Part shown: positions 1-64,000 of the stretch, piece by piece
Numbering within the stretch: position 1 is the stretch's first letter
Layout of the letters: the number at the start of each line of letters is the position of its first letter
Assembly: GCA_027452205.1 (NCBI GenBank)
Contig: DAIDGV010000003.1
Span: forward strand, 62,001 to 126,000
Length of the DNA: 64,000 nucleotides
Direction: 5' to 3'
Source of the DNA: a candidate division FCPU426 bacterium
Lineage (GTDB): Bacteria; Oederibacteriota; Muellerivitia; Muellerivitales; Muellerivitaceae
Translations under genes and position numbers: made by a program
Notes under the pieces: generated by a model
Seen by the model: the letters and a program-made list of their open reading frames with translations, nothing else
The model's database searches: none
What the model was told of the DNA's origin: nothing

Positions 1-415
1 AGTTCTGCAAATTCTCGACCAAGCGGAAAAACCCATAGAGGTCCAGGGGTTTGACCAAATAGGCCTGGGCGTTCAGGTTCTTGACCTCGCGGATATCCGT
101 TTCCAGCCTCGAACTGCTGAGGACGACCAGTTTCAAGTTCTCGAACTGGGGCAGGGACCGGATGCGGCGCAGGAGGGTACGGCCGTCCATGCGGGGCAGG
201 TTGAGGTCCAAAAGCACCAAGTCGGGCAGGGCGGTCCCGCCATAGCGGTCCTCTTGTTTCAAGAAAGCCAGGGCCTGTTCGCCGTCGCCGACGATGTGCA
301 GGTTGGCCGAAAAGTGGCCCTGCTGGAAGGCGATCTTCATCAGCTGGGCGTCGGCGAAATTATCCTCGACGAGGAGGATCTCGAACGTTCTTTGATCGGA
401 CATGAGCAGTTTCAT
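1..415 (-). CDS. Receiver-only response regulator (3' end outside window)
   Basis: Phosphate-accepting receiver protein, last visible gene of the leftward stressosome/two-component operon and cut by the left window edge, so only about 138 residues are seen. The acidic pocket (LVEDN, about residues 15-19), the phospho-acceptor Asp70 in LVLLDLNLP, the switch Ser in VVLSSS and the conserved Lys in LVKP are all present, so it should be phosphorylatable. It resembles the small Rcp1-type regulators that pair with phytochrome-like kinases. The start at 415 is chosen because its ATG overlaps the stop of the upstream regulator in an ATGA junction, the same arrangement used at several other junctions of this operon. 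No DNA-binding or enzymatic output domain is visible, but the C-terminus lies outside the window. Confidence 0.85.
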   Translation of the reverse strand, partial: MKLLMSDQRTFEILLVEDNFADAQLMKIAFQQGHFSANLHIVGDGEQALAFLKQEDRYGGTALPDLVLLDLNLPRMDGRTLLRRIRSLPQFENLKLVVLSSSRLETDIREVKNLNAQAYLVKPLDLYGFFRLVENLQN

Positions 416-870
416 CCTTCATCCACCTCCTCGGGTAGGTCCCTCATCCAAATTTCCTCGACGTGGTTCATGGCCTCGAAAAGCTGGTAGAGGTTGTGCG
501 GTTTGATCAGGTAAAAATTGGCGTGATGTTCATAGGCGCTCATCAGGTCGCTGTCCAGATTGGAGTTGGTTAGGATGATGACGATGATGTTCTTCAACCG
601 GGGGTCGGCCTTGATCTCGGCGAGGGCTTCCAGGCCCGATTTGCGGGGCATGTTCAGGTCCATGAGGATGAGGTCGGGCCGGGACGGTTGCGCGTATTTT
701 CCGACACCGCGTAGGTAATCCATGACGTCCTGGCCATCCTTCACGCGGTCGATGTGGATGGGCCTTTGGGAAACCCTGAAAATTTCCTCGATCAGAAGCG
801 CATCGCTTAGGTTGTCCTCGGCCAAGAGAAGTTTGACCGCGCGTTTTCTTTTTTGAGTAGGTGTCGCCAT
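412..870 (-). CDS. Receiver-only response regulator (Rcp1-like)
   Basis: A 152-residue single-domain response regulator. The acidic pair is in LLAEDN (about residues 15-20), the phospho-acceptor is Asp71 in LILMDLNMP, the switch residue is in IILTNS and the conserved Lys is in LIKP. There is no output domain, so it probably signals by protein contact or as a phosphate shuttle or sink. The reading frame stays open upstream to 1125, but the start at 870 (MATPTQKRKR) is preferred because receiver homology begins about 12 residues later and the longer version would overlap the preceding regulator gene on the same strand. It lies 37 bases after that regulator and overlaps the next one by four bases, so all three should be made from one transcript. 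Confidence 0.88.
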   Translation of the reverse strand: MATPTQKRKRAVKLLLAEDNLSDALLIEEIFRVSQRPIHIDRVKDGQDVMDYLRGVGKYAQPSRPDLILMDLNMPRKSGLEALAEIKADPRLKNIIVIILTNSNLDSDLMSAYEHHANFYLIKPHNLYQLFEAMNHVEEIWMRDLPEEVDEG

Positions 871-907
871 AGGTCTCCTTAAAAAAGTTAGTGGACGGGC
901 CGGACCG

Positions 908-1360
908 TCATTGGCCCCGGTAATCCGCCAGTTTTTCCAACCAAGCTGTCTCGACGTAACGGACCACGGAGGCGTATTGCTCCAGGTTGCGGGGTTTGGT
1001 GAGGTATAAGTCGACCCGGGACTTGTAAGCGCTTGAAATGTCCTTGATGGAATCGGAGGAGGAAAGAATGATGACCGGGATGGACGCCAATTGCGGATCG
1101 TTACGGATGATCCGCAGGAGCTCATGTCCGGTGACGTGGGGCAAGTGAAGGTCTAAAAAGATAAGATCGGGTCTTGGGGTGTTCTCGAAACCGTTCGTGC
1201 GTTTTAAAAGGTTCAACGCCTGTTGTCCGTCGCGGGCGACAGTGATGTTGTTCTTGATATGGGATTCGCCCAGGAATTTCGACATGAGCAGGCAGTCGCC
1301 GAGGTCGTCCTCAACGAGGAGGATCTGGAGTTCATAGATGGGTTCGATCAAGACGTTCAT
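908..1360 (-). CDS. Receiver-only response regulator (Rcp1-like)
   Basis: A 150-residue response regulator made of one receiver domain. LLVEDD gives the acidic pocket, Asp70 in LIFLDLHLP is the expected phosphorylation site, IILSSS holds the switch Ser and LTKP the conserved Lys. The short C-terminal helix ending in an aromatic/charged segment is like Rcp1-type regulators. Its ATG overlaps the stop of the upstream histidine kinase (ATGA), so it is almost certainly translated together with that kinase and is the best candidate for its direct phosphorylation partner. No output domain is fused to it; the real effector of the pathway is not visible in the window. Confidence 0.9.
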   Translation of the reverse strand: MNVLIEPIYELQILLVEDDLGDCLLMSKFLGESHIKNNITVARDGQQALNLLKRTNGFENTPRPDLIFLDLHLPHVTGHELLRIIRNDPQLASIPVIILSSSDSIKDISSAYKSRVDLYLTKPRNLEQYASVVRYVETAWLEKLADYRGQ

Positions 1361-2460
1361 TTTTTGTCCTCTTGTAGGGGCAGGGAGAAGTAAAAAGTGG
1401 TCCCCTTGCCGACTTTAGATTCCAACCATATTTTTCCGTGCTGCTGTTCGACGATCTTCCGGCATAAGGCCAGACCGATACCCGTTCCGGGATATTCATC
1501 CCGGGTGTTCAACCGTTGGAAGACAACGAAAAGTTTTCCGAAATATTTCTCATCAATGCCGATGCCGTTATCCGCGATGGAAAAGACCCAGCGGCCCTCT
1601 TCGCGGCGGGCCGAAATGTGCACCCGGGGTGGGTCCTTGGCGTGGAACTTCAAGGCGTTGCTGATAAGGTTCTGGAACAAGAGGACCATGTGGGCGTGGT
1701 TGGCGGGTAGGGTGGGCAGCTCGTCGTGGGTGACGACCGCGTGGTTGTCCTTGATGGTGGCTTCCAGGCCGGTGAGGGTCTCTTGAAGCACCTTGGAAAG
1801 GTCGATCATTTGGGAAGGCTGGGGCCCGGCGTTGAGGCGCGTATAGGATAAAAGGTCGTCGATGAGCTCTTGGAGACGGTGGGTGCCGTCGACCACGAAT
1901 TGGATGTAGTCGTTCGCGCCGGGAGCCAGGTTGGAGCCGCTGACCTTTTGGAGCAGCTGGACGTAACTGGTGATGGTCCGGAGCGGTTCTTTCAGGTCAT
2001 GGGCGGCGGCATGGACGAATTGTTCTAGTTCGTCGTTGGTGCGGGCCAGTTCCCGGCTCTTTTCCTCGACGGTGGCGGTCTTTTCAGCCACCCGGATCTC
2101 GAGATTCTCGTTCAGGTTGATCAAACGCTTGTTGGTCTCGTCCAGCTCGTCGGTCTTTTGCCGCAAGTTGGAAACGGTGTCCCCGTAGCCGCGCTGGATC
2201 ATCTCGAAGGCGGCCAGGGTCTCGCGGAGGAAAGCCCCGGCGGACTTGAGAATGGCACCGTTCTTTTGGGGATAGGAGGTCATGAACCCGGCCAAGAGTT
2301 CGTGATGGGTGGTGACGACATGAAGCAGGCTGGAATCGATGAGGATGGCCTGTCGGCCGATCTCATAGGCCCGTTCCAACAAGGCCTCGTCGTTCTTCCG
2401 CAAAAAACGGCTCAAGGCCTCGGTGTAATTCGTTTTGAGGTTCTCGATGGAGGGGCTCAT
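1357..2460 (-). CDS. Histidine kinase with RsbU-like N-terminal domain
   Basis: A 367-residue cytoplasmic sensor kinase with no membrane segment. Residues about 1-95 resemble the N-terminal RsbT-binding domain of the phosphatase RsbU (helical, with the Tyr/Ala/Leu pattern near the start and an FLRETLAAFEM-like last helix). Residues about 96-145 form a coiled coil. The HisKA H-box is at about 148-162 (AAAHDLKEPLR, His154), and the HATPase domain follows with its N-box (NLISNALKFHA), G1 (DNGIGI) and G2 (GTGIGL) motifs. Seen: the domains and their place directly after rsbX and before receiver genes. Inferred: the kinase replaces RsbU, so that RsbT released from the stressosome controls phosphotransfer rather than a PP2C phosphatase. 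It overlaps its neighbours by four bases on both sides. Confidence 0.85.
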   Translation of the reverse strand: MSPSIENLKTNYTEALSRFLRKNDEALLERAYEIGRQAILIDSSLLHVVTTHHELLAGFMTSYPQKNGAILKSAGAFLRETLAAFEMIQRGYGDTVSNLRQKTDELDETNKRLINLNENLEIRVAEKTATVEEKSRELARTNDELEQFVHAAAHDLKEPLRTITSYVQLLQKVSGSNLAPGANDYIQFVVDGTHRLQELIDDLLSYTRLNAGPQPSQMIDLSKVLQETLTGLEATIKDNHAVVTHDELPTLPANHAHMVLLFQNLISNALKFHAKDPPRVHISARREEGRWVFSIADNGIGIDEKYFGKLFVVFQRLNTRDEYPGTGIGLALCRKIVEQQHGKIWLESKVGKGTTFYFSLPLQEDKK

Positions 2461-3089
2461 TTTTGGGACCCCCGGTAACGGACGACCAGGACCAACGCGT
2501 CGTCGATGTCTTTCTTGTTCTGGGTGAGGATCTGGTTGGCGATCTCCTGCGGGGTTTGTTGGAAACTTTGAAGCAGGGCCTGGGAAAAATTACTGCGCAC
2601 GCCGTCGGTGGCGAAGATGAGGGTGTCGCCCGGGGAGACCGGAATGACGCTGGCCCTCAGTTCGGGCAGGTTAAAACCCACCCCGCCGGAGCGCAGCAGA
2701 AGGTACTCCGCCGCGGGGCTGGCGTTAGGGTCGGCCCGCAAAAGCATCCCTTCCACGTTGCCGACGCCGGCCCAGGTCATGGTGTTGTCGCCGCTGTTGA
2801 AAGAAGCCAGGCTCATCACCACGCCCCGGGTTTTTTGCGAGGTCTCGTGGCTGTGGCGGAAAAGGGAAATGACCGATTCGGAGGCGAAATCCGAGAGGGT
2901 GGCGGCGACGACCCGGCTGGCGATGGCTGCGTCGGCCCCGTGGCCCAAACCGTCGAAAACGCCCACCAGCACACCCTTCTGGAATTCCTTCACGACATAG
3001 GAATCCCCGCATTCGGTCTCGCCGGGCATGGCCGCGAGGGCTACACCCCATTCGATAAGTTCATTTTGAAAATGGGGTTTTGGATTCAT
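2457..3089 (-). CDS. rsbX: RsbX-like PP2C/SpoIIE-type serine/threonine phosphatase
   Basis: A 210-residue phosphatase of the PP2C/SpoIIE fold. The metal-binding motifs are visible: ECGDSY (about residues 26-31) and DGLGHG (46-51), and DTLIFATDGV toward the C-terminus. It is short and has no N-terminal sensor domain, which matches RsbX, the feedback phosphatase that resets phosphorylated RsbR and RsbS in stressosomes. The start at 3089 is preferred over 3101 because its ATG forms an ATGA overlap with the rsbT stop. Unlike the Bacillus subtilis sigB operon, where rsbX is last, here it sits between rsbT and the output kinase. Confidence 0.88.
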   Translation of the reverse strand: MNPKPHFQNELIEWGVALAAMPGETECGDSYVVKEFQKGVLVGVFDGLGHGADAAIASRVVAATLSDFASESVISLFRHSHETSQKTRGVVMSLASFNSGDNTMTWAGVGNVEGMLLRADPNASPAAEYLLLRSGGVGFNLPELRASVIPVSPGDTLIFATDGVRSNFSQALLQSFQQTPQEIANQILTQNKKDIDDALVLVVRYRGSQK

Positions 3090-3490
3090 GTGTATTTCCA
3101 CTTCCGCATGACGACGACCGTGCCGCCGCCGACGGTGGATTGGATGTCGAATTCATCCATGAGTCGCTTGGAACCGGGCAGGCCCAGGCCTAGCCCCTTG
3201 CCGGTGGAGTAATCGTCCTGCATGGCTTTGTTCACGTCCGGGATACCTGGACCTTGGTCGGTGGCGATGATCTGGATACCGTGCCGGACACCGTTATGGT
3301 GCTCGCAAAGGATGATCTCCCCGGAGTTGGCGTGTTCGATGATATTGCGGGCGATCTCAGAGATGGCCGTGGCGATGACGGTCATCTCGATCTGGGTGAA
3401 GCCCAGTTTTTCGGCCAAAGCGCGGCCTTGCTCGCGGGCGAGGACAATATCCGTATCCGACTTGATCGTGACGTTGATCGTTTCATCCAT
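3086..3490 (-). CDS. rsbT: RsbT-like switch serine/threonine kinase
   Basis: A 134-residue GHKL-type protein kinase. The N-box is SEIARN (Glu45 to Asn49), the ATP-lid Asp is Asp78 in TDQGPGIP, and the Gly-rich loop is GKGLGLGLPG (about 98-107), all in the RsbT rather than the RsbW arrangement. In known stressosomes RsbT is held by RsbS and RsbR, phosphorylates them under stress, and is then released to bind the N-terminal domain of RsbU. Here the only RsbU-like N-terminal domain in view belongs to the histidine kinase two genes downstream. The gene overlaps rsbS by eight bases. Confidence 0.93.
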   Translation of the reverse strand: MDETINVTIKSDTDIVLAREQGRALAEKLGFTQIEMTVIATAISEIARNIIEHANSGEIILCEHHNGVRHGIQIIATDQGPGIPDVNKAMQDDYSTGKGLGLGLPGSKRLMDEFDIQSTVGGGTVVVMRKWKYT

Positions 3491-3857
3491 TTTTGTGGCC
3501 GCTTTTCTTGGTCAACTCGTACAAGTAGGCCAGACCCTCTTCGAGGTCCAAGGCGGTGGCCACGTCCTCCAGGGTCAATCCCAACTGCACCATGGCGAAG
3601 GCCACCTCGGGCTGGATGCCCACGATGACCGTTTCCGCGCCCCGAAGCCGCAGCATGTGGGCGATGGAACGCAAGGTGCGCACCGCGAAGGAATCCATCA
3701 CGTCCAGGGCGGTCACGTCCACGATGGCCCCCCGCGACCGGTAATGACCGACCTTGCTGGAAAGGTCGTCCTGTAATTGCAGAAGGTCCGCGTCGGTCAA
3801 GGCCGCCTGGATGGAGGCAATGAGATAGCTCCCTTGTTTGTGGATGGGAACGCGCAT
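3483..3857 (-). CDS. rsbS: RsbS-like STAS protein of the stressosome core
   Basis: A 124-residue single STAS domain, the normal size for RsbS. The conserved VMDSF motif places the expected RsbT phosphorylation site at Ser56, and the following GIQPEVAFAMVQLG segment is typical of the family. In the known complex RsbS forms the core shell with RsbR and sequesters RsbT. It lies six bases after rsbR and overlaps rsbT by eight bases, the gene order rsbR-rsbS-rsbT found in most RST modules. Confidence 0.93.
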   Translation of the reverse strand: MRVPIHKQGSYLIASIQAALTDADLLQLQDDLSSKVGHYRSRGAIVDVTALDVMDSFAVRTLRSIAHMLRLRGAETVIVGIQPEVAFAMVQLGLTLEDVATALDLEEGLAYLYELTKKSGHKNG

Positions 3858-3863
3858 GGAAGC

Positions 3864-4784
3864 TTAGACCTGCTTTTGTTCGGACAGCGGCGTTTCGGTA
3901 ATGATGACCTTGTAGCCCAGCAAACGTTCGGCTTCTTCGATACCTCCTTGCAGGTCGCCGACGGCGTTGATCTTGCCCAGGTCGACCCCGATGGTGACCA
4001 GGGTCTGTGCGATCTCGGAAGAGAGACCGGTCACGATGACGCTGGCGCCCATAAGACGGGAAGCGTCGACGGTCTGCACCAAGTGGTTGGCGACGGTGGC
4101 GTCCACCGCGGGAACGCCGGTGATGTCGATAACGACCACCTTGGCGCGGTTGGCGCGGATGCCCCGCAGGAGCTGTTCGGTGACCTGCCTGGCCCTTTGG
4201 GAATCGATGACGCCGATGATGGGAAGGATGAGGAGCCTTTCACGAACCTGAAGAACGGGGGTGGAAAGTTCGCGGATGGCCTCTTGTTGCTGGCGGATGA
4301 TGCGTTCGCGTTCCTGTACGAAACCCACGCCGACGGTGTTGGCGATACGGTTGGCGGCGGGTTCATAGGCGTCGAGGACGCGGTTCAGGAGGGCAAAATC
4401 CGCCTGGTATTTGCCGAAAAGGGACCGGGCGAGAACGTCGCGGAGGAGAAGAACGATACCCAGGACCTCTTGGGTCTCAACGCCCCGGGGAATGATACGT
4501 TCGGAAAGGTTACGGGCGTAGGCCTGAAGGGCTTCCACGGAGCCGGATTCCAATACTTCCACGTAGTTGTCATAGACCGAGGTGGCTTCGGCGAAGATCT
4601 CCTCTTTGGTCATGGCCATGAGCAATTTGGCCTCGATGATGCGCCGCACCCACTCCTCGCGCAGTTGGGTCCGGTTCTGGCGCAAGTGGGCGACCAGTTC
4701 ACGGAGTAGCGCTGCGGTTGATTCGAGGGATTGTCCCGGGGGATTGGGTGTGACGGTTTTTTGCTTGGGGGTTTCCTTTTCCAT
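3864..4784 (-). CDS. rsbR: RsbR-like stressosome sensor (N-terminal sensor plus STAS)
   Basis: A 306-residue co-antagonist protein of the stressosome. Residues about 20-165 form an all-helical N-terminal sensor domain of the RsbRD type, with no haem, flavin or PAS motif that I can recognise. Residues about 172-295 form the STAS domain. Within it, VDATVANHL gives Thr230 at the position of the conserved phosphorylated Thr of RsbR, and IDSQRA gives Ser195 near the second known site, which is Thr in Bacillus RsbRA. The open frame extends to 4850, but the start at 4784 (MEKETPK) is preferred: a GGAAAG stretch lies just upstream and the extra residues have no domain value. It is the first gene of the operon. 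The ligand or stress sensed cannot be told from sequence. Confidence 0.9.
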   Translation of the reverse strand: MEKETPKQKTVTPNPPGQSLESTAALLRELVAHLRQNRTQLREEWVRRIIEAKLLMAMTKEEIFAEATSVYDNYVEVLESGSVEALQAYARNLSERIIPRGVETQEVLGIVLLLRDVLARSLFGKYQADFALLNRVLDAYEPAANRIANTVGVGFVQERERIIRQQQEAIRELSTPVLQVRERLLILPIIGVIDSQRARQVTEQLLRGIRANRAKVVVIDITGVPAVDATVANHLVQTVDASRLMGASVIVTGLSSEIAQTLVTIGVDLGKINAVGDLQGGIEEAERLLGYKVIITETPLSEQKQV

Positions 4785-5136
4785 GATCGATCGCTTTCCC
4801 AGAAAAATATTTTTAAGGCTTAAACAGTTCTTAGTTAAAGTTTCAAACACCGAAATTACGAAAACAAGTTCGGCTCGTTAGATTTTTCCTAAGGAAATCC
4901 AAGGATTTTTAAAATTTTTTAGGTGGCAACGATTAATCCGATAGGGGTAGGGGAGTTTTAGGTTAGGGAACGTTTTCAAGGATCGCTGAATGGGATGTGT
5001 TCAAGTTTGCAGGCTTGTAAAAACAGAAGGAGATCAGGAATCCGTTTACCTCTTTTTGCCTGATTTTCCCTTTTCAATTAAATAAAAACACGAGAAGCTT
5101 GAAAGCTGTTAGATATTTATCCTGGGGGATCCATGA
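4785..5136. other. Divergent intergenic region
   Basis: About 350 bases between the divergently transcribed rsbR operon and the exported protein at 5137. It is AT-rich, with runs of A and T around 4800-4920, and must hold the promoters of both transcription units. I could not find a convincing -35/-10 pair in either direction, and no small gene. A GGGGGAT ribosome-binding site at 5124-5130 belongs to the rightward gene. Confidence 0.5.
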
Positions 5137-5826
5137 ATGAAGAAATATGCTTTTTTATTTTCAATCGTCGTCCTATCTCTTTCCTGTGATTCGAACAATT
5201 CAGGGACCGGAACGAGAGGGACCGCTACTGGTAACACGGGTTATCCTTGGAGCGGTCCTCTTCTGATCGCGATATTTAATTCCAGCTCCAGTACGGCTGT
5301 TGCGGAAATAGCCACCTCGAGCGGCCCGGTCACCAATGCCGCCGTCACCATGAGTTATTCAGGCGGCTCGGTTCCGCTGAGTTATGTTTATGGCACGAGC
5401 GCTTCGGTGACTTATAACGGCGCGGTGACCACGATCGGTGTAGCTTATTACGACACAACTTCGTTTTCTTATGTCGCTAACCAACCTTATACCATCGCCG
5501 CAAACATCAATGGCACGTCTTATTCGGCTTATACCACGTCCGTGGGGACGCCGGTATTCAGCACAAGTGGTTCCAATTTGGTCTGTACTTGGACCGGTGG
5601 CGGGAACGAGAATGTCATCGTTGCTTACGATACGGTAGGTCATACTACCAAGACCTTCGGGCCAAATGTGACTTCACCTTATAGTATTGCCAACTCCTCA
5701 CTGCCGGGTTCTAGCGGCCACAACTCTGTTACAGCGGACATCATGAATCTCAATACCTCGGCCTTTACCGGCACTTCGAACGGGTCCTATTTGTTGGCGA
5801 CAAGCTCGGCGACGACAACCTACTGA
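5137..5826 (+). CDS. Exported Ser/Thr/Gly-rich protein, probable lipoprotein
   Basis: A 229-residue protein I do not recognise. It begins with a short positively charged and hydrophobic segment ending at Cys17 (SLSC), which looks like a lipoprotein signal although the residues at -3/-2 are not the classic Leu-Ala. The rest is very rich in Ser, Thr, Gly, Asn and Tyr with no membrane segment, with alternating small and aromatic residues as in beta-sandwich or beta-propeller surface proteins. The ATG at 5137 has a good GGGGG site; an overlapping ATG four bases earlier is out of frame. The gene stands alone and ends at a strong hairpin terminator at 5842-5880. Confidence 0.75.
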   Translation: MKKYAFLFSIVVLSLSCDSNNSGTGTRGTATGNTGYPWSGPLLIAIFNSSSSTAVAEIATSSGPVTNAAVTMSYSGGSVPLSYVYGTSASVTYNGAVTTIGVAYYDTTSFSYVANQPYTIAANINGTSYSAYTTSVGTPVFSTSGSNLVCTWTGGGNENVIVAYDTVGHTTKTFGPNVTSPYSIANSSLPGSSGHNSVTADIMNLNTSAFTGTSNGSYLLATSSATTTY

Positions 5827-5841
5827 CCGCTATTCACGAAT

Positions 5842-5880
5842 TAAAAAGCCCGGACAGATATTTCTGTCCGGGCTTTTTAA
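5842..5880. terminator. Bidirectional rho-independent terminator
   Basis: A long perfect hairpin: the arm AAAAAGCCCGGACAGA is followed by a TATT loop and its complement, flanked by A-run and T-run. Because the arms carry both tracts, it can end transcription from both sides. It lies between the convergent genes ending at 5826 (+) and 5902 (-). Confidence 0.9.
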
Positions 5881-5901
5881 TTTCAGCAGGGCATAAGCTA
5901 C

Positions 5902-6621
5902 TTACTGGATCGCTTCTTTTTCCCTTATGACGGTCTTTAATTTGTACTCGGGCAATATGACGACGTTGGAGACCTGGATCTCCGTATCTGGGTCGTCGTT
6001 GGCGGTGTGCTCGAACTTCACCTCGATCACTTGGTCCCAATCAAAACGACATTGATGGACTTGGATAGTGCCATGGGTAATGGTTTGGTTCATGATCTTT
6101 TGAAGATGACGGGCCGTCTCGTCGATCTCTGTATATTTTCCTGTCAGGGGGAATTCGGAAAGGGGAATGGTGACCGTTTGCCACTTGGTCGTGACGGCGC
6201 AATAGTCGCCCAGCGGAACGGTGGTGGCGAAATTGAACTTGTGTTTCGCGTCTTTGGCCATGGTAAAGCCCACGCCGCTCAAGGTTTCCCCGCCTTTATT
6301 GCCGCGGATATAGAACTGGAGCGCCCCTTTTTCCAGATAAAGGGACAGGGTTTTTCGGCCTATGCCTAGATAAATGCCGCTCTTATCGGACCCGTTCAAT
6401 TTGAAGTCGACCCAACGTTTTTTATTCTTGAAGAAAACCACGGACTTTGAGGTTTCGGGCGGATAGGGGTGGGTATAGTCGCAATCCTTTTTATCCGTGA
6501 AAAGTCTTATCGCGGGAAGGTGGACCGCTTTGACCGGTTGGGGAGCAGGGGTGGCGGTGGCCGCCCAGACCGGGCTTACGCTTATTAATAGGAACGATAG
6601 AATAAAAGTTTTGTGGTCCAT
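5902..6621 (-). CDS. Exported protein of unknown function
   Basis: A 239-residue exported protein. The signal peptide is residues 1-20 (MDHKTFILSF...VWA, cleavage likely after PVWA), followed by a short Pro/Thr/Ala linker (TATPAPQP). The mature part has many alternating hydrophobic residues, Trp/Phe/Tyr and Asp, like a jelly-roll beta-sandwich such as those binding carbohydrate; this is an impression, not a family match. The start at 6621 is chosen because a GAGG site lies six bases upstream and the signal peptide begins there; an upstream in-frame ATG at 6645 would add eight residues before it. It is convergent with the gene at 5137 and shares its terminator. Confidence 0.7.
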   Translation of the reverse strand: MDHKTFILSFLLISVSPVWAATATPAPQPVKAVHLPAIRLFTDKKDCDYTHPYPPETSKSVVFFKNKKRWVDFKLNGSDKSGIYLGIGRKTLSLYLEKGALQFYIRGNKGGETLSGVGFTMAKDAKHKFNFATTVPLGDYCAVTTKWQTVTIPLSEFPLTGKYTEIDETARHLQKIMNQTITHGTIQVHQCRFDWDQVIEVKFEHTANDDPDTEIQVSNVVILPEYKLKTVIREKEAIQ

Positions 6622-6750
6622 ATATCCTCGGTGGTGCGAAAGCATTCTAATGTTTTTTGGAACCGGGAGGAGAACAAAGGATTTTTTACCCCGGGTTAAA
6701 TACGACGATCAGCACTTCTGTTAATATTTACCGATAATAGGGGGGCGACG

Positions 6751-7314
6751 ATGAGAAAACTGAGCATGTTCAATAGCGTTTCCTTGGACGGCTATTTTAC
6801 CGACCAGAACAACGACATGAGCTTTGCCAAGCCGCGCGCGGATGATACCGAGTGGCACGAGTTCGCCGCGGGTAATGCCTCGGGCAATGGCGTTCTTTTG
6901 TTCGGACGGGTGACCTATCAAATGATGGAGAGCTTTTGGACCAGCCCGCAGGCGATGCAAATGTTTCCCAAAGTGGCCGAGGGCATGAACCGTTCGGAAA
7001 AGGTGGTCTTTTCGCGGACCCTTACGAAAGTAGACTGGAACAACACCACTTTGATCAAAGGGGATCTGGTCGAAGAAGTGAAGGGGCTCAAAGCTCAACC
7101 CGGGAACGGGATGGTGATATTGGGGAGCGGGCAGATCGTGGCCCAATTGACCCAGGCGGGATTGATCGACGAATATCAGATCATGCTGACGCCGGCGATC
7201 ATCGGCCGCGGCCGAACACTTTTTGAGGGGTTGCAAAAGCACGTTCCCTTAAAATTGATCCGTTCCCGGGTGTTCAAGAACGGGTGTGTATTTTTGACTT
7301 ATGTACCGGTTTGA
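6751..7314 (+). CDS. RibD C-terminal/dihydrofolate reductase-fold oxidoreductase
   Basis: A 187-residue protein of the RibD_C family (DHFR-like fold; YyaP/YwjB-type stand-alone proteins). Visible signatures are the N-terminal SVSLDGYFTD strand-loop, LLFGRVTYQMM, the central KVVFSRTL, and the nucleotide-binding GNGMVILGSGQIVAQL followed by DEYQIMLTPAIIGRGRTLF. The family is thought to reduce a pteridine- or pyrimidine-like substrate with NAD(P)H, but the substrate of these stand-alone members is generally unknown, and the sequence does not reveal it here. A GGGGGG site precedes the ATG. There is no riboflavin or folate gene nearby. Confidence 0.85.
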   Translation: MRKLSMFNSVSLDGYFTDQNNDMSFAKPRADDTEWHEFAAGNASGNGVLLFGRVTYQMMESFWTSPQAMQMFPKVAEGMNRSEKVVFSRTLTKVDWNNTTLIKGDLVEEVKGLKAQPGNGMVILGSGQIVAQLTQAGLIDEYQIMLTPAIIGRGRTLFEGLQKHVPLKLIRSRVFKNGCVFLTYVPV

Positions 7315-7347
7315 GAAATTTGGAATAAAATTTTGAGAGGTGTCGTT

Positions 7348-7614
7348 TTGAGAAAAATATTTTTCGTTGGTTTTGTCCTGGTCTTTGTTTCGGTTATCTC
7401 CGGCCTTTCAAGTTTCTCTTGGGCAAAAAGCGACGACGCTACCGCTTCGACTACGGTTAAATCCATGAAAAAAACAAAGAAGAGCAAGAAAAAGTCTAAA
7501 AAATCATCCACCAAGGTTTCAAAAACTACGGCGGGGGAGCAAGATGAAGTGTCGGACCAAACCGATGTTTCTCAACAAGCCGATAAATCGAAAACGAAAA
7601 AGAAAGGTAGGTAA
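7348..7614 (+). CDS. Small exported lysine-rich protein
   Basis: An 88-residue protein I cannot assign to a family. It has an N-terminal signal peptide (RKIFFVGFVLVFVSV... ending near SWA), then an extremely basic stretch of repeated Lys with Ser/Thr (about residues 35-55), an acidic/Gln-Asp-rich section and a final KTKKKGR. The mature protein is likely disordered and could bind a polyanion such as cell-surface polysaccharide or nucleic acid; this is inference from charge only. A TTG start at 7348 is preferred because GAGAGGTG lies at the right distance; another TTG at 7333 is possible. The gene is five bases from the thioredoxin-fold gene, so the two are probably cotranscribed. Confidence 0.6.
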   Translation: MRKIFFVGFVLVFVSVISGLSSFSWAKSDDATASTTVKSMKKTKKSKKKSKKSSTKVSKTTAGEQDEVSDQTDVSQQADKSKTKKKGR

Positions 7615-7619
7615 TCCCC

Positions 7620-8201
7620 ATGGCCGTTATTTCCACGATGCTGCCGCTTGGAACCAAGGCTCCGGCTTTTAACTTGCCCGACGTGACCACCGGCAAAAGT
7701 GTCTCGGTCGAGACCTTCGGTCAAAATGAACTATTACTGGTCATTTTCCTTTGCCAGCATTGTCCTTATGTGAAACATATCCAAACGGAACTGGTGAAAT
7801 TGGGGAAGGACTACGGGCCCAAGAACGTTGGTATTGTCGGGATCAGCGCCAATGATGTGGCCAATTACCCCGAGGATTCGCCGGAACACTTAAAGGCTAT
7901 GGTGGCTGAGTTGGGTTTGAACTACCCGATCCTTTATGACGAGAGCCAGGCGGTGGCCAAGGCTTACCGCGCGGCCTGCACGCCGGAGTTCTATCTTTTC
8001 GACCGCAACCGGGCTTTGGTCTATCGGGGCCAATTGGATGACAGCCGGCCCAAGAATGGGCTGCCCGTGACGGGGAAGGACCTGCGGAGCGCCTTGGACA
8101 AGGCCCTGGCCCATGAGCCTGTTGAGGGCGACCAGAAGCCGGGCATGGGCTGCAACATCAAATGGAAACCGGGGCAAGAACCGGATTATTTTGGCCATTG
8201 A
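7620..8201 (+). CDS. Thioredoxin-fold protein (AhpC/TSA-like)
   Basis: A 193-residue redox protein with a peroxiredoxin/thioredoxin-like fold. The start (LPLGTKAPAFNLPDV) is typical of the AhpC/TSA family, and the active site CQHCP (around residues 44-48) holds a CxxC pair. A cis-Pro region follows (ACTPEFYLF), then a C-terminal extension with a further Cys (GMGCNIKW). No signal peptide is seen, so it is probably cytoplasmic. It may act as a disulfide reductase or thiol peroxidase; the electron donor is unknown. It lies directly after the Lys-rich exported protein. Confidence 0.85.
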   Translation: MAVISTMLPLGTKAPAFNLPDVTTGKSVSVETFGQNELLLVIFLCQHCPYVKHIQTELVKLGKDYGPKNVGIVGISANDVANYPEDSPEHLKAMVAELGLNYPILYDESQAVAKAYRAACTPEFYLFDRNRALVYRGQLDDSRPKNGLPVTGKDLRSALDKALAHEPVEGDQKPGMGCNIKWKPGQEPDYFGH

Positions 8202-8292
8202 ACTTGCCTAAGTTTTGTCGAATTTATTGGCTTTTCGGGTTATCATGAAGGGGTTGAGAAGGAACCTCCATTGCTGACCCAAGGGAAGCCAT

Positions 8293-10881
8293 TTGAACGT
8301 TCCAAACCTTCTTCATACATCCCTGGATGACGTTTTACTGAAGGCTATTAGCGACTTCGGTGAAGGCGTTATCGTTTTGGATATGCCCCGTATTGTCTAT
8401 TCGAACGAGGCTTTTGCCAAGATCACCGGCCATACGGAACACGAATTGGCCGGTCTTGCCTCCTTCCTGGATCTGGTCCCCGAAAGCGACAAAAAGCACT
8501 TCAATGACTACTTGGTCTCGGCCAAGGCTGCGCCGCGTTTGGAAACGCTGTTACGGCGGAAAAACGGCGAGGTTGCGCAGATCGAAGTAACCCGTAATAC
8601 GGTGACCGAGAACAATCTGACACGGGTGGTCCTAGTCGTCAGGGACATCACCCAACAAAAGAAGATGGCGAACGCGTTAAGGCAAAGTGTCGGGTTTGAA
8701 AAGCTGATCACGAATCTGTCCTCCCAATTCATCAATTTGGCGCCGCACAAGATCGAAGAGGGGATCAACAACGCCCTCAAGTCCATCGGGGAATTCATCG
8801 GGGTGGACCGGATCGTCCTGTTCTCTTCCACGCCCGAAAAAGTGTTGGGCAGTTCGTTCGAATGGCATGCTTCGCCTGCGATGGCCTCTCAGGTCAAGAA
8901 CGAGTTCCAGTTGTCGAAATACACGTGGTTTTCCGAACAGATCAAAGCCAAAAACGTTCTATATGTCTCTACCCCGGACGACCTTCCCCCGGAAGCCCAG
9001 GCGGAAAAAGAGGTCTTGAAGACCCGTGGTATTCAATCCATTGTCGTTCTGCCCATGATCACGGATGGTCAAATGAAGGGGCTGTTGTCTTTCAGCACTT
9101 TAAAAGCGCCCAAAACATGGTCGGAAGAAGACCTGACCCTGTTCAGGATCTCCGCGGAAATGTTCGCCAGCGTCATTGAAAGAAAAAGCGGTTATCAAGC
9201 ACTGAAAGAGAGCGAAGAGAAGTTCAAGGAACTTTTCAACAACGCCATCGACGCTATTTTCATTTATAGCTTGGCCGAGGATGGGACGCCGGGAAAATTC
9301 ATCGAAGTGAACGACGTGGCTTGCAACAAACTGGGTTATAACCGCGAAGAACTGATGAACATGACGCCCCTGGACCTGGCGGACCCGGAGGCGATGCCTG
9401 AAGTGATGAAGAACCTCAAGAAACTCCTTCAGAACAAGAACGTTACTTACGAGAAAAAGCATGTTTCGAAGCATGGGGTCAAGATTCCCATGGAGATCAA
9501 CGCCCATCTTTTTGAGTGGAATGGGCAACGGGTCGTTCAATCCATCGTTCGGGACATTACGGAACGCAAACGCGCTGAAGAGATCATCCGCCGACAAGCT
9601 TACTATGACGTTCTGACCAACCTGCCGAACCGCACCTTGTTCAAGGACCGGTTGGAACAAGCGATGAAGAATGCCCATCGGAACAAGCAAATGCTGGCCG
9701 TCATGGTGCTTGACCTGGACCGTTTCAAGACCATCAATGAGACCTTGGGCCATTTATTGGGGGACAAATTGTTGGTGGCCGTTTCGGAACGGTTGCTGGG
9801 TGTGCTGAGCGAGAATGAGACTATTGCCCGGTTCGGCGGGGACGAATTCACCCTTCTTTTACCCCAGATCAACAACATAGAAGAAGTGACCGAACACGCC
9901 CAAAAGATCATCGAACTGCTAGCGGGTGCCTTCAAACTGAACGAGCACGAGCTGCATTTGACCACCAGTATCGGTATCGCTATCTATCCCGAGGATGGGG
10001 AAAGCTCCGAGCTTCTTTTGAAGAACGCTGAAACGGCGATGTACCGGGCCAAAGAACAGCGCAACAACTTCCAGTTGTACGCCTCAGGCATGAACGTGAG
10101 CGCCTTCAAACAGTTGCTCATGGAGAACAGCCTGCGCCGGGCCCTGGAAAAAGAGGAATTCGTCGTTTATTACCAACCCCAGATCAGCTTGGTGAATCAA
10201 AAGGTGATCGGCGCGGAGGCTTTGGTGCGTTGGCAGCACCCGGACCTGGGCCTGGTCTTTCCGAATGAGTTCATCGGCCTGGCCGAAGAGACCGGCTTGA
10301 TCGTTCCGATCGGTGAATGGATCATCCGTAAGGTCTGTGAACAGAGCAAAAAGTGGCAGGCCGCCGGTTACCCCAAGATGTGCATCGGGGTCAATTTGTC
10401 CGCCCGCCAGTTCCAACAAATGAACCTGGTGCCGACGATCGCGAAGATCCTCGCGGACACCCAATTGGACCCGCAATGCCTGGGCCTTGAGGTGACGGAA
10501 AGCATTGCCATGAAGAACGCCGATTTCACCATTTCGGCCCTGAATGAACTGAAAAAAATGAAGATCCATCTCTCGTTGGATGACTTTGGAACGGGTTACT
10601 CATCCTTGAGCTATTTGAAACGGTTCCCCTTGGAGACCCTCAAGATCGACCGGTCTTTCGTGCGGGATATCACCACCGACCCTAACGACGCCGCCATTGT
10701 CAGCGCGGTCGTGGCCCTGGCGCATAGCTTGAAGTTGAACGTGATCGCGGAAGGCGTGGAGACCGAGGGGCAGTTGACGTTCTTAAAGGGCCATCAATGC
10801 GATAACGTGCAGGGCTATATCTTCAGCCATCCGTTGTCCGAAGTGAATTTCCTGAAATTCATCAAAGAGTACGGCAAGTAA
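8293..10881 (+). CDS. PAS-GAF-PAS-GGDEF-EAL cyclic-di-GMP signalling protein
   Basis: An 862-residue soluble multidomain protein with no membrane segment. In order: PAS (about 10-130), GAF (about 150-300), PAS with a PAC end (about 305-430), GGDEF (about 435-600) and EAL (about 610-862). The diguanylate cyclase motif is intact (FGGDEF, near residue 515). The phosphodiesterase signature residues also look intact: EALVRW near 642, then LEVTES, DDFGTGYSS, LKIDRSF and EGVET. It may therefore make and degrade c-di-GMP depending on signals at the sensor domains. The start is a TTG with AAGGGAAG just upstream. Its stop directly abuts the convergent smpB stop, with no terminator between them. Confidence 0.93.
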   Translation: MNVPNLLHTSLDDVLLKAISDFGEGVIVLDMPRIVYSNEAFAKITGHTEHELAGLASFLDLVPESDKKHFNDYLVSAKAAPRLETLLRRKNGEVAQIEVTRNTVTENNLTRVVLVVRDITQQKKMANALRQSVGFEKLITNLSSQFINLAPHKIEEGINNALKSIGEFIGVDRIVLFSSTPEKVLGSSFEWHASPAMASQVKNEFQLSKYTWFSEQIKAKNVLYVSTPDDLPPEAQAEKEVLKTRGIQSIVVLPMITDGQMKGLLSFSTLKAPKTWSEEDLTLFRISAEMFASVIERKSGYQALKESEEKFKELFNNAIDAIFIYSLAEDGTPGKFIEVNDVACNKLGYNREELMNMTPLDLADPEAMPEVMKNLKKLLQNKNVTYEKKHVSKHGVKIPMEINAHLFEWNGQRVVQSIVRDITERKRAEEIIRRQAYYDVLTNLPNRTLFKDRLEQAMKNAHRNKQMLAVMVLDLDRFKTINETLGHLLGDKLLVAVSERLLGVLSENETIARFGGDEFTLLLPQINNIEEVTEHAQKIIELLAGAFKLNEHELHLTTSIGIAIYPEDGESSELLLKNAETAMYRAKEQRNNFQLYASGMNVSAFKQLLMENSLRRALEKEEFVVYYQPQISLVNQKVIGAEALVRWQHPDLGLVFPNEFIGLAEETGLIVPIGEWIIRKVCEQSKKWQAAGYPKMCIGVNLSARQFQQMNLVPTIAKILADTQLDPQCLGLEVTESIAMKNADFTISALNELKKMKIHLSLDDFGTGYSSLSYLKRFPLETLKIDRSFVRDITTDPNDAAIVSAVVALAHSLKLNVIAEGVETEGQLTFLKGHQCDNVQGYIFSHPLSEVNFLKFIKEYGK

Positions 10882-11343
10882 TCAGGAACGGCGGCGGTTC
10901 TTGAGCGCCCGATCGATATCCCGGTGCGCTTCCTTTTCCCTCAATTTGTCCCGTTTATCGGCAACGTTCTTACCTTTTCCGACAGCCAGTTGGATCTTTA
11001 CTTTTCCCTTTTTGAAATAAAGCTTCACCGGTACCAGCGTGAGTCCTTTTTCTTGGACCCGGGCCTGCAATTTTTCGATCTCGTTGCGGTGTAAAAGCAA
11101 TTTGCGGGGACGGGTGGGGTCTGGATTATAACGATTGCCTTGCTCATAAGGCGAGATATGCATGCCGTAAAGGAAGATCTCGTCCTTCTCGATGCGGCCG
11201 AAACTATCCTGCAGGTTGGCTTTGCCGTTGCGGATTGACTTTACCTCGGTGCCGACCAAAGCGATGCCCGCCTCGACGCTTTCAAGGATGAAATAGTCGT
11301 GGAAAGCCTTACGGTTCTGGAGGGAAGGGGTACGTTCAGTCAT
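10882..11343 (-). CDS. smpB: SsrA-binding protein SmpB
   Basis: A 153-residue RNA-binding protein that partners tmRNA in trans-translation to free ribosomes stalled on broken mRNA. Typical family features are the N-terminal NRKAFHDYFI, GTEVKSIR, the central HISPYEQGNRYNPDPTRPRKLLLH, and the basic C-terminal tail that folds in the ribosomal channel (KREKEAHRDIDRALKNRRR type). Full length. It overlaps the 3' end of rnr by eight bases; RNase R degrades the mRNA freed by this pathway, so the pairing makes functional sense and occurs in many bacteria. The tmRNA gene itself is not in the window. Confidence 0.97.
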   Translation of the reverse strand: MTERTPSLQNRKAFHDYFILESVEAGIALVGTEVKSIRNGKANLQDSFGRIEKDEIFLYGMHISPYEQGNRYNPDPTRPRKLLLHRNEIEKLQARVQEKGLTLVPVKLYFKKGKVKIQLAVGKGKNVADKRDKLREKEAHRDIDRALKNRRRS

Positions 11344-13588
11344 AGCTCTTGGCTAGGATCATGCGTTGAAAGACCATGTCGACGGACAGGACTTTCACCT
11401 TGATCTTATCGCTGATGTGGATGACCGCGCCGCGGTCGCCCTTGAGGGACATGGAATCGGTATCGAATTCATAGCTATCATCCCGCAGGTTCTCTAGGGG
11501 CAAAAAGCCCTCAATGCCATAGGGGTTCAGTTCCACATAGGCCCCATAAGCGGTCAGGTGCTTCACGATGCCATCGAAGACCTGATAGACCTTTCCTTCC
11601 ATGAAACGCAAATGCATGACCTTCTGGCTTTCCCGTTCGGCTTTTTCGGCCTGCCGCTCTTGTTCACTGCAGAGCAGCGCCAACTTGGTGTATTGGGTCT
11701 GGCGGCTGCTGGCGGGCATTTTACCCAGGGCCTGCTTCAGGGACCGGTGAACGACCAAGTCCGGATAGCGGCGGATAGGCGAGGTGAAATGGCAGTAGGA
11801 CTTCAAGGCCAAACCGAAATGGCCCGCGTTGCGGGTGGCATAGACGGCCAATTTTAAAGAACGAAGACAAAGAGTCGAGACCGGGATCTCCAGGGCCGTG
11901 CCTTTCACGGACTTGATCAGGGTTTGCAGTCCCTTGGGGGATGTCAGGTCCAGATTCTTGAAAGGCACATGATAAGCCCTCAAGAAATTGACCAAGTCTT
12001 CAGTATCAGAGGCGTTAGGTGGTTCGTGGATACGATAAAGAGCAGGAATGTTCTTTTTTTCCAGAAAGCTAGCCACCGCTTCGTTAGCAGCCACCATGAA
12101 ATCCTCGATCAATTTGTGGCTGTTCTTACGTTCTTTCTTGCGCACGTCGACGACCAGGCCATCTTTACCCAAGACGGCACGGACTTCGGGGAAATCGAAG
12201 TCCAATGCGCCCAGTTCATCACGTTGTTTGCGGATCATTCCGGACAATTGGACCATGTCTTTCAACATGGGTACTAATTCAGCGTATTTCGCCTGGATCT
12301 CGCTGTTGGCGGTGCCGTCGATGACTTCCTGGACTTCTTCATATATACCGCGGCGGCGGCTTTGGATGACGGAAATGGCGAAGTCGGTGCCCAATAGTTC
12401 GCCCGAGGGCGCGTAGATCAAAAAGGCGCTGGTGGTCAGGCGGGGAACGCCTTCTTTGAGCGAGCAAAGACCGTCGGAAATGGAGTAGGGGAGCATGGGT
12501 AATACCCGGTCAGCTAGATACAAGCTGGTGGCCCGCTGCTGTGCCTCGTCGTCCAAGGGGCTGCCTTCGGTGACGTAATGGGAAACATCGGCGATGTGGA
12601 CGCCGAGGAGATAACCGCCGTCCTTCGTTCTTTCGAGGGAAATGGCGTCATCGAAGTCCTTGGCGTCAGCTCCGTCGATAGTAAGGATCAGTTTATCGCG
12701 CAGGTCCAAGCGGCCGTCCCAATCGCTTTCGGTCGGGTTTTCAGGGAAGCTTCGAGCCTGATTCTCGACCGCTGGGGGGAAACGGTCCGGCCAGTTGTAT
12801 TTCTTGATGATCGTTTTGATGTCGATCATAGGATCGCCGGCCATGCCGAGCACTTCGACGATCTCACCTTCCATGGCGGCGTTATTCTCCGGCCATTGGG
12901 TTATCTTGGCAACGGCCTTTTGGCCTTCCTCGATCTTAAAGGTGTTCCTCTTCAAGACAACAGGTCTCGTAATACGGAAGTCGTCCGGTTTTAAGTAAAA
13001 ATTCCCATAATCTTTAACGATGACCCCGATCAGTTCGGTATGGGCCCTTTTGATGATGGTGGCGGAGTCGACGACGAAACGGTCGGCTTTACGGGGATCT
13101 TGGACGACGATGGCGCGGATGGTGTCGCCGTTCAAAACGCCGTTCATGGCCCGGGGCGGGATGAAAACATCCGGGGAACCATCTTCCGGGATAAAGAAGC
13201 CAAAGCCTTTTTCATTGGCCTGGACCTTGCCGAGGACCTCTTTTCCTTTGTTGCTTGGGCCACGGTTGGAACCTGGACCTTTACCACTATAGCTATAACC
13301 GCGATCATTCGAGGAATAAGAACGGCCACGACCCGAGCGGGACCTTCTACCTTTGGGGCCGGAGGGTCTTACGCCAGGGCTTGAAGGCCTGCCGCTGGGG
13401 GCGGAGGGCCTACCGCCTGGATTCGGGGACTGCGGTTCTTCCTTCTTGGTGCTCTTGAAGGGATTTTTGAACGGGTTCTTGAAGGGATTCTTGAAAAACT
13501 TTTTCTTATTGGATGACGGCAGATTGGAGGACGGCTGAACGTTCTTTTGCTTCGCGCCGTGTTTTTGTTTCTTGTTTCTTCGAGACAA
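11336..13588 (-). CDS. rnr: Ribonuclease R
   Basis: A 750-residue 3'-5' exoribonuclease of the RNB family. Residues 1-115 are a basic, disordered extension containing a three-fold NPFK repeat and a Gly/Pro/Ser/Arg-rich stretch. Then come the OB/cold-shock domains (NEKGFGFFIPEDGSPDVFIP), the RNB catalytic domain with the Asp cluster DGADAKDFDDAI (about 303-315), and a C-terminal S1 domain (GIVKHLTAYGAYVELNPYGIEGFLPL). The usual long Lys-rich C-terminal tail is absent; the basic region is at the N-terminus instead. The start is a TTG with AAAGGAA upstream. It overlaps smpB by eight bases, so the two are cotranscribed. Confidence 0.95.
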   Translation of the reverse strand: MSRRNKKQKHGAKQKNVQPSSNLPSSNKKKFFKNPFKNPFKNPFKSTKKEEPQSPNPGGRPSAPSGRPSSPGVRPSGPKGRRSRSGRGRSYSSNDRGYSYSGKGPGSNRGPSNKGKEVLGKVQANEKGFGFFIPEDGSPDVFIPPRAMNGVLNGDTIRAIVVQDPRKADRFVVDSATIIKRAHTELIGVIVKDYGNFYLKPDDFRITRPVVLKRNTFKIEEGQKAVAKITQWPENNAAMEGEIVEVLGMAGDPMIDIKTIIKKYNWPDRFPPAVENQARSFPENPTESDWDGRLDLRDKLILTIDGADAKDFDDAISLERTKDGGYLLGVHIADVSHYVTEGSPLDDEAQQRATSLYLADRVLPMLPYSISDGLCSLKEGVPRLTTSAFLIYAPSGELLGTDFAISVIQSRRRGIYEEVQEVIDGTANSEIQAKYAELVPMLKDMVQLSGMIRKQRDELGALDFDFPEVRAVLGKDGLVVDVRKKERKNSHKLIEDFMVAANEAVASFLEKKNIPALYRIHEPPNASDTEDLVNFLRAYHVPFKNLDLTSPKGLQTLIKSVKGTALEIPVSTLCLRSLKLAVYATRNAGHFGLALKSYCHFTSPIRRYPDLVVHRSLKQALGKMPASSRQTQYTKLALLCSEQERQAEKAERESQKVMHLRFMEGKVYQVFDGIVKHLTAYGAYVELNPYGIEGFLPLENLRDDSYEFDTDSMSLKGDRGAVIHISDKIKVKVLSVDMVFQRMILAKSYD

Positions 13589-13664
13589 CGGTTGTTCCTT
13601 TAGATGCTTTCATTTGGTTAAAACTAGGGTGCGTGGAGGAGCGGGGCAAGGTGGGAGCCGTTGC

Positions 13665-13693
13665 TTGACACTAATTTGACGCTACTTTATACT
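13665..13693 (+). promoter_or_regulatory. Sigma-70 promoter for tRNA-Leu
   Basis: TTGACA (13665-13670), 17-base spacer, TATACT (13688-13693). A perfect -35 and near-perfect -10 at ideal spacing, about 46 bases upstream of the tRNA. It may also drive the M16 protease gene that follows the tRNA by only 17 bases. Confidence 0.88.
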
Positions 13694-13739
13694 ACGGCCT
13701 TCCTTGACACAAGCCCTTCACGGCAAGCCGTTGTCAAGC

Positions 13740-13826
13740 GCGGAAGTGGCGAAACTGGCAGACGCACTAGCTTCAGGTGCTAGCGGGGGCAACCTCATGG
13801 GGGTTCAACTCCCCCCTTCCGCACCA
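13740..13826 (+). tRNA. tRNA-Leu (anticodon CAG)
   Basis: Class II tRNA with a 7-bp acceptor stem (GCGGAAG with CTTCCGC), an anticodon stem CTAGC/GCTAG with loop TTCAGGT (anticodon CAG at 13774-13776), a long variable arm, a T arm with the GGTTCAACT loop region, and an encoded CCA. No terminator follows: the next coding sequence starts 17 bases after the CCA. Confidence 0.96.
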
Positions 13827-13843
13827 TCCTTTTTAGGCCCCAA

Positions 13844-16432
13844 ATGAAAAATCATCAAGTGTCGCAGGACGAGCAAGGTGTCGTACATTATCGTCTGAAA
13901 AATGGCGCGACGCTGCTTGTCAAAGAGGACCATTCCAATCCGGTCGTCTCCCTCAACCTGTGGATCGAGGCCGGCTCCATTGATGAACAGAAAGATGAGC
14001 GGGGCATGGCCCATCTCATCGAACACATGATCTTCAAGGGTACCAAGGACCGGGGCGTGGGCGAGATATCCCGCCAAGTCGAGGCTGCGGGCGGTTATTT
14101 GAACGCCTTTACCAGCTTTGAACACACTTGTTTCTACGTTGTCCTTCCCAGTTCCCAGATCGAAAAAGCCCTTGAGGTCGAGTTCGACGCCTATATGAAC
14201 TCTGTTTTCGATTCGGGGGAATTAGAGAAGGAAAAAGAAGTCGTATTTGAAGAGATGCGGATGCGGCGTGATGATCCCTGGAGTTGGTCCTGGGAATTGC
14301 TTTTCAAGATCCTTTATCAAAAGAACCCCTACCACTGGCCGGTCATCGGTGATATGGACGTGCTCAAGTCAGTACCCCGGGAAAAGTTGCTCCAGTATTA
14401 CCGCACCCATTATGTGCCGTCCAATACCGTGATCGCCATTGTGGGCGATGTTTCCCATCAAAAATTGATCCGTTGGCTTGAAGCTCATTTCGAGGACTAT
14501 AAAGCGCCCCATGCGCCGACCCGAAAATTCAATTTTGACGACGAACCCAAAAAGTTGAAGGTGCATACCGAGGCAGGGGACGTTCAACAAGTTTATTTAT
14601 CCATTGGTTATCCTATCGTTCCGATCGATCATCCGGACGCGGCATCATTGGAAGTCCTCGACTCCGTCCTGGGAGAAGGACATGCCAGCCGGTTGAACCT
14701 GGCGATCCGGGAAAAAAGCCAAAAAGCGGATGAGGTAGGCACTGAGTTTTTTACTGGGAAATACGGCGGCGCTTTTCTGTTCCAGGCTTTGACCGACCAA
14801 AAACGCGTGGATGATCTATTGGTTGAAATGATGGCCGAAACCCGAAAACTGATCGAACAGGGAGCCACTGAACAAGAGCTTGCCAAGGTGAAGAATAAGA
14901 TCCGCGCCTCCAAGATATATGAGAAACAAAGCGTGGACGGCCAAGCGAAGACCCTTGGTTTTTGGCAGTTACAGGGAGATTATCAATTGGAAAGTCGTTT
15001 CTTGGAGCGATTGGATTCGGTCAAAAGCGCGGATATTCAAAGGGTCGCTGAAAAATACCTGAAACCTAGCCGCGCTTCCATGATCATTTATCATCCTAAA
15101 AAGCAAAAGTTCAGTACAAAAGCGGATCGCTGGCAGGTCCTTTTAGAGAAGGGGTTTGCGAACAAAAAATCCAAAACTCGGATCATTTCGGGTTTGGGCG
15201 CTAAGGTGGACCGCTTCAAATTAGCCAATGGTTCGACTCTTTTGGTCAAGGAAAGAAAAGGGTTGCCCTTGGTCTCTTTGGGCTTGTTCGTACAGGGCGG
15301 CTTTTTGAACGAGACCCCGGCCCAACAAGGCATTACGAACCTGATGACCAAATGTCTTCTCAAGGGGACAAAACGAAGGGACCACGAACAATTTTCTCAA
15401 TCGGTGGAGGTTTTGGCCTCCCATCTGGACACTCAAATGGAAAAGGACTATTGGGGGCTTGCGCTGGAGAGCCTCAAGGTTAATTTTGAGCCTTCACTGG
15501 ACCTGATGTTGGAGACTCTTTTTATGCCTCTCTTTTCAGGCGCGGAGATCGAAAAAGAGAAAAAGATGCAAATGGCGGCCATTGAACGTTTGAAAGACGA
15601 CCCTAGTGAATATTCATTGCTCCATTCGGATCGTTTGACCTTTAAGAACACACCCTACGCGCATATACCGATGGGAACGCTTGAGTCCGTTGCCAAGATG
15701 ACCGCCGAAGACATTCGTAAATGGCACAAGTCCAGGTTCTCTTCGAAAAGGATGACTTGGGTGGCGGTGGGCGATGTGGATGGTACCGACCTGAAGCGGT
15801 TGCTGGATTTTAAATTGAAAGCCCATCCTTTTGAGGATGCTTACAAGCCAACTAAAGCCGTTATCAAGGCTTTGAGGGCGGACGACTATCAATTGACCAC
15901 TCAAAGCCAACAGGCCAGTCTGGTGTTGGGGTTCCGGGCACCATCCTTCCGATCCAAGGAATATTTCGGTTTTCGGGTAATGAATACCATTTTGAACGGT
16001 ATGGGTGGCCGTTTGTTCGTTCAACTGCGCGAAAAACGAAGCCTGGCTTACAGTGTTTATGCCGCTTATGACTCCGCTGAAAAAGCCGGTGTCTATCAGA
16101 TCTATATCGGTTGCGCGCCCGGCAAGGTGGAAGACGCGAAAAGGGGACTGATGGAAGTGCTCCGCTCGATGGCCGAGCGAAAAGTGACGGACGAAGAGCT
16201 GGAAAGAGCGAAAAGCTATTTGATAGGTCTTTTCCAGGTGGGCCAGCAATCCAACCGCGCCCAGCTTTTGGCCATTGGTCGTCACGAAAGCATCGGGGAG
16301 GGCCCGGAAACCTTGGATCGCTATGAGCGGTTGATCGAAAAAATAACCGCCGATGATGTTCAAGAATTGGCAAAGAAGTATTTGATGACCGATGTTTTCA
16401 CGACGGTCCTTCTTTCGCCCCAAAAATCATAA
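13844..16432 (+). CDS. M16-family zinc metalloprotease, fused two-unit form
   Basis: An 862-residue protease of the pitrilysin/insulinase M16 family carrying two homologous halves in one chain (about 10-430 and 440-862). The first half has the inverted zinc motif HLIEH (His57, Glu60, His61) and the downstream Glu-rich helix EKEVVFEEM that supplies the third ligand. In the second half the equivalent position reads GITNLMTK, so that half is the non-catalytic partner, as is normal for fused M16 proteins. No clear signal peptide is visible, which would suggest a cytoplasmic enzyme, although many relatives are periplasmic. It begins 17 bases after tRNA-Leu and is followed closely by yggT. Confidence 0.92.
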   Translation: MKNHQVSQDEQGVVHYRLKNGATLLVKEDHSNPVVSLNLWIEAGSIDEQKDERGMAHLIEHMIFKGTKDRGVGEISRQVEAAGGYLNAFTSFEHTCFYVVLPSSQIEKALEVEFDAYMNSVFDSGELEKEKEVVFEEMRMRRDDPWSWSWELLFKILYQKNPYHWPVIGDMDVLKSVPREKLLQYYRTHYVPSNTVIAIVGDVSHQKLIRWLEAHFEDYKAPHAPTRKFNFDDEPKKLKVHTEAGDVQQVYLSIGYPIVPIDHPDAASLEVLDSVLGEGHASRLNLAIREKSQKADEVGTEFFTGKYGGAFLFQALTDQKRVDDLLVEMMAETRKLIEQGATEQELAKVKNKIRASKIYEKQSVDGQAKTLGFWQLQGDYQLESRFLERLDSVKSADIQRVAEKYLKPSRASMIIYHPKKQKFSTKADRWQVLLEKGFANKKSKTRIISGLGAKVDRFKLANGSTLLVKERKGLPLVSLGLFVQGGFLNETPAQQGITNLMTKCLLKGTKRRDHEQFSQSVEVLASHLDTQMEKDYWGLALESLKVNFEPSLDLMLETLFMPLFSGAEIEKEKKMQMAAIERLKDDPSEYSLLHSDRLTFKNTPYAHIPMGTLESVAKMTAEDIRKWHKSRFSSKRMTWVAVGDVDGTDLKRLLDFKLKAHPFEDAYKPTKAVIKALRADDYQLTTQSQQASLVLGFRAPSFRSKEYFGFRVMNTILNGMGGRLFVQLREKRSLAYSVYAAYDSAEKAGVYQIYIGCAPGKVEDAKRGLMEVLRSMAERKVTDEELERAKSYLIGLFQVGQQSNRAQLLAIGRHESIGEGPETLDRYERLIEKITADDVQELAKKYLMTDVFTTVLLSPQKS

Positions 16433-16441
16433 GGAGCGGCT

Positions 16442-16747
16442 ATGTTCGTGATCGGTAATTTGGTCAAAGCGCTGGCCGATATCGTGGATGTCCTCTTTAA
16501 CTTGCTTCAGATCGTCATTATTGTGCGTGTTATCCTTTCCTGGGCCAACGCCGATCCCTATAACGCGTTCGTGCGAGCCGTTTCCGCCATCACCGAACCC
16601 ATGCTCTATCCTTTCCGCAAATTATTACCGCCGTGGCGTATGGGTGGTTGGGACCTATCGCCCCTTTTCGCCCTTTTATGCCTTTATTTCCTTCGGGCTT
16701 TTTTGGTTCCCACCCTCTATGAACTGTCCAGCCGCTTGCATGGATAG
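16442..16747 (+). CDS. yggT: YggT-family membrane protein
   Basis: A 101-residue integral membrane protein of the YggT family. Two hydrophobic segments are seen (about 5-32 and 70-95) around the family loop VILSWANADPYNAFVRAVSAITEPMLYPFRKLLPP, split here only by description; the Asp-Pro-X-Asn and EPMLYPFRK signatures are clear. Family members have been linked to osmotic stress and to cell division or envelope assembly, but the molecular job is not settled. A strong AAGGAG site precedes the start, ten bases after the protease stop. Confidence 0.9.
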   Translation: MFVIGNLVKALADIVDVLFNLLQIVIIVRVILSWANADPYNAFVRAVSAITEPMLYPFRKLLPPWRMGGWDLSPLFALLCLYFLRAFLVPTLYELSSRLHG

Positions 16748-16758
16748 CTTTTAAGCCG

Positions 16759-17349
16759 ATGAAAAAGATCACCGCGAAACAATTGAACGAGATCAAAGAG
16801 TGGGTCCGAACCCAAGTGAGCGCCAAACGCTATGAACACATCCAAGGGGTCGTAAGATCGGCGACTTTGTTGGCTGCTCGTTATGGAGCGTCCGTTGAAA
16901 AGGCGCAAGCCGCCGCGTGGCTGCATGATTGCGCTAAAGAGCGCAGTCGATCTGAGATGCTGAGTTGGATCCGCAAGAGCCCCTTCAAGCTTGATCCGGA
17001 TGAAAGAGCGATCCCCGCCTTGTGGCACCCCCATGCGGGAGCGGGTATGGCCTTGAATTTATGGAAGATCGAAGACAAGGACGTTTTGCAGGCGATCCGG
17101 TGCCACACTTTGGGAACCCCTGAAATGTCCCTGCTGGCCCAAATTGTTTTTGTCGCCGATTTCATCGAACGTGGCCGGACTTTCGAAGGTGTGCAAAAAA
17201 TGCGGCTTGTCGCGAAGCGGGACCTGCGGTCCGCGGTCCTTCTTAAATGTTCCATGACGATCGAATATCTGTTCTCAAAAAACATGAGGGTGCACGCCCG
17301 GCTCTTACAGACTTGGAACGCCTTTTTGGCGGCTTCCGGGGCAAAATAA
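16759..17349 (+). CDS. yqeK: YqeK-like HD-domain phosphohydrolase
   Basis: A 196-residue HD-superfamily enzyme. The metal motifs are RYEHIQGV (His), WLHDCAK (His-Asp), ALWHPHAGA and IRCHTLGTPEMS, and the late signature FVADFIERGRTFEGV is characteristic of YqeK. Characterised YqeK proteins hydrolyse diadenosine tetraphosphate symmetrically to ADP, so this gene may remove a stress dinucleotide. YqeK is commonly beside nadD and rsfS; neither is here. It is 11 bases after yggT and probably in the same operon. Confidence 0.88.
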   Translation: MKKITAKQLNEIKEWVRTQVSAKRYEHIQGVVRSATLLAARYGASVEKAQAAAWLHDCAKERSRSEMLSWIRKSPFKLDPDERAIPALWHPHAGAGMALNLWKIEDKDVLQAIRCHTLGTPEMSLLAQIVFVADFIERGRTFEGVQKMRLVAKRDLRSAVLLKCSMTIEYLFSKNMRVHARLLQTWNAFLAASGAK

Positions 17350-17415
17350 GGGCGATTTTTGTTTTGGGGAATGATAGGATGACGCCGTTTTGGCGTTAGC
17401 CTCGAAAGGGACCCA

Positions 17416-17778
17416 GTGGAATCCATTACCGAAAGAGAACGGTTCAAAAGCCTCTTTTTGAACTCGACGTCCCGGTTACTATTGGGTGTCTGGGTCTTGG
17501 CCAAGGGTTCGAAATTCCCGTTCAAATCCATCGCCGAATTGATCTCGGTCTCAGAAGACGGACTGGACCCCAAGTTGCAGACTTTGGCCGGAATGGGACT
17601 GATCCACATCGTGACCGACAACCGGGGGGAGAGGGCGATCGAGTTCTTGCCCGCGCAATCGCCGGAGATCGAGAAGATCGTTCAAGACCTATTCGAGTCC
17701 CGCCGAAGCGATTATGAGGCTATCGACCTAAAATTACGGTCGCTGATCTACAAAACCCTATTAGAGATGAACATTTAA
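17416..17778 (+). CDS. Small winged-helix-like protein
   Basis: A 120-residue soluble protein that I do not recognise. Residues about 5-85 read like a winged helix-turn-helix: a helix with LLLGVWVLAKG, then FKSIAELISVSEDGLDPKLQTLAGMGLI as the helix-turn-helix, and IHIVTDNRGERAIEFLP as the wing. The remaining third is helical and charged, possibly for dimerisation. It could be a transcription factor acting locally. GTG start with GAAAGGG upstream; its stop is two bases from the argS start, so it is cotranscribed with argS. Confidence 0.65.
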   Translation: MESITERERFKSLFLNSTSRLLLGVWVLAKGSKFPFKSIAELISVSEDGLDPKLQTLAGMGLIHIVTDNRGERAIEFLPAQSPEIEKIVQDLFESRRSDYEAIDLKLRSLIYKTLLEMNI

Positions 17779-17779
17779 C

Positions 17780-19414
17780 ATGGCTTCCCAAGACATTTTT
17801 TCCATCCAAAAAAATCTTGCCGATAGTTTGGCCGAGGCTATCCAAAGCTACGGCGTGAGCGATGTTCCGGTCACGATCGAGCGGCCTAAAGATAAATCCC
17901 ATGGAGACTTTGCTTGTCCGATCGCCATGCATTTGGCCAAAAAGCTCAAAAAGCAACCCTTAATGATCGCGCAAGAGATTGTTCAAAACCTAAAGGTCGA
18001 TCAGAAGATGGTCGAACAAGTAGCGGTGGCTCCACCCGGGTTCATCAACATTAAATTAAGACACCAAGCTTTTCACCAGACGTTGGAACAAGTATTGAAA
18101 ACAGACGGTGACTATGGGAAGAACGACCAGGGCAAAGAGATCAGATTGCTGTTGGAATTTGTTAGCGCGAATCCTACCGGCCCGTTGAATATTGTTAGCG
18201 CCCGGGCCGCGGCCTTGGGCGACTCTATCGCAAAATTGTTGACCGCTTCAGGCGCCCAAGTAACTAAGGAATATTATGTGAATGACGCGGGTGTCCAAGC
18301 CCGCCTTTTTGGCGAATCCTTGATCGCCGCTTGTGACCGTCTGAAGGGTGGCACGGCCCAAGCACCGGAAGGCGGATATCAGGGCGCTTATATGGACGAC
18401 TTGGCGAAGGATTTCGTTAAAATTTCGCCCGCTCCTGATCCGGGACAATGGGGGATGGATCAGGTCATTGAGTGGCAAAAGAAGTCATTGGAGCGGTATG
18501 AGGTTCGATTTGACAATTGGTATTCCGAAAAAAAGAACCTGCACGACAAGGGTTTGGTCACCGCGACCGTTGAAAAACTCAAAAAAGCCAATTTGACCTA
18601 CGAAAAGGACGGGGCTGTTTGGATCAAGGTGTCCGAATTCGGCGCCCCGAAGGATGAGGTCCTGGTCAAAAGCGACGGATATCCGGCCTACTTCGCCGCG
18701 GATATCGCTTATCACATTGAAAAATACGAACGGGGTTTCAACCAGATCGTCGATATTTGGGGCCCGGACCATCATGGACATATCATCCGCATGAAAGCGG
18801 CGCTTCAAGCGGCGGGGTACCAGGTCGAACGCTTTTCGGTCATCATTGCCCAGCAAGTGAACTTGCTGGAAGCCGGTGAAAAGGTAAAGATGTCCAAGCG
18901 CGAAGGGAAATTCGTCACCATGGACGAACTTTTGGACCAAGTGGGAAAGGACGCGGCCCGGTTCTTTTTTGTCATGCGAAGCGCGAACAGTCATTTGGAT
19001 TTCGATATCGAAGTGGCCAAAAAGCAGACCGAAGAAAACCCAGTCTTTTACATTCAATACGCTCACGCCAGGATATTCAGCCTACTCAGGAAATGTGCCG
19101 AAAAAGAATTGACGCCTGCCAAGACCGCTTCGGATTTTGGGTTGCTTCAGGAACCAGAACCCCTTTTGCTCTTGAAAGAGCTCATGGAATATCCACAATG
19201 GGTCCTGGAAAGCGGGAAAGCCCTAGAACCCCACCGTTTGGTGGTTTATTTGCAGACGCTGGCGGCGGATTTCCATGTGTTTTACTCTAAACACCGTATT
19301 TTGGACGCGCCGCCTGATGTAGCCCGCGCTCGGCTTGCTTTAGCCTTGGGTGTTAAAACGGTCCTACGCAACGGGTTGGGTTTGTTGGGCGTCTCGGTTC
19401 CGGATCAAATGTAA
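17780..19414 (+). CDS. argS: Arginyl-tRNA synthetase
   Basis: A 544-residue class I synthetase that charges tRNA-Arg. The N-terminal Add1 domain (HGDFACPIAMHLAKKL), the catalytic Rossmann region and the KMSKR loop (KVKMSKREGKF) are clear, and the C-terminal DALR-type anticodon-binding domain is present. Odd: the region that should carry the HIGH signature reads SANPTGPL followed by NIVSAR (residues 137-142), with neither histidine. The rest of the fold looks intact, so this is probably a naturally divergent ArgRS and not a dead gene; it is the only argS visible. It overlaps the next gene in a TAATG junction. Confidence 0.95.
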   Translation: MASQDIFSIQKNLADSLAEAIQSYGVSDVPVTIERPKDKSHGDFACPIAMHLAKKLKKQPLMIAQEIVQNLKVDQKMVEQVAVAPPGFINIKLRHQAFHQTLEQVLKTDGDYGKNDQGKEIRLLLEFVSANPTGPLNIVSARAAALGDSIAKLLTASGAQVTKEYYVNDAGVQARLFGESLIAACDRLKGGTAQAPEGGYQGAYMDDLAKDFVKISPAPDPGQWGMDQVIEWQKKSLERYEVRFDNWYSEKKNLHDKGLVTATVEKLKKANLTYEKDGAVWIKVSEFGAPKDEVLVKSDGYPAYFAADIAYHIEKYERGFNQIVDIWGPDHHGHIIRMKAALQAAGYQVERFSVIIAQQVNLLEAGEKVKMSKREGKFVTMDELLDQVGKDAARFFFVMRSANSHLDFDIEVAKKQTEENPVFYIQYAHARIFSLLRKCAEKELTPAKTASDFGLLQEPEPLLLLKELMEYPQWVLESGKALEPHRLVVYLQTLAADFHVFYSKHRILDAPPDVARARLALALGVKTVLRNGLGLLGVSVPDQM

Positions 19415-20136
19415 TGAGGTCACTTTTGAAAAGATATTTCCTGCTCTTATTAGCTTTGGTCCTCACCCAGGGTGCTTGTGTTGGCTCAAAAGCGAAGGAT
19501 GTCACTGTTGGGCCTGAAGTCCAAAAAATTCACGACCTGCTCGCGAAAGGGACATACGACGACGCATTGAAACTTGCCAAAGAGCTTTCGGCCAAAACGC
19601 CGGCTTCGCCGGACGCGGACCAAGCGCTTTATTTGCAAGGTTATATCCTGGCCTATGACAAGTCCGACCTGGAAAGTTGCCGTCCACCCCTGAGAAAATT
19701 ATTGGTGGATTTTCCACATAGCTCGTTGTTGATCCCGACCCAAAAGATGATCGCGGACACCCAATATTGGCAGGGCCATTACAAGGGTGCGGTCGAAGAA
19801 TATAAAAAGCTCGAAAGTATGGGTGACGCGAACTTAGCGCTTTATGCCAAATTGCAGATCGGTAATAGCTTGTTGTTGAACGACAAGGTGAATGACGCTT
19901 TGACCCGCTATAAGGACCTGATGGACAAAAATCCAGGCACTCCCATTGCCGATTCGGCCCAATTAATGACTGCGAACGCTTATTTAAAGTTGCAGAATAT
20001 CCCCCAGGCAAAAAAAGAACTGAAGAAACTCATCGCTCAAAGCCAGAACCATGACATACAAGAATCCGCCCAAAAAGCGCTAAGGCAGATCGAGGAAGAG
20101 GCGTCTTTCGACAAAGCCGAGCATAAATCCAAATAG
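19414..20136 (+). CDS. TPR lipoprotein (TadD-like position)
   Basis: A 240-residue exported protein with a lipoprotein-type signal (LALVLTQGAC, Cys near residue 22) and about five tetratricopeptide repeats covering the rest (for example KGTYDDALKLAKELSAKTP and LLNDKVNDALTRYKDL). TPR lipoproteins act as scaffolds in the periplasm. It directly precedes tadB- and tadC-like genes, the setting in which TadD, a pilotin-like TPR lipoprotein, is found in Tad pilus loci, so that role is possible but not shown. Its ATG shares a base with the argS stop. Confidence 0.8.
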   Translation: MRSLLKRYFLLLLALVLTQGACVGSKAKDVTVGPEVQKIHDLLAKGTYDDALKLAKELSAKTPASPDADQALYLQGYILAYDKSDLESCRPPLRKLLVDFPHSSLLIPTQKMIADTQYWQGHYKGAVEEYKKLESMGDANLALYAKLQIGNSLLLNDKVNDALTRYKDLMDKNPGTPIADSAQLMTANAYLKLQNIPQAKKELKKLIAQSQNHDIQESAQKALRQIEEEASFDKAEHKSK

Positions 20137-20148
20137 GCACTGGCTGAC

Positions 20149-20994
20149 ATGAATAATTGGATGATCTCGATCCTTGGATTGGTCGGCGCTGGTTGTCTTA
20201 CTGGTGTCACTGTGAATTCATTTCTGTCGCGCTTTTCATTACCCACATCTGTTCTTCCTTATGAGCCTCGAACCCTCCCGAAATTTAAACCCGAACAACG
20301 TCCATTGGCGGCACTTGCTCTCGTTGCTATCGTGTTGATGTCTTTTGGCCAAGTTCTTTGGGGACTCCTCTTTCTTTTGATAGGAGTGGGGGTCTGGTAC
20401 TTTTCCAAAAATGGATCGCGATTGATCGAAGGGCATCAAAGATCCAAAAACTTGGTCCAAATGCGGGAGCTTTTTCCACAAGCCCTGGGCATGTTTATTC
20501 AAGCCTTGAAAACGGGCCAAACTGTGCCGCAGGTACTCGAATATCTTTCGAATGAATTGCCACAACCCTTGCGTCAGGAATTCTCATTGGTCTGTATGGA
20601 GATGAATTTAGGTCTGTCCGCCGAAGAAGCTTTGAGCAAAATGAACGAAAAATACCCGGATTTTTCCGAGTTTGGCCGGTTCCTAGAGTCTTACAAGATA
20701 TCCCGGCAAACGGGGGCAAACCTGACCCACCTTCTTCAAGTGCTCCTGAATGGCATGGAAGAGAAGAACCGGCTCTTGCGCAAAATGAACGCAATGACAT
20801 CGCAGGCAAAATTGTCTGGATTGGTCATGGGGCTTTTGCCGTTTTTGTTGGGTTTGGTCTTTTTTGTTATGGATCCTTCTTTAATGGTGCCGTTGGTGAC
20901 CACGCCGGGCGGCTGGGGGATCCTTTGCGCCGCGGCCGTTCTTGAGAGCATTGGGTTTTTATGGATCCGTCAATTGCTTCGGTTGGAGATATAA
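20149..20994 (+). CDS. tadB: TadB-like type II/IV secretion inner-membrane platform protein
   Basis: A 281-residue polytopic membrane protein of the T2SSF/TadB family. One membrane segment is at the N-terminus, another around residues 62-83, and a pair near the C-terminus (about 220-275). The cytoplasmic domain has the family pattern (LFPQALGMFIQALKTGQTVPQVLEYLS, in which short stretches are conserved; NLTHLLQVLLNGMEEKNRLLRKMNAMTSQAKLSG). In Tad systems it forms the platform with TadC above the ATPase TadA. Neither the ATPase nor the pilin is nearby. It ends exactly where tadC begins. Confidence 0.87.
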   Translation: MNNWMISILGLVGAGCLTGVTVNSFLSRFSLPTSVLPYEPRTLPKFKPEQRPLAALALVAIVLMSFGQVLWGLLFLLIGVGVWYFSKNGSRLIEGHQRSKNLVQMRELFPQALGMFIQALKTGQTVPQVLEYLSNELPQPLRQEFSLVCMEMNLGLSAEEALSKMNEKYPDFSEFGRFLESYKISRQTGANLTHLLQVLLNGMEEKNRLLRKMNAMTSQAKLSGLVMGLLPFLLGLVFFVMDPSLMVPLVTTPGGWGILCAAAVLESIGFLWIRQLLRLEI

Positions 20995-21861
20995 ATGATC
21001 TATCTCTTGTTAGCGATATCGACGGTAGCCTTGGGCTGGGCCGTTTGGGAAACGACACTGACCTTTTTGGTCAAGCTCGACAAAGATCAACAGCAAAGGC
21101 GTTTGAGCAACATCGTTCAAAATAAAACGGCAATCCCGTTACAAGCCTACATCGAGACCTTTCGGGAGAAGTTCTCGGTCATGGCGACCCATTCGGTCCT
21201 GCAAAAGTATCTGACTTATCTGGAAACCCAGCTCAGAAGGGCCAATATTGACCGATTCAAACCCATGGATCTGGTGGCCTATCAAGTCCTGGCTGCTTTG
21301 GTCTTTAGTTCAACTTTTGGTCTGCTGGCGGACAGTGTTGAATTGGCCCTGATCAGTTTTGCTGGCGGTATTGTCCTTCCGATCGTTTGGCTTACTGACA
21401 AAGCTCATAAAAGGGAAAATGACCTGCTGCGGGAACTGCCTAATGCTTTGGAAATTTTGGCTTTGTGTTCAGAGGCGGGGCTTTCTTTGGAACAAGGTCT
21501 CGATCAATATCTGAAGAACGCCAAAACAGGGCCCCTGAAGGAAGAACTTTTCAAAATCATGGAACAGACCCGAAGCGGGGCGGGGCGCAAGAAAGCGTTC
21601 TTGTCCGTTACGGAAAAACTGCAACTCACCGACTTTTCGCTTTTCTCGACGAGTGTGATCCAGGCGGAACGCTTCGGCACTGGCATAGCGAAGACACTTC
21701 AACAACTTTCGATGACCTTGCGGGATAAACAATCCCAACGGGCGGAAAAAGCCGTTCAGGAAATGCCGGTCAAGCTCTTGTTCCCTTTGATCTTGTTCAT
21801 CATGCCAGTGACCTTTTTGATCATTTTCGGTCCCATTGTTCTCCAGTTTATGGGCCACTGA
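20995..21861 (+). CDS. tadC: TadC-like type II/IV secretion inner-membrane platform protein
   Basis: A 288-residue membrane protein of the same T2SSF superfamily as the preceding gene, with N-terminal, central (about 100-145) and C-terminal (about 255-285) membrane segments. The cytoplasmic domain carries ELPNALEILALCSEAGLSLEQGLDQYL and the late FGTGIAKTLQQLSMTLR signature typical of TadC. Starts immediately after the tadB stop and overlaps the DUF192 gene by one base. The pair lacks TadA, TadZ, RcpA and Flp pilin in the window, so the rest of the machine must be elsewhere if it exists. Confidence 0.87.
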   Translation: MIYLLLAISTVALGWAVWETTLTFLVKLDKDQQQRRLSNIVQNKTAIPLQAYIETFREKFSVMATHSVLQKYLTYLETQLRRANIDRFKPMDLVAYQVLAALVFSSTFGLLADSVELALISFAGGIVLPIVWLTDKAHKRENDLLRELPNALEILALCSEAGLSLEQGLDQYLKNAKTGPLKEELFKIMEQTRSGAGRKKAFLSVTEKLQLTDFSLFSTSVIQAERFGTGIAKTLQQLSMTLRDKQSQRAEKAVQEMPVKLLFPLILFIMPVTFLIIFGPIVLQFMGH

Positions 21862-22187
21862 TGAATATGGAAACGTCCCAAATCAAAGTAGCGCGGACCT
21901 ATCTGGTCCGGCTCGTCGGCCTGATGGGCCGGACCCAATGGCCTTTGGACCATCAAGGTCTCTATTTCCCGTCCTGCGGGTCGGTCCATACTTTCTTCAC
22001 TTTTTTGCGGCCGGACCTTCTTTTTTTGGATAAAAACAATAAAATACTCCGCGTTGTTCCCTCAGCCAAACCTTGGCTGATCTTTTTCGGCCCCACCCAC
22101 ACTTACGGATGCCTGGAGCTCCCTCAAGGCGCCTCTCAACAACGGGGATTACGAGAAGGTACGACCATCGATGAGTTGTTCCAATAA
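21861..22187 (+). CDS. DUF192-family protein
   Basis: A 108-residue protein matching the DUF192 pattern: [14 protein letters not shown], then a strand ending [29 protein letters not shown], and a C-terminal GCLELPQG strand. The Cys-x-x-x-His section is typical of the family. Function is unknown in general; the fold is a small beta-barrel. DUF192 proteins are often found near type II secretion or pilus genes, which fits its overlap with tadC. There is no signal peptide, whereas many relatives are exported. Confidence 0.8.
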
Positions 22188-22203
22188 CCAAGGAGCTCAC
22201 CCT

Positions 22204-23508
22204 ATGTCCCCTGATTTCTTGAAAGCCGATCCGCAAGTTTGGGAAGCCAACCACAATGAATTGATCCGGCAGAACGAGAAATTGGAGTTGATCGCTTCGG
22301 AGAACTTCACCAGCCTGGCGGTCATGGCCGCCCAGGGCGGAGTGATGACCAATAAATACGCCGAAGGTTATCCGGGTAACCGTTATTACGGGGGCTGTGA
22401 GAATGTGGACGTGGTGGAGAACTTGGCCCGCGAAAGGGCTTCGAAATTGTTCTCGAACGCTGAATATGTGAACGTCCAACCCCATTCGGGTAGCCAAGCG
22501 AACATGGCGGTCTATTTCACCTTCATCAAGCCGGGTGATACGGTCCTTGGATTGGACCTGTCCCATGGCGGGCATTTGACCCATGGCAGCAAGGTCAATT
22601 TCTCGGGGAAAATGTACAACTTCTTCGCCTATCAAACCCGCAAAGAAGATGGACGGGTCGATATCGATCAGGCCCGGGACCTAGCCCGCAAGCATAAACC
22701 CAAAATGATCAGCATCGGCGCTTCAGCTTATTCCCGGGATTGGGATTATGCCGCTTTTCGTCAGATCGCCGATGAGGTCGGCGCTTTCTTGTGGGCGGAC
22801 ATCGCCCATACGGCGGGCTTGATCGCCGCCGGGGAATTGAACAACCCCATGCCGCATTGCCACGTGGTCACGACCACGACCCACAAGACCCTGCGTGGAC
22901 CCCGCGGCGGAATGATCTTGATGGGCAAGGATTTTGATAATCCTTTTGGGATTACCGCACCTAAGAGTGGTCGGACCCGCAAAATGAGCGAATTGCTCGA
23001 CAGCCAGATCATCCCAGGGATACAGGGTGGGCCTTTGATGCATGTGGTCGCCGCTAAAGCGGTAGCTTTTAACGAGGCCCTGCTGCCTTCTTTTAAGGCT
23101 TACGGAAAACAGGTTCGTGCCAATGCTAAGGCCATGGCGGAAGCCCTGACTGGTTATGGTTTTCAGATCGTTTCGGGCGGTACGGATAACCATTTAATGT
23201 TGATTGACTTACGGAACAAAGGGGTCAATGGTAAGCAGGCTCAGTTGGCCTTGGATGAGGCGAACATCACGACGAACAAGAATTCTGTTCCATTCGATAC
23301 CGAGTCACCCCTTTTGACCAGCGGAATCCGTTTGGGGGCCCCCGCTTTGACGACCCGTGGTTTTAAAGAGAGCGAGTTCAAACAAGTGGCCAAGTGGATC
23401 AACGACATTGTTTCGGCGCCGGAAAGTGAAGCGGTACGCGCCAAGGTTAAAGGTGAGATCGGGGAATTGACCAAAAAATTCCCTCTTTATCCTGAGTTGT
23501 TGGCTTAA
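22204..23508 (+). CDS. glyA: Serine hydroxymethyltransferase
   Basis: A 434-residue PLP enzyme that interconverts serine and glycine while loading one-carbon units on tetrahydrofolate. Signatures include [10 protein letters not shown] near the N-terminus, [36 protein letters not shown] and the PLP-lysine motif [13 protein letters not shown]. Full length. The frame is open from 22171, but the ATG at 22204 is used because AAGGAG lies at the right distance and homology starts there. Its stop is three bases from that of a convergent gene; I see no terminator hairpin between them. Confidence 0.97.
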
Positions 23509-23511
23509 AAA

Positions 23512-24498
23512 TTACTTTGTCGTTTTGACAGTGGGGGTAGGGACCGCCACTGCAATTTGGGTCGCCCAGGTCGGCGACGATCCGCCATTGGTGGTCAGAG
23601 CTTTTACATCCAGGCCGCTGACACTCATCACGTAAACGTTCAAATTCGTGTCATCTCCGGTCCCGTAAGCCGTGTAATAGACCTTTTTGTCGCCTTGACC
23701 GAACCGAGGGGATAAAGAACGGACACTATTGGTCAAGTTCAAAGGATCGGTCCCATCAGCCTTGGCTATGTAGATCTGAGTCACGTTGCCACGGTAAAGA
23801 TTGAACAAGATCTTTGTGCCGTCCCTTGAAAAGCTCGCCGAACCGACGTTCCAATCGGTGTATTCGGTCAACTGCTTGATCGAGAGGTCGGACATATTCA
23901 AGGTGTAAAGATTGTAAACGCCATTATTCTCATTGGAGATATAGAGGACCAGCTTACCATCGGAAGAGAAGCTGGGACAAAGGGCGGAGTGACTAGCCAG
24001 CACGGTCTTGGGATTGTAACCATCCGCGTCGACCATCCAGATATCGCCGTCTTGGGCATAAAGAATGGACTTCTCGTCGGTTGACCAAGCCGCTGAGTCG
24101 TTGATCAAAAGATTTTGAACATTAGAACCCAACCCATCCTTTTCACTGAAGGTCAATTGGGTCCTTTGACCGCTGGTAAGATCCATTTTCCATAGGTTGT
24201 AAACGCCGGTGTCGGCGTTGGACCAATAGACCACTTGATCCCCCTTGGGAGACGCGACAGGGAACCATTCGGTACTCTTGCCGCTGGTCAAGGGTGTAAC
24301 TTGTGAATTGGCCAAGTTCATCTCGACCAAATGACCGCCTTGCACAAAGATGACATTCCCTAAGATGGGAATAGGGGTTGGAACTGGGGTGGGTTGGACT
24401 ACCGCGACCTTTTTAGGACGGCAAGCCATAGAAGTGCACAGGCCCACGGCCAGTAGGGTAACTAGTGCGATCTTCGAAATTAAAAAGGTTCTGTTCAT
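23512..24498 (-). CDS. TolB-like beta-propeller lipoprotein
   Basis: A 328-residue exported protein: signal segment ending SMAC (Cys about residue 24), a Pro/Thr-rich linker (VQPTPVPTPIPI), then a six-bladed propeller made of PD40/TolB-like repeats, seen as repeated SPKGDQVVYWSNADTG..YNLW, STDEKSILYAQDG, SSDGKLVLYISNENNGVYNLY and SRDGTKILFNLYRGN units. It ends in a second Pro/Thr tail. Such propellers bind partner proteins in the periplasm. The start at 24498 overlaps the stop of the upstream propeller gene (ATGA), so the two are made together. No tolQ, tolR, tolA or pal is nearby. Confidence 0.83.
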   Translation of the reverse strand: MNRTFLISKIALVTLLAVGLCTSMACRPKKVAVVQPTPVPTPIPILGNVIFVQGGHLVEMNLANSQVTPLTSGKSTEWFPVASPKGDQVVYWSNADTGVYNLWKMDLTSGQRTQLTFSEKDGLGSNVQNLLINDSAAWSTDEKSILYAQDGDIWMVDADGYNPKTVLASHSALCPSFSSDGKLVLYISNENNGVYNLYTLNMSDLSIKQLTEYTDWNVGSASFSRDGTKILFNLYRGNVTQIYIAKADGTDPLNLTNSVRSLSPRFGQGDKKVYYTAYGTGDDTNLNVYVMSVSGLDVKALTTNGGSSPTWATQIAVAVPTPTVKTTK

Positions 24499-25772
24499 TT
24501 TTTTGACCAATCCGGGAATTGGATTCCCGTTAAAGCGATCCGTGTCTTGTTCATTCCGTTCGCCGAGTCCATGATCCAAAGCTCACCATTTGCTGTGTAA
24601 GCGATCTTCGTTCCATCCGGTGACCAAACGGCATAGTCAATAGCATCTTCGGTCAGGAATTTAAAAGCCGGAATGTCTTTATCATTCTTAGGAGGGTCCA
24701 AGACCGCGACATGAAATGTAGGTTCAGTGGGTGTTTTTTTGGCCAAAACTAGGACTCTTTTTCCGCCATCGGCAGGTGTAAAAGCCAAGATACCTCCCAG
24801 GATCGGGAGCGTACCGACATACAGGCCTTTAGGGGTCGTATCCTCGACCGTGGTGGAATAGACGGAAGATTCATCGGATAAATAAGCCAGTTTTGAGGCA
24901 TCCGAGCTCCAGCTGATCAAAGGAACGGACTTGAGGGATTCAACCAAGGTTAGAGTGTCTTTCAAACGGGGATTGGCGATCTTGATGCTGTAATAGTTAT
25001 CGCCTTTGTGGACGGTATAAGCGATGAACTTATTTTCCCGGTGGGGCGCCCATTGAAGCGAGGAAATGATGTAATCGGGATCGGTCGTTACCAGGGTGGT
25101 TTGGATCAAATTGTCCAAATTGACGACCCAAATCTGATTCTTATAGCAATAAGCGATCTCATCACTTTTGGGTGACCAAGTGAAAGGGGTATCCAACTTT
25201 GTTGAGGTTGGTTTGGTCATATCATCCCATGAGGTCAACTGGGTCAATTGGGTGGAGCCTTTTTGAGCGACATATAAGTTGACCTTGCCGTCGTTGACCG
25301 TTGAAAGGAAAGCGAGCACTTTACCATTGGGAGACCAAAGGGGGTGCCAGCTGCTGGTGCCGATGGGCGTCAAACGGGTCCTTTCGGTCCCGTTGATGTT
25401 CATGGTCCAAAGCGTGGGTTGGCCATTTTCGATGGTGGTAAAAGCAAATTTTTCGACGTCTACTGGAACAGGTGTGGGAGAAGGGGTGGACATCGTCGTA
25501 TTCATGACTTTTGTGGAGATGATTGTGGAAACGGCTTTGGGCGCGGTTGATTTCAGGATCGCCGGAGCGCTCGAGACAGCGGGTACCGGCATCGAAACGG
25601 GATTGGCTACAGAAGGAGCCTTAGATGGAGCCGCCGTATTATTGGCTTGCTTAAAGAAGGGGAGGGAACGTTTTCCGCAACCGGGGATGTTAACGTCGCA
25701 ACCACTGGAGACCATTAGAAGAAGCATCAACATTGCGGAAAAGATGGAAAGGCTTTTGAAGGTTTCTCGCAA
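24495..25772 (-). CDS. TolB-like beta-propeller lipoprotein
   Basis: A 425-residue exported protein with a clear lipobox (MLLLMVSSGC), a long Pro/Ala/Thr/Ser-rich linker to about residue 105, and a PD40/TolB-like propeller with repeated motifs such as SPNGKVLAFLSTVNDGKVNLYV, SPKSDEIAYCYKN and SPDGTKIAYTANGELWIM. It is paralogous to the next gene, with which it overlaps in ATGA, suggesting local duplication and joint function, perhaps as a heteromeric surface or periplasmic scaffold. Function is otherwise unknown. A good promoter lies at 25814-25842. Confidence 0.83.
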   Translation of the reverse strand: MRETFKSLSIFSAMLMLLLMVSSGCDVNIPGCGKRSLPFFKQANNTAAPSKAPSVANPVSMPVPAVSSAPAILKSTAPKAVSTIISTKVMNTTMSTPSPTPVPVDVEKFAFTTIENGQPTLWTMNINGTERTRLTPIGTSSWHPLWSPNGKVLAFLSTVNDGKVNLYVAQKGSTQLTQLTSWDDMTKPTSTKLDTPFTWSPKSDEIAYCYKNQIWVVNLDNLIQTTLVTTDPDYIISSLQWAPHRENKFIAYTVHKGDNYYSIKIANPRLKDTLTLVESLKSVPLISWSSDASKLAYLSDESSVYSTTVEDTTPKGLYVGTLPILGGILAFTPADGGKRVLVLAKKTPTEPTFHVAVLDPPKNDKDIPAFKFLTEDAIDYAVWSPDGTKIAYTANGELWIMDSANGMNKTRIALTGIQFPDWSKK

Positions 25773-25813
25773 AGTTCCGTTCCTGGTAAGCGTTTGATTG
25801 AGTTCTGCAAGGC

Positions 25814-25842
25814 AGTTTAAATTTTAAGTGAGTGAAAGTCAA
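25814..25842 (-). promoter_or_regulatory. Sigma-70 promoter for the propeller lipoprotein pair
   Basis: Read on the - strand: TTGACT (plus positions 25842-25837), 17-base spacer, TAAACT (25819-25814). The spacing is ideal and it lies about 40 bases upstream of the lipoprotein start. Confidence 0.65.
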
Positions 25843-25856
25843 TTAAATCGGCCTAT

Positions 25857-26702
25857 TTAGGCCCTTTCCGTTCCCTCTCCGTTTTCTAAAAACAAAACTA
25901 CTCCGTCGGCCCGGGGTTGGAGCGTGGCGGATAGGTGTGGATGGGAAGGAAAAGGTTTCAAAAGCTTGGTTTCGCGCCCTTCGGAAATAGCCTTCATCAC
26001 CGAGGGATCGGGTAAAAGGTCGAGAAAATGGCATCCTGCTAGTTCGGCGGCTTCACGGTCCAAGGCCTGGGACGCTTTATCGGTCACTTGGCGGATGAGG
26101 TAATCCTTGTCGAGGACCAAGCTGGAACTTTGCGGATCGACTTGCGCGGATGGCGCTTGAGGAGAGGGCTTGGTTTTGCCGGTCTCGCTGGGTCGGGAAA
26201 GAGGTATCGAAACAGCGGTCGGCTTGGGCTTGAGTTGAACAGCCACAAAACCCATCACCCAGATCAAAACGAAACAACAGAAGCCCCAGAAAAGGGGCCC
26301 TTTGGGGTCTTGGAACACCGCCGTCATTTCGATAGATGTTCCAAGGACCGTGAACGATGTGTGCGATATCCACTGATAGGGAAAGTGGAAAGAGAGCCCC
26401 GTTGGTGCGGAGATTGGATATAAGTTTTGGTTCCCGCCTTGGGCAATGAGCTTGGTAGGCGATTTGACCTGAAAGACGACCATTGATGGTAACTTTTCTA
26501 GATCTTTCGACCAATCAATGACTGCCATGTCATCTTTTAATTGAAGGGCGTATATCAAATGGCTTTGGGATAGTGCGTCCAATTCCGAGAACCGGGCTTG
26601 CTCATCCTGTATCGAAAGGAAAAAACCAAGGGTAAAAGCCGTCAATGAGACCAGGAAGATGGCTATCCAAAGAGAAGAATTGGTTTTTTGCGAGGTTTCC
26701 AT
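25857..26702 (-). CDS. Membrane-anchored PAS-like protein without kinase
   Basis: A 281-residue protein with two membrane segments (about 10-30 and 138-158) bracketing a periplasmic sensor-like region of about 105 residues, and a cytoplasmic tail. The tail has a Pro/Ser-rich linker and then a PAS-like domain (LVLDKDYLIRQVTDKASQALDREAAELAGCHFLDLLP). That is the front half of a typical sensor kinase or cyclase, but the chain stops with no output domain and no kinase gene follows. It may dock to another protein or be a shortened receptor. It is divergent from pheA. Confidence 0.65.
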   Translation of the reverse strand: METSQKTNSSLWIAIFLVSLTAFTLGFFLSIQDEQARFSELDALSQSHLIYALQLKDDMAVIDWSKDLEKLPSMVVFQVKSPTKLIAQGGNQNLYPISAPTGLSFHFPYQWISHTSFTVLGTSIEMTAVFQDPKGPLFWGFCCFVLIWVMGFVAVQLKPKPTAVSIPLSRPSETGKTKPSPQAPSAQVDPQSSSLVLDKDYLIRQVTDKASQALDREAAELAGCHFLDLLPDPSVMKAISEGRETKLLKPFPSHPHLSATLQPRADGVVLFLENGEGTERA

Positions 26703-26726
26703 AAACTTTCCTGACCTGCCCTTGAA

Positions 26727-26737
26727 TATAATATAAT
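26727..26737 (+). promoter_or_regulatory. Possible -10 elements of the aromatic operon promoter
   Basis: Two overlapping TATAAT hexamers (26727-26732 and 26732-26737) lie about 50 bases before the pheA start. The matching -35 is poor (TTCCTG or TCCTGA at the right distance), so the assignment is tentative. Confidence 0.45.
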
Positions 26738-26783
26738 CCTTCGACTCGACGGCATTTTATAGAAAACCAGCAAGGTTTTGAGC

Positions 26784-27866
26784 GTGAAAAACAAGAAAGT
26801 CGAACTTCAAAAGATCCGTAAGAATATCGACCATATCGACGCCCAATTAGTGCGTCTTTTAAATGAACGCGCCCAGAATGTGCTTAAGGTCAAGGCGGTC
26901 AAGACCGCCGGCAAAATGCACTTTTACGCTCCACATCGTGAAATGGAAGTTTACCGCCGTATCGCCCAAATGAACAAAGGGCCTTTCCCGACCGAGACCC
27001 TGCAAGCCATCTTCTGCGAGGTCATGTCCGGTTCCCTGGCGTTGGAATCACCGCTAAAGATTGCTTATTTCGGCCAAGAAGGCAGCAACACCCACATTGC
27101 GGCTATCCAAAAGTTTGGCAGTTCATCGCGTTATGTGCCTGGTTCCACCTTGAAAGATGTTTTCCAAGAAGTGGAGCGCGGTCGAGCCCATTATGGGGTG
27201 GTGCCCATTGAGAATTCGACCGAGGGTGTGGTGTTCCATACCCTGGACCTTTTCGTTGAGTCCGATCTTCGGATCTGTTCCGAGATTTTCATGCCCATTT
27301 CGCATACCCTAATGTCCAAGAGCGGTGACCTGAAAAAAGTAAAGAGGGTCTATAGCCATCCGCAGGCGTTGGGGCAATGTCGTGTTTGGTTGGAGGCTAA
27401 CTTGCCGGGGGTCAAGATCATCGAAAGCGCCAGCACGTCCAAAGCCGCTCAATTGGCGGCCAAAGATACCAGTGCAGCCGCTATCGCGTCCGACTTAGCC
27501 GCGAAGATCAATCACTTGAAGCCGATCGCCAAGCGCATTGAGGATATGCAAGACAACTACACCCGCTTTCTGGTCATCGGTAAGACCAATGCCGAAAGAA
27601 CGGGGAAGGACAAGACTTCGATCATGGTCTCTATAAAGGATAAGGTGGGGGCCCTCTATACCCTGTTGCAACCTTTTGAAAAGCAGGGGTTCAATTTGAC
27701 CAGCATTGAATCCCGGCCTTCCCGCAAAAAGGCCTGGGACTATTACTTCTTCATCGACTTCTTGGGCCATATCGACGAACCCAAGACTCGCAAGGCCATC
27801 GAAGAGATCGAAAAAGCGTCCTTGACCGTGAAGGTGTTGGGGTCTTATCCCCGCTGTGAGTTGTAA
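26784..27866 (+). CDS. pheA: Bifunctional chorismate mutase/prephenate dehydratase
   Basis: A 360-residue P-protein that turns chorismate to prephenate and prephenate to phenylpyruvate. The AroQ-type mutase domain (about 1-90) has IRKNIDHIDAQLVRLLNERA; the dehydratase domain (about 95-275) starts IAYFGQEGSNTHIAA and has VVPIENSTEGVV and DNYTRFLVI; the C-terminal ACT domain (about 280-355) contains the phenylalanine-binding ESRPSR, so it is likely inhibited by Phe. The GTG at 26784 is preferred to the TTG six bases earlier because AAGG is then ten bases upstream rather than three. It is the first gene of a tightly packed operon with hisC, tyrA, aroA and cmk. Confidence 0.95.
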   Translation: MKNKKVELQKIRKNIDHIDAQLVRLLNERAQNVLKVKAVKTAGKMHFYAPHREMEVYRRIAQMNKGPFPTETLQAIFCEVMSGSLALESPLKIAYFGQEGSNTHIAAIQKFGSSSRYVPGSTLKDVFQEVERGRAHYGVVPIENSTEGVVFHTLDLFVESDLRICSEIFMPISHTLMSKSGDLKKVKRVYSHPQALGQCRVWLEANLPGVKIIESASTSKAAQLAAKDTSAAAIASDLAAKINHLKPIAKRIEDMQDNYTRFLVIGKTNAERTGKDKTSIMVSIKDKVGALYTLLQPFEKQGFNLTSIESRPSRKKAWDYYFFIDFLGHIDEPKTRKAIEEIEKASLTVKVLGSYPRCEL

Positions 27867-28964
27867 ATGTCCTTTTCAGTGCCCCTGCGCCAAAACTTGG
27901 TCGCTCTCAAGGCCTACGTTCCCGGAAAACCCGTCGAAGAATTAGAGCGGGAATTGGGCATCAAGAACGCGTCCAAGATCGCTTCCAACGAGAATCCTTT
28001 GGGTCCCTCGCCCAAGGTATTGGATAAACTCAAAGGCCAACTTTCCCAGTTAAGCCGTTATCCAGACGGTTCGGCGCATCAACTGACCCAAGTCTTGTCC
28101 GATGCTTTATCCGTACCTATCAACTGCTTGATGATCGGCAGCGGTTCCAACGAGCTTTTGATCCTTTTAGCCCAGATGGTCTTGAACCCGGGTGACGAAG
28201 TGATCTTCGCCGATCCATCTTTCGTGGTCTATCCATTGGCGGCCCAGCTTTTTGAGGCAGTTTCCAGGGCTTTGCCTTTGAGGGACTTCAAACTGGATAT
28301 GGCGGCATTTGCTAATGCCCTGACACCCAAGACAAAACTGGTCTATATCTGCAACCCGAACAATCCAACGGGTACTTTTGTCCCGCTCTTGGCGATCGAA
28401 GCCTTCTTGAAGATCTGTCCTTCAAATATATTGGTGGTCTTGGACGAGGCTTATTACGAATACGTGGAAGAAAAAAACTATTTAGGGTCCATTCAATTGA
28501 TGCGGTCCTATCCCAATTTGGTGGTCTTACGTACTTTTTCAAAGGTCTATGGTTTGGCCGGTTTGCGGGTGGGTTATGGCGTGGGACACCCGGACTTGGT
28601 GGCGGTCTATCAAAAGACGCGCCAACCTTTTAATGTGAACAGCATGGCCTTGGCTGCGGCGGTCGAAGCGCTGCAAGATAAGGATCATTTGGGCAAGGTC
28701 CTAGACCTGAACAAGAAGATGCGGACCAAGATCACGGAAGGTTTGACCAAACTGGGTCTTAAGCCGGTTCCCAGTCAAACGAACTTCGTTTATTTTGAGG
28801 TGCCGGACGCACCGAAACTTTATGACCAACTGTTACACCGCGGAGTGATCGTTCGGCCCATGGGTCCAAAAGCCTTGCGGGTGACGACCGGTACGGTTGA
28901 AGAAACTGAACGGTTCTTGAAAGAGTTCGAATCGATCCATTCAAAAGCGGGAGCGAAAACCTAA
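27867..28964 (+). CDS. hisC: HisC-type aminotransferase (likely aromatic/histidinol-phosphate)
   Basis: A 365-residue PLP fold-type I enzyme of the HisC family. Signatures: KIASNENPLGPSP, GSGSNELLILLAQ, NPNNPTGTF, VLDEAYYEYVEE and the Schiff-base lysine region RTFSKVYGLAGLRVGYG. In histidine operons HisC works on histidinol phosphate, but here it sits between pheA and tyrA with no other his gene in the window, so it probably also (or mainly) transaminates phenylpyruvate and hydroxyphenylpyruvate to Phe and Tyr. It starts directly after the pheA stop and shares a TAATG junction with tyrA. Confidence 0.92.
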   Translation: MSFSVPLRQNLVALKAYVPGKPVEELERELGIKNASKIASNENPLGPSPKVLDKLKGQLSQLSRYPDGSAHQLTQVLSDALSVPINCLMIGSGSNELLILLAQMVLNPGDEVIFADPSFVVYPLAAQLFEAVSRALPLRDFKLDMAAFANALTPKTKLVYICNPNNPTGTFVPLLAIEAFLKICPSNILVVLDEAYYEYVEEKNYLGSIQLMRSYPNLVVLRTFSKVYGLAGLRVGYGVGHPDLVAVYQKTRQPFNVNSMALAAAVEALQDKDHLGKVLDLNKKMRTKITEGLTKLGLKPVPSQTNFVYFEVPDAPKLYDQLLHRGVIVRPMGPKALRVTTGTVEETERFLKEFESIHSKAGAKT

Positions 28965-29809
28965 TGGGAACCCAAAAGAAAGTTGCCATCATCGGTGTGG
29001 GTCTCTTAGGTGGGTCCCTGGCCTTGGCCTTGAAGAAAAAAAACGTAACTGTCGTCGGTTGGAATCACCGCGTCTCTTCCCGAAAAAAAGCAGCCCGGTT
29101 GCTAAAAGTTGAACCGACTTTTGAAAAAGCAGTCCAAGACGCCGACGTGGTCGTTCTTTGTTCACACTCCAGCACCGTTTTGCCTTTCTTGCTTCATCTC
29201 AACCACATGCTCAAGCCAGACACCTTGATCCTGGATGTTTCGAGCATCAAAGGGAAGATCGTCGAGATCGCCGAACAGATCAAAGGTCTCGAAAATCATT
29301 TCGTGCCCTGTCACCCCATGGCGGGCAAAGAAAAGTCCGGGGCAGACTTTGCCGACGCTGGGCTCTATAAAGAACGTTATATCTTCATCACGCCGCTCAA
29401 GAAGAATCCTTTGGCCCTGGTCCAAAGGGCGGTAAAGTTCTGGGCTTCCTTGGGAGCCAAGCCGGTTCTCATGGATGCCAAAACCCACGATAAGAATGTG
29501 GCCTTGACAAGCCATTTGCCACACCTTTTAGCCTCGGCCTTCGTTCAACTTTACGGCAACCAAGAAAAACGCTCGAAAAATATCCGTATGGCGGTCGGAT
29601 CGGGTTTTAAAGACTTTACCCGTATCGCGGGGAGCAATCCTTCCATGTGGAGTGACATCCTGGAAATGAACTCCAAAGAGGTCCTCGCTTTTTTGACGGC
29701 CTATCGCAAACAATTAGCCGGTCTTGAAAAACAATTAAAACGCGGTCACAAAAGTTTTTGGATGAAGTTCTTCGAAAAAGGCCGCTCGTTACGGGAAAAG
29801 ATCCAATGA
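28964..29809 (+). CDS. tyrA: Prephenate dehydrogenase
   Basis: A 281-residue NAD(P)-dependent enzyme that oxidatively decarboxylates prephenate to 4-hydroxyphenylpyruvate for tyrosine synthesis. The nucleotide-binding motif GVGLLGGSLALAL is at the N-terminus, and the substrate region CHPMAGKEKSG and HLPHLLAS are typical. It is a stand-alone dehydrogenase with neither a mutase nor an ACT domain, so feedback by tyrosine must act elsewhere if present. It overlaps aroA in an ATGA junction. Confidence 0.94.
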   Translation: MGTQKKVAIIGVGLLGGSLALALKKKNVTVVGWNHRVSSRKKAARLLKVEPTFEKAVQDADVVVLCSHSSTVLPFLLHLNHMLKPDTLILDVSSIKGKIVEIAEQIKGLENHFVPCHPMAGKEKSGADFADAGLYKERYIFITPLKKNPLALVQRAVKFWASLGAKPVLMDAKTHDKNVALTSHLPHLLASAFVQLYGNQEKRSKNIRMAVGSGFKDFTRIAGSNPSMWSDILEMNSKEVLAFLTAYRKQLAGLEKQLKRGHKSFWMKFFEKGRSLREKIQ

Positions 29810-31104
29810 AAAAGCTCGTTGTTCGCCCCGTCGCCAGGGTCCAAGGCGCTATCGAGGTCCCGGGGGATAAGTCCATCTCTCACCGGTCGATCATGATGGG
29901 CTCCTTGGCTTATGGAACGACCAAAGTTAAGAACTTCCTTATCTCGGCCGACTGTATCTCCACCATGAAGATCTTCAAGTCCATGGGCGTGGGTATCCTA
30001 CAAAAGGGAACGGAATTAACGATCGCGGGAAAGGGTCTTAATTCCTTAAAACCGCCTAAAGGCCGTTTGGATGCCGGCAATTCGGGCACAACCTCCCGCA
30101 TCATTCTGGGACTTTTATCCGGCCAGCCTTTTACGACCTTCTTGAGCGGAGACAAATACCTGCGCCGCCGCCCCATGAAAAGGGTGGTGGGTCCTTTATC
30201 CCTCATGGGAGCCCGGATTTCAGGACCCGATAACGCGAATCTGCTTCCTTTGAAGATCGAAGGCGGGAAGTTGCATAGCATCACTTACCGGTTACCGGTC
30301 GCCAGCGCTCAGGTAAAGAGCGCGCTCTTACTGGCGGGCCTTTTTGCAGAAGGGACCACGACGGTCATCGAGCCCACGCCGACCCGGGACCATACGGAAC
30401 GTATGTTCAGCGCCTTCCATATCCCTTACACCAAAAGCGGTAGCAACATTTGTCTTTCGGGTCCCGCTAAACCTTTTAAGGCCCGCAATATCCAAGTGCC
30501 GGGGGATATCTCTTCGGCAGCTTTTTTCATCGTGGCGGGTCTTATCACGCCGAACTCCAAATTGATCATCAAGAATGTGGGAGTTAACCCCACCCGCACG
30601 GGCATCTTGGACGTGCTCAAGAAAATGGGCGGTAAGATCAAATTAAAACTCCACAAGACCGGAAAGGGCGAGGAACCTATCGCGGATATTTATGTGGAGA
30701 GTTCCCAATTAAAAGCCATCGAGGTCGATGACGAAGCGATCGTCCCCCGCATGATCGACGAGTTCCCGGTCTTCGCGGTGGCAGCAACCCAAGCACAGGG
30801 TACGACCGTGGTCAAAAAGGCCGGGGAAATGAAAGTGAAGGAATCGGACCGCATCCTCATGATGGCGGCTACCTTGAAAAAAATGGGGGCCAATATCCAA
30901 CCTACGGAAGAAGGGTGGATCATCCAGGGGCAGACCCCGCTCAAGGGTTGTACGGTCTCGTCGGGCGGCGATCACCGCATCGCCATGTCCATCGCGGTGG
31001 CGGCCCTGATAGCTCAAGGTCCAACGACCATTTTGGACACCGAAAATATCACGACGTCTTTCCCCGGTTTTGAATCCCTTTTGAAAAAGGTGGCGAAACG
31101 ATGA
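29806..31104 (+). CDS. aroA: 3-phosphoshikimate 1-carboxyvinyltransferase (EPSP synthase)
   Basis: A 432-residue enzyme joining shikimate-3-phosphate and phosphoenolpyruvate, the sixth step of the shikimate pathway. Signatures: PGDKSISHRSIMMGSLA, LDAGNSGTTSRIILGLLSG, SGDKYLRRRPMKR and the late VKESDRILMMAATLKKMG and GGDHRIAMS. The frame is open upstream to 29758, but the ATG at 29806 overlapping the tyrA stop matches the family start. The LDAGNSGTTSR region is closest to class II enzymes as I remember them; class cannot be fixed without alignment. Confidence 0.95.
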   Translation: MKKLVVRPVARVQGAIEVPGDKSISHRSIMMGSLAYGTTKVKNFLISADCISTMKIFKSMGVGILQKGTELTIAGKGLNSLKPPKGRLDAGNSGTTSRIILGLLSGQPFTTFLSGDKYLRRRPMKRVVGPLSLMGARISGPDNANLLPLKIEGGKLHSITYRLPVASAQVKSALLLAGLFAEGTTTVIEPTPTRDHTERMFSAFHIPYTKSGSNICLSGPAKPFKARNIQVPGDISSAAFFIVAGLITPNSKLIIKNVGVNPTRTGILDVLKKMGGKIKLKLHKTGKGEEPIADIYVESSQLKAIEVDDEAIVPRMIDEFPVFAVAATQAQGTTVVKKAGEMKVKESDRILMMAATLKKMGANIQPTEEGWIIQGQTPLKGCTVSSGGDHRIAMSIAVAALIAQGPTTILDTENITTSFPGFESLLKKVAKR

Positions 31105-31796
31105 GCAAACCGATCATTGTGGCAATGGATGGTCCCGCCGGCGCGGGAAAGAGCACGGTTGCCAAGACCCTGGCCAAAAAATTAGGCTTCCTCCATATCG
31201 ATACCGGTGCCATGTACCGCTCAGTTACATTAGCCGCACTTCGCACGAACGCGGACCTGAAGAACGACGCAGCGCTGGAGTCCATTGCCCATGCCTCGAA
31301 GATCGAACTCAAACCAGGTGAACCGGAAAACAAAGTGTTCTTGAACGGTGAGGACGTGAGCAAGGCCATCCGAACACCGGAAGTCACCCAAGCGTCCGCT
31401 TTCATCGCCAACTGCGTGCCCGTACGTAAAATCCTAGTGGCCCGTCAGCAGCAAATGGGACGGATCGATAGCGCGCCTTATGGCGGCGCCGTTCTCGAAG
31501 GCCGTGATATCGGCACCGATGTTTTCCCGGACGCTCAATATAAGTTCTTCCTCGATGCTTCGGTCGAGACCCGGGCCCGGCGACGTTATAACGACCTAGT
31601 CAAGGCGGGCACCCAAACCACCTTGGAAGAAGTTTTGGCCGACGTGAAAGCCCGGGATGACCGGGACTACAACCGGGCCGTGGGTGGTCTTCGCAAAACA
31701 GCCGACTCGATCGTCATGGACCATTCCCATTTGACGGTGGAACAATCGGCCGAAGAACTCTATCAGTACATCCAGAAACATCCTGTAACTTCTTGA
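31101..31796 (+). CDS. cmk: Cytidylate kinase
   Basis: A 231-residue nucleoside monophosphate kinase making CDP and dCDP from CMP and dCMP with ATP. P-loop: [20 protein letters not shown] site: [14 protein letters not shown]; lid and conserved ILE-type segment: [15 protein letters not shown], and the C-terminal [21 protein letters not shown]. Overlaps aroA by four bases. The aroA-cmk pairing, often followed by rpsA, is common in bacteria; here rpsA is about 9 kb further along. Confidence 0.96.
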
Positions 31797-31836
31797 GCCT
31801 TCTTTTCGTATTATTTCCCAAGAAAGGCAGGGGTAC

Positions 31837-32358
31837 ATGGGACAAAAAAGACTTCTAACGGCCATCGTTCTTTTGACCGCCTTCTTGGCGGCGACTTTAT
31901 CCGGGGCACAACAGGACACACCTACCGTCAAAAAGACAAAAGGAGGCAGGTATATGGGGGACAAGATCGTCAAGACCGACAGTGAGTGGAAAAAGACCCT
32001 AACGCCTGAGCAATACAACGTCCTTCGGGAAGAGGGAACCGAACGTCCCTTTACCGGCGCTTATTGGGACAATCACGAAAAGGGAAAATATGTTTGCGCG
32101 GCTTGCGGCTTAGAACTTTTCGTTTCCGATACCAAGTTCGATTCGGGTACAGGCTGGCCCAGCTTTTATCAACCGATTTACCCCGAGAATGTCGGCGAGA
32201 CCAAGGATAATTCCTTTGGCATGGTCCGTACGGAGGTACATTGCCCCCGTTGTGGTGGCCACTTAGGGCATGTGTTCGATGACGGTCCGAAACCGACAGG
32301 ACTGCGCTATTGCATCAACTCGGTCTCGATCAAGTTCGTTCCTGAAAAGCAAAAATAA
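31837..32358 (+). CDS. msrB: Methionine-R-sulfoxide reductase B with signal peptide
   Basis: A 173-residue MsrB, repairing oxidised methionine. The domain (about residues 46-170) has the zinc-binding pairs CAACG and [18 protein letters not shown], and the catalytic Cys in RYCINSVS. The full-length form begins with a signal peptide ([19 protein letters not shown]), so it should act in the periplasm. Odd: a perfect ribosome-binding site AAAGGAGG (31939-31946) sits inside the gene, seven bases before an in-frame ATG at 31954. Starting there would give a 134-residue enzyme with no signal peptide. Either both forms are made or the internal start is the real one. Confidence 0.93.
31939..31956 (+). 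promoter_or_regulatory. Internal Shine-Dalgarno and start codon within msrB
   Basis: AAAGGAGG at 31939-31946 followed by ATG at 31954-31956, in frame with the upstream msrB start. It is the strongest ribosome-binding site near this gene; the one before the upstream ATG (AGGGG with a three-base gap) is poorer. It decides between exported and cytoplasmic MsrB. Confidence 0.7.
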
Positions 32359-32446
32359 TCTCTTTCGAGGTCCCTGGCCAAGCTTGCCATGAGGGGTGTT
32401 TTGTCCTTTAATACAACCTCATCTTGAGCTCGAAAAGGGAAGTGGC

Positions 32447-34204
32447 ATGCGCGAATGGAGTAGGTCCATCAGCACCCTGCTGATGAGTTTTGTGATCTGG
32501 CTTTTCTGCCTCTTTATCTACCTTTCCCACACGCCCTTGAATTACACCTATGACGGGATGGTCTTCGCTTCCCGTATCGAGCGGAACACGACCCCTCTTT
32601 GGGATATTTTCCATCCCCATCATCTTATTTACGCTTTCCTTGGCCGGCTGGTCTATCTGTGGGGAAAGGCCCATGGCGCGACCTGGGACGGCTTGGTCGC
32701 GTTGCAGTTCTTCGATTTGGTCACCGGTTCCCTGGGCGTATTGATCGCCTATCACTTGTTGTTCCGTGAAACAAAAGACCGGTTCGTGTCAGGTCTGTCC
32801 GCCCTGGGGATGGCCTTCACTTTCAGCTACTGGTATTTTTCCACCTCGCCGGGGGTACGCATCTTCGCCACGGTGACCCCGCTATTCGCCTGGTATGTTT
32901 TCACCTATCTCAAAAATGCCAGGCCTGTTTTCGCCCTTTGGCTGGGGCTGGCCCATGCCTTAGCGGTGCTGGGGCACCAAACCAATATCTTATTGCTGCC
33001 AGCCTTTTTGGGTGGTATTTGGCTTTTGTCCGGGAAAAGCCTTTGGGACAGGTTTAAGGCTAGTCTTTATTACTTGGTGGCTTTGGCCTCGGGTGTTCTG
33101 GGCGTTTATGGTTTTGTGGGCCGTTTTGTTTGCTACCGGTTGACCTACTCTTCCTGGCTTTGGTGGATCTTCTCCTATTTTCATGTTCAACAGTGGGGTG
33201 GCAATTCCAAGTCCACCGGATTGAGCGAGGGTGGATACGCCATGGTCAAAGCTTTCCTTCACGAGATCCCCGCGGACAAGAATATGGTCGATTCTTTTAC
33301 ATTCATGGGCGCTCAAGTGCTTTTTGTTTATACCCTCTGGGTCCTTCTAGCGGTCTTTGTCCTTCGTTTCCGATCCTTATGGGCCGAACAAAAACAAGTC
33401 TTGTGGATCGGATTGCTATGGCTGCTGGCCTTTGTTCCTTTTTTTCTCTGGTGGGAACCTTGGAACATCGAGTTTTGGGTCTCCTCGACGGCTCCTTGTT
33501 GGGTATTGATGGGAGTTGTAGTCTCGAACTTATCCCGGGTTTTTTCGCAGCCCATTCTTTATTTGGCTAACCGCGTGCTCATCGTAACGGTCTGGGCGGG
33601 AATGATCACCTTGCTCTTTCTTTATAATTTCAACGGGGTCGTGCAGACCTTAGCCAATCCTGCCGATTATGAAAAGGCCCAATCCGTCCATGGACACCAG
33701 GAATTGCTCGATATTTTGGACATCAAAGTTCGTGCCCACGATCTGCTGATCCTCACCGGCATCAATACCATACCTTTTTATATCGACCGTTACAAAAAAC
33801 GGGACTATCTGAACCTTCATCTCTTCTTGAAAAAATATTTAATCGAAAAGGAAAAAGAAGACGGCGCCGGAAAACCCGCGAACGATTCCACGCCGATTCC
33901 GGCTATCGACCCCTGGGGTGATCTGACTCGTACGATCCAGGATAAATGGAAGCATCATCACCGGGTCTGGGTTTTGGCCGAAGCGGTGGACGAAAGGGAC
34001 GATTGGCGGATCAAGTTCGAGACCATGATGGGCCTTCCCTTGGGTCAGTTGACCCAATTCTTCCGCAGTTTTGAACTCAAGCCCGTCCCCTACCACGGCA
34101 AGGTCTATTTCTACCAAGTGCTGCCCAATCAAAACGTACCGCTCGAGCCAACACCTACTTTTGCCTTGCCGACGACCAACCATGTGGTAGGCATACATCC
34201 ATGA
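32447..34204 (+). CDS. Multispanning GT-C-like membrane protein
   Basis: A 585-residue protein with about ten membrane segments in the first 400 residues and a soluble C-terminal domain of about 180. The first loop after the N-terminal helix has LNYTYDG and, further on, FHPHHLIYAFLGR, reminiscent of the acidic and His/Pro motifs in the first external loop of GT-C glycosyltransferases (PMT/ArnT/DUF2723-type), which use lipid-linked sugar donors. The match is by pattern only. The ATG at 32447 has AAAAGGG upstream; an in-frame alternative at 32396 would place extra residues before the first helix. It overlaps the next gene by four bases (ATGA), pointing to a joint role with a glycosidase-like exported protein. 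Confidence 0.7.
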   Translation: MREWSRSISTLLMSFVIWLFCLFIYLSHTPLNYTYDGMVFASRIERNTTPLWDIFHPHHLIYAFLGRLVYLWGKAHGATWDGLVALQFFDLVTGSLGVLIAYHLLFRETKDRFVSGLSALGMAFTFSYWYFSTSPGVRIFATVTPLFAWYVFTYLKNARPVFALWLGLAHALAVLGHQTNILLLPAFLGGIWLLSGKSLWDRFKASLYYLVALASGVLGVYGFVGRFVCYRLTYSSWLWWIFSYFHVQQWGGNSKSTGLSEGGYAMVKAFLHEIPADKNMVDSFTFMGAQVLFVYTLWVLLAVFVLRFRSLWAEQKQVLWIGLLWLLAFVPFFLWWEPWNIEFWVSSTAPCWVLMGVVVSNLSRVFSQPILYLANRVLIVTVWAGMITLLFLYNFNGVVQTLANPADYEKAQSVHGHQELLDILDIKVRAHDLLILTGINTIPFYIDRYKKRDYLNLHLFLKKYLIEKEKEDGAGKPANDSTPIPAIDPWGDLTRTIQDKWKHHHRVWVLAEAVDERDDWRIKFETMMGLPLGQLTQFFRSFELKPVPYHGKVYFYQVLPNQNVPLEPTPTFALPTTNHVVGIHP

Positions 34205-37200
34205 AAATTTCCATCCTGGCCTGCCTATCGATCTTCTGCATCTCGACCACAATGAACGCCGCCGTTACGACGGTGGTAATTGTACCGACAAAGTCCGTGA
34301 CTGCAGCGCCAACACCGGTTTCGACCGAAGAGGCTTTGGAAAAAGCGGGGGACGAGATATTAAAGGACCGTCCATGGCTTTCAGCGACAGCTTGTTGGGG
34401 AGAAGGTTATGACCTGAGTAAACAGACCTACAAAATGAACGAAGCAGGGGCTTATTGTATTGGTAACGGAAAGACCTTCGCTTTGATCGGCTTATCGACC
34501 CCGCTTTGGTCTTGGTCGAACATTTATGGAGATTCTTATCAAGAACCGGACCTGGGTTCGATGAAAATGGCCGTGACCCGCGCCGGCTTGGACGTTTGGA
34601 TGCCCAACCAGCATATCGGCTGGGTCAAACGGTCGGGAGTCGTTTCGGTCCACGCCGAAGGGGATGGGATCGCGGTCGAAAGTTATGACTTTGCCCCAGT
34701 CACCAGCCAAGACGAACATTGGGACAACCCGTCAATCTTGGTCCGATTGGTGCATATCATCAATAAAGGCACTCAAAAAGAATCGGACCTAGATATCGCC
34801 CTGAAGGTCCAATCTTCCTGGAACGTCAAACTCAAACCCCGACAGGTGGGCGCGGACCTGGTCATGGACCAAAAGGCCACTCACGCTAAAAAACGCACCT
34901 ATTGGCGTTTAGGGGCTTTTAACCCGGGTAATGTGCGAATTTGGGACAACACCCTTCATTACGGTGTGCCTGTCTTAAAGCCGGGTCAAGAAACTTGGGT
35001 CGCTTTCTTTTTGACCTCGGCACGGACCGAGGAGGATATCGATTCGTTGACCAGCCATGCGCGCAAACAAGGCGCTTTGGACCTTTTAGATAAGACCTAC
35101 GACTATTATCAAAATTGGTACGCAAAGGGGACAGACTTTAGCGGGGACCCGAAGATCGCCGACCTTTTCGACATCGAATCCATGATCTTCAAGTGCCAAC
35201 AATCCCGAACTGGTGGGTTCTCACCCTTGATCGGTTATTCCTATACCTGGATCCGGGACAATAACGGTCCCATCCGGTGGTTCCTCAAGACCGGCCACAG
35301 TGCCGAGGCCAAAAGGGCGATAGACTTTTTTTATGGCGTGGGCGCATCGATGGGCTCTTTACCGAACAGTATCCGGGTGGACTATCCCTTGGATTATCAC
35401 CTGAAGGACCTGTCGAACATCCAGGTCGAGCATGCTGAGACCCCCAATTGGATCGTGCTGCAATATTGGTGGTATTACCGCTCCACGGGTGACCTTGAAT
35501 TTGTCCGGTCACGGTGGCCCTATTTAAAACGCTGTGTTTTTGGTCAGGTGAATGTGAATGATCAATATTTCTTCCATCGGGACGAGACCTATCTGTGGTG
35601 TTTGGAATCCCGCTGTTTCGATCAAACTCCTTTTCCAAATTATGATCTTTCGACCTATGCCTTCTCCACGGATTCAAGTTTTGACCTGGTCTCCGCGGCG
35701 GATCACTTGGCCTATATGGGTAAGTTCATGGAATTGGATCGGGATGTCTCCGAATTGAAAGACCTGTCCAAGCGGGTGCGTGATAAGGCGGAAGCGGTTT
35801 ATTGGAACGACAAGGCGGGTTATTGGTGTCCTGCCCAGTCCCTTCTGGGTCCGCTTTACAATGCGCCTTTCGCCAACATACTTTTGAACCCGCTTTGGTG
35901 CGGTTACGCCCGGAACGATTTGGATCCCTTGGGAGCGACGCCGGACACCTTTCAGAAATCGGTCACGGCCTTTAAGAGCGCCTATCCTTGGTTGGGCCGT
36001 AAAGACGGTTTTTGGAAGACCACGCCCACCATGGGTTTTTATGTCGGAATGAATCCTGGACAGATGCTTTACGACTTTTGCAAAGCGCGACTAGCCTGGG
36101 CGGGAAAAGCTTATGAGGCGGTCTTGCGCAGCGCCACACCCTCCGGAGAGTTCGCGGAAATGTATGACAGCGATGATCACCCCTGGAACCCACCTATTTG
36201 GGGCATCGGCGCCAGCGGTCGGGTGAGGCCCTGGGAAGGGGGATTGGATACTGAAGCTCTTTTTGAATATCTATTCGGTTTCGAACCGGATGCTGGTAAC
36301 AACCGAGCGGTTTTTTCGCCCCATATGCCCATTGACCGCAACCATCTTTCGGCCCTGAACTTGAAAGTGGGACCCTCAAGCATTTCTGTCGATATGAAAC
36401 GAAGCGGGCCTAAAGTGTGGAGCTGTAGCTTTCACTTGAACAAAGGACAAGGGCTCGATCTGACCGTTGATTTTTGGGCAGATCACAACTTCTTGACCAA
36501 CATCGAGACCGTCGGCTCGGTCACTTGGGACAAAAACACTTCGGACACACAAGGCCATGAGGCCCGCTGCCATTTTACTTTGACCCAGTCCCAGGACATC
36601 ACTTTCGTGCTGGTCGAAGACAGTGTGTTGCCTAACGACGACCTGGAACCGCCGCAACCCCAACGCTTCCAGGCGGATCCTTACAGTACGACCAATGGGA
36701 ATATCCTTTTGCTCACCTCGCCCACAGCCCTCTTTAACAAACACAAGAACACCCTTCCGGATGATTTTTTGACCGTGGCCCAAAGCGATCTGCGGACCAT
36801 TGAAAAGGTAAGTCCCTCGGTGAGCTTCTTGGATATGGACCTACCCATTCAGGCACACGACATTGAGTCGGCCCTTTTTGATGAAAAGGGGGCCTTAAAA
36901 GTAAAACTGGCGGTTTTGGGGCGGGGTGTTTTTTCCTCAGGCAAGCATCATTTCAAACCGGTTTCGTTCTGGGCTACGCCCGCTTTAGGAAAAAGCCTCG
37001 AACGTTTTGTGAAGAATGGGGGTGTCCTTTTCATCGGGCCTTCTTACGCTAACCGGGAGATATTGCCCAATTGGCTGGTCTCTTGGACCGGCGGGTGGGA
37101 AGAGGGAACGGTGGCGGACAAGGTCTTGGTGTCCAATGTGCCCAAATCCTCGGTAAGGCAAAAGCAGATCGACGAACTGAATGTGGACGATCCGGATTCG

Positions 37201-37878
37201 GAAAAAAAACATGATGTGGCTTTTGAGGGCGCTACTTTTGAAGATATCCAAAAGCTGCCTGACGGTGACCAGCCGAACAAGATGATCGAGGACAAGGGTC
37301 GGGGATTTCGAGGCTATTATCAGTTCACCATGAAAACGGCGCCGAGCGTCAATCATCTTTTATGGCTGCGGGTTAATACGGGGCACAACATGATCGGCAC
37401 AGCTTTGATGGTCAAAGTGGGCGACCAATGGATCCAATTGGGGATCCGTACCCAGAACGACAGCACCACCCGGCATTTTGAGTCACTTTACTTTGAAGTG
37501 CCGGCCAAATATGTGACGGGTCCCCAGACAACCTTCAAGTTGATCTCGAAACATGGCGACGAAGTGAACGTTTATCATTTGTGGATCGACCAGTTGGACT
37601 CTTCCCAAAGCCAGACCTTACCAGAGGTGTTCGACCTTGGTGTTAATGCCCAGAACGGAAGGGTATCCCACGGGTTAGTTCCTAAATCCAGTGGCTGGAG
37701 GACCCTTCTATCCCTTTCCCAACATCCGGACCAATCGGCTTTGATGATATACAAAAGCGGTAGTGGTTATTTAATCCGTAGCGAGTTGCCGCTCGATAGT
37801 TCGGTCAAGCTGCTCCGATCGCTTTTGGACGGGCCGACGCTTGAGCACCTGGGGTCGATCTGGTCCGGGACACGTTGA
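34201..37878 (+). CDS. Large exported six-hairpin glycosidase-like protein
   Basis: A 1225-residue exported protein, the longest in the window. The signal peptide is about 1-21 (cut near MNA), followed by a Pro/Thr linker (VPTKSVTAAPTPVS). Residues about 40-300 look like a beta-sandwich. About 310-760 form an alpha/alpha six-hairpin region with SYTWIRDNNGPIRWFLKTG, DETYLW, CLESRCFDQ and RVRPWEGGLDTEALFEYLFGFEP, like glycogen-debranching/GH15/GH63-type domains. The rest has a predicted beta-rich part and a Rossmann-like stretch (FVKNGGVLFIGPSYAN), then a carbohydrate-binding-like sandwich (about 1040-1150). Catalytic acids cannot be assigned safely. It probably acts on, or binds, an extracellular or periplasmic glycan. 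Coupled to the GT-C-like gene upstream. Confidence 0.75.
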   Translation: MKISILACLSIFCISTTMNAAVTTVVIVPTKSVTAAPTPVSTEEALEKAGDEILKDRPWLSATACWGEGYDLSKQTYKMNEAGAYCIGNGKTFALIGLSTPLWSWSNIYGDSYQEPDLGSMKMAVTRAGLDVWMPNQHIGWVKRSGVVSVHAEGDGIAVESYDFAPVTSQDEHWDNPSILVRLVHIINKGTQKESDLDIALKVQSSWNVKLKPRQVGADLVMDQKATHAKKRTYWRLGAFNPGNVRIWDNTLHYGVPVLKPGQETWVAFFLTSARTEEDIDSLTSHARKQGALDLLDKTYDYYQNWYAKGTDFSGDPKIADLFDIESMIFKCQQSRTGGFSPLIGYSYTWIRDNNGPIRWFLKTGHSAEAKRAIDFFYGVGASMGSLPNSIRVDYPLDYHLKDLSNIQVEHAETPNWIVLQYWWYYRSTGDLEFVRSRWPYLKRCVFGQVNVNDQYFFHRDETYLWCLESRCFDQTPFPNYDLSTYAFSTDSSFDLVSAADHLAYMGKFMELDRDVSELKDLSKRVRDKAEAVYWNDKAGYWCPAQSLLGPLYNAPFANILLNPLWCGYARNDLDPLGATPDTFQKSVTAFKSAYPWLGRKDGFWKTTPTMGFYVGMNPGQMLYDFCKARLAWAGKAYEAVLRSATPSGEFAEMYDSDDHPWNPPIWGIGASGRVRPWEGGLDTEALFEYLFGFEPDAGNNRAVFSPHMPIDRNHLSALNLKVGPSSISVDMKRSGPKVWSCSFHLNKGQGLDLTVDFWADHNFLTNIETVGSVTWDKNTSDTQGHEARCHFTLTQSQDITFVLVEDSVLPNDDLEPPQPQRFQADPYSTTNGNILLLTSPTALFNKHKNTLPDDFLTVAQSDLRTIEKVSPSVSFLDMDLPIQAHDIESALFDEKGALKVKLAVLGRGVFSSGKHHFKPVSFWATPALGKSLERFVKNGGVLFIGPSYANREILPNWLVSWTGGWEEGTVADKVLVSNVPKSSVRQKQIDELNVDDPDSEKKHDVAFEGATFEDIQKLPDGDQPNKMIEDKGRGFRGYYQFTMKTAPSVNHLLWLRVNTGHNMIGTALMVKVGDQWIQLGIRTQNDSTTRHFESLYFEVPAKYVTGPQTTFKLISKHGDEVNVYHLWIDQLDSSQSQTLPEVFDLGVNAQNGRVSHGLVPKSSGWRTLLSLSQHPDQSALMIYKSGSGYLIRSELPLDSSVKLLRSLLDGPTLEHLGSIWSGTR

Positions 37879-37941
37879 GTGGGTGTTGGTTTTGCAGTAG
37901 TGGTTTTTTTCTGTTAAAGTGTCTGCCTTAAAGGAGCCGTG

Positions 37942-38499
37942 ATGAAAGCACCTTTGAAAAAAGACTATTCAAAGACCAGCGGTTGGGGAGTGTTGTTCAA
38001 ACAGATGCCATCCTGGTGGGTCACACTGTTTTGCTATCTTTTGGCCGTACTTTTTATCCATTACAACCACGTTTTTTTTACTTGGTTCCCACCCTATTTA
38101 TACGAAGTGTTCAAAAATCTACGGGGTTTGCCGACCAGTTGGGCCGATCTGGGCCTCTATTGGGCTGAGCGGGCATTAAAGACCATTGCCATCCTTTCTG
38201 CCTTGTACCACCAATTTTGGCAACTGGGCACCCGCTATGTGTTGACCGACCAAGAGATCCGCATTGAAACTTGGTTTCCGATACGCAAGGTCGTTTCCGT
38301 TCCCTTGGGTGCCATTCGCCGCTATGGCTATCAACAGAATTGGCTGGCGGCACTGCTTAACTTTGGTACGGTTGAGATCGACACGGCCAGTTTGACGCCG
38401 GTGGTATTGGCCAATTGTCCTAAGGTCACTCTTTTCACCGAAGTGCTCAAACCCCGTATCGAAGCGGTCCACAAGTCGAGAAGGATCGATGCCGAATGA
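37942..38499 (+). CDS. Membrane protein with bacterial PH-like domain
   Basis: A 185-residue protein with two membrane segments (about 27-47 and 80-100) and a C-terminal domain of about 80 residues with the pattern of bacterial PH (bPH2/YdbS-type) domains: TRYVLTDQEIRIETWFPIRKVVSVPLGAIRRYGYQ read as short conserved strands, then FGTVEID. Such proteins are membrane-associated, with poorly known roles in envelope stress and lipid homeostasis. The ATG at 37942 is five bases after AAGGAG; the GTG three bases earlier would be too close. It stands alone between two clusters. Confidence 0.75.
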   Translation: MKAPLKKDYSKTSGWGVLFKQMPSWWVTLFCYLLAVLFIHYNHVFFTWFPPYLYEVFKNLRGLPTSWADLGLYWAERALKTIAILSALYHQFWQLGTRYVLTDQEIRIETWFPIRKVVSVPLGAIRRYGYQQNWLAALLNFGTVEIDTASLTPVVLANCPKVTLFTEVLKPRIEAVHKSRRIDAE

Positions 38500-38532
38500 C
38501 CGTTCCGTACAAAAGTGCCATTTCCAAGACAC

Positions 38533-38561
38533 TTGGAACAGGCCTGTAAAATCCCTATAAT
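38533..38561 (+). promoter_or_regulatory. Sigma-70 promoter for DAHP synthase gene
   Basis: TTGGAA (38533-38538), 17-base spacer, perfect TATAAT (38556-38561), ending 30 bases before the DAHP synthase ATG. No operator-like palindrome was noticed around it. Confidence 0.85.
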
Positions 38562-38591
38562 CCTCCCTCAATCTTTCAAGGACCTATAACC

Positions 38592-39704
38592 ATGGCCAAC
38601 AAAACGACCACCAAACCTAAATATTCCCATATCGGCAAGATCAACCTGCGCGCGAAGACCCAAGACACTCACGTGGCCGGTTCGTCGGTCCTCATTACCC
38701 CTAAAAAAGTGAAGGCGCTCTTGCCGGGTAATAAGAAGGCTTATGAGACCGTTTTGAATGGCCGTAAAGACCTGGAAGCCATCTTGGATCACAAGGATCG
38801 CCGCCTTTTCGTGGTGGTGGGGCCCTGCTCCATCCACGACCCTCAAGCCGCTTACGACTACGCGACCCGTTTGAAAAAGCTGGCCGCGATGGTGAGATCC
38901 ACCATGTTGATCGTGATGAGGGTCTATTTCGAGAAACCCCGCACGACCATCGGCTGGAAGGGTTTGATCAACGACCCGGACATGAACGATTCGTTCCATA
39001 TCGAGAAGGGGATCCTTCAAGCACGGCGTATCCTGCTCAAGTTCACTGAAATGGGTCTGCCCACGGCCACCGAGGCTTTGGACCCGATCATTCCGCAATA
39101 TCTCGCCGACCTCATTAGCTGGTCGGCTATCGGCGCCCGTACCACTGAATCCCAGACCCACCGTGAAATGGCAAGCGGTCTTTCTATGCCGGTTGGGTTC
39201 AAGAACGCTACTGACGGAAGTGTGCAAGTGGCCTTGAACGGAATCAAGGCCGCCAACACGTCCCATCATTTTCTGGGTATCGACCAGAATGGGAAAATCT
39301 CGGTCTTCCGCACAACGGGTAACCCTTACGCTCATACGGTCTTGCGGGGCGGTCAAAAACCAAACTTCGATCCCGAATCGATTGCGGCGGTGGAAAAAGC
39401 CTTGGAAGGCGCCGACTTGCCCAAGAATATCGTGGTGGATTGCAGTCATGGTAACTCGAACAAGGATTACAACCTGCAACCAGTGGCTTTTAACAGCGTG
39501 ATCGACCAGATCGAGCAAGGGAACAAGTCTCTCGTCGGCTGTATGCTGGAAAGCAACATCAACGAAGGCAACCAGCCTTTGCAAAAAGACCGCACCAAGT
39601 TGAAGTATGGCGTTTCCATCACCGACGCTTGCATCAATTGGGTCACCACCGAAGAATTACTACTTTCGGCCCACCAACGTCTCAAGAAGACTTGGGCCCG
39701 ATAG
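38592..39704 (+). CDS. aroG: 3-deoxy-7-phosphoheptulonate synthase (DAHP synthase, class I alpha)
   Basis: A 370-residue aldolase condensing phosphoenolpyruvate and erythrose-4-phosphate, the first step of the shikimate pathway. Family signatures: VVVGPCSIHDPQAAYDYA, RVYFEKPRTTIGWKGLINDP, EALDPIIPQYLADLISWSAIGARTTESQ, GFKNATDG, VDCSHGNSNKDY and the metal-binding region ESNINEGNQ. It is of the AroF/AroG/AroH type, whose members are usually inhibited by Tyr, Phe or Trp; which of them applies here is not evident, so the symbol only marks the family. Unlinked to the pheA operon 8 kb upstream but surely in the same pathway. Own promoter at 38533. Confidence 0.95.
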   Translation: MANKTTTKPKYSHIGKINLRAKTQDTHVAGSSVLITPKKVKALLPGNKKAYETVLNGRKDLEAILDHKDRRLFVVVGPCSIHDPQAAYDYATRLKKLAAMVRSTMLIVMRVYFEKPRTTIGWKGLINDPDMNDSFHIEKGILQARRILLKFTEMGLPTATEALDPIIPQYLADLISWSAIGARTTESQTHREMASGLSMPVGFKNATDGSVQVALNGIKAANTSHHFLGIDQNGKISVFRTTGNPYAHTVLRGGQKPNFDPESIAAVEKALEGADLPKNIVVDCSHGNSNKDYNLQPVAFNSVIDQIEQGNKSLVGCMLESNINEGNQPLQKDRTKLKYGVSITDACINWVTTEELLLSAHQRLKKTWAR

Positions 39705-39710
39705 TACCCC

Positions 39711-40331
39711 GTGGCTTCTTTCCCTAAACTTCGCTTTACTACCACTTGGCTGATCGAACTTCTCTTTAAGACCAGGGGTTATGGCATCGAGAACATCCCC
39801 GCAGAAGGACCATTTGTGGTCGTGGCTAATCACGCCAGCTTTTTGGATCCTTACCTGATCGGTTACACCAGTGTTAACAGGCAGGTCGGATTCATGGCAA
39901 AGGACGAACTTTTTCACGTGCCCATCTTCGGTTCCATCATTCGCTATTGCGGGGCTTTTCCCGTAAAAAGGGGAGTGGCAGACCAAACGGCCATTCAAAA
40001 TTTCCACGATTTTCTTCACGCAGGCAAACCGCTAGTCGTTTTCGTGGAAGGCACCCGCACCTTGGACGGCCAACTTCAAAAGGCCAAAAAGGGCTCAGGA
40101 ATGTTGCTTTATAACGCTAAAGTTCCAGTTATTCCCGCTTATATTGACGGCACTTTTCATTGCTGGCCCAAGGGAAAACTATTACCCCGACCAGGCAATA
40201 CCTCTGTTACCTATGGTCCGGCCATTGAGCTTACGGACCTCTACCAATCACCCCCGGAAAAGCCAACTTATGAAAAGATCGTTATCCGTGTCATGGATGC
40301 CATTGCCCGTTTGAAGCCTGTCCAAGGTTAG
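39711..40331 (+). CDS. 1-acylglycerol-3-phosphate acyltransferase-like (PlsC family)
   Basis: A 206-residue acyltransferase. Motif I is NHASFLDPYL (about 37-46), motif II is in FGSIIRYCGAFPVKRG, motif III VEGTRTLDG, and motif IV VIPAYIDGT. These cover the catalytic His/Asp and the phosphate-binding residues of the PlsC family, which transfers a second acyl chain to lysophosphatidate. No strong membrane helix is visible, so it would be peripheral. GTG start, six bases after the DAHP synthase gene, hence likely same transcript. The exact substrate cannot be fixed from sequence. Confidence 0.9.
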   Translation: MASFPKLRFTTTWLIELLFKTRGYGIENIPAEGPFVVVANHASFLDPYLIGYTSVNRQVGFMAKDELFHVPIFGSIIRYCGAFPVKRGVADQTAIQNFHDFLHAGKPLVVFVEGTRTLDGQLQKAKKGSGMLLYNAKVPVIPAYIDGTFHCWPKGKLLPRPGNTSVTYGPAIELTDLYQSPPEKPTYEKIVIRVMDAIARLKPVQG

Positions 40332-40450
40332 GGTAAAGGCCTCGCGTTCCCCTTTTTCCCGAAACCGTTTCCTCCCTTCAGACCCCTGATGTAGAATGAC
40401 AGCACTTCTTTTAACCCGCTCCCTGACAGGAGCTAGATCCGAGGTGGACC

Positions 40451-42178
40451 ATGTCTGACACCCCTATGCAAGAAATGACGATGGAAGAACTGCTTAATAA
40501 CGAGCAGAAGCAGTTAACTCGGGGGCAGGTGGTCACTGGTGAGATCGTCCAGATCGGGCAGGATGATCTGGTCATCGACGTGGGTTACAAGACAGAAGGT
40601 GTCATTCCGCGCAACGAATTCCAAGATATTTCCGGCAACTTGTTGGTCAAGGTAGGCGACAAGGTCGAGGTCGCCGTTGAACGCATGGCCGATTCCAATG
40701 GACGTCTACGTCTTTCAAAACGCAACGTGAACCAAAGCCGCATTTGGCAAGCCCTGGAGGAACAACAACAGTCAGGTCAATTGATCAAAGGCCGAGTGAC
40801 CAAGAAAGTCAATGGCGGTTTCAAGGTGGACCTGGGTGTGACCGAGGCATTTTTACCCGCCAGCCAAGTGACCTTACAAAAAAATCCTGACGCTGAAGAG
40901 CACATTGACAAGATCTATGACTTCAAGATCATCAAGGTGGACCGGGCCCGCGCTAACGTGGTGGTGTCCCGCCGGCCAGTGTTGGAAGCTGCCCGGGACG
41001 AAGTGCGCAGCAAACGTATCCATGAGCTGACTGCCGGGGACGTGTTGGAAGGCAAAGTAAAAAGCCTGGTCAGTTACGGCGCCTTTGTGGACCTGGAGGG
41101 CATAGACGGTTTGCTACATATCGCCGATATCGACTGGGGCCGGGTGAACAAGATCGATGATTTCATCAAAGTGGGCAGCACTGTTAAGGTGAAGGTCCTG
41201 CAAGTCGATAAGGAAAAGGGCAAGGTCTCTTTGGGCCTCAAACAATTGAGCCCTGATCCATGGGTGGATGCTGACAAGCGTTATCAAACGGGCCAAGCTG
41301 TTGACGTAGAGATCACCCATTTTGTCGACTATGGCGTCTTTGTGAAGACGAGCGACAACTTGGAAGGTTTCTGCCACATCACCGAGATTTCCTGGTCCAA
41401 GAAGCTCAAGAAACCCTCCGAAGTATTCAAAGTTGGCGAGAAGAAATCCGCTCAAGTGCTTGATATCGATACGACCAAGCGCAAGATCAACTTCAGCATC
41501 AAGCGCATGGAAAAGAGCCCCTGGGATAAGGTGTCCCATCGTTATCCCATTGGCGCGAATATCCAAGCGACCATCACGAACGTGGCCGACTTTGGCCTTT
41601 TCATGGAGATCGAAGAAGGGTTGGAAGGCTTGTTGCACCAATCGGATATCAATTGGGACAAGCGGGTCAAGAATCCCCAGAAAGACTTTAAAGTGGGCCA
41701 AACACTCAGCGTGAAGATCCTGGGCATCGACGAGGAAAAAAAGCGCATTTCGTTGGGCCTCAAGCAGGTCGAGGGGGATCCCTGGGATAAGATCGAGGAA
41801 AAATATAAACCTGGACAGACCCTAACCGGCAAAGTGGGGCGCCTGGTCGAATTCGGCGCTTTCGTAGAATTGGAAAAGAATGTTGAGGGCTTGATTCACA
41901 AGACGGAGATATCCCATCCTGTCCCCAAGAAACTTGAGGATGCGTTGAAGCCCGGTGATGAAGTGACGTTCAAGGTCTTAGCGGTGGACACGGGCAAACG
42001 GCGCATCTCACTGAGCATCAAGGCCCTCAAATCCAAGGGCGGCGAATCTTCGGAGCCCGAAATGATCGACGAAGAGGGAATGGTCAACCGTAAGACAGGC
42101 GCCTTCCAAAAGATGCTCAAAAAATTCCTGAAAAAAGCCAAGGAAGAGAATGGGGAACTTGAAGAGGAAGATTACTAA
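40451..42178 (+). CDS. rpsA: 30S ribosomal protein S1
   Basis: A 575-residue mRNA-binding ribosomal protein made of six S1 domains, the full proteobacterial-type number. The repeats are easily seen as GQVVTGEIVQIGQDDLVIDVGYKTEG-like units, for example LEGKVKSLVSYGAFVDLEGIDGLLHI, VEITHFVDYGVFVKTSDNLEGFCHI and LTGKVGRLVEFGAFVELEKNVEGLIHK, each given here as a descriptive stretch. The first two are the divergent ribosome-docking ones. The C-terminus is acidic (NGELEEEDY). A weak -10 (TAGAAT near 40393) could serve as promoter. GAGGTGG precedes the ATG. Followed within seven bases by the long TPR gene. Confidence 0.96.
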   Translation: MSDTPMQEMTMEELLNNEQKQLTRGQVVTGEIVQIGQDDLVIDVGYKTEGVIPRNEFQDISGNLLVKVGDKVEVAVERMADSNGRLRLSKRNVNQSRIWQALEEQQQSGQLIKGRVTKKVNGGFKVDLGVTEAFLPASQVTLQKNPDAEEHIDKIYDFKIIKVDRARANVVVSRRPVLEAARDEVRSKRIHELTAGDVLEGKVKSLVSYGAFVDLEGIDGLLHIADIDWGRVNKIDDFIKVGSTVKVKVLQVDKEKGKVSLGLKQLSPDPWVDADKRYQTGQAVDVEITHFVDYGVFVKTSDNLEGFCHITEISWSKKLKKPSEVFKVGEKKSAQVLDIDTTKRKINFSIKRMEKSPWDKVSHRYPIGANIQATITNVADFGLFMEIEEGLEGLLHQSDINWDKRVKNPQKDFKVGQTLSVKILGIDEEKKRISLGLKQVEGDPWDKIEEKYKPGQTLTGKVGRLVEFGAFVELEKNVEGLIHKTEISHPVPKKLEDALKPGDEVTFKVLAVDTGKRRISLSIKALKSKGGESSEPEMIDEEGMVNRKTGAFQKMLKKFLKKAKEENGELEEEDY

Positions 42179-42184
42179 TCCTTC

Positions 42185-45157
42185 ATGTTCCGTTCTCAAT
42201 GGCGGTCGGCATTGAAAATATCGTCGCCACTACTGACGGTTTTTTTATTTCTTCCGCTAACAGCCTTTTCCGCCGGGATCGATCAACCCCAACTTTTCGA
42301 TCAAGGCACCGCTTTTTTGAATGCACGGGCTTATCATTTAGCCCTGGATCGGTTCCTTCTCGCTGACGACAGGGCTCTTACCGACGCCGAAAGGGCCGAG
42401 GCTTTGCGCGGATCTGGCGAAGCCCTTCTTCGCGATAAGGATTTCGCCTCGGCTAATCACGACTTTTTTGAAGCTGTTCAGATTGATCCGCTTTCCCTGA
42501 ACGCTTCCAACGTTCAACTTAAATCAGCGATCGCCCTGATTTTCGCGAAGAACTATCCGGCGGCCCTTGATTCCCTCAAAAACATAGAAAAGAACGTCAC
42601 CGATATCGTTCCCCTGAGCGACATCTACTTCTGGGAAGGGGAGTGTTATTACCAAACCGGCCAATATAAAGACGCCCTAAAGCTTTACGAGACCATCCTT
42701 CGCCAAAATCTAAAATATCCGCACGCACAACTGGTCAACTACTTGGTGGATTGGTGTTATTTCCAGGAAAAAGATTTCGCGAACGCCTATGACGGCTTCG
42801 TCAATCTATCGCGCAAAGCCCGGGACCCGAACCTCGCCAAACTTTCCGCTTTCCAAGCGGCGGAGTGTCAATTTTGGTTGGGTAATTACGCCGACGCTCA
42901 AGAAGCCTACACCCAATTCACCAAGACCTACGAGGATGACCCCATGGCAGTACCGGCCTATTACGGTTGGGGTTGGTCCTTGGCCAAACAGGATAAACAC
43001 CTGGAGGCTTCCAAGATATTCAACAAGATCACCACGGAATTTTCAAAAGATCCTTTGGCTCCCTGGGCCGCTTTGAGGGAAGGAACTGAAGATTACGCCC
43101 AGAACGACAACGAAGCAGCCCAAAAGGCTTATGAGAAAGGGTTGACCTTGGCCGCGGGCAAGACACCCACTGATTTTTTGGAATATGGCCTTGGTTGGAT
43201 GGACTATTCCGCCTTGAAATTCGATGACGCACTGGAACATTTCCAAAAGGTTGAAAAATTCTCGCCCCAAAGCCCTCTCTACTGGAACGCTCTTTACCTA
43301 CGGGCTGGTTGCCTATACTTGGAAGGAAAATATGACGCCGCCAAAAAGATCTATGACACGGTCGCGGATCCAGCGCCTCCGGAACTGACCCAAGCCGCCA
43401 CTTATTGGTCCGGCTGGTGTGATTACGCTTCCGGACACTATGACACGGCCTTGAAACAGTTCCTTTTTGTCGCCCAGAACGGACAAGCCGAAGCCCAAAC
43501 CCGAGGCTACTGGGCTGCGGCGGAATCCAGTTATCAACTGAACCAATATGCCAACGCAGTGACCTATTATCAGGACGCTCTGCAGAACAATCCATCAGAC
43601 GAACTGGCGGGGGACTGCTATTCGGGCCTGGGTTGGACCCAGTTCCAGTTGGAGGATTATTCGGCAGCCATCACCGCTTTTCAGAAAGTCATCGAAAAAG
43701 CCCCGGAGTCCGCCTTGGAGTCCGAGGCCCTATTGCGGATCGCGGACAGCTATTACAACCTGCACGATTACCCAAACGCCGCCGATTTTTATCAAAAAGC
43801 TTTTGCTAAGAACAGTGGTGAAAAGGCCATCGATTCTCAAGAGCAATTGGGCTGGTGCGAATACCGCCAGGAACATTTCAGCAAAGCGGTCAGCATTTGG
43901 AACGACCTTTCGAACAATGCCGACGCCACCGACCGTAAATCCAGGCTTCTTTATTGGACAGCGTGGGCCTATTTCCGTAGCAAGGATTTCAAACACGCCC
44001 AAAAAGACTTCCAACAGGTCGAGACCGATTATCCGGACGATCCCTTGTCCGCTGAAGCTCATCTTCGGTCCGCGGATTGTTTCTTCAACCTGCAGCAATT
44101 CAAGGACGCCAAAAAGGCCTACCAATCCTTCATCAATACCTACCCCAAGAACGCCTTGCTACCCGACGCTCTTTACGGCCTTCAATGGTCCACGGAGAAA
44201 CTCGGTTTGAAAGACGAGTCGTCTCAAGTGGCGGAAAACTTTCTTGAAAAATTCCCGGATAGCGCCTTTGCACCCAGTGTTCAATACCGTTTGGCGGACA
44301 CCTTTTTCCAGAACAAACGTTATAGCGATGCCATCAGCTCTTACAAGCTGCTTTTGAAGAAATACCCCGACAGTAGCGAGGCCCCGAAAGCCCTCTATTG
44401 GATGGCAACCGCCTTGTCCAAAAACGAACAGAAAACCGAAGCCATCGACAGTTTCAATCAGTTGGTCAAAAAGTATCCGGATGATCCACTAGCTTTAGAA
44501 GGCCAGTTCAATTTGGGTTCGCTCTATTTTGACGCCGGCGATTTCAAGGACGCGTTGGACAATTACACTCATATCTTCAAGTCGAATCCCAAACACCACT
44601 TGGCCACCCACGCGCTGTTCAATAGCGCGGTCTGCGAGAAATACGCAGGCGATCCGGATAAGGCGCTGGAGTACTTCAATAAGTTAGTGAATGATTATGG
44701 AAATGATCCATTAGCCCCCGAAGCGGGCCTTCAATGCGGCATTTTGCTTGAGAAATTGAACCGCCCTGAAGAAGCTTTGAAGGCCTATGAATTTCCGATC
44801 AAATCCAAGAACGAGGCGCTTTCCGCCGAAGCGTCTTTCTATCACGCTGATCTTCACAAGACGATGAAGGAATACGAAAAAGCCATCGAAGAGTTCGAGG
44901 CGATCATCAAAAACTATCCAGATCAAGATCAATGGGTTGTGACCGCTTACGCGAAAGTGGCCGAATGTTATGAGGCTCAAAAGAAGTATCAAAAAGCGTC
45001 CGATACCTATCACCGCATCCTGAAATACACCAAGGTCCCCGCTTATCAGAAAGCGACCATGAAGCGGCTCAAGGCCCTGCAACCCTTCCTGCATCCGCCC
45101 AAAAAGAAGGCCAAGCCTAAAGAACTTGTCCCCGCAGCCCCGGAGGTGGATCAATGA
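42185..45157 (+). CDS. Giant exported TPR-repeat protein
   Basis: A 990-residue exported protein: signal peptide (about 1-32, ending TAFSA), then roughly 25 tetratricopeptide units almost to the C-terminus, many of the YbgF/CpoB/BamD style (AYQSFINTYPKNALLPDALYGL, read as short units; SYKLLLKKYPDSSEAPKALYWMA; FNQLVKKYPDDPLALEGQFNLG). The end is a basic Pro/Lys-rich tail (PPKKKAKPKELVPAAPE). It overlaps the following barrel gene by four bases and heads the exbB-exbD-tonB cluster, so it most likely forms a periplasmic scaffold for the Ton-linked barrel or for cell-wall contacts. No enzymatic domain is visible. Confidence 0.85.
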   Translation: MFRSQWRSALKISSPLLTVFLFLPLTAFSAGIDQPQLFDQGTAFLNARAYHLALDRFLLADDRALTDAERAEALRGSGEALLRDKDFASANHDFFEAVQIDPLSLNASNVQLKSAIALIFAKNYPAALDSLKNIEKNVTDIVPLSDIYFWEGECYYQTGQYKDALKLYETILRQNLKYPHAQLVNYLVDWCYFQEKDFANAYDGFVNLSRKARDPNLAKLSAFQAAECQFWLGNYADAQEAYTQFTKTYEDDPMAVPAYYGWGWSLAKQDKHLEASKIFNKITTEFSKDPLAPWAALREGTEDYAQNDNEAAQKAYEKGLTLAAGKTPTDFLEYGLGWMDYSALKFDDALEHFQKVEKFSPQSPLYWNALYLRAGCLYLEGKYDAAKKIYDTVADPAPPELTQAATYWSGWCDYASGHYDTALKQFLFVAQNGQAEAQTRGYWAAAESSYQLNQYANAVTYYQDALQNNPSDELAGDCYSGLGWTQFQLEDYSAAITAFQKVIEKAPESALESEALLRIADSYYNLHDYPNAADFYQKAFAKNSGEKAIDSQEQLGWCEYRQEHFSKAVSIWNDLSNNADATDRKSRLLYWTAWAYFRSKDFKHAQKDFQQVETDYPDDPLSAEAHLRSADCFFNLQQFKDAKKAYQSFINTYPKNALLPDALYGLQWSTEKLGLKDESSQVAENFLEKFPDSAFAPSVQYRLADTFFQNKRYSDAISSYKLLLKKYPDSSEAPKALYWMATALSKNEQKTEAIDSFNQLVKKYPDDPLALEGQFNLGSLYFDAGDFKDALDNYTHIFKSNPKHHLATHALFNSAVCEKYAGDPDKALEYFNKLVNDYGNDPLAPEAGLQCGILLEKLNRPEEALKAYEFPIKSKNEALSAEASFYHADLHKTMKEYEKAIEEFEAIIKNYPDQDQWVVTAYAKVAECYEAQKKYQKASDTYHRILKYTKVPAYQKATMKRLKALQPFLHPPKKKAKPKELVPAAPEVDQ

Positions 45158-46917
45158 GAATCACGGCTTTAGCCCTTATCTATTTATTCTTGGCCGGTCC
45201 GTCGGTTTGGGCCACGGAAGACGTGACCATGCCTGAAGCACAAACAACAGCCCTTATTGAGCCAATTCCAACGGCCACGGCGGCACCAGCTACCTTGGGC
45301 AGCCAAAGTCCCTCCCAATCCGAAGAGGAAAAAGCGCCTGTCGGCAGCAAACCCACAGCTATTCCCAAGTTCTCCTTACCCGATGTTGTCATCACCGGTA
45401 AAAGCGAATTGACCATTGGGGCCAAACGTTTGACCACCTTGGGAAACGATGTAAGCTGGGGCGCCGAAAGCCTGACCCAAGTGAACCGTTCCACGGATGA
45501 TTTGCCGGGGCTTGATAAGACATTGACAGCCCTTTCGACCCAAGAGATCGGCGCCGCGGAAGACACCGCCTTTGTGCTGCACGCGGGCGGTGGTGTTCCT
45601 GGTACATTAGGCGGCTGGGGGCTTTTTGGTAAGGACTACACCGATTTCCAATACATCCTTTATGGCTATTACTCGACCTGGGGAGGGGAAACCACGAATG
45701 GCGCCACCGATGGGGACCAAAAGTATCGTTTTGGCGGCGAGTTCAAGCTGACCCCCGATAAAGATTCCCATATACGCCTATCTGTTTATTCGGCCCAAGT
45801 TCAAGACACTTTGCCGTATCAAGGAGCCGTTACCGAGGTGCATCAAGGCCTGGATACCAGCGCGGATATTGGTTGGAAATGGGCAAACCACTGGCGGTCG
45901 GATGTACTTTTTACTGGTAAGATCCTGACCTTGAATTATTGGGACCAAACGCCCCTGAGCAATCAAGGACAGGAATATAAAGGAACTTTCAAATTACTGG
46001 GCGAAGGGATCGATCCTTTCTGGGATTCTTTTGGGTTAGAAGGTGGTGACTACCAAGCCAACTCTAATTTTGTCGCCCCTCCTAACAGCACCTACAATCT
46101 GGCTTGGGTTTCCTTAAGCGCCGGTCTTGTTGTTGCGCCCGAGGTAAAAGTTACCGGTACCTTGGAGGGACAGTCTGGTAACCAACCAAGCTTGAACAAT
46201 AAATTATTCCCAGCGGTCCAACTGCGATGGCATTTATCAGAACCGACACTTCTGACCTTTTATTGGAAAACCTCCAGGTCCTTGGACAGCTTTTATGACA
46301 CTTTTATGAACATGGAACACATTAGCCCCGAATCCGAACTTCCCTCGGCCAGTGAAGTAACGGGAGAGTGGGGTGGGAAATGGACCCAAAAACTGGATGA
46401 AAGCTTGGTCTTGGTACTGTCCGGTTCGACCGCTCAGATACTAAACTACCATCAGTGGACCGATATCAACGCTTTGAATCCCAACTATATCGAAACTTAT
46501 TCCAGCCTGCCTTCCGTTCAGATCACGAAGGCCAAGGCTGACCTTCAATGGAAGTTGGACCCGGTTTGGAGCGCGGACCTGAACTATCAATGGACCACCG
46601 GAGTCGATAACTCTGGCAGTAATTTCAACCTGACCTTCCTGCCACAGCACCAAGGTATGGTCTCCCTCACCCGGGCCGATGAAGAATGGGACGCCACGGT
46701 AGCTGTGGTGGCCGCTTCGGACCGCCAGGCTTTAGCCGGAGCCGATCTAGACCTGCCGGCTTACGCAACGCTTAATTTAAGCGCGGATTACCATTTTGAC
46801 CGGGCTTTTTCTTTGTGGTTAAAGGGTGATAACTTGTTGGGGCTTAACTATGTGCTGGAACCGGGCTATTTGGAACCCCAGTTCCATGTTCGCGGGGGTA
46901 TCGAGATCAGCTTGTAG
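45154..46917 (+). CDS. Outer-membrane beta-barrel protein with TonB-box-like motif
   Basis: A 587-residue outer-membrane protein. The signal peptide is about 1-21 (ending SVWA), followed by a Pro/Ala/Ser-rich linker to about residue 65 and a TonB-box-like LPDVVITGKSEL (about 74-85). From about 140 on, alternating hydrophobic/aromatic strands and turns of a barrel run to the C-terminus (LWLKGDNLLGLNY, as in TonB-dependent receptors; final FHVRGGIEISL). I do not find the roughly 150-residue plug domain that should follow the TonB box: only about 55 residues separate the box and the first likely strand. It is followed by exbB-exbD-tonB, so it is probably energised by Ton. The substrate is unknown. 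Confidence 0.8.
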   Translation: MRITALALIYLFLAGPSVWATEDVTMPEAQTTALIEPIPTATAAPATLGSQSPSQSEEEKAPVGSKPTAIPKFSLPDVVITGKSELTIGAKRLTTLGNDVSWGAESLTQVNRSTDDLPGLDKTLTALSTQEIGAAEDTAFVLHAGGGVPGTLGGWGLFGKDYTDFQYILYGYYSTWGGETTNGATDGDQKYRFGGEFKLTPDKDSHIRLSVYSAQVQDTLPYQGAVTEVHQGLDTSADIGWKWANHWRSDVLFTGKILTLNYWDQTPLSNQGQEYKGTFKLLGEGIDPFWDSFGLEGGDYQANSNFVAPPNSTYNLAWVSLSAGLVVAPEVKVTGTLEGQSGNQPSLNNKLFPAVQLRWHLSEPTLLTFYWKTSRSLDSFYDTFMNMEHISPESELPSASEVTGEWGGKWTQKLDESLVLVLSGSTAQILNYHQWTDINALNPNYIETYSSLPSVQITKAKADLQWKLDPVWSADLNYQWTTGVDNSGSNFNLTFLPQHQGMVSLTRADEEWDATVAVVAASDRQALAGADLDLPAYATLNLSADYHFDRAFSLWLKGDNLLGLNYVLEPGYLEPQFHVRGGIEISL

Positions 46918-46947
46918 GTCGTAACCAGTCAATTTGAGGAGGATGTG

Positions 46948-47562
46948 ATGGCTCAAAATTTTTCTCTTTTCGAGGTCATTTTGAAAGGCGGTTGGGTGAT
47001 CGGCATCCTGGTCCTGATGTCCCTTTTGGTCCTAGCGATCGTTCTCAACCGACGAAGCTACTATAAAAAACAACTCAAGCGCCGAGAGGATGTGATGGAA
47101 AACCTTCGGCCCTTCTTGAACCGTCGCAATTATTCCGAAGCCATGGGTGTGGTCGAAAAGAACAGTAGCTTCTTGGACCTGATCATCCACGCCGGACTTC
47201 TTGCCAAGACCGAAAAGAACGATCCCACGCAAGCCATGGAAAGGGAAGCTAAAGCCCAGCTGATCAAGTTAGAGCAACGATTGCCCCTTTTGGCGACCTT
47301 GGGTTCCATGGCGCCTTTTGTCGGTCTTTTTGGCACCGTTTTGGGCATTATCCGGGCCTTTCAGGACTTGGCCTTGGCCAATTCAGGCGGCGCGGCGGTT
47401 GTTTCCCAGGGCATCGCCGAGGCGCTCTTTTCCACCGCCGCAGGTCTCTTTGTAGCCATCACCGCGGTCTTTTTCTTCAATCTTTTCCAAGCCCGACTCA
47501 ATGTCGCGGCGCAAGAAGCCGAGATCGTCATTTCGGAGATCAGTGAACGTTTAAGCAATTAA
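46948..47562 (+). CDS. exbB: ExbB/TolQ/MotA-family proton channel subunit
   Basis: A 204-residue inner-membrane protein with three membrane segments (about 12-32, 115-137 and 148-172 counting from the ATG at 46948). The family signature LLATLGSMAPFVGLFGTVLGIIRAFQDLA and the late GIAEALFSTAAGLFVAI, quoted in part, are clear. It forms the pentameric channel around ExbD that uses the proton gradient to drive TonB. GAGGAGG at 46936-46942 places the start at 46948, not the GTG at 46945. Confidence 0.95.
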   Translation: MAQNFSLFEVILKGGWVIGILVLMSLLVLAIVLNRRSYYKKQLKRREDVMENLRPFLNRRNYSEAMGVVEKNSSFLDLIIHAGLLAKTEKNDPTQAMEREAKAQLIKLEQRLPLLATLGSMAPFVGLFGTVLGIIRAFQDLALANSGGAAVVSQGIAEALFSTAAGLFVAITAVFFFNLFQARLNVAAQEAEIVISEISERLSN

Positions 47563-47572
47563 GGAGATCGTT

Positions 47573-48016
47573 ATGCAAAGCCGCCTCAGACAACCCAGCA
47601 AACTGGTCGCCGAGATCAACATGGTACCTTTTACAGATGTGGTGTTGGTCTTGTTGGTCATCTTCATGGTGACCACGCCTTTTCTGTTCCAAGGGAGTTT
47701 TCAAGTGAAACTGCCCAAAGTAGCGGCTCCTTCGCCGAATCTGCCCGAAACCATTGTCATTTCAGTGGCCCCGGGCGATAAGGTCTTTTTGAACGATAAG
47801 GAAGTGGCGATGGGGGACCTATCGAATCAATTGAAGGCCCTCGTCCAACAAAAACCCACGGCCATCGTCATGATCAACGCCGATAAGACGGTGACCCACG
47901 GAACGGTTTCCGACGTGATGTCCCAAGCCTATTTGGCGGGGGTTACTAAATTGGGTATCGCGGTCGAGCTCAATGGCCAGAACAATGCTTCCGCTCAACC
48001 CAGCACCGTGAAATAG
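47573..48016 (+). CDS. exbD: ExbD/TolR-family biopolymer transport protein
   Basis: A 147-residue single-pass membrane protein. The N-terminal helix carries the conserved proton-conducting Asp in NMVPFTDVVLVLLVIF, followed by FQVKLP and a periplasmic domain with the usual VMINADKTVTHGTVSDVM pattern. A Gln/Asn/Ser-rich tail ends the chain. Works with ExbB in powering TonB. Spacing of ten and eleven bases to its neighbours indicates one operon. Confidence 0.95.
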   Translation: MQSRLRQPSKLVAEINMVPFTDVVLVLLVIFMVTTPFLFQGSFQVKLPKVAAPSPNLPETIVISVAPGDKVFLNDKEVAMGDLSNQLKALVQQKPTAIVMINADKTVTHGTVSDVMSQAYLAGVTKLGIAVELNGQNNASAQPSTVK

Positions 48017-48027
48017 GGAAGGCTCCC

Positions 48028-48801
48028 ATGGACCGGTCATTCACCAAATCCATCGTTGAATCGGCTATTGTCCATGCCCTTGTCCTATTACTGATCTATT
48101 TTACTTTTCATTCCTTCATGGTGGTCCATACGCCTCTCTTAATGGACCTGACCTTGATCGGCGAGACCTCATTAGGCAATGGTCCAGGTTCTCCGTCCGC
48201 CCAAAACGGTCAAGTGCCCCAGCAAGTGTTGAAGACGGACAATAATCCCCAAATGCCCGCGTCGCAAAAAGAGATCGCCAACCCTTCAGTCGATAACGCC
48301 GAACGGCCGGAAGTAGCCTTGAAAAAAGCCAAGAAACGGTCTCAAAAGAATCACTCGCCCTCCGAGGCCGCGTTGGAAAAACTGAATAACTCCGCGCCTA
48401 TCGGAATGGAAAACCAAAAAGAGGCTAACACCAACATCAAAACTTCTGAGGGGGTTGGACATCAGGGCATCACCGGTGCTCCGGGTGGCAAGGTCGATAT
48501 CGAAGGGGCGATCGCCGCAAGGACGGTCCTGCGCCAAGTAAATCCTATTTATCCAGACTGGGCCCGTAAGCAGGGCATTGAAGCCTCGGTTCGCTTCCAA
48601 TTGACGGTTTTGCCAAACGGGCTATTGAAGGAAAGCGATATCCAATTGGACCAGACTTGCGGCTACCCTGAGTTGGACCGGGCCGTTTATGACGCCTTAA
48701 TTCAATGGGAATTTCAGCCTTTAGCGACGGACGTAGCTCAAGTCGACCAATCCGGGACCATCACCTTTTCCTTTAGTCTGAAGAACGACTCCAATCCCTG
48801 A
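48028..48801 (+). CDS. tonB: TonB-family energy transducer
   Basis: A 257-residue protein with one N-terminal membrane helix (about 8-35), a periplasmic linker rich in Asn, Gln, Pro, Lys and Ser instead of the classic Pro-Glu/Pro-Lys repeats, and a C-terminal TonB domain (about 168-255: LRQVNPIYPDWARKQGIEAS, VRFQLTVLPNGLLKES, PELDRAVYDALIQWEFQP). The C-terminal domain pulls on the TonB box of an outer-membrane partner; the barrel three genes upstream is the obvious one. Last gene of the Ton cluster. Confidence 0.93.
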   Translation: MDRSFTKSIVESAIVHALVLLLIYFTFHSFMVVHTPLLMDLTLIGETSLGNGPGSPSAQNGQVPQQVLKTDNNPQMPASQKEIANPSVDNAERPEVALKKAKKRSQKNHSPSEAALEKLNNSAPIGMENQKEANTNIKTSEGVGHQGITGAPGGKVDIEGAIAARTVLRQVNPIYPDWARKQGIEASVRFQLTVLPNGLLKESDIQLDQTCGYPELDRAVYDALIQWEFQPLATDVAQVDQSGTITFSFSLKNDSNP

Positions 48802-48854
48802 AGCCAGTCCATGTTAAACTAACGGCGTTTTGAACATCTTGAAAGGGTTTTCCT

Positions 48855-49796
48855 ATGTCCAACATCGCGGTCATTTTCCCCAATGAAGGGTCCCAATATG
48901 TCGGGATGGGAAAAGAGTTCTACGATCGCACGGTCAATGTGCGGAATTACTACGACATTGTCGAAAAACTTTTGGATATCAAAATAGCCAGTATTAGTTT
49001 CTTGGGCCCCAAAGAAGAACAGCAACCCACGCCAATCGCCCATCTGATCACTTTGTTAGGCGACGTGGCCTTTTATGACCCCTTTGTGCAGAACCGGCGC
49101 AAAGCTAACGTCATGATGGGAATTGGCATCGGGGAAATAGCGGCCCTGGTCGTGGCTGAATGTATCCCTTTTCCAGTGGCTTGCCAATATGTCTATAAAA
49201 GGGCCAAGCTCATCGATGATTTCGCCAAAAAACATGGCGGCATCAACGTTCTTTTCACCGGCCTTACCTTGGACAAACTGGAACCCTTGCTGAATCCGCC
49301 CACGGGGCAGATAGTCATTACTCAATACCTTGCACCCGATACCTTCATGCTTTGGGGTCCCCAAGCGTCCTTGAACGGATTAATGGACCGCTACAAAACC
49401 ATCCGCACTATCAAGGCGACAGTGGTCAGCCCCCGCGGCCCCTTGTTCACCACTCAGGCAGTGGAACTTGAAAGCCAATTCGACGCCTTACTGACCGAGT
49501 GCCTGGGCGAACAAAGAATATTCCCTCCGAAGATCATTACCCACCGTATGTCCGATGGGGAACAGATCAATTCACCCACGGACGTTCGGAATGTTTTGGT
49601 GCGACAGTATTCCACTCCCGTGGATTGGACCCGTTCGGTCAAGATGATGATCGATCGGGGGTTCCGCACCTGGGTTGAGGTGGGCCCCAAGACCATTTAT
49701 GGCGATTTCATCCGCAAGATCGACAAGAACAACCGCGTTTGCAGCGTGGAGAACATGAAAAGCCTCTCCATTGCGGTACAGGTGACCAGCTCTTAG
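48855..49796 (+). CDS. FabD-like protein lacking the catalytic residues
   Basis: A 313-residue protein with the fold of malonyl-CoA:ACP transacylase. It starts VIFPNEGSQYVGMG where FabD has FPGQGSQ, and ends with QYSTPVDWTRSVKMMIDRGF and EVGPKTIYGDFIRKI, good matches to the family. But the nucleophile elbow GHSLGE is replaced by GIGIGE (residues 89-94), so the catalytic Ser is Gly91, and the active-site His region (VSGPFHS) reads VSPRGPLF (about 191-198) with no His. Both members of the catalytic dyad are therefore missing. It cannot be an ordinary transacylase and may instead bind acyl carrier protein or acyl-CoA as a sensor or scaffold. The reading frame is intact. No other fatty-acid genes adjoin it. 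Confidence 0.85.
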   Translation: MSNIAVIFPNEGSQYVGMGKEFYDRTVNVRNYYDIVEKLLDIKIASISFLGPKEEQQPTPIAHLITLLGDVAFYDPFVQNRRKANVMMGIGIGEIAALVVAECIPFPVACQYVYKRAKLIDDFAKKHGGINVLFTGLTLDKLEPLLNPPTGQIVITQYLAPDTFMLWGPQASLNGLMDRYKTIRTIKATVVSPRGPLFTTQAVELESQFDALLTECLGEQRIFPPKIITHRMSDGEQINSPTDVRNVLVRQYSTPVDWTRSVKMMIDRGFRTWVEVGPKTIYGDFIRKIDKNNRVCSVENMKSLSIAVQVTSS

Positions 49797-49862
49797 TCCC
49801 GAATTTCCCGCTTCAACCCCAGCTTTCCTGTAAAATCCCAGAAACATCCTGAGGAGTTCCTT

Positions 49863-51284
49863 TTGGCTTTAGTCCCTGAAGTCCTAATTGTCGGTCGCCC
49901 GAACGTGGGTAAATCGACCCTATTCAACCGTTTGGCCGGAAAGTCCCTCGCCCTGGTCGATAATCAACCCGGTTCCACCCGTGATTTCAAAAGTTATGAC
50001 GTGGAATGGGACGGCGGCGTGGTTAAATTCACCGATTCTGGCGGCTGGGTCCCGGGAGAGAAAGAATCCATCGCCCAAAAAGTCGGGGAGCAACTCGACA
50101 AGAAGATTAGGAAGGTCTCCGCTTTGCTCTTGGTAGTCGATGCCATCGAAGGAGTCACCCCAGCGGACGAATCAATTGCCCGGAACCTTCGCAAGTACGG
50201 CCGCCCGGCCTGGCTTTTAGTCAACAAAGCGGACCGTTTCGAGAAGAACGATGAGTCTTTGTCCGATTTTATGTCCATGGGTTTTGACCAGGTCTTCCCC
50301 ATTTCGGCGACCCACGGCATCGGTCTGGATGACCTTTTAGATTCCCTTTACGCCTTTTTGAAGAACATTCCCGTGAATGATATTCCCGAGGAGACCAAGA
50401 AACCCCTGCGAATCGCCATTTTGGGCAAGCCCAATGTGGGCAAATCCTCCCTGGTCAACGCCATCCTGGGAGAGAAGCGTCTTATTGTCGACGACCTGCC
50501 CGGGACCACCCACGACGCTATCCCCGTGGTCATCGAGACCGAAGAGAACCCTTTGGTCATGGTCGATACAGCCGGTATTCGACTGAATAAACAGCAGGAC
50601 ACCCGCATCGAAAAATTGAGCGTGGAGCAATCCTTATATGAACTGCAAACCTGTCAAGTGGTCCTCTTCCTAGTCGATGGGGAACTGGGCATCACCCATC
50701 AGGATGTGACCATCAGCAAAATGATCTCTCAGGCTTTTAGACCCGTGGTCATCCTCATCAATAAGTGGGATATTCACCCCACCGGGGCCGAGCAGGCCCG
50801 GGCGGAGCGTATCACCCACCGCCAATTACGCGATCTTTACCATGCCCCGGTACTCTTCATATCCGCCAAAACCGGCCAAAATTTGGACCGGGTCCTGCCC
50901 ACCGCTTACGAGGTTTACGAGGAAAGTTGCCGTCAAAACGCCACCCGCAAGGTCAATTTGGCCCTTCAAGCGGCAGTTAGCCAACATGCCCCTCCCTTTC
51001 GCAACGGTCATCGGCTTAAAATACTCTATGGCTACCAACGCATGGGCCATCCACCGGCCTTTGAGATATTCGCCAACCAGCCCAATAGCGCCACGCCGGC
51101 CTATATGCGATACCTGGAGCAGGAGCTTCGCAAGGCCCTGGATATGCCTTATACCCCGATGCAGTTGGTGTTGAAGGAAAAGTCTGATAAAAAAGAGTTT
51201 AAGCCTCATCAGTACAAGCGAAACTTTGACGTGAATGCTGACCAGCGCAAACGAAAAGCAAAACGGAGAAAAGAACGTGAATAA
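49863..51284 (+). CDS. der: Ribosome-assembly GTPase Der (EngA)
   Basis: A 473-residue tandem GTPase needed for 50S assembly. First G domain: GRPNVGKSTLFNRL, QPGSTRD, DSGGW, NKADR; second: GKPNVGKSSLVNAI, LPGTTHD, DTAGIR, NKWD; then the KH-like C-terminal domain and a basic tail (NADQRKRKAKRRKERE). Starts with TTG after GAGGAG. It overlaps plsY by eight bases. The der-plsY-gpsA order is common in several phyla. Confidence 0.96.
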   Translation: MALVPEVLIVGRPNVGKSTLFNRLAGKSLALVDNQPGSTRDFKSYDVEWDGGVVKFTDSGGWVPGEKESIAQKVGEQLDKKIRKVSALLLVVDAIEGVTPADESIARNLRKYGRPAWLLVNKADRFEKNDESLSDFMSMGFDQVFPISATHGIGLDDLLDSLYAFLKNIPVNDIPEETKKPLRIAILGKPNVGKSSLVNAILGEKRLIVDDLPGTTHDAIPVVIETEENPLVMVDTAGIRLNKQQDTRIEKLSVEQSLYELQTCQVVLFLVDGELGITHQDVTISKMISQAFRPVVILINKWDIHPTGAEQARAERITHRQLRDLYHAPVLFISAKTGQNLDRVLPTAYEVYEESCRQNATRKVNLALQAAVSQHAPPFRNGHRLKILYGYQRMGHPPAFEIFANQPNSATPAYMRYLEQELRKALDMPYTPMQLVLKEKSDKKEFKPHQYKRNFDVNADQRKRKAKRRKERE

Positions 51285-51876
51285 CGCTTGGCACCTTCTG
51301 GCTGCCTATCTTCTCGGTTCCATTCCTTTTGGCTATCTCTTAGTCAAATGGGTGAAAGGCATCGACGTTCGTACCCAGGGCAGCGGCAATATCGGCATGA
51401 CCAACGTTTGGCGAGTGGCCGGGGCCCAGTGGGGCATCCTGACCTTGCTATTGGATATCGCCAAGGGGGCTTTGGCCGTTTATATCACCCGGCAAGCTGC
51501 CCCAGAAAACGACCCCCTTATCGTCTTGTCCGGCCTAGCCGCCCTTTTGGGCAATATCTTCTCCGTCTTCCTTAAGTTCAAGGGAGGGAAGGGAATCGGG
51601 GTCAGTGTTGGAGTGTTCTTTAGTCTTTTACCCATTCCCAGCAGCGCCGGATTGGCCGTTTTTATCGTGGTCTTGGCCATTGGACGAATGATCTCGGTTG
51701 GCAGTCTTTTGGGTGTCACCACCATGGCTGGTTTGACTCTGTATTACCAACAAGGTTTGACCTGGTATTCAGGACTAGCTTGTTTTGCCGCCGTCATGAT
51801 CTGGTGGACCCATCGACAGAACATTCAACGCATCTTGAAGGGGACGGAAAATAAGATCGGCAAGAAGAAAGCGTAA
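51277..51876 (+). CDS. plsY: Glycerol-3-phosphate acyltransferase PlsY
   Basis: A 199-residue polytopic membrane enzyme that acylates glycerol-3-phosphate with acyl-phosphate. Signatures: YLLGSIPFGYLLVKW, RTQGSGNIGMTNVWRV, KGALAVYI, FLKFKGGKGIGVS. About five membrane segments. A GTG start at 51277, with GGAGAAA upstream and overlap of the der end, is preferred to the in-frame ATG at 51235 inside der. Its partner PlsX is not in the window. Confidence 0.94.
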   Translation: MNNAWHLLAAYLLGSIPFGYLLVKWVKGIDVRTQGSGNIGMTNVWRVAGAQWGILTLLLDIAKGALAVYITRQAAPENDPLIVLSGLAALLGNIFSVFLKFKGGKGIGVSVGVFFSLLPIPSSAGLAVFIVVLAIGRMISVGSLLGVTTMAGLTLYYQQGLTWYSGLACFAAVMIWWTHRQNIQRILKGTENKIGKKKA

Positions 51877-51878
51877 CT

Positions 51879-52883
51879 ATGAAAATAGGCGTCTTAGGGG
51901 GCGGTAGTTGGGGTATTGCTTTAACCATTCACCTCAAACGGGCCGGGCACGAACCCCGTCTTTGGGTCTATGACCCGAGCCAGGCGGCGAATCTAGCCGA
52001 GAAGAGACAGAATCACACCCTGCTTCCGGGTGCCGTGATCGAGCCCGATGTGCTTGTGACCCACCAACTAGAACAAGTGCTCAACGGGGTTGATGGCGTT
52101 TTGGTCGTCGTTCCTTCCCACGCGGTCCGCGAAACAGCTCTTAAGATCTCCTCCTTGGTTCTAAAGTCCACTTGGGTCGTCTGCGCTACGAAGGGTTTAG
52201 AAGAAAAGACACATTTGCGTATGTCCGAAGTATTAAAGAAAAACTTAAAGAATGCCTCTTCAATTGCTGCTTTATCTGGCCCCAGTCATGCCGAGGAAGT
52301 CGTTAAAAGGATGCCCACGACTGTCGTGGCCGCTAGCGATGATTCTGCCTTAGCCACCACCGTTCAATCGGTCTTTCATTCCGATTATTTTAGGGTCTAC
52401 ACCTCGACCGATTTGACTGGGGTTGAATTGGGGGGGGCTTTGAAGAATGTGATCGCCATTGCGGCAGGTGTTACAGACGGCATGGGCCTGGGAGACAACG
52501 CAAAAGCGGCCCTCATGACCCGTGGACTTCACGAAATGACCCGCTTAGGCGTCGCCTTAGGCGCCCAACGAGAGACTTTTGCGGGTTTGGCAGGCATGGG
52601 TGACCTGATCGTTACTTGTACAAGCCGCCATAGCCGAAACCGCCTGCTGGGCGAAAAGTTAGGGAAGGGCTCAGATCTTAAAGCTGCCTTGGCCGAAATG
52701 GTCATGGTGGCCGAAGGGGTCAAGACCGCCAGTTCCGCTTTAGCTTTGGCCAAACAAGCGAAGGTCGAAGTGCCCATCATCACGGAAGTGAATCGTATTC
52801 TTTTTGAGGGTGTCAGTGCAAAAGCGGCGATGCGCGCTCTTTTATCCCGGTCGGCCAAGACCGAAAAAGATTTCGAGGGTTAG
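51879..52883 (+). CDS. gpsA: NAD(P)-dependent glycerol-3-phosphate dehydrogenase
   Basis: A 334-residue dehydrogenase making sn-glycerol-3-phosphate, the substrate of PlsY just upstream. Signatures: GVLGGGSWGIALTIHL, VVVPSHAVRE, CATKGLEEKT, LSGPSHAEEV, ELGGALKNVIAIAAGVTDG with the catalytic Lys, RGLHEMTRLG and AGMGDLIVTCTS. Two bases after plsY, three before the HU gene. Confidence 0.96.
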   Translation: MKIGVLGGGSWGIALTIHLKRAGHEPRLWVYDPSQAANLAEKRQNHTLLPGAVIEPDVLVTHQLEQVLNGVDGVLVVVPSHAVRETALKISSLVLKSTWVVCATKGLEEKTHLRMSEVLKKNLKNASSIAALSGPSHAEEVVKRMPTTVVAASDDSALATTVQSVFHSDYFRVYTSTDLTGVELGGALKNVIAIAAGVTDGMGLGDNAKAALMTRGLHEMTRLGVALGAQRETFAGLAGMGDLIVTCTSRHSRNRLLGEKLGKGSDLKAALAEMVMVAEGVKTASSALALAKQAKVEVPIITEVNRILFEGVSAKAAMRALLSRSAKTEKDFEG

Positions 52884-52886
52884 CCG

Positions 52887-53162
52887 ATGACCCGGCGCGA
52901 GATCGTTGAAAATCTAAGCCGCTTGGGCTTGACGAAGAAACAAGCCAACGCCGCAGTCGACACCTTTTTTGAGAGCATTTTAAAGGGCTTGAAGGATGAA
53001 AAACAGGTGCTTTTGAGCGGATTTGGCAGCTGGGAATGGAAGGATCGCCGGTCCCGTTTAGCCCGCAACCCCAAAACGGGAAAGGTTGTAGAATTGGGAA
53101 AGCGGAAGGCTTTGCTTTTTAAGCCCAGCCCTATGTTAAAGAAAAAGTTAAAGGGTTCATGA
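52887..53162 (+). CDS. HU/IHF-family DNA-bending protein
   Basis: A 91-residue histone-like protein: MTRREIVENL, then the dimerisation helices, LSGFGSWEWKDRRSRLARNPKTGK, where SRLARNPKTG is the beta-arm tip with the DNA-intercalating Pro, and FKPSPMLKKKL at the end. The RNPKTG tip fits IHF- as well as HU-type proteins. Overlaps the merR-family gene by four bases (ATGA). Confidence 0.93.
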   Translation: MTRREIVENLSRLGLTKKQANAAVDTFFESILKGLKDEKQVLLSGFGSWEWKDRRSRLARNPKTGKVVELGKRKALLFKPSPMLKKKLKGS

Positions 53163-53647
53163 CCATGTCGAATGATGAGAAGCTCTTTTATGGTATCGGC
53201 GAAGTGGCCGAGATCGTCCAGGTGAAGCCCTATGTGCTTCGCTATTGGGAGAGCGAATTTAAAAAATTGAATCCTCAAAAGTCTTTCACGGGCCAGCGTA
53301 CTTATCGGTCAAAGGACATTCAAGTGGCCTTGACCATCAAGAAGCTACTTTATGAGGACAAATACACGATCGCCGGAGCTATTCAGCGGTTGACCGAACT
53401 GGAAACCCAGGGACAATTGACCCCTTTCCTGTCCCCGGGTGCCGCTACCACGGTTGCTGTGCCCGAAGTCGTGGTGCCCACACCCGAAATCATGGCATCT
53501 GTGCCTTCAGAGCCGGTAGCTTCCATTACCCCAAGCACAGAACAACCCCAATCCACCAAGTCGCCCTTGGACGAGAAAAAAGTGCGGGACCTGAAGACAC
53601 TTTTAGAAGCCACCAAAAAGGTCTTGAAGAAATACAATCTTTCCTAG
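53159..53647 (+). CDS. MerR-family transcriptional regulator
   Basis: A 162-residue regulator with an N-terminal MerR winged helix (about 8-80): FYGIGEVAEIVQVKPYVLRYWESEF, QRTYRSKDIQVALTIKKLL and DKYTIAGAIQRLTEL, each typical. The rest is a Pro/Val/Thr-rich disordered linker and a basic helix at the end; no metal-binding Cys or drug-binding domain is visible. Such short MerR proteins next to an IHF-like gene are widespread and of unknown target. The first ATG overlaps the HU stop; a second ATG lies six bases on. Confidence 0.9.
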   Translation: MTMSNDEKLFYGIGEVAEIVQVKPYVLRYWESEFKKLNPQKSFTGQRTYRSKDIQVALTIKKLLYEDKYTIAGAIQRLTELETQGQLTPFLSPGAATTVAVPEVVVPTPEIMASVPSEPVASITPSTEQPQSTKSPLDEKKVRDLKTLLEATKKVLKKYNLS

Positions 53648-53654
53648 CCTTCTC

Positions 53655-53680
53655 AAGGGCATTTGGGCCCTTCTTTTCTT
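53655..53680 (+). terminator. Rho-independent terminator after merR gene
   Basis: AAGGGC, loop ATTTGG, GCCCTT, followed by CTTTTCTT. It ends the der-to-merR transcript just before the tRNA-Pro promoter. Confidence 0.75.
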
Positions 53681-53707
53681 GAACTAAAATGGGCTTTGAC
53701 CTATATT
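53679..53707 (+). promoter_or_regulatory. Sigma-70 promoter for the tRNA-Pro pair
   Basis: TTGAAC (53679-53684), 17-base spacer, TATATT (53702-53707), about 53 bases before the first tRNA-Pro. Its -35 overlaps the T-rich end of the preceding terminator. Confidence 0.8.
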
Positions 53708-53760
53708 GTCCATCCTTTCGGGGAAGTGCGGTTTTTACGGCTTTTTCGTGGTTTTCTGGA

Positions 53761-53836
<76 letters not shown>

Positions 53837-53883
53837 GAAAACTATTCTGGCTTGGGTAGCGGTTAAACCGCTGGTTGGATCAT

Positions 53884-53960
53884 CGGGGCGTGGCGCAGCT
53901 CGGTAGCGCAGTTGCATGGGGTGCAAAAGGTCGCAGGTTCAAATCCTGCCGCCCCGACCA
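53884..53960 (+). tRNA. tRNA-Pro (anticodon GGG)
   Basis: Acceptor stem CGGGGCG/CGCCCCG, D arm GCGC/GCGC, anticodon stem GTTGC/GCAAA (outermost pair a G-A mismatch), loop ATGGGGT with anticodon GGG and G37, T arm GCAGG/CCTGC, encoded CCA. It follows the CGG isoacceptor by 47 bases and is surely cotranscribed. Its 3' end can fold with downstream bases into a 7-bp hairpin (CCGACCA, TTT, TGGTCGG). Confidence 0.94.
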
Positions 53961-54090
53961 TTTTGGTCGGTTCCGATCCAATCTTTCTTCCAAGCCTTGT
54001 GATTTTTTCAGTCTTTTTCGAGTCAAATTCACTCAAGTTTCATCAAAAAACTGACAACTTTTCCTCTTTCGACATAAGGGGGTCAAACCC

Positions 54091-54366
54091 ATGGTTAACG
54101 GTTTTACTGCTGTCGTTTACGGCAGAGTCCAAGGGGTAGGCTTTCGTTTCTATGTCAAAAATAAGGCAATTAGTCTAAAAGCCACTGGTTGGGTACGCAA
54201 TTTACCCAATGGAACTGTCGAAATTAGGGCCCAGGGTGATGATCCAAACTTGGAACAGTTATTGCATTTAATAGAGTCAGGTCCCATTGGAAGCAGGGTT
54301 GAAAAGGTTGATTTCCAATGGTTCCGGGCGGAAAGGGAAGAAAAAACATTTGAAATAAGAGGGTAG
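54091..54366 (+). CDS. acyP: Acylphosphatase
   Basis: A 91-residue enzyme hydrolysing acyl phosphates. The phosphate loop [13 protein letters not shown] with the catalytic Arg and the [13 protein letters not shown] segment with the catalytic Asn are both intact. Normal length for the family. AAGGGGG precedes the ATG; the sigma-factor gene starts four bases after its stop. The 130 bases between tRNA-Pro and this gene show no clear promoter. Confidence 0.95.
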
Positions 54367-54370
54367 TCAA

Positions 54371-55345
54371 ATGTCTAAAAGAACCAATCTCAAATTCAAG
54401 GCGAAGGCGCTGCCCCCTAAACTTTCCATCGCCCCGCAAGTACTGAGCATCGTTCCCAGCAAATCCGTCAAATTCGTTTCCTCAACTCTCCATGACCGCG
54501 TTACCACTGACAGCCTAAAACTTTACTTTAAAGAGATCGCCAAGGTGAAGCTTTTGACCGCCGAAGAAGAAGTCATCCTGGCCAAGGCCATCGAAAAGGG
54601 CAATCTGGAAGCCAAACAAAAACTGGTCGCCGCCAATCTGCGCTTGGTTATCAAAGTCGCCAAGCGTTATATGAACCAAGGCCTGGCCTTCCAAGACCTG
54701 ATCGAAGAGGGGAATTTGGGGCTCATCAAAGCCACCGAAAAGTTCAACTGGCGCAAAGGTTTCAAGTTCAGCACTTACGCCACCTGGTGGATCCGTCAAG
54801 GTATTACTCGTACTATCTCCAACCACTCCCGCACGGTTCGTGTTCCGGTCCACGTTTCCGAGGATATCAACCGCATGGAAAGGGTCTTTCGTAACCTGAC
54901 CCATAAATTGGGTCGGGAACCGAACCTGATGGAACTATCCAAAGCTTCCAAGTTGAAATACGAGAAGATCTATAAGTTACAACGTTTAGCCCAAAAGAAC
55001 ATCTCTTTGGAAATTCCGGTAGGGGATGGCACCAACGCCAAGTCCATCGGTGATTTCGTCGAGGATAAGACGATCTGCACCCCTGACGAGAATGTCTTCA
55101 GCCAATTGCGTTCTGAAAAATTGAAAAAACTCATCGGTACCCTGAACGATAAAGAAAAGCAGGTCATCTTCATGCGCTTTGGGTTCGACGAAAGCCAACC
55201 CAAGACCCTGGAACAAACCGGTTCTATTTTGGGCGTCACCCGTGAACGCATCCGTCAGATAGAGGAGAAGGCCCTACAAAAGATCCGCGGTTTGATGCGC
55301 TGCCAAAAAGAAGAATATCGTGAACTTTTATCGGAATTTGTGTAA
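54371..55345 (+). CDS. RNA polymerase sigma-70 factor (RpoD/RpoS type)
   Basis: A 324-residue group 1 or 2 sigma factor. Region 1.2 ([21 protein letters not shown]), region 2 with the core-binding and -10 recognition helix ([34 protein letters not shown]), region 3 and region 4 with the -35 helix ([24 protein letters not shown]) are intact. Region 1.1 is missing: the first 45 residues are a short basic lead. That size and the [12 protein letters not shown] variant suggest an RpoS-like alternative or a short primary factor. It is not SigB-like despite the stressosome at the left edge. The canonical promoters seen in the window fit such a factor. Confidence 0.92.
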
Positions 55346-55431
55346 GATTCCCACCGTCATCGGCATGATGGCGGTCCACTTTTAATCTCCTCCCGTCCTT
55401 CCTGCCCACCTTCGCAGCCAAAGGACATTCC

Positions 55432-55944
55432 GTGGATCTCAAGGCCATCATTCGTGACGTTCCTGATTTTCCAAAAAAAGGCATTGTGTTCAAGGACATC
55501 ACACCGCTATTGAATAACGGAAAAGCTTTTCAATATGTCATCGATAAACTAGCTGAGCGTTACCAAGGCAAGGGCCTTCGGTCCATCGTTGCCATGGAAT
55601 CCCGCGGCTTCATTTTTGGAGCCCCTTTGGCAACCAAGCTGGGCGTGGGTTTTGTCCCCGTCCGAAAGCCAGGTAAATTGCCGTATAAGACCTTTCAAGA
55701 GACCTATGACCTGGAATACGGCAAGGACACCTTGGAGATCCATCAGGACGCCGTGGGGAAGGGCGATAAGATATTGGTGCTAGATGACGTCTTGGCTACT
55801 GGCGGAACCGCCGCGGCCACGGTTAAGTTGATCGAAAAGGCAGGCGGGGACGTAGTGGAGGCCGCTTTTATCATCCATTTGAGCTTCCTCAAAGGCCAAG
55901 ATAAATTGCAAAGGACCCCCGTCTTTTCTATAATCCAGTACTAA
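55432..55944 (+). CDS. apt: Adenine phosphoribosyltransferase
   Basis: A 170-residue purine-salvage enzyme making AMP from adenine and PRPP. Signatures: IRDVPDFPKKGIVFKDITPLL, MESRGFIFGAPLA, RKPGKLPYKTF, EYGKDTLEIH and the PRPP-binding LDDVLATGGTAAATV. GTG start with AAGGA upstream. The tRNA-Arg promoter lies inside its last 13 codons. Confidence 0.95.
   Translation: MDLKAIIRDVPDFPKKGIVFKDITPLLNNGKAFQYVIDKLAERYQGKGLRSIVAMESRGFIFGAPLATKLGVGFVPVRKPGKLPYKTFQETYDLEYGKDTLEIHQDAVGKGDKILVLDDVLATGGTAAATVKLIEKAGGDVVEAAFIIHLSFLKGQDKLQRTPVFSIIQY
55906..55934 (+). promoter_or_regulatory. Sigma-70 promoter for tRNA-Arg, inside apt
   Basis: TTGCAA (55906-55911), 17-base spacer, perfect TATAAT (55929-55934). 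It lies within the 3' end of apt, about 41 bases before tRNA-Arg. A small GCCCTG/CAGGGC hairpin (55953-55967) follows in the leader. Confidence 0.85.
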
Positions 55945-55975
55945 TTTCGTTGGCCCTGCTACAGGGCATATCGCC

Positions 55976-56052
55976 GCCCTCGTAGCTCAGTTGGATAGAG
56001 CGACCCTTTCCTAAAGGGTAGGTCACGCGTTCGATTCGCGTCGAGGGTACCA
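55976..56052 (+). tRNA. tRNA-Arg (anticodon CCT)
   Basis: Acceptor stem GCCCTCG/CGAGGGT (outer G-T wobble), D arm GCTC/GAGC, anticodon stem ACCCT/AGGGT with loop TTCCTAA (anticodon CCT), T arm ACGCG/CGCGT, encoded CCA. A strong terminator follows six bases later. Confidence 0.96.
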
Positions 56053-56058
56053 CCGGAT

Positions 56059-56095
56059 GAAGCCTTCTCGATTTAGCGAGAAGGCTTCGCTTTTT
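56059..56095 (+). terminator. Rho-independent terminator of tRNA-Arg
   Basis: A 12-bp perfect stem (GAAGCCTTCTCG with CGAGAAGGCTTC, loop ATTTAG) followed by GCTTTTT. It should stop most transcription from the tRNA promoter before the next gene. Confidence 0.92.
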
Positions 56096-56119
56096 GTGAA
56101 TAAATCATTGGAGAACCAA

Positions 56120-56815
56120 ATGTCGAACGCTTTCGAGATCCCCCACATGACCGAAAAATCCCAACTTCAGAAAGCTCTCGAATGGGCCAAGAAGCACCAA
56201 GAAATGGTCTTCGTGGGTGGTTTGGTGATTGTTCTGCTGGCCGTTGGTATCCCTTATTATTTGAACAGCCAAAAGGAAGCCAATCAAAAGGCTCAAGATG
56301 TGTTAAGTCTGGCCCAGTATTACCAACACGCTCAAGTGGACCCAAAGAACGGTCCCTTCAAGAGCGAAGACGAGAAGAACCAACAAGCCTTACAGACCTT
56401 CCAAAAGGCGATGAACGATTATGCTGGTACGCCAACCGCCAAGCTGGCCCGCTTTTATGCCGCCAAGGACCAATTACTGCTTCGCCAGTTTGCCCAAGCC
56501 TATTCAAATTTTGATGTGGCCAGCCAAGAGTTGAAGGGAACTGTGCTGGGAGATGAAGCTTACTTGGGTAAGTTGGTGTCCTTGGAGTACGACAGCAAGA
56601 TCGATCAGGCTACTGTTTTCGCTGAAAGCTTCCTGAAGAACAACCCAAACAGCCCTATTTATCCAGAAATCGCACTTAATTTATCAGCGCTTTACGCTAA
56701 GAACGACGCGACCAAAACCAAGGCAGTCGACCAACTAAAAGCCATCGCCAAGAATTACGCTGAGACGACCTGGGCCAAAGAGGCCGAGCGACGTTTGGAT
56801 AAGTTGAAGTCCTAG
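56120..56815 (+). CDS. YfgM-like membrane-anchored TPR protein
   Basis: A 231-residue protein: cytoplasmic N-terminus with KALEWAKKHQEM, one membrane helix (about 32-52, VFVGGLVIVLLAVGIPYYL), then a periplasmic TPR-like domain. The pattern is that of the YfgM/PF09976 family, whose E. coli member associates with the SecYEG translocon and periplasmic chaperones. The start at 56120 has TTGGAGAA upstream and is preferred to an in-frame ATG at 56057 located inside the tRNA terminator. Its stop and that of the convergent aminotransferase share the four bases CTAG. Confidence 0.85.
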   Translation: MSNAFEIPHMTEKSQLQKALEWAKKHQEMVFVGGLVIVLLAVGIPYYLNSQKEANQKAQDVLSLAQYYQHAQVDPKNGPFKSEDEKNQQALQTFQKAMNDYAGTPTAKLARFYAAKDQLLLRQFAQAYSNFDVASQELKGTVLGDEAYLGKLVSLEYDSKIDQATVFAESFLKNNPNSPIYPEIALNLSALYAKNDATKTKAVDQLKAIAKNYAETTWAKEAERRLDKLKS

Positions 56816-57963
56816 TTCAGCAGTTTTTTCAATCGGTTCGCCCCGGTCCGGAAGATCTCCAACTGGGGCAAAAGACTGACCACCAAGAAGCATCCCTCTG
56901 CCAGATCATAAAATCCGCCAGGCTGAATGTTCACTTGATGCTTTTGAATGGCTTCCAGTGCTAGTGTTTCAGCATTGGCACCTTCACTTAATACCTCTAA
57001 TAAAGCATACCAACCGCCTTGTGTAGGCCACACTTTGACATTTTCAGACCCAGCAAACAGGCTTTCGAGGACCCTGTGGTTCTTAAAAATCCGGTCCAAT
57101 ATCTGTTTTTGGATGTTTGGCGCGAAGGCCAACAACTTTTCAAGCCCCACTTGCACCGGCGTATTGACCGATAAATAGGTATCGGCGATCAGTTCCAGTC
57201 GGTTGCGGCATTCGGCCAACTGCCTTTCTGGACCCGAAAGCTCGATCCAGGACAACTTCAATTGCGGCAGCCCCAGACTTTTCGAGAGACCTCCCAACCG
57301 AAAAGATAGGATCGAAGGGCTGGGAGCCTGCTTGGTGGCAGGCTCATATAGGTAATCCGAAAAGACTTCATCGATGATATAGGCTAGGTTCCGTTCTTCG
57401 CAAAGGGACCAAAGTGCTTGGCGATCTGCTCCGCTTAGCGTTGCCCCGGTTGGGTTGTTAGGGTCTACAACAATGACCCCCTTTGTTCGGTGTGTCACGG
57501 CTAACTTGAGAGCTGGCAGATCCAAAGGCCAACCAGGCAATGGGTGGGCGGGATAGGGGATCAATTCCAGGGCTTCCAAGTGCAGTAGGTGATCTAGCAA
57601 GGGATAACCGGGGGTCGGCGCCAAGAAGGCGTCGCCCGGGTCTCCCAAAAGCTTGAAGAGATAGGAATAGGCTTCGCTGGTGCTAGCGGTCAAAACCAAG
57701 TTTTCCGGGTCTATCTGGTGGCCCCGGATGTTCAAATAGTCCGCCAGGGTCCTCCGGGCCGAAAGGGAACCCAAGGCGTGCGGGTCATACCGAAGGGCTT
57801 CTGGATGGCTCAGGTCCGACAGAAGGTCCGCAGGATACGTAAAACCGCAACGGGTCGGGTTGGACTCGGTCAGGTCGATAAAGTCTGTGCCCCGAACCTG
57901 TTCAAGCGCTCTTGCAATTGGGTTAGGGGATAGGTCGTCAGGAGTTCGGCTCGAAAAAATCAT
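56812..57963 (-). CDS. Class I/II PLP-dependent aminotransferase
   Basis: A 383-residue fold-type I aminotransferase. Visible: the N-terminal IDLTESNPTRCGF, GSLSARRTLADYL, TASTSEAYSYLFKLL, PTPGYPLLDHL, VDPNNPTGATLS, IIDEVFSDYL and the PLP-lysine segment GGLSKSLGLPQLKLSWI. It resembles aspartate/aromatic-type enzymes; the amino donor cannot be read from sequence. First of seven consecutive leftward genes. Two copies of ACTTTAAG lie in and just upstream of its start region (57964-57991). Confidence 0.9.
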   Translation of the reverse strand: MIFSSRTPDDLSPNPIARALEQVRGTDFIDLTESNPTRCGFTYPADLLSDLSHPEALRYDPHALGSLSARRTLADYLNIRGHQIDPENLVLTASTSEAYSYLFKLLGDPGDAFLAPTPGYPLLDHLLHLEALELIPYPAHPLPGWPLDLPALKLAVTHRTKGVIVVDPNNPTGATLSGADRQALWSLCEERNLAYIIDEVFSDYLYEPATKQAPSPSILSFRLGGLSKSLGLPQLKLSWIELSGPERQLAECRNRLELIADTYLSVNTPVQVGLEKLLAFAPNIQKQILDRIFKNHRVLESLFAGSENVKVWPTQGGWYALLEVLSEGANAETLALEAIQKHQVNIQPGGFYDLAEGCFLVVSLLPQLEIFRTGANRLKKLLN

Positions 57964-57991
57964 ACTTTAAGCCCTCAAGTAATACTTTAAG
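57964..57991. repeat. ACTTTAAG direct repeat upstream of aminotransferase
   Basis: ACTTTAAG occurs at 57964-57971 and again at 57984-57991, twenty bases apart (two helical turns), the first touching the start codon of the leftward aminotransferase. An imperfect inverse copy (CCTCAAGT) lies between them. The layout looks like an operator with several half-sites. A related inverted repeat is found at 60850-60867. Confidence 0.45.
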
Positions 57992-58481
57992 TGATCAACT
58001 AAACCCTTATTTTTCAGATCATTCTAGGTACCCATCCAGAGACGGTCAAACCTCGATTAGTAGCATTCCAGGCGCGTTCAAACCCTTATCAGTCAATTAG
58101 CTCTAAAATCGGCCTCAATTCACGCTTTTAACGATCGGTAGTCTAAGAGAGCTTTTAGGCATCTAAGCCAGCATCGATTCGAGGTCTTTCTGCGTTGAAT
58201 TATCCCGCTTTGCGTCCGCTTCGAACAGACCTGATTTGGACCAATTTTGAGCGTTTTAGAGGAATGTCCAAGTTATCATTGCACTGAAAAATCGTTCAAA
58301 AAAACAGCATTTAAATGCAAAAATGGCCCATTCGAAGCGTCTTTTTTCTACCTTGCCCCAATCGGCCAGATTTGAGCCTCGAAAAACCAGCAAAAACAAC
58401 TGAAAAAAAACGACTTAAATTCAAAGCCGTAATCATTTTTTCGGGCTTTGGGGCCCTTTAGGCTAGTGTTTCGCCTTCGCC
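57964..58481. other. 518-base non-coding region beside the xer gene
   Basis: AT-rich stretch with no open frame of useful length on either strand and no tRNA-like fold. It contains the ACTTTAAG repeats at its left end, A-runs near 58300-58420, and a GGGC/GCCC stem near 58442-58458 without a proper T-run for the leftward xer gene. No clear att site, insertion sequence or pseudogene was recognised. Lying between the strand switch and the dif-like site, it is probably part of the replication-terminus region. Confidence 0.5.
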
Positions 58482-59513
58482 TTAATCATTTCGAGTCCGG
58501 GCCCGATGGCGCTTCAAGACCGCCTCTATACCGAATAAGGCGCCTAGGTTCAAGGCGTTCACCGCTTGGCCAGCCCCAAAAGCCCGGCCGTGAGCCTGAC
58601 GGGCCTTTGTCGAAGCTAATTTGACATAGTTCTCGCTGACCATAATGCTGGAATGGCCCATTAGATCCCGGATCTCATAGACGCTCGCGCCTGATTCGGC
58701 CAACTGGGTGCCAAAACTGTGCCGCAGAACATGCACAGTCAGCTCGTTCGGGTTCTCGAACTTGGCCCATTGTGCGGCTTTTTTGACCCAGTTTTCTAGA
58801 TACCTAATATGACTTGGTTTTTGCCTATCCCTCGGACTCGGAAAAAGATAAGGACCGTCGGCTTTACAAGCCTTTAAATACTGGTCTAGAAGCTGCTTTA
58901 AAGCTTCGGTCATAGGTACGGATCGCTCTTTGTCGCCCTTGCCGATAACCGTAACCAGACCTTGGTCCACATCCAGATCACGTACTTTCAAATTGGCAAT
59001 CTCTGAGACTCGCAAGCCGCAATGGAAGCCAAGCAGCACCGTTAGACAAATCTTTTGACCCTCCAAATCACTTGTTTGAAGGCCCCTTACCAAAGCCTCG
59101 CGGTCTTTGGGTGCCAAGGGACGGGGATTCCGCTGCGGGCTTCGAACCGCCAAGTTATGAAAGACCGCCGTTGGGTCATTGGTGATATGCCGGACCGAGG
59201 CCAGATATTTGTAAAATGATCGGGTGGAGGCAAGGATTCGTTTCAATGTGCGAGTCGAATAGGCGCTGCGGGGCTTACCGGCAGGTGTTTGACCAGGTTT
59301 TGCCAACTGGCCGACAAACCGCGCCAAGTCTTGGGACTGGGCCGTGTGAGGTGCAAGTCCGGTTTTATCCAAAAAGAGCTTTAAGACACGCAAGTCTTGG
59401 TGGTAATTCGATTGTGTATGGTGCGATTTGCACAAACCTAAAAAGCTTTTGTAAGGCTCAACTTCCAGAAGATTTTCCGAATTGGAATGAGTCTTATTCA
59501 ATTTATATTTCAT
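58482..59513 (-). CDS. XerC/XerD-like tyrosine recombinase
   Basis: A 343-residue tyrosine recombinase. The N-terminal SAM-like core-binding domain (about 15-120) is followed by the catalytic domain with all key residues: Arg168 (GLRVSEIANL), Lys192 (GKGDKERSVPM), His261 and Arg264 (HVLRHSFGT), His287 (LMGHSS) and Tyr296 (SENYVKL). It is somewhat longer than XerC/XerD (about 300) and ends with a basic tail. Seen next to it: a dif-like site overlapping its own start, so it is the likely chromosome-dimer resolvase acting as a single-recombinase system, as with XerS or XerH. The start is uncertain: the frame is open to 59618, and no ribosome-binding site precedes the ATG at 59513. An integrase of a small mobile element is the alternative. 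Confidence 0.85.
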   Translation of the reverse strand: MKYKLNKTHSNSENLLEVEPYKSFLGLCKSHHTQSNYHQDLRVLKLFLDKTGLAPHTAQSQDLARFVGQLAKPGQTPAGKPRSAYSTRTLKRILASTRSFYKYLASVRHITNDPTAVFHNLAVRSPQRNPRPLAPKDREALVRGLQTSDLEGQKICLTVLLGFHCGLRVSEIANLKVRDLDVDQGLVTVIGKGDKERSVPMTEALKQLLDQYLKACKADGPYLFPSPRDRQKPSHIRYLENWVKKAAQWAKFENPNELTVHVLRHSFGTQLAESGASVYEIRDLMGHSSIMVSENYVKLASTKARQAHGRAFGAGQAVNALNLGALFGIEAVLKRHRARTRND

Positions 59514-59534
59514 ATAACTACAATTATATGAAAT
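59507..59534. other. dif: Candidate dif site (Xer recombination site)
   Basis: 28 bp: left arm ATTTCATATAA (59507-59517), 6-bp centre CTACAA (59518-59523), right arm TTATATGAAAT (59524-59534). The arms are perfect inverted repeats, extending five more bases each side (59502-59539). The 11-6-11 design is exactly that of bacterial dif sites. The right arm matches the E. coli XerD arm TTATGTTAAAT at 9 of 11 positions, including the inner TTAT, and the left arm matches the Bacillus subtilis left arm ACTTCCTAGAA at 8 of 11. It overlaps the first codon of the Xer gene. Confidence 0.8.
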
Positions 59535-59551
59535 ATAAAAACGATAAACAA
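59523..59551 (-). promoter_or_regulatory. Possible xer promoter embedded in the dif-like site
   Basis: Read on the - strand: TTGTTT (plus 59551-59546), 17-base spacer, perfect TATAAT (59528-59523). The -10 lies in the right dif arm and centre. Only nine bases separate it from the ATG at 59513, so transcripts would begin within a few bases of the start codon, a leaderless mRNA. This explains the missing ribosome-binding site but is inferred. Confidence 0.5.
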
Positions 59552-59557
59552 GTATGT

Positions 59558-59926
59558 TTAAACCTTGCGAACCCCGGCATGAACTTCGCAATGGCAATTT
59601 TGACAAAGCAAAATGCACTTATCTAATTCTTTTTGGATAGCTTCCCACTTTCTCGAGTGATTACCGGCAAAATTAAACGACTTTATCTGCGGGTCAAGAT
59701 GATGAAAGGTTAAAGCACGATTACAACGCGCATAGCCACAAAGCTGACAACGCCCGCCTTTATATTCGATCATCTTGTCTTTCCTTGAGAAGCGACCGTG
59801 ATTTGCGTGACAGGAATTACATTTTTTCTTGTTGTGACTACCTACAGACCGGCCATTTTCATATATGTATTTGTATTTCTTTCCGCAAACCGTACAAACG
59901 CAGTCCAATTCTTTTCTTTTGCCCAT
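59558..59926 (-). CDS. Small HNH nuclease-like zinc protein
   Basis: A 122-residue protein with four Cys pairs: CTVCGKKY near the start, KCNSCHAN, then RCQLCGYARC and a C-terminal CILLCQNCHCEVHAG. The HNH core is readable as TFHHLDPQ (about 74-81) followed by LLCQNCHCEVH. This is the layout of small HNH endonucleases, often borne by phages and mobile elements, although chromosomal relatives exist. GAGAGGAG precedes the ATG at a good distance. It lies immediately upstream of the xer gene and dif-like site, and the region is AT-rich. Whether it is functionally linked to Xer is unknown. Confidence 0.8.
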   Translation of the reverse strand: MGKRKELDCVCTVCGKKYKYIYENGRSVGSHNKKKCNSCHANHGRFSRKDKMIEYKGGRCQLCGYARCNRALTFHHLDPQIKSFNFAGNHSRKWEAIQKELDKCILLCQNCHCEVHAGVRKV

Positions 59927-60067
59927 GCTTTACTCCTCTCAAAATTTTCGTTTCAGGCGATATTAAAGACGAAAAAAATGCCGAATTTGCATTTAAACGC
60001 GTTTTTTTGAGACGATTTTGGAAGGCCATCGGTCCATTGCACTATCTGGAAAATGGCCTATTTGGAC

Positions 60068-60802
60068 CTAACTTGCTAAAAACTCTTCGAGCAACTTTTG
60101 GAACTTTTCTGGAGCTTCGATCGGCACCAAATGTCCAACTTTGTCTATCAAGACCAACTGGCTGCCTGGGATAGCTTCGTGCATGGCCACGGACTCGTTA
60201 GTTGGTATCAAGGCATCCTCTTTACCCGCTACGATGATCGTTGGGGCCTGAATGCCCGCCAGGATGCTCGTTTGGTTGTCCCTGTTGGCCATAGCCCTCT
60301 GGGCCAAAGCCACGCCTGCGGGCGAAGCTTGAAAAATCCACTTGGATACTTGGCCGCTAACATCTGGTTTATCAGCTAAAGTTGTCTTACCTAAGAGACC
60401 CGGGATCATGGCCTCGGGCAGATGGCCAATGCCGGCTTTCTCGACGAACTCAGCCATATTCAGCCGATTCTGACGACCTTCGGCTTTGTCCGCGCCCGCG
60501 CGGGTCGAAATAAGCACCAGTTTTTCAACCCGGTTCGGGAATTGTCTTAAGAACTCAAAAGCCCAATAACCGCCCATGGAAATGCCACCCAGAACAATGG
60601 GTTTTGCGCCAAATTGTTGGACTAAATGCTGATTCAAGTCTTTGGCGGCTTGAGCCAAAGTGTAGCCCGAAGGCTTTGCTGCGGTACCGCCAAAACCTGG
60701 AAAATCAGGTGTTACGACCTGATAGCCCTTAATGGCCTTCAACTGACCCCAAAACAACCTCGATAAAGGGAACGGATGCAACAAAACGATCGTTTTTTCC
60801 AC
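60068..60802 (-). CDS. Alpha/beta-hydrolase
   Basis: A 244-residue serine hydrolase of the alpha/beta fold. The oxyanion segment LLHPFPLSRLFW, the nucleophile elbow GGISMGGYWAF (Ser), the acid in GKEDALIPT (Asp) and the catalytic His in DKVGHLVPIEAPEKF form a complete triad. It looks like the esterase/BioH/meta-cleavage-hydrolase group; the substrate is unknown. The GTG at 60802 is preferred because AAGGAG is then six bases upstream; the TTG one codon earlier is possible. An ACTTTAA inverted repeat lies about 50-65 bases upstream. Confidence 0.88.
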   Translation of the reverse strand: MEKTIVLLHPFPLSRLFWGQLKAIKGYQVVTPDFPGFGGTAAKPSGYTLAQAAKDLNQHLVQQFGAKPIVLGGISMGGYWAFEFLRQFPNRVEKLVLISTRAGADKAEGRQNRLNMAEFVEKAGIGHLPEAMIPGLLGKTTLADKPDVSGQVSKWIFQASPAGVALAQRAMANRDNQTSILAGIQAPTIIVAGKEDALIPTNESVAMHEAIPGSQLVLIDKVGHLVPIEAPEKFQKLLEEFLAS

Positions 60803-60849
60803 CAAAAACTCCTTAAAAACTTAGTTTTATTTGATTCTGAACAAGTGAA

Positions 60850-60867
60850 ACTTTAATAACTTAAAGT
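60850..60867. repeat. ACTTTAA inverted repeat upstream of the hydrolase
   Basis: ACTTTAA (60850-60856), four-base spacer TAAC, TTAAAGT (60861-60867): a perfect 7-bp inverted repeat with operator-like spacing between the dehydrogenase stop and the hydrolase start. The half-site is the same as the direct repeat before the aminotransferase at 57964. Confidence 0.5.
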
Positions 60868-60873
60868 GAACGA

Positions 60874-61830
60874 TTATGGGGTAACAGGGGTCTTTGGGCG
60901 ACGACCACGAAGGGCCAATTCTAGATTTTGGGCTGCCAGGACCGCCATCTGGGTGCGGGTTCCAATGGTGGCACTGCCGATGTGCGGTAAAAGGGTGCAA
61001 TTGGGCAGGCTTAATAGGCCCGAGTCGATCTTCGGCTCGAACTCATAAACGTCCAAACCAGCGCTGGCGATCTGTCTATTTTTAAGGGCTCGAACGAGGT
61101 CCGCTTCGCAATGAATGGCACCCCGGGCAGCATTCACAAAGACCGCCGTCGGCTTCATCTTGGCGAATTCCCTGCTGGTAAATCGAAGCTTCGTCTCGGG
61201 AGTTAAAGGGCTATTGACGCTCAAATAATCGGAGTTCTTCAGCAAAGTCTCAAATGAAACATAGCGAGCATTGTAATGTTTCTCCACCTTCGCGCTTTCC
61301 CGATGTCGCTGGTGGTAAATGACCGGCATATCCCAACCCTTACCCCGACGGGCAACAGCCTTGCCAATGCGACCAAAGCCATAAATGCCCAGGGTCTTGC
61401 CGACGAGATCCTGACCCAAAAGCATCAGTGCTCCCCCACCCTTAAACTGGCCCCTCCGGATCATTTTCTCTCCCTCGGGTAAGCGACGGGCACAGGAAAG
61501 TAGCAGAGCCCAAGCGATATCAGCGGTAGCTTCGGTCAATACATCCGGGGTGTTGGTCACCCATATCTTCCGCTCTTTTGCGGCTTTAAGGTCAATGTTA
61601 TTGAATCCAACGGCAAAATTGGCCACACATTCAAGTAACGGGGCCGCGGCTAGGACTTGGGCGCTGATGGGGTCGGCTAAGGTACATAAGATGCCGTGGA
61701 AGGGTTTAACTTTAGCTACGAGCTGGGCTTCAGTCAGTTGGGTCTTGTTATAAGTGACATGGAAATGCTTGGAAAGAAGCTGATAAGCAGCCTCAGGAAG
61801 CCGATTGGTGATTAAAACTTGTTTCTTCAT
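60874..61830 (-). CDS. D-isomer-specific 2-hydroxyacid dehydrogenase
   Basis: A 318-residue NAD(P)-dependent dehydrogenase reducing a 2-oxoacid such as glyoxylate or hydroxypyruvate. The nucleotide motif is GIYGFGRIGKAVARRGKGW, the catalytic Arg is in NAARGAIHCE, the Glu in VYEFEPKIDSGL and the His in LLPHIGSAT. The family includes glyoxylate/hydroxypyruvate reductases and phosphoglycerate dehydrogenases; there is no ACT domain, so SerA is unlikely. AAAGG precedes the ATG; the gene is six bases from the exported protein upstream. Confidence 0.92.
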   Translation of the reverse strand: MKKQVLITNRLPEAAYQLLSKHFHVTYNKTQLTEAQLVAKVKPFHGILCTLADPISAQVLAAAPLLECVANFAVGFNNIDLKAAKERKIWVTNTPDVLTEATADIAWALLLSCARRLPEGEKMIRRGQFKGGGALMLLGQDLVGKTLGIYGFGRIGKAVARRGKGWDMPVIYHQRHRESAKVEKHYNARYVSFETLLKNSDYLSVNSPLTPETKLRFTSREFAKMKPTAVFVNAARGAIHCEADLVRALKNRQIASAGLDVYEFEPKIDSGLLSLPNCTLLPHIGSATIGTRTQMAVLAAQNLELALRGRRPKTPVTP

Positions 61831-61836
61831 CGACCT

Positions 61837-62457
61837 TTACTGGGCCGCTTCAGGAGTAATGGTTCCAGTGGGAGTCGCCGTGACCGGCGGATTGATTAGG
61901 TCATTCGCCCGTTGCCATAAGCTGGGGCCCGGGGTGGCGGTAGGCGTATCGCTGGGGGTTGGCGTGGGTGAAACACGGCCATCGAGCAACATCTTTTGTT
62001 CATGGCCGCCCTTCTTAATGGTATCGATAGCGTCCACTTCCAGGGCAAAATCGGCCTTTTTCAGGTTATAAAAACGACCGTAAACAATGATCTCGTCACC
62101 TTTGGCCAATTGCTTAAGCTCGTCCAGATCGCCGGTTTGGTTGTGGAACATCAGAACTGGGAAGGTGTAGTGGTAGTTATCCATTTCACGAACGCAGAAT
62201 TGGAGAAGGTTATATTTGTCCGAATCGAATCCGGCCAAGCGAAGGCGTTCTTTGTATGCGTAGGGATCCAGCCACTTGATGGACTCGAATTTGGCCTCAA
62301 ATTGGATCGCACGACCATTATTGATCTCATAATAATGAGTTCGAAGGAAGTCTAAGTCGATAATTTCATAGTTTTGAAAGTAGTAATCTCCTGCTTTTTG
62401 GGCGTGGGCAAGAGGGCTAATGAGAAGGAAAAGGGCCAAAAAATAAAGCTTTTTCAA
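61837..62457 (-). CDS. Exported OB-like protein with Pro/Thr tail
   Basis: A 206-residue exported protein of unknown function. The signal peptide is KKLYFLALFLLISPLAHA. The mature part has beta-strands reading like an OB-fold (RAIQFEAKFESIKWLD, then FPVLMFHNQ and KGDEIIVYGRFYNLKKADFALEVDAI, quoted in pieces), followed by a long Pro/Thr tail (PTPTPSDTPTATPGP). The TTG at 62457 is chosen because GAGGAG lies just upstream and the signal peptide begins there; the frame is open to 62700, but nothing in that extension looks like a protein. OB-like exported proteins may bind small ligands or sugars. Six bases from the dehydrogenase gene. Confidence 0.72.
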   Translation of the reverse strand: MKKLYFLALFLLISPLAHAQKAGDYYFQNYEIIDLDFLRTHYYEINNGRAIQFEAKFESIKWLDPYAYKERLRLAGFDSDKYNLLQFCVREMDNYHYTFPVLMFHNQTGDLDELKQLAKGDEIIVYGRFYNLKKADFALEVDAIDTIKKGGHEQKMLLDGRVSPTPTPSDTPTATPGPSLWQRANDLINPPVTATPTGTITPEAAQ

Positions 62458-62554
62458 GGAAGCTCCTCGCCAAGCGGGTGGTAAGAGACGGCCATTATAG
62501 CCGTCCACTCGGGCAAGGCAAACGCTTTTTGCCCTAGGCGAGGCAAGACCTAAT

Positions 62555-62587
62555 AAAAAAAGGCCCCCGCCCCAAGGACGAGAGCCT
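62555..62587 (-). terminator. Rho-independent terminator of the membrane propeller gene
   Basis: On the - strand a stem AGGCTC...GGGCCT with an inner CGTCC/GGGCG stem and a TTG loop is followed by seven T. It lies about 28 bases after the stop of the gene ending at 62615. Confidence 0.75.
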
Positions 62588-62614
62588 ATTAAATGGCGAC
62601 TTATGCTGGGTTGG

Positions 62615-64000
62615 TTAACGTAAAACTGCCACCCAAACCCCCGAATCGATCGAGGGATACCAAAGACCCTCACTTCCCACAAAAGCGATCTTGATGCCAT
62701 CCGGCGAGGTGGCAGGTGAATGAACGTTGATCTGCGACGGGACCAAGTTCTCCGAAATGCGAAGATTGGCGTTCAAAACAACAATCCCGTTGGTCTGACT
62801 TCTAAAACCTAACTGTAGTCCACTGCGCTCGAAAACGATCTTTTGCCCGTCGGCGAGCCAAGAGATCTGGGTCAATTGATCATTGGTCTTATAAAGCTCA
62901 TCCCGTTTGCTGCCATCCATCAACATGGTCCAAAGGGTGGTTTTGCCGCCTTTTTGACCAACACACAAATAACGAAAGTTATCCGGCGAAGGAATGACCT
63001 CGACCAAGGGATCGGTCTCGATCAATTCATCGATGGCCTTGTTCTCCACTTCATTCAAGATCGGTTCAGCGGTCTTCGCGCCTGGCGATAATAGGTAAGG
63101 AGTAGGATGGATGCCATCCACAAAAACGACTTGGTTTCCCTTCCAAACGGGGGACAAAATGGGTGTTGTCGAAGTATAGATCACTTTTATCTTCACGATT
63201 CCGGCGGTCCAGGCATCGAGAGAATAACCTTTATTGTCTTTGGTGACGAACAAGAAGGGTTGGCCAAAACTCATCCGAGTCACACCTTCATTGAGGGGCT
63301 CTACGCCACTTTTGACCACCACCGTTTGTGACCCACTTGTAGCGTCCACCTTCACTAATTGACGGTCAGCTCCTTTTAAGGCATCGATCAGGACCGCTTG
63401 GCTATCCGGCGTAAAAACGATATGGAAAGGGCCTTCAAGATCGCCCAATTTAATGGTGACCGGCGCTTTTTCTTCTGGACCGACGAACTGCAAGGCCCAC
63501 TTTTGGTCCCGTTTCTGGGCGAAAACGATCTTGTCACCATTGGGCGCGTAGGTTAGGTCGGTTATCTCACCCCTCAGGCCTTTGACCACGACAGTTGTGT
63601 CCAATGGTTCAGTCTGGGGTTTGAAAACATCCATCAAGTAATAACCCACAGCTCCCAACAAGGCGACCGCCGCGATCATCAAAAGATGCTTAAGCCAGTT
63701 CAACCTTTGGGCCACTGTGCCTTCGTAGGTCAGGCTATAGATGCCAGCAAACACACTTAAAAAGGCCATGATCAAACTGGGGATGATCATTTGATAGGCC
63801 GACCAAAGGATGAAAGAAAGTCCAGCCAATACAAAGGATGTCATGGCGATACGAAGCGAGGCCAAAGCTGGCAAACGATGCTTGAAATATTCGATCTGAT
63901 ACCAGAGCAGGTAAAAAAGAAAACAGGTAATAAAAAGAGCCAATCCCAGCATCCCTAAGGGCGGTACCACATTGAGGCCGAATAAAATGGCATACAGTCC
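62615..64000 (-). CDS. Membrane-anchored TolB-like beta-propeller protein (5' end outside window)
   Basis: At least 461 residues; the frame continues past the right window edge through another hydrophobic stretch (GLYAILFGLNVVPPLG), so the start is not in view. The N-terminal part has about four membrane segments (to about residue 130), then a periplasmic propeller of PD40-type repeats (APNGDKIVFAQKRDQKWALQF, TPDSQAVLIDALKGADRQLV, SPDNFRYLCVGQKGGKTTLW, SPDGIKIAFVGSEGLWYPS). It resembles the propeller lipoproteins at 23.5-25.8 kb in its repeat unit but is anchored by several helices. Probable periplasmic protein-interaction platform; precise role unknown. Ends at a terminator near 62555. Confidence 0.8.
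   Translation of the reverse strand, partial: GLYAILFGLNVVPPLGMLGLALFITCFLFYLLWYQIEYFKHRLPALASLRIAMTSFVLAGLSFILWSAYQMIIPSLIMAFLSVFAGIYSLTYEGTVAQRLNWLKHLLMIAAVALLGAVGYYLMDVFKPQTEPLDTTVVVKGLRGEITDLTYAPNGDKIVFAQKRDQKWALQFVGPEEKAPVTIKLGDLEGPFHIVFTPDSQAVLIDALKGADRQLVKVDATSGSQTVVVKSGVEPLNEGVTRMSFGQPFLFVTKDNKGYSLDAWTAGIVKIKVIYTSTTPILSPVWKGNQVVFVDGIHPTPYLLSPGAKTAEPILNEVENKAIDELIETDPLVEVIPSPDNFRYLCVGQKGGKTTLWTMLMDGSKRDELYKTNDQLTQISWLADGQKIVFERSGLQLGFRSQTNGIVVLNANLRISENLVPSQINVHSPATSPDGIKIAFVGSEGLWYPSIDSGVWVAVLR

Follow-up and report, generated by a model that had tools for sequence, protein, structure and literature searches.

Only a few lineages are known to resolve chromosome dimers with a single recombinase. 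Described single-Xer systems include XerS/difSL (PMC5357621), XerH/difH (PMC2731167), archaeal XerA (PMC2958812) and Legionella XerL (PMC9765430), and the site adjoins the recombinase gene for XerS, in most XerH species and in the Sulfolobales (PMC5357621, PMC2731167, PMC2958812). In the XerH system, a small arm asymmetry orders cleavage, and alteration of the bases flanking the cleavage sites of the centre had no effect (PMC5241119).

Here, a 28-bp dif-like site overlapping the start of a tyrosine recombinase gene was analysed in the window, i.e., the whole 64,000-nucleotide stretch of DNA under study. Sequence comparison indicated, with a probability that we put at about 0.88, that the site is the dif of a new single-recombinase lineage and that the adjacent gene is the only chromosomal Xer. 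On this reading, the bacterial order concerned joins XerS, XerH, XerL and archaeal XerA as another Xer/dif lineage with one recombinase, and it adds a divergent Xer to those known. The features of the locus are listed below.

56812 to 57963, minus strand: gene for a class I/II aminotransferase, just downstream of xer
58482 to 59513, minus strand: gene for the single Xer tyrosine recombinase, 343 aa; its ATG (59513-59511) lies within a dif arm
59502 to 59517, no strand: left arm as read on the plus strand, 16 bp, perfect; the inner 11 bp are the conserved unit
59507 to 59534, no strand: dif-like core site, a perfect 11-6-11 inverted repeat
59518 to 59523, no strand: 6-bp centre; reads CTACAA, or TTGTAG in coding-strand orientation
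59523 to 59528, minus strand: predicted -10 hexamer TATAAT of the xer promoter, made of the dif arm and the first centre base
59524 to 59539, no strand: right arm as read on the plus strand, 16 bp, perfect
59546 to 59551, minus strand: predicted -35 hexamer TTGTTT, 17 bp from the -10; with 3/6 bases matching, the weakest of nine
59558 to 59926, minus strand: small HNH-like gene, rich in cysteine, that directly precedes the site on its upstream side
60068 to 60805, minus strand: flanking alpha/beta hydrolase gene

Comparison with described systems

The locus resembles XerH/difH of Campylobacter and Helicobacter in its one recombinase, near-symmetric arms and 6-bp centre (PMC2731167, PMC5241119), and there too the site is found at the terminus and often beside the gene. 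The difH centre CTATAA (PMC2731167) equals that of one member of the order (G006) read on the other strand, possibly through convergence. However, the arms are GAAAA/TTTTC in difH and TATAA/TTATA here, and XerH (PDB 5jjv) was a remote match to the window Xer (1.6e-11, compared with 3.6e-32 for XerD), which sets the locus outside the XerH group. Reliance on the centre, if true here, would be another difference from XerH, which is ordered by the arms. With XerS/difSL of streptococci and lactococci the locus shares the arrangement of a single recombinase and an adjacent site as one module (PMC5357621), but difSL is a 31-bp site with an 11-bp instead of a 6-bp centre, and the window Xer reached 92 bits with the NCBIfam XerS model, far from its cut-off of 267.

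Archaeal XerA/dif likewise combines a single Xer with an 11-6-11 site, the arms of which have few or no mismatches in the Thermococcales (PMC2958812). Archaea, however, are without FtsK, and the position of xerA relative to dif varies in the Thermococcales (PMC2958812), whereas the order has kept the FtsK gamma domain and holds site and gene together; the archaeal XerA equivalog model (NF040815) gave 135.5 bits against a cut-off of 220. In the Legionellales, too, a single Xer replaced XerCD within a lineage and the site is a palindrome near the terminus, but the dif of Legionella is located in a noncoding region, and the genes on either side of it vary (PMC9765430). The comparison with XerL covered this published description of the site and its setting. 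The canonical XerC/XerD/dif system has the same inner ATAA/TTAT arm ends, 28-bp length, terminus position and FtsK gamma domain, but it employs two recombinases instead of one, and the window Xer scored far below the NCBIfam cut-offs for XerC (158 versus 335 bits) and XerD (149 versus 330 bits). Two orthologs behaved like the window Xer against the NCBIfam models. Cre/loxP of phage P1 operates with one recombinase, perfectly symmetric 13-bp arms and an asymmetric 8-bp spacer, and without FtsK control; the likeness to the present locus lies in the one recombinase, the symmetric arms and the asymmetric spacer that gives the site its direction.

The site and its recombinase

The site at 59507-59534 reads ATTTCATATAA-CTACAA-TTATATGAAAT and is, exactly as originally predicted, a perfect 11-6-11 inverted repeat, with full complementarity of the arms over 16 bp (59502-59517 and 59524-59539). 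Two 11-bp inverted arms around a 6-bp centre thus make up a 28-bp site that is present once per chromosome: a search for a second copy, with up to three mismatches allowed, returned this single match in the 2,891,598-bp (2.89-Mb) assembly of the window genome (G000). Six perfect 11-6-11 repeats were counted in the 340-kb contig, for 0.1 expected under a first-order Markov model, and two repeats had 16-bp arms. The other five of the six are G+C-richer and stem-loop-like, and the dif-like site is the only A+T-rich one.

The encoded protein matched Phage_integrase (PF00589) and a SAM-like N-terminal domain. Its predicted complete catalytic set was found as R168, K192, H261, R264, H287 and Y296, all six invariant in six orthologs as in a conserved tyrosine recombinase, and the gene start was also placed correctly, with the ATG inside the arm. 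The protein extends 47 residues beyond the catalytic tyrosine, with L333 and R337 conserved in this stretch; E. coli XerD has about 19 residues after the catalytic tyrosine. An XerD-type 'RQ' follows the tyrosine of the window Xer but is missing from some orthologs, and it was therefore not counted in favour of FtsK contact. The closest solved structures by sequence were XerD (1a0p) and an archaeal XerA-like protein (4a8e), and a search of genome contigs returned only Xers of other phyla, 26-33% identical to the window Xer. In a tree built with relatives from the phylum and E. coli XerC and XerD, the single Xers grouped together with full support, apart from the groups of XerC and XerD and on a long stem (4.1 changes per column); the exact sister is unsure because of the long branches.

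In the neighbourhood of the gene, the gene-strand switch falls at the far end of the aminotransferase gene, at about 56812-56815. The HNH-like gene upstream of the site had a weak Pfam match below the cut-off. In G006 the same place is occupied by a gene that shares the 3' end motif, and it was not seen there in most other relatives.

Conservation in the order and exchange for canonical dif

The locus was compared among nine genomes of the order including the window genome, which were also the whole sample of the class, and a further 30 genomes, drawn from the phylum's other families, served for comparison. One orthologous Xer was identified in each of the nine genomes, with 54-76% identity to the window Xer across the other eight; the ortholog of G003 was split over two contigs. 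In 9/9 genomes the palindrome lay over the xer start or no more than about 50 bp upstream of it, and its common form on the coding strand was AACTTCTATAA-TTACAG-TTATAGAAGTT. The comparison with relatives that the original prediction called for thus returned one Xer with one site at its start throughout the order. The 16-bp core TATAATTNYAGTTATA occurred exactly once per genome in 9/9 order genomes and in 0/30 genomes elsewhere. The canonical dif pattern, searched with at most one mismatch, showed the opposite distribution (0/9 order genomes versus 21/30 genomes of other families), and many genomes of other families contained two Xer-like genes. Neither the canonical sequence nor two dedicated recombinases, as in XerC/XerD with canonical dif, were found in the order, and the site itself had one copy. 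Judged from these sequences, the single-Xer system looks like a clean replacement of XerCD/dif that took place no later than the base of the order. Since canonical dif was replaced within one phylum, the loss of a two-recombinase system is open to comparative study.

Among the other families, variants of canonical dif were specific to certain families, namely ATAAGATATATTATGTTAA (f4 and f12) and ATAATGTATCTTATGTTAA (f8 and f11). Four genomes (G011, G012, G017 and G018, from families f5, f6 and f10) had neither the canonical pattern nor TATAATTNYAGTTATA; their Xer matches were mostly diverged, and other dif types may exist there.

Position near the probable terminus

Cumulative GC skew peaked near 100 kb in the contig of the window (C3 of G000), where the site is at 121.5 kb, ~20 kb off, and near 200 kb in contig C22 of G008, where it is at 205.6 kb. 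Plain GC skew was uninformative in G001 and G002, and because of this weakness the gene-strand switch was used to locate the terminus. Gene direction converges at the terminus and diverges at the origin. Plus-strand genes to the left and right of the site numbered 68/99 versus 19/165 in G000, 119/138 versus 0/57 in G008, 21/23 versus 3/55 in G001, 25/34 versus 8/48 in G002 and 13/15 versus 0/5 in G005, and the best change point of gene direction was two genes from the site in all five, although these switches are not independent because local gene order looks shared.

The sequence GGGNAGGG, which is the KOPS form of E. coli, was oriented toward the site 34:7 in G000, 11:1 in G008, and 25:7 and 31:22 in the other two of four contigs, a polarity confounded by the general G skew (GGGNNGGG 182:67 in G000). 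A de novo search by octamer skew found no shared octamer above the general G skew, and KOPS is for this reason regarded as supportive only. FtsK with a strong gamma domain (PF09397) was detected in 8/9 order genomes. A position at the replication terminus is supported in these multi-contig genomes: in G000 and G008 the site lies by a gene-strand switch with a GC skew peak near, and not far from the skew-defined terminus.

Arm symmetry and polarity of the centre

The arms matched at 11/11 positions in G000, G005, G006 and G008, at 10/11 in G001, G002 and G003, at 9/11 in G007 and at 7/11 in G004. Full symmetry is therefore not universal in the clade, and perfect 16-bp arms are peculiar to the window genome. 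The original prediction regarded symmetric arms as unusual, which was overstated given the precedents of loxP and Thermococcales dif. The inner five arm bases are invariant across the nine genomes, and the outer six differ among genomes, mostly in step on both sides. When right arms were redealt in shuffles that treated the related genomes as independent, the observed match of 45/54 outer bases compared with a shuffled value of 29.1 and was reached in 23/50000 shuffles. Such covariation would be expected if a single protein read both arms.

The centres were TTGTAG, TTATAG, TTTTAG, CTACAA and TTTCAG, together with TTACAG in four genomes, giving the consensus YTNNAR; the centre of G001 is reversed relative to the gene. 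In every site positions 2 and 5 form a T-A pair, whereas positions 1 and 6 are not complementary in any of the nine. Because the ends of the centre never pair, polarity would be retained in the centre even with perfect arms. The earlier idea that the centre is the source of asymmetry agrees with these sites, seven of which have arms of 11/11 or 10/11. Symmetric arms with an asymmetric centre may allow a test, within the Xer family, of whether strand exchange can be ordered by the centre alone, since arm differences are also present in XerCD and XerH.

A predicted promoter within the site

On the coding strand, the left arm and the first centre base together read TATAAT in eight genomes and TATAAC in G001. 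A -35-like hexamer was found 16-18 bp upstream of it in all nine genomes, being TTGTTT in G000 and TTGACT, TTCACA, TTGACA, TTCCCA, TTGACC, TTGAAC, TTTACA or TTGAAT in the others. The summed match of the best -35 at 16-18 bp was 41/54, compared with 23.1 in shuffles that likewise took related genomes as independent (reached in 0/5000), and by exact distance the signal was prominent at spacers 16 and 17. The ATG of G000 is about 9-10 nt beyond the predicted -10, so close that the transcript would be nearly leaderless. Further on, a stretch resembling a Shine-Dalgarno sequence is present in several orthologs.

Because the arm supplies the -10, dif-bound Xer should cover the promoter and shut off xer. 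Autorepression of this kind, through a promoter embedded in dif, may operate here with what we judge to be even odds. The broader proposal, in which dif is the core of the xer promoter, its occupancy meters the Xer dose and polarity is given by the centre alone, as in loxP, could in our estimate equally turn out right or wrong. The literature searched, which covered few subscription journals, contained no dif that forms the promoter of its xer gene, and this is not proof of absence. The overlap of dif and xer promoter suggests a reason for the lasting linkage of site and gene in single-Xer systems, in that the site may also be the switch of the gene, and XerH species offer a comparison. The difH of epsilonproteobacteria, ACTATAATTTTC (PMC2731167, Table 2), contains TATAAT, and a dif-embedded promoter may therefore exist there too.

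Proposed mechanism and alternative explanations

In the proposed mechanism, one Xer would bind both dif arms, FtsK, with its gamma domain retained, would gather the two sites of a chromosome dimer at the septum, and four copies of the same Xer would swap strands across the 6-bp centre to give monomers. As the arms are nearly identical, the YTNNAR centre would set the polarity of the site and would probably also order the exchange of strands, as at loxP. Xer bound to dif would also block xer transcription and keep its own amount low, because the arm bears the -10 hexamer and, in G000, the ATG as well.

The palindrome could instead be an operator only, by which the recombinase or another regulator controls xer while recombination occurs elsewhere. 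Its place at the gene start in 9/9 genomes and its overlap with the predicted promoter in nearly all orthologs are compatible with this, but an operator needs neither 11-6-11 spacing, nor an asymmetric conserved centre, a terminus-like position or the absence of canonical dif. Searches with the canonical pattern and the new core revealed no other candidate dif, and we regard an operator without recombination as unlikely. A different origin, as the integrase and attachment site of an integrated, IMEX-like mobile element, would account for the adjacency, since tyrosine recombinases usually adjoin att sites in such elements, and in G004 a YqaJ gene adjoins a distant relative of phage type. This origin is very unlikely, given one ortholog with a similar gene neighbourhood in every order genome, no second site copy and no viral contig with a relative in the search.

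A real dif that serves a hidden XerC/XerD-like pair, with the window Xer as one partner, appears more improbable again. Seven other tyrosine recombinases in G000 could supply a partner, and in G004 a distant second Xer coincides with the least symmetric arms; yet the ortholog is the sole PF00589 protein in G005 (94% complete) and G007 (84%), and symmetric arms leave no room for a second specificity. We give hardly any credence to a chance or structural inverted repeat that plays no part in recombination, for example a hairpin or terminator. The contig does hold other perfect 11-6-11 repeats, mostly G+C-rich and stem-loop-like, but the core at issue is kept in nine genomes whose orthologs go down to 53% identity, its arms covary, and it is located at gene starts and not at gene ends. 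The original reading of a single-recombinase dif adjoining its own gene is supported by conservation in nine genomes, and none of the three observations that would speak against it (several copies of the site, a canonical pair with a better dif, a location far from the terminus) was made. That reading did not include the exchange for canonical dif across the clade, the covariation of the arms, the FtsK gamma domain or the predicted promoter inside the site.

Other tyrosine recombinases

The description of the recombinase as 'single' held for the chromosomal Xer but not for tyrosine recombinases overall, as the window genome encodes eight PF00589 proteins, and most of the seven others look mobile. 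Searches of viral sequence collections returned neither a relative of the single Xer nor an exact match to the common form of the site. At G000:C19:76396-78795, three tyrosine recombinase genes, each different, stand in tandem on one strand and resemble a recombinase-in-trio mobile element. At G000:C3:319372-327811 there is a pair of tyrosine recombinase genes with a third, encoding 193 residues, nearby, and the 320-330 kb stretch of this contig has a G+C content of 0.453, compared with about 0.51. A distant relative of the single Xer (L237; G004:C20:4440-5333) showed 34% identity and 167 bits to the family profile. It adjoins a YqaJ-type viral recombinase gene and probably lies within a prophage, in the same genome that has the least symmetric dif arms (7/11).
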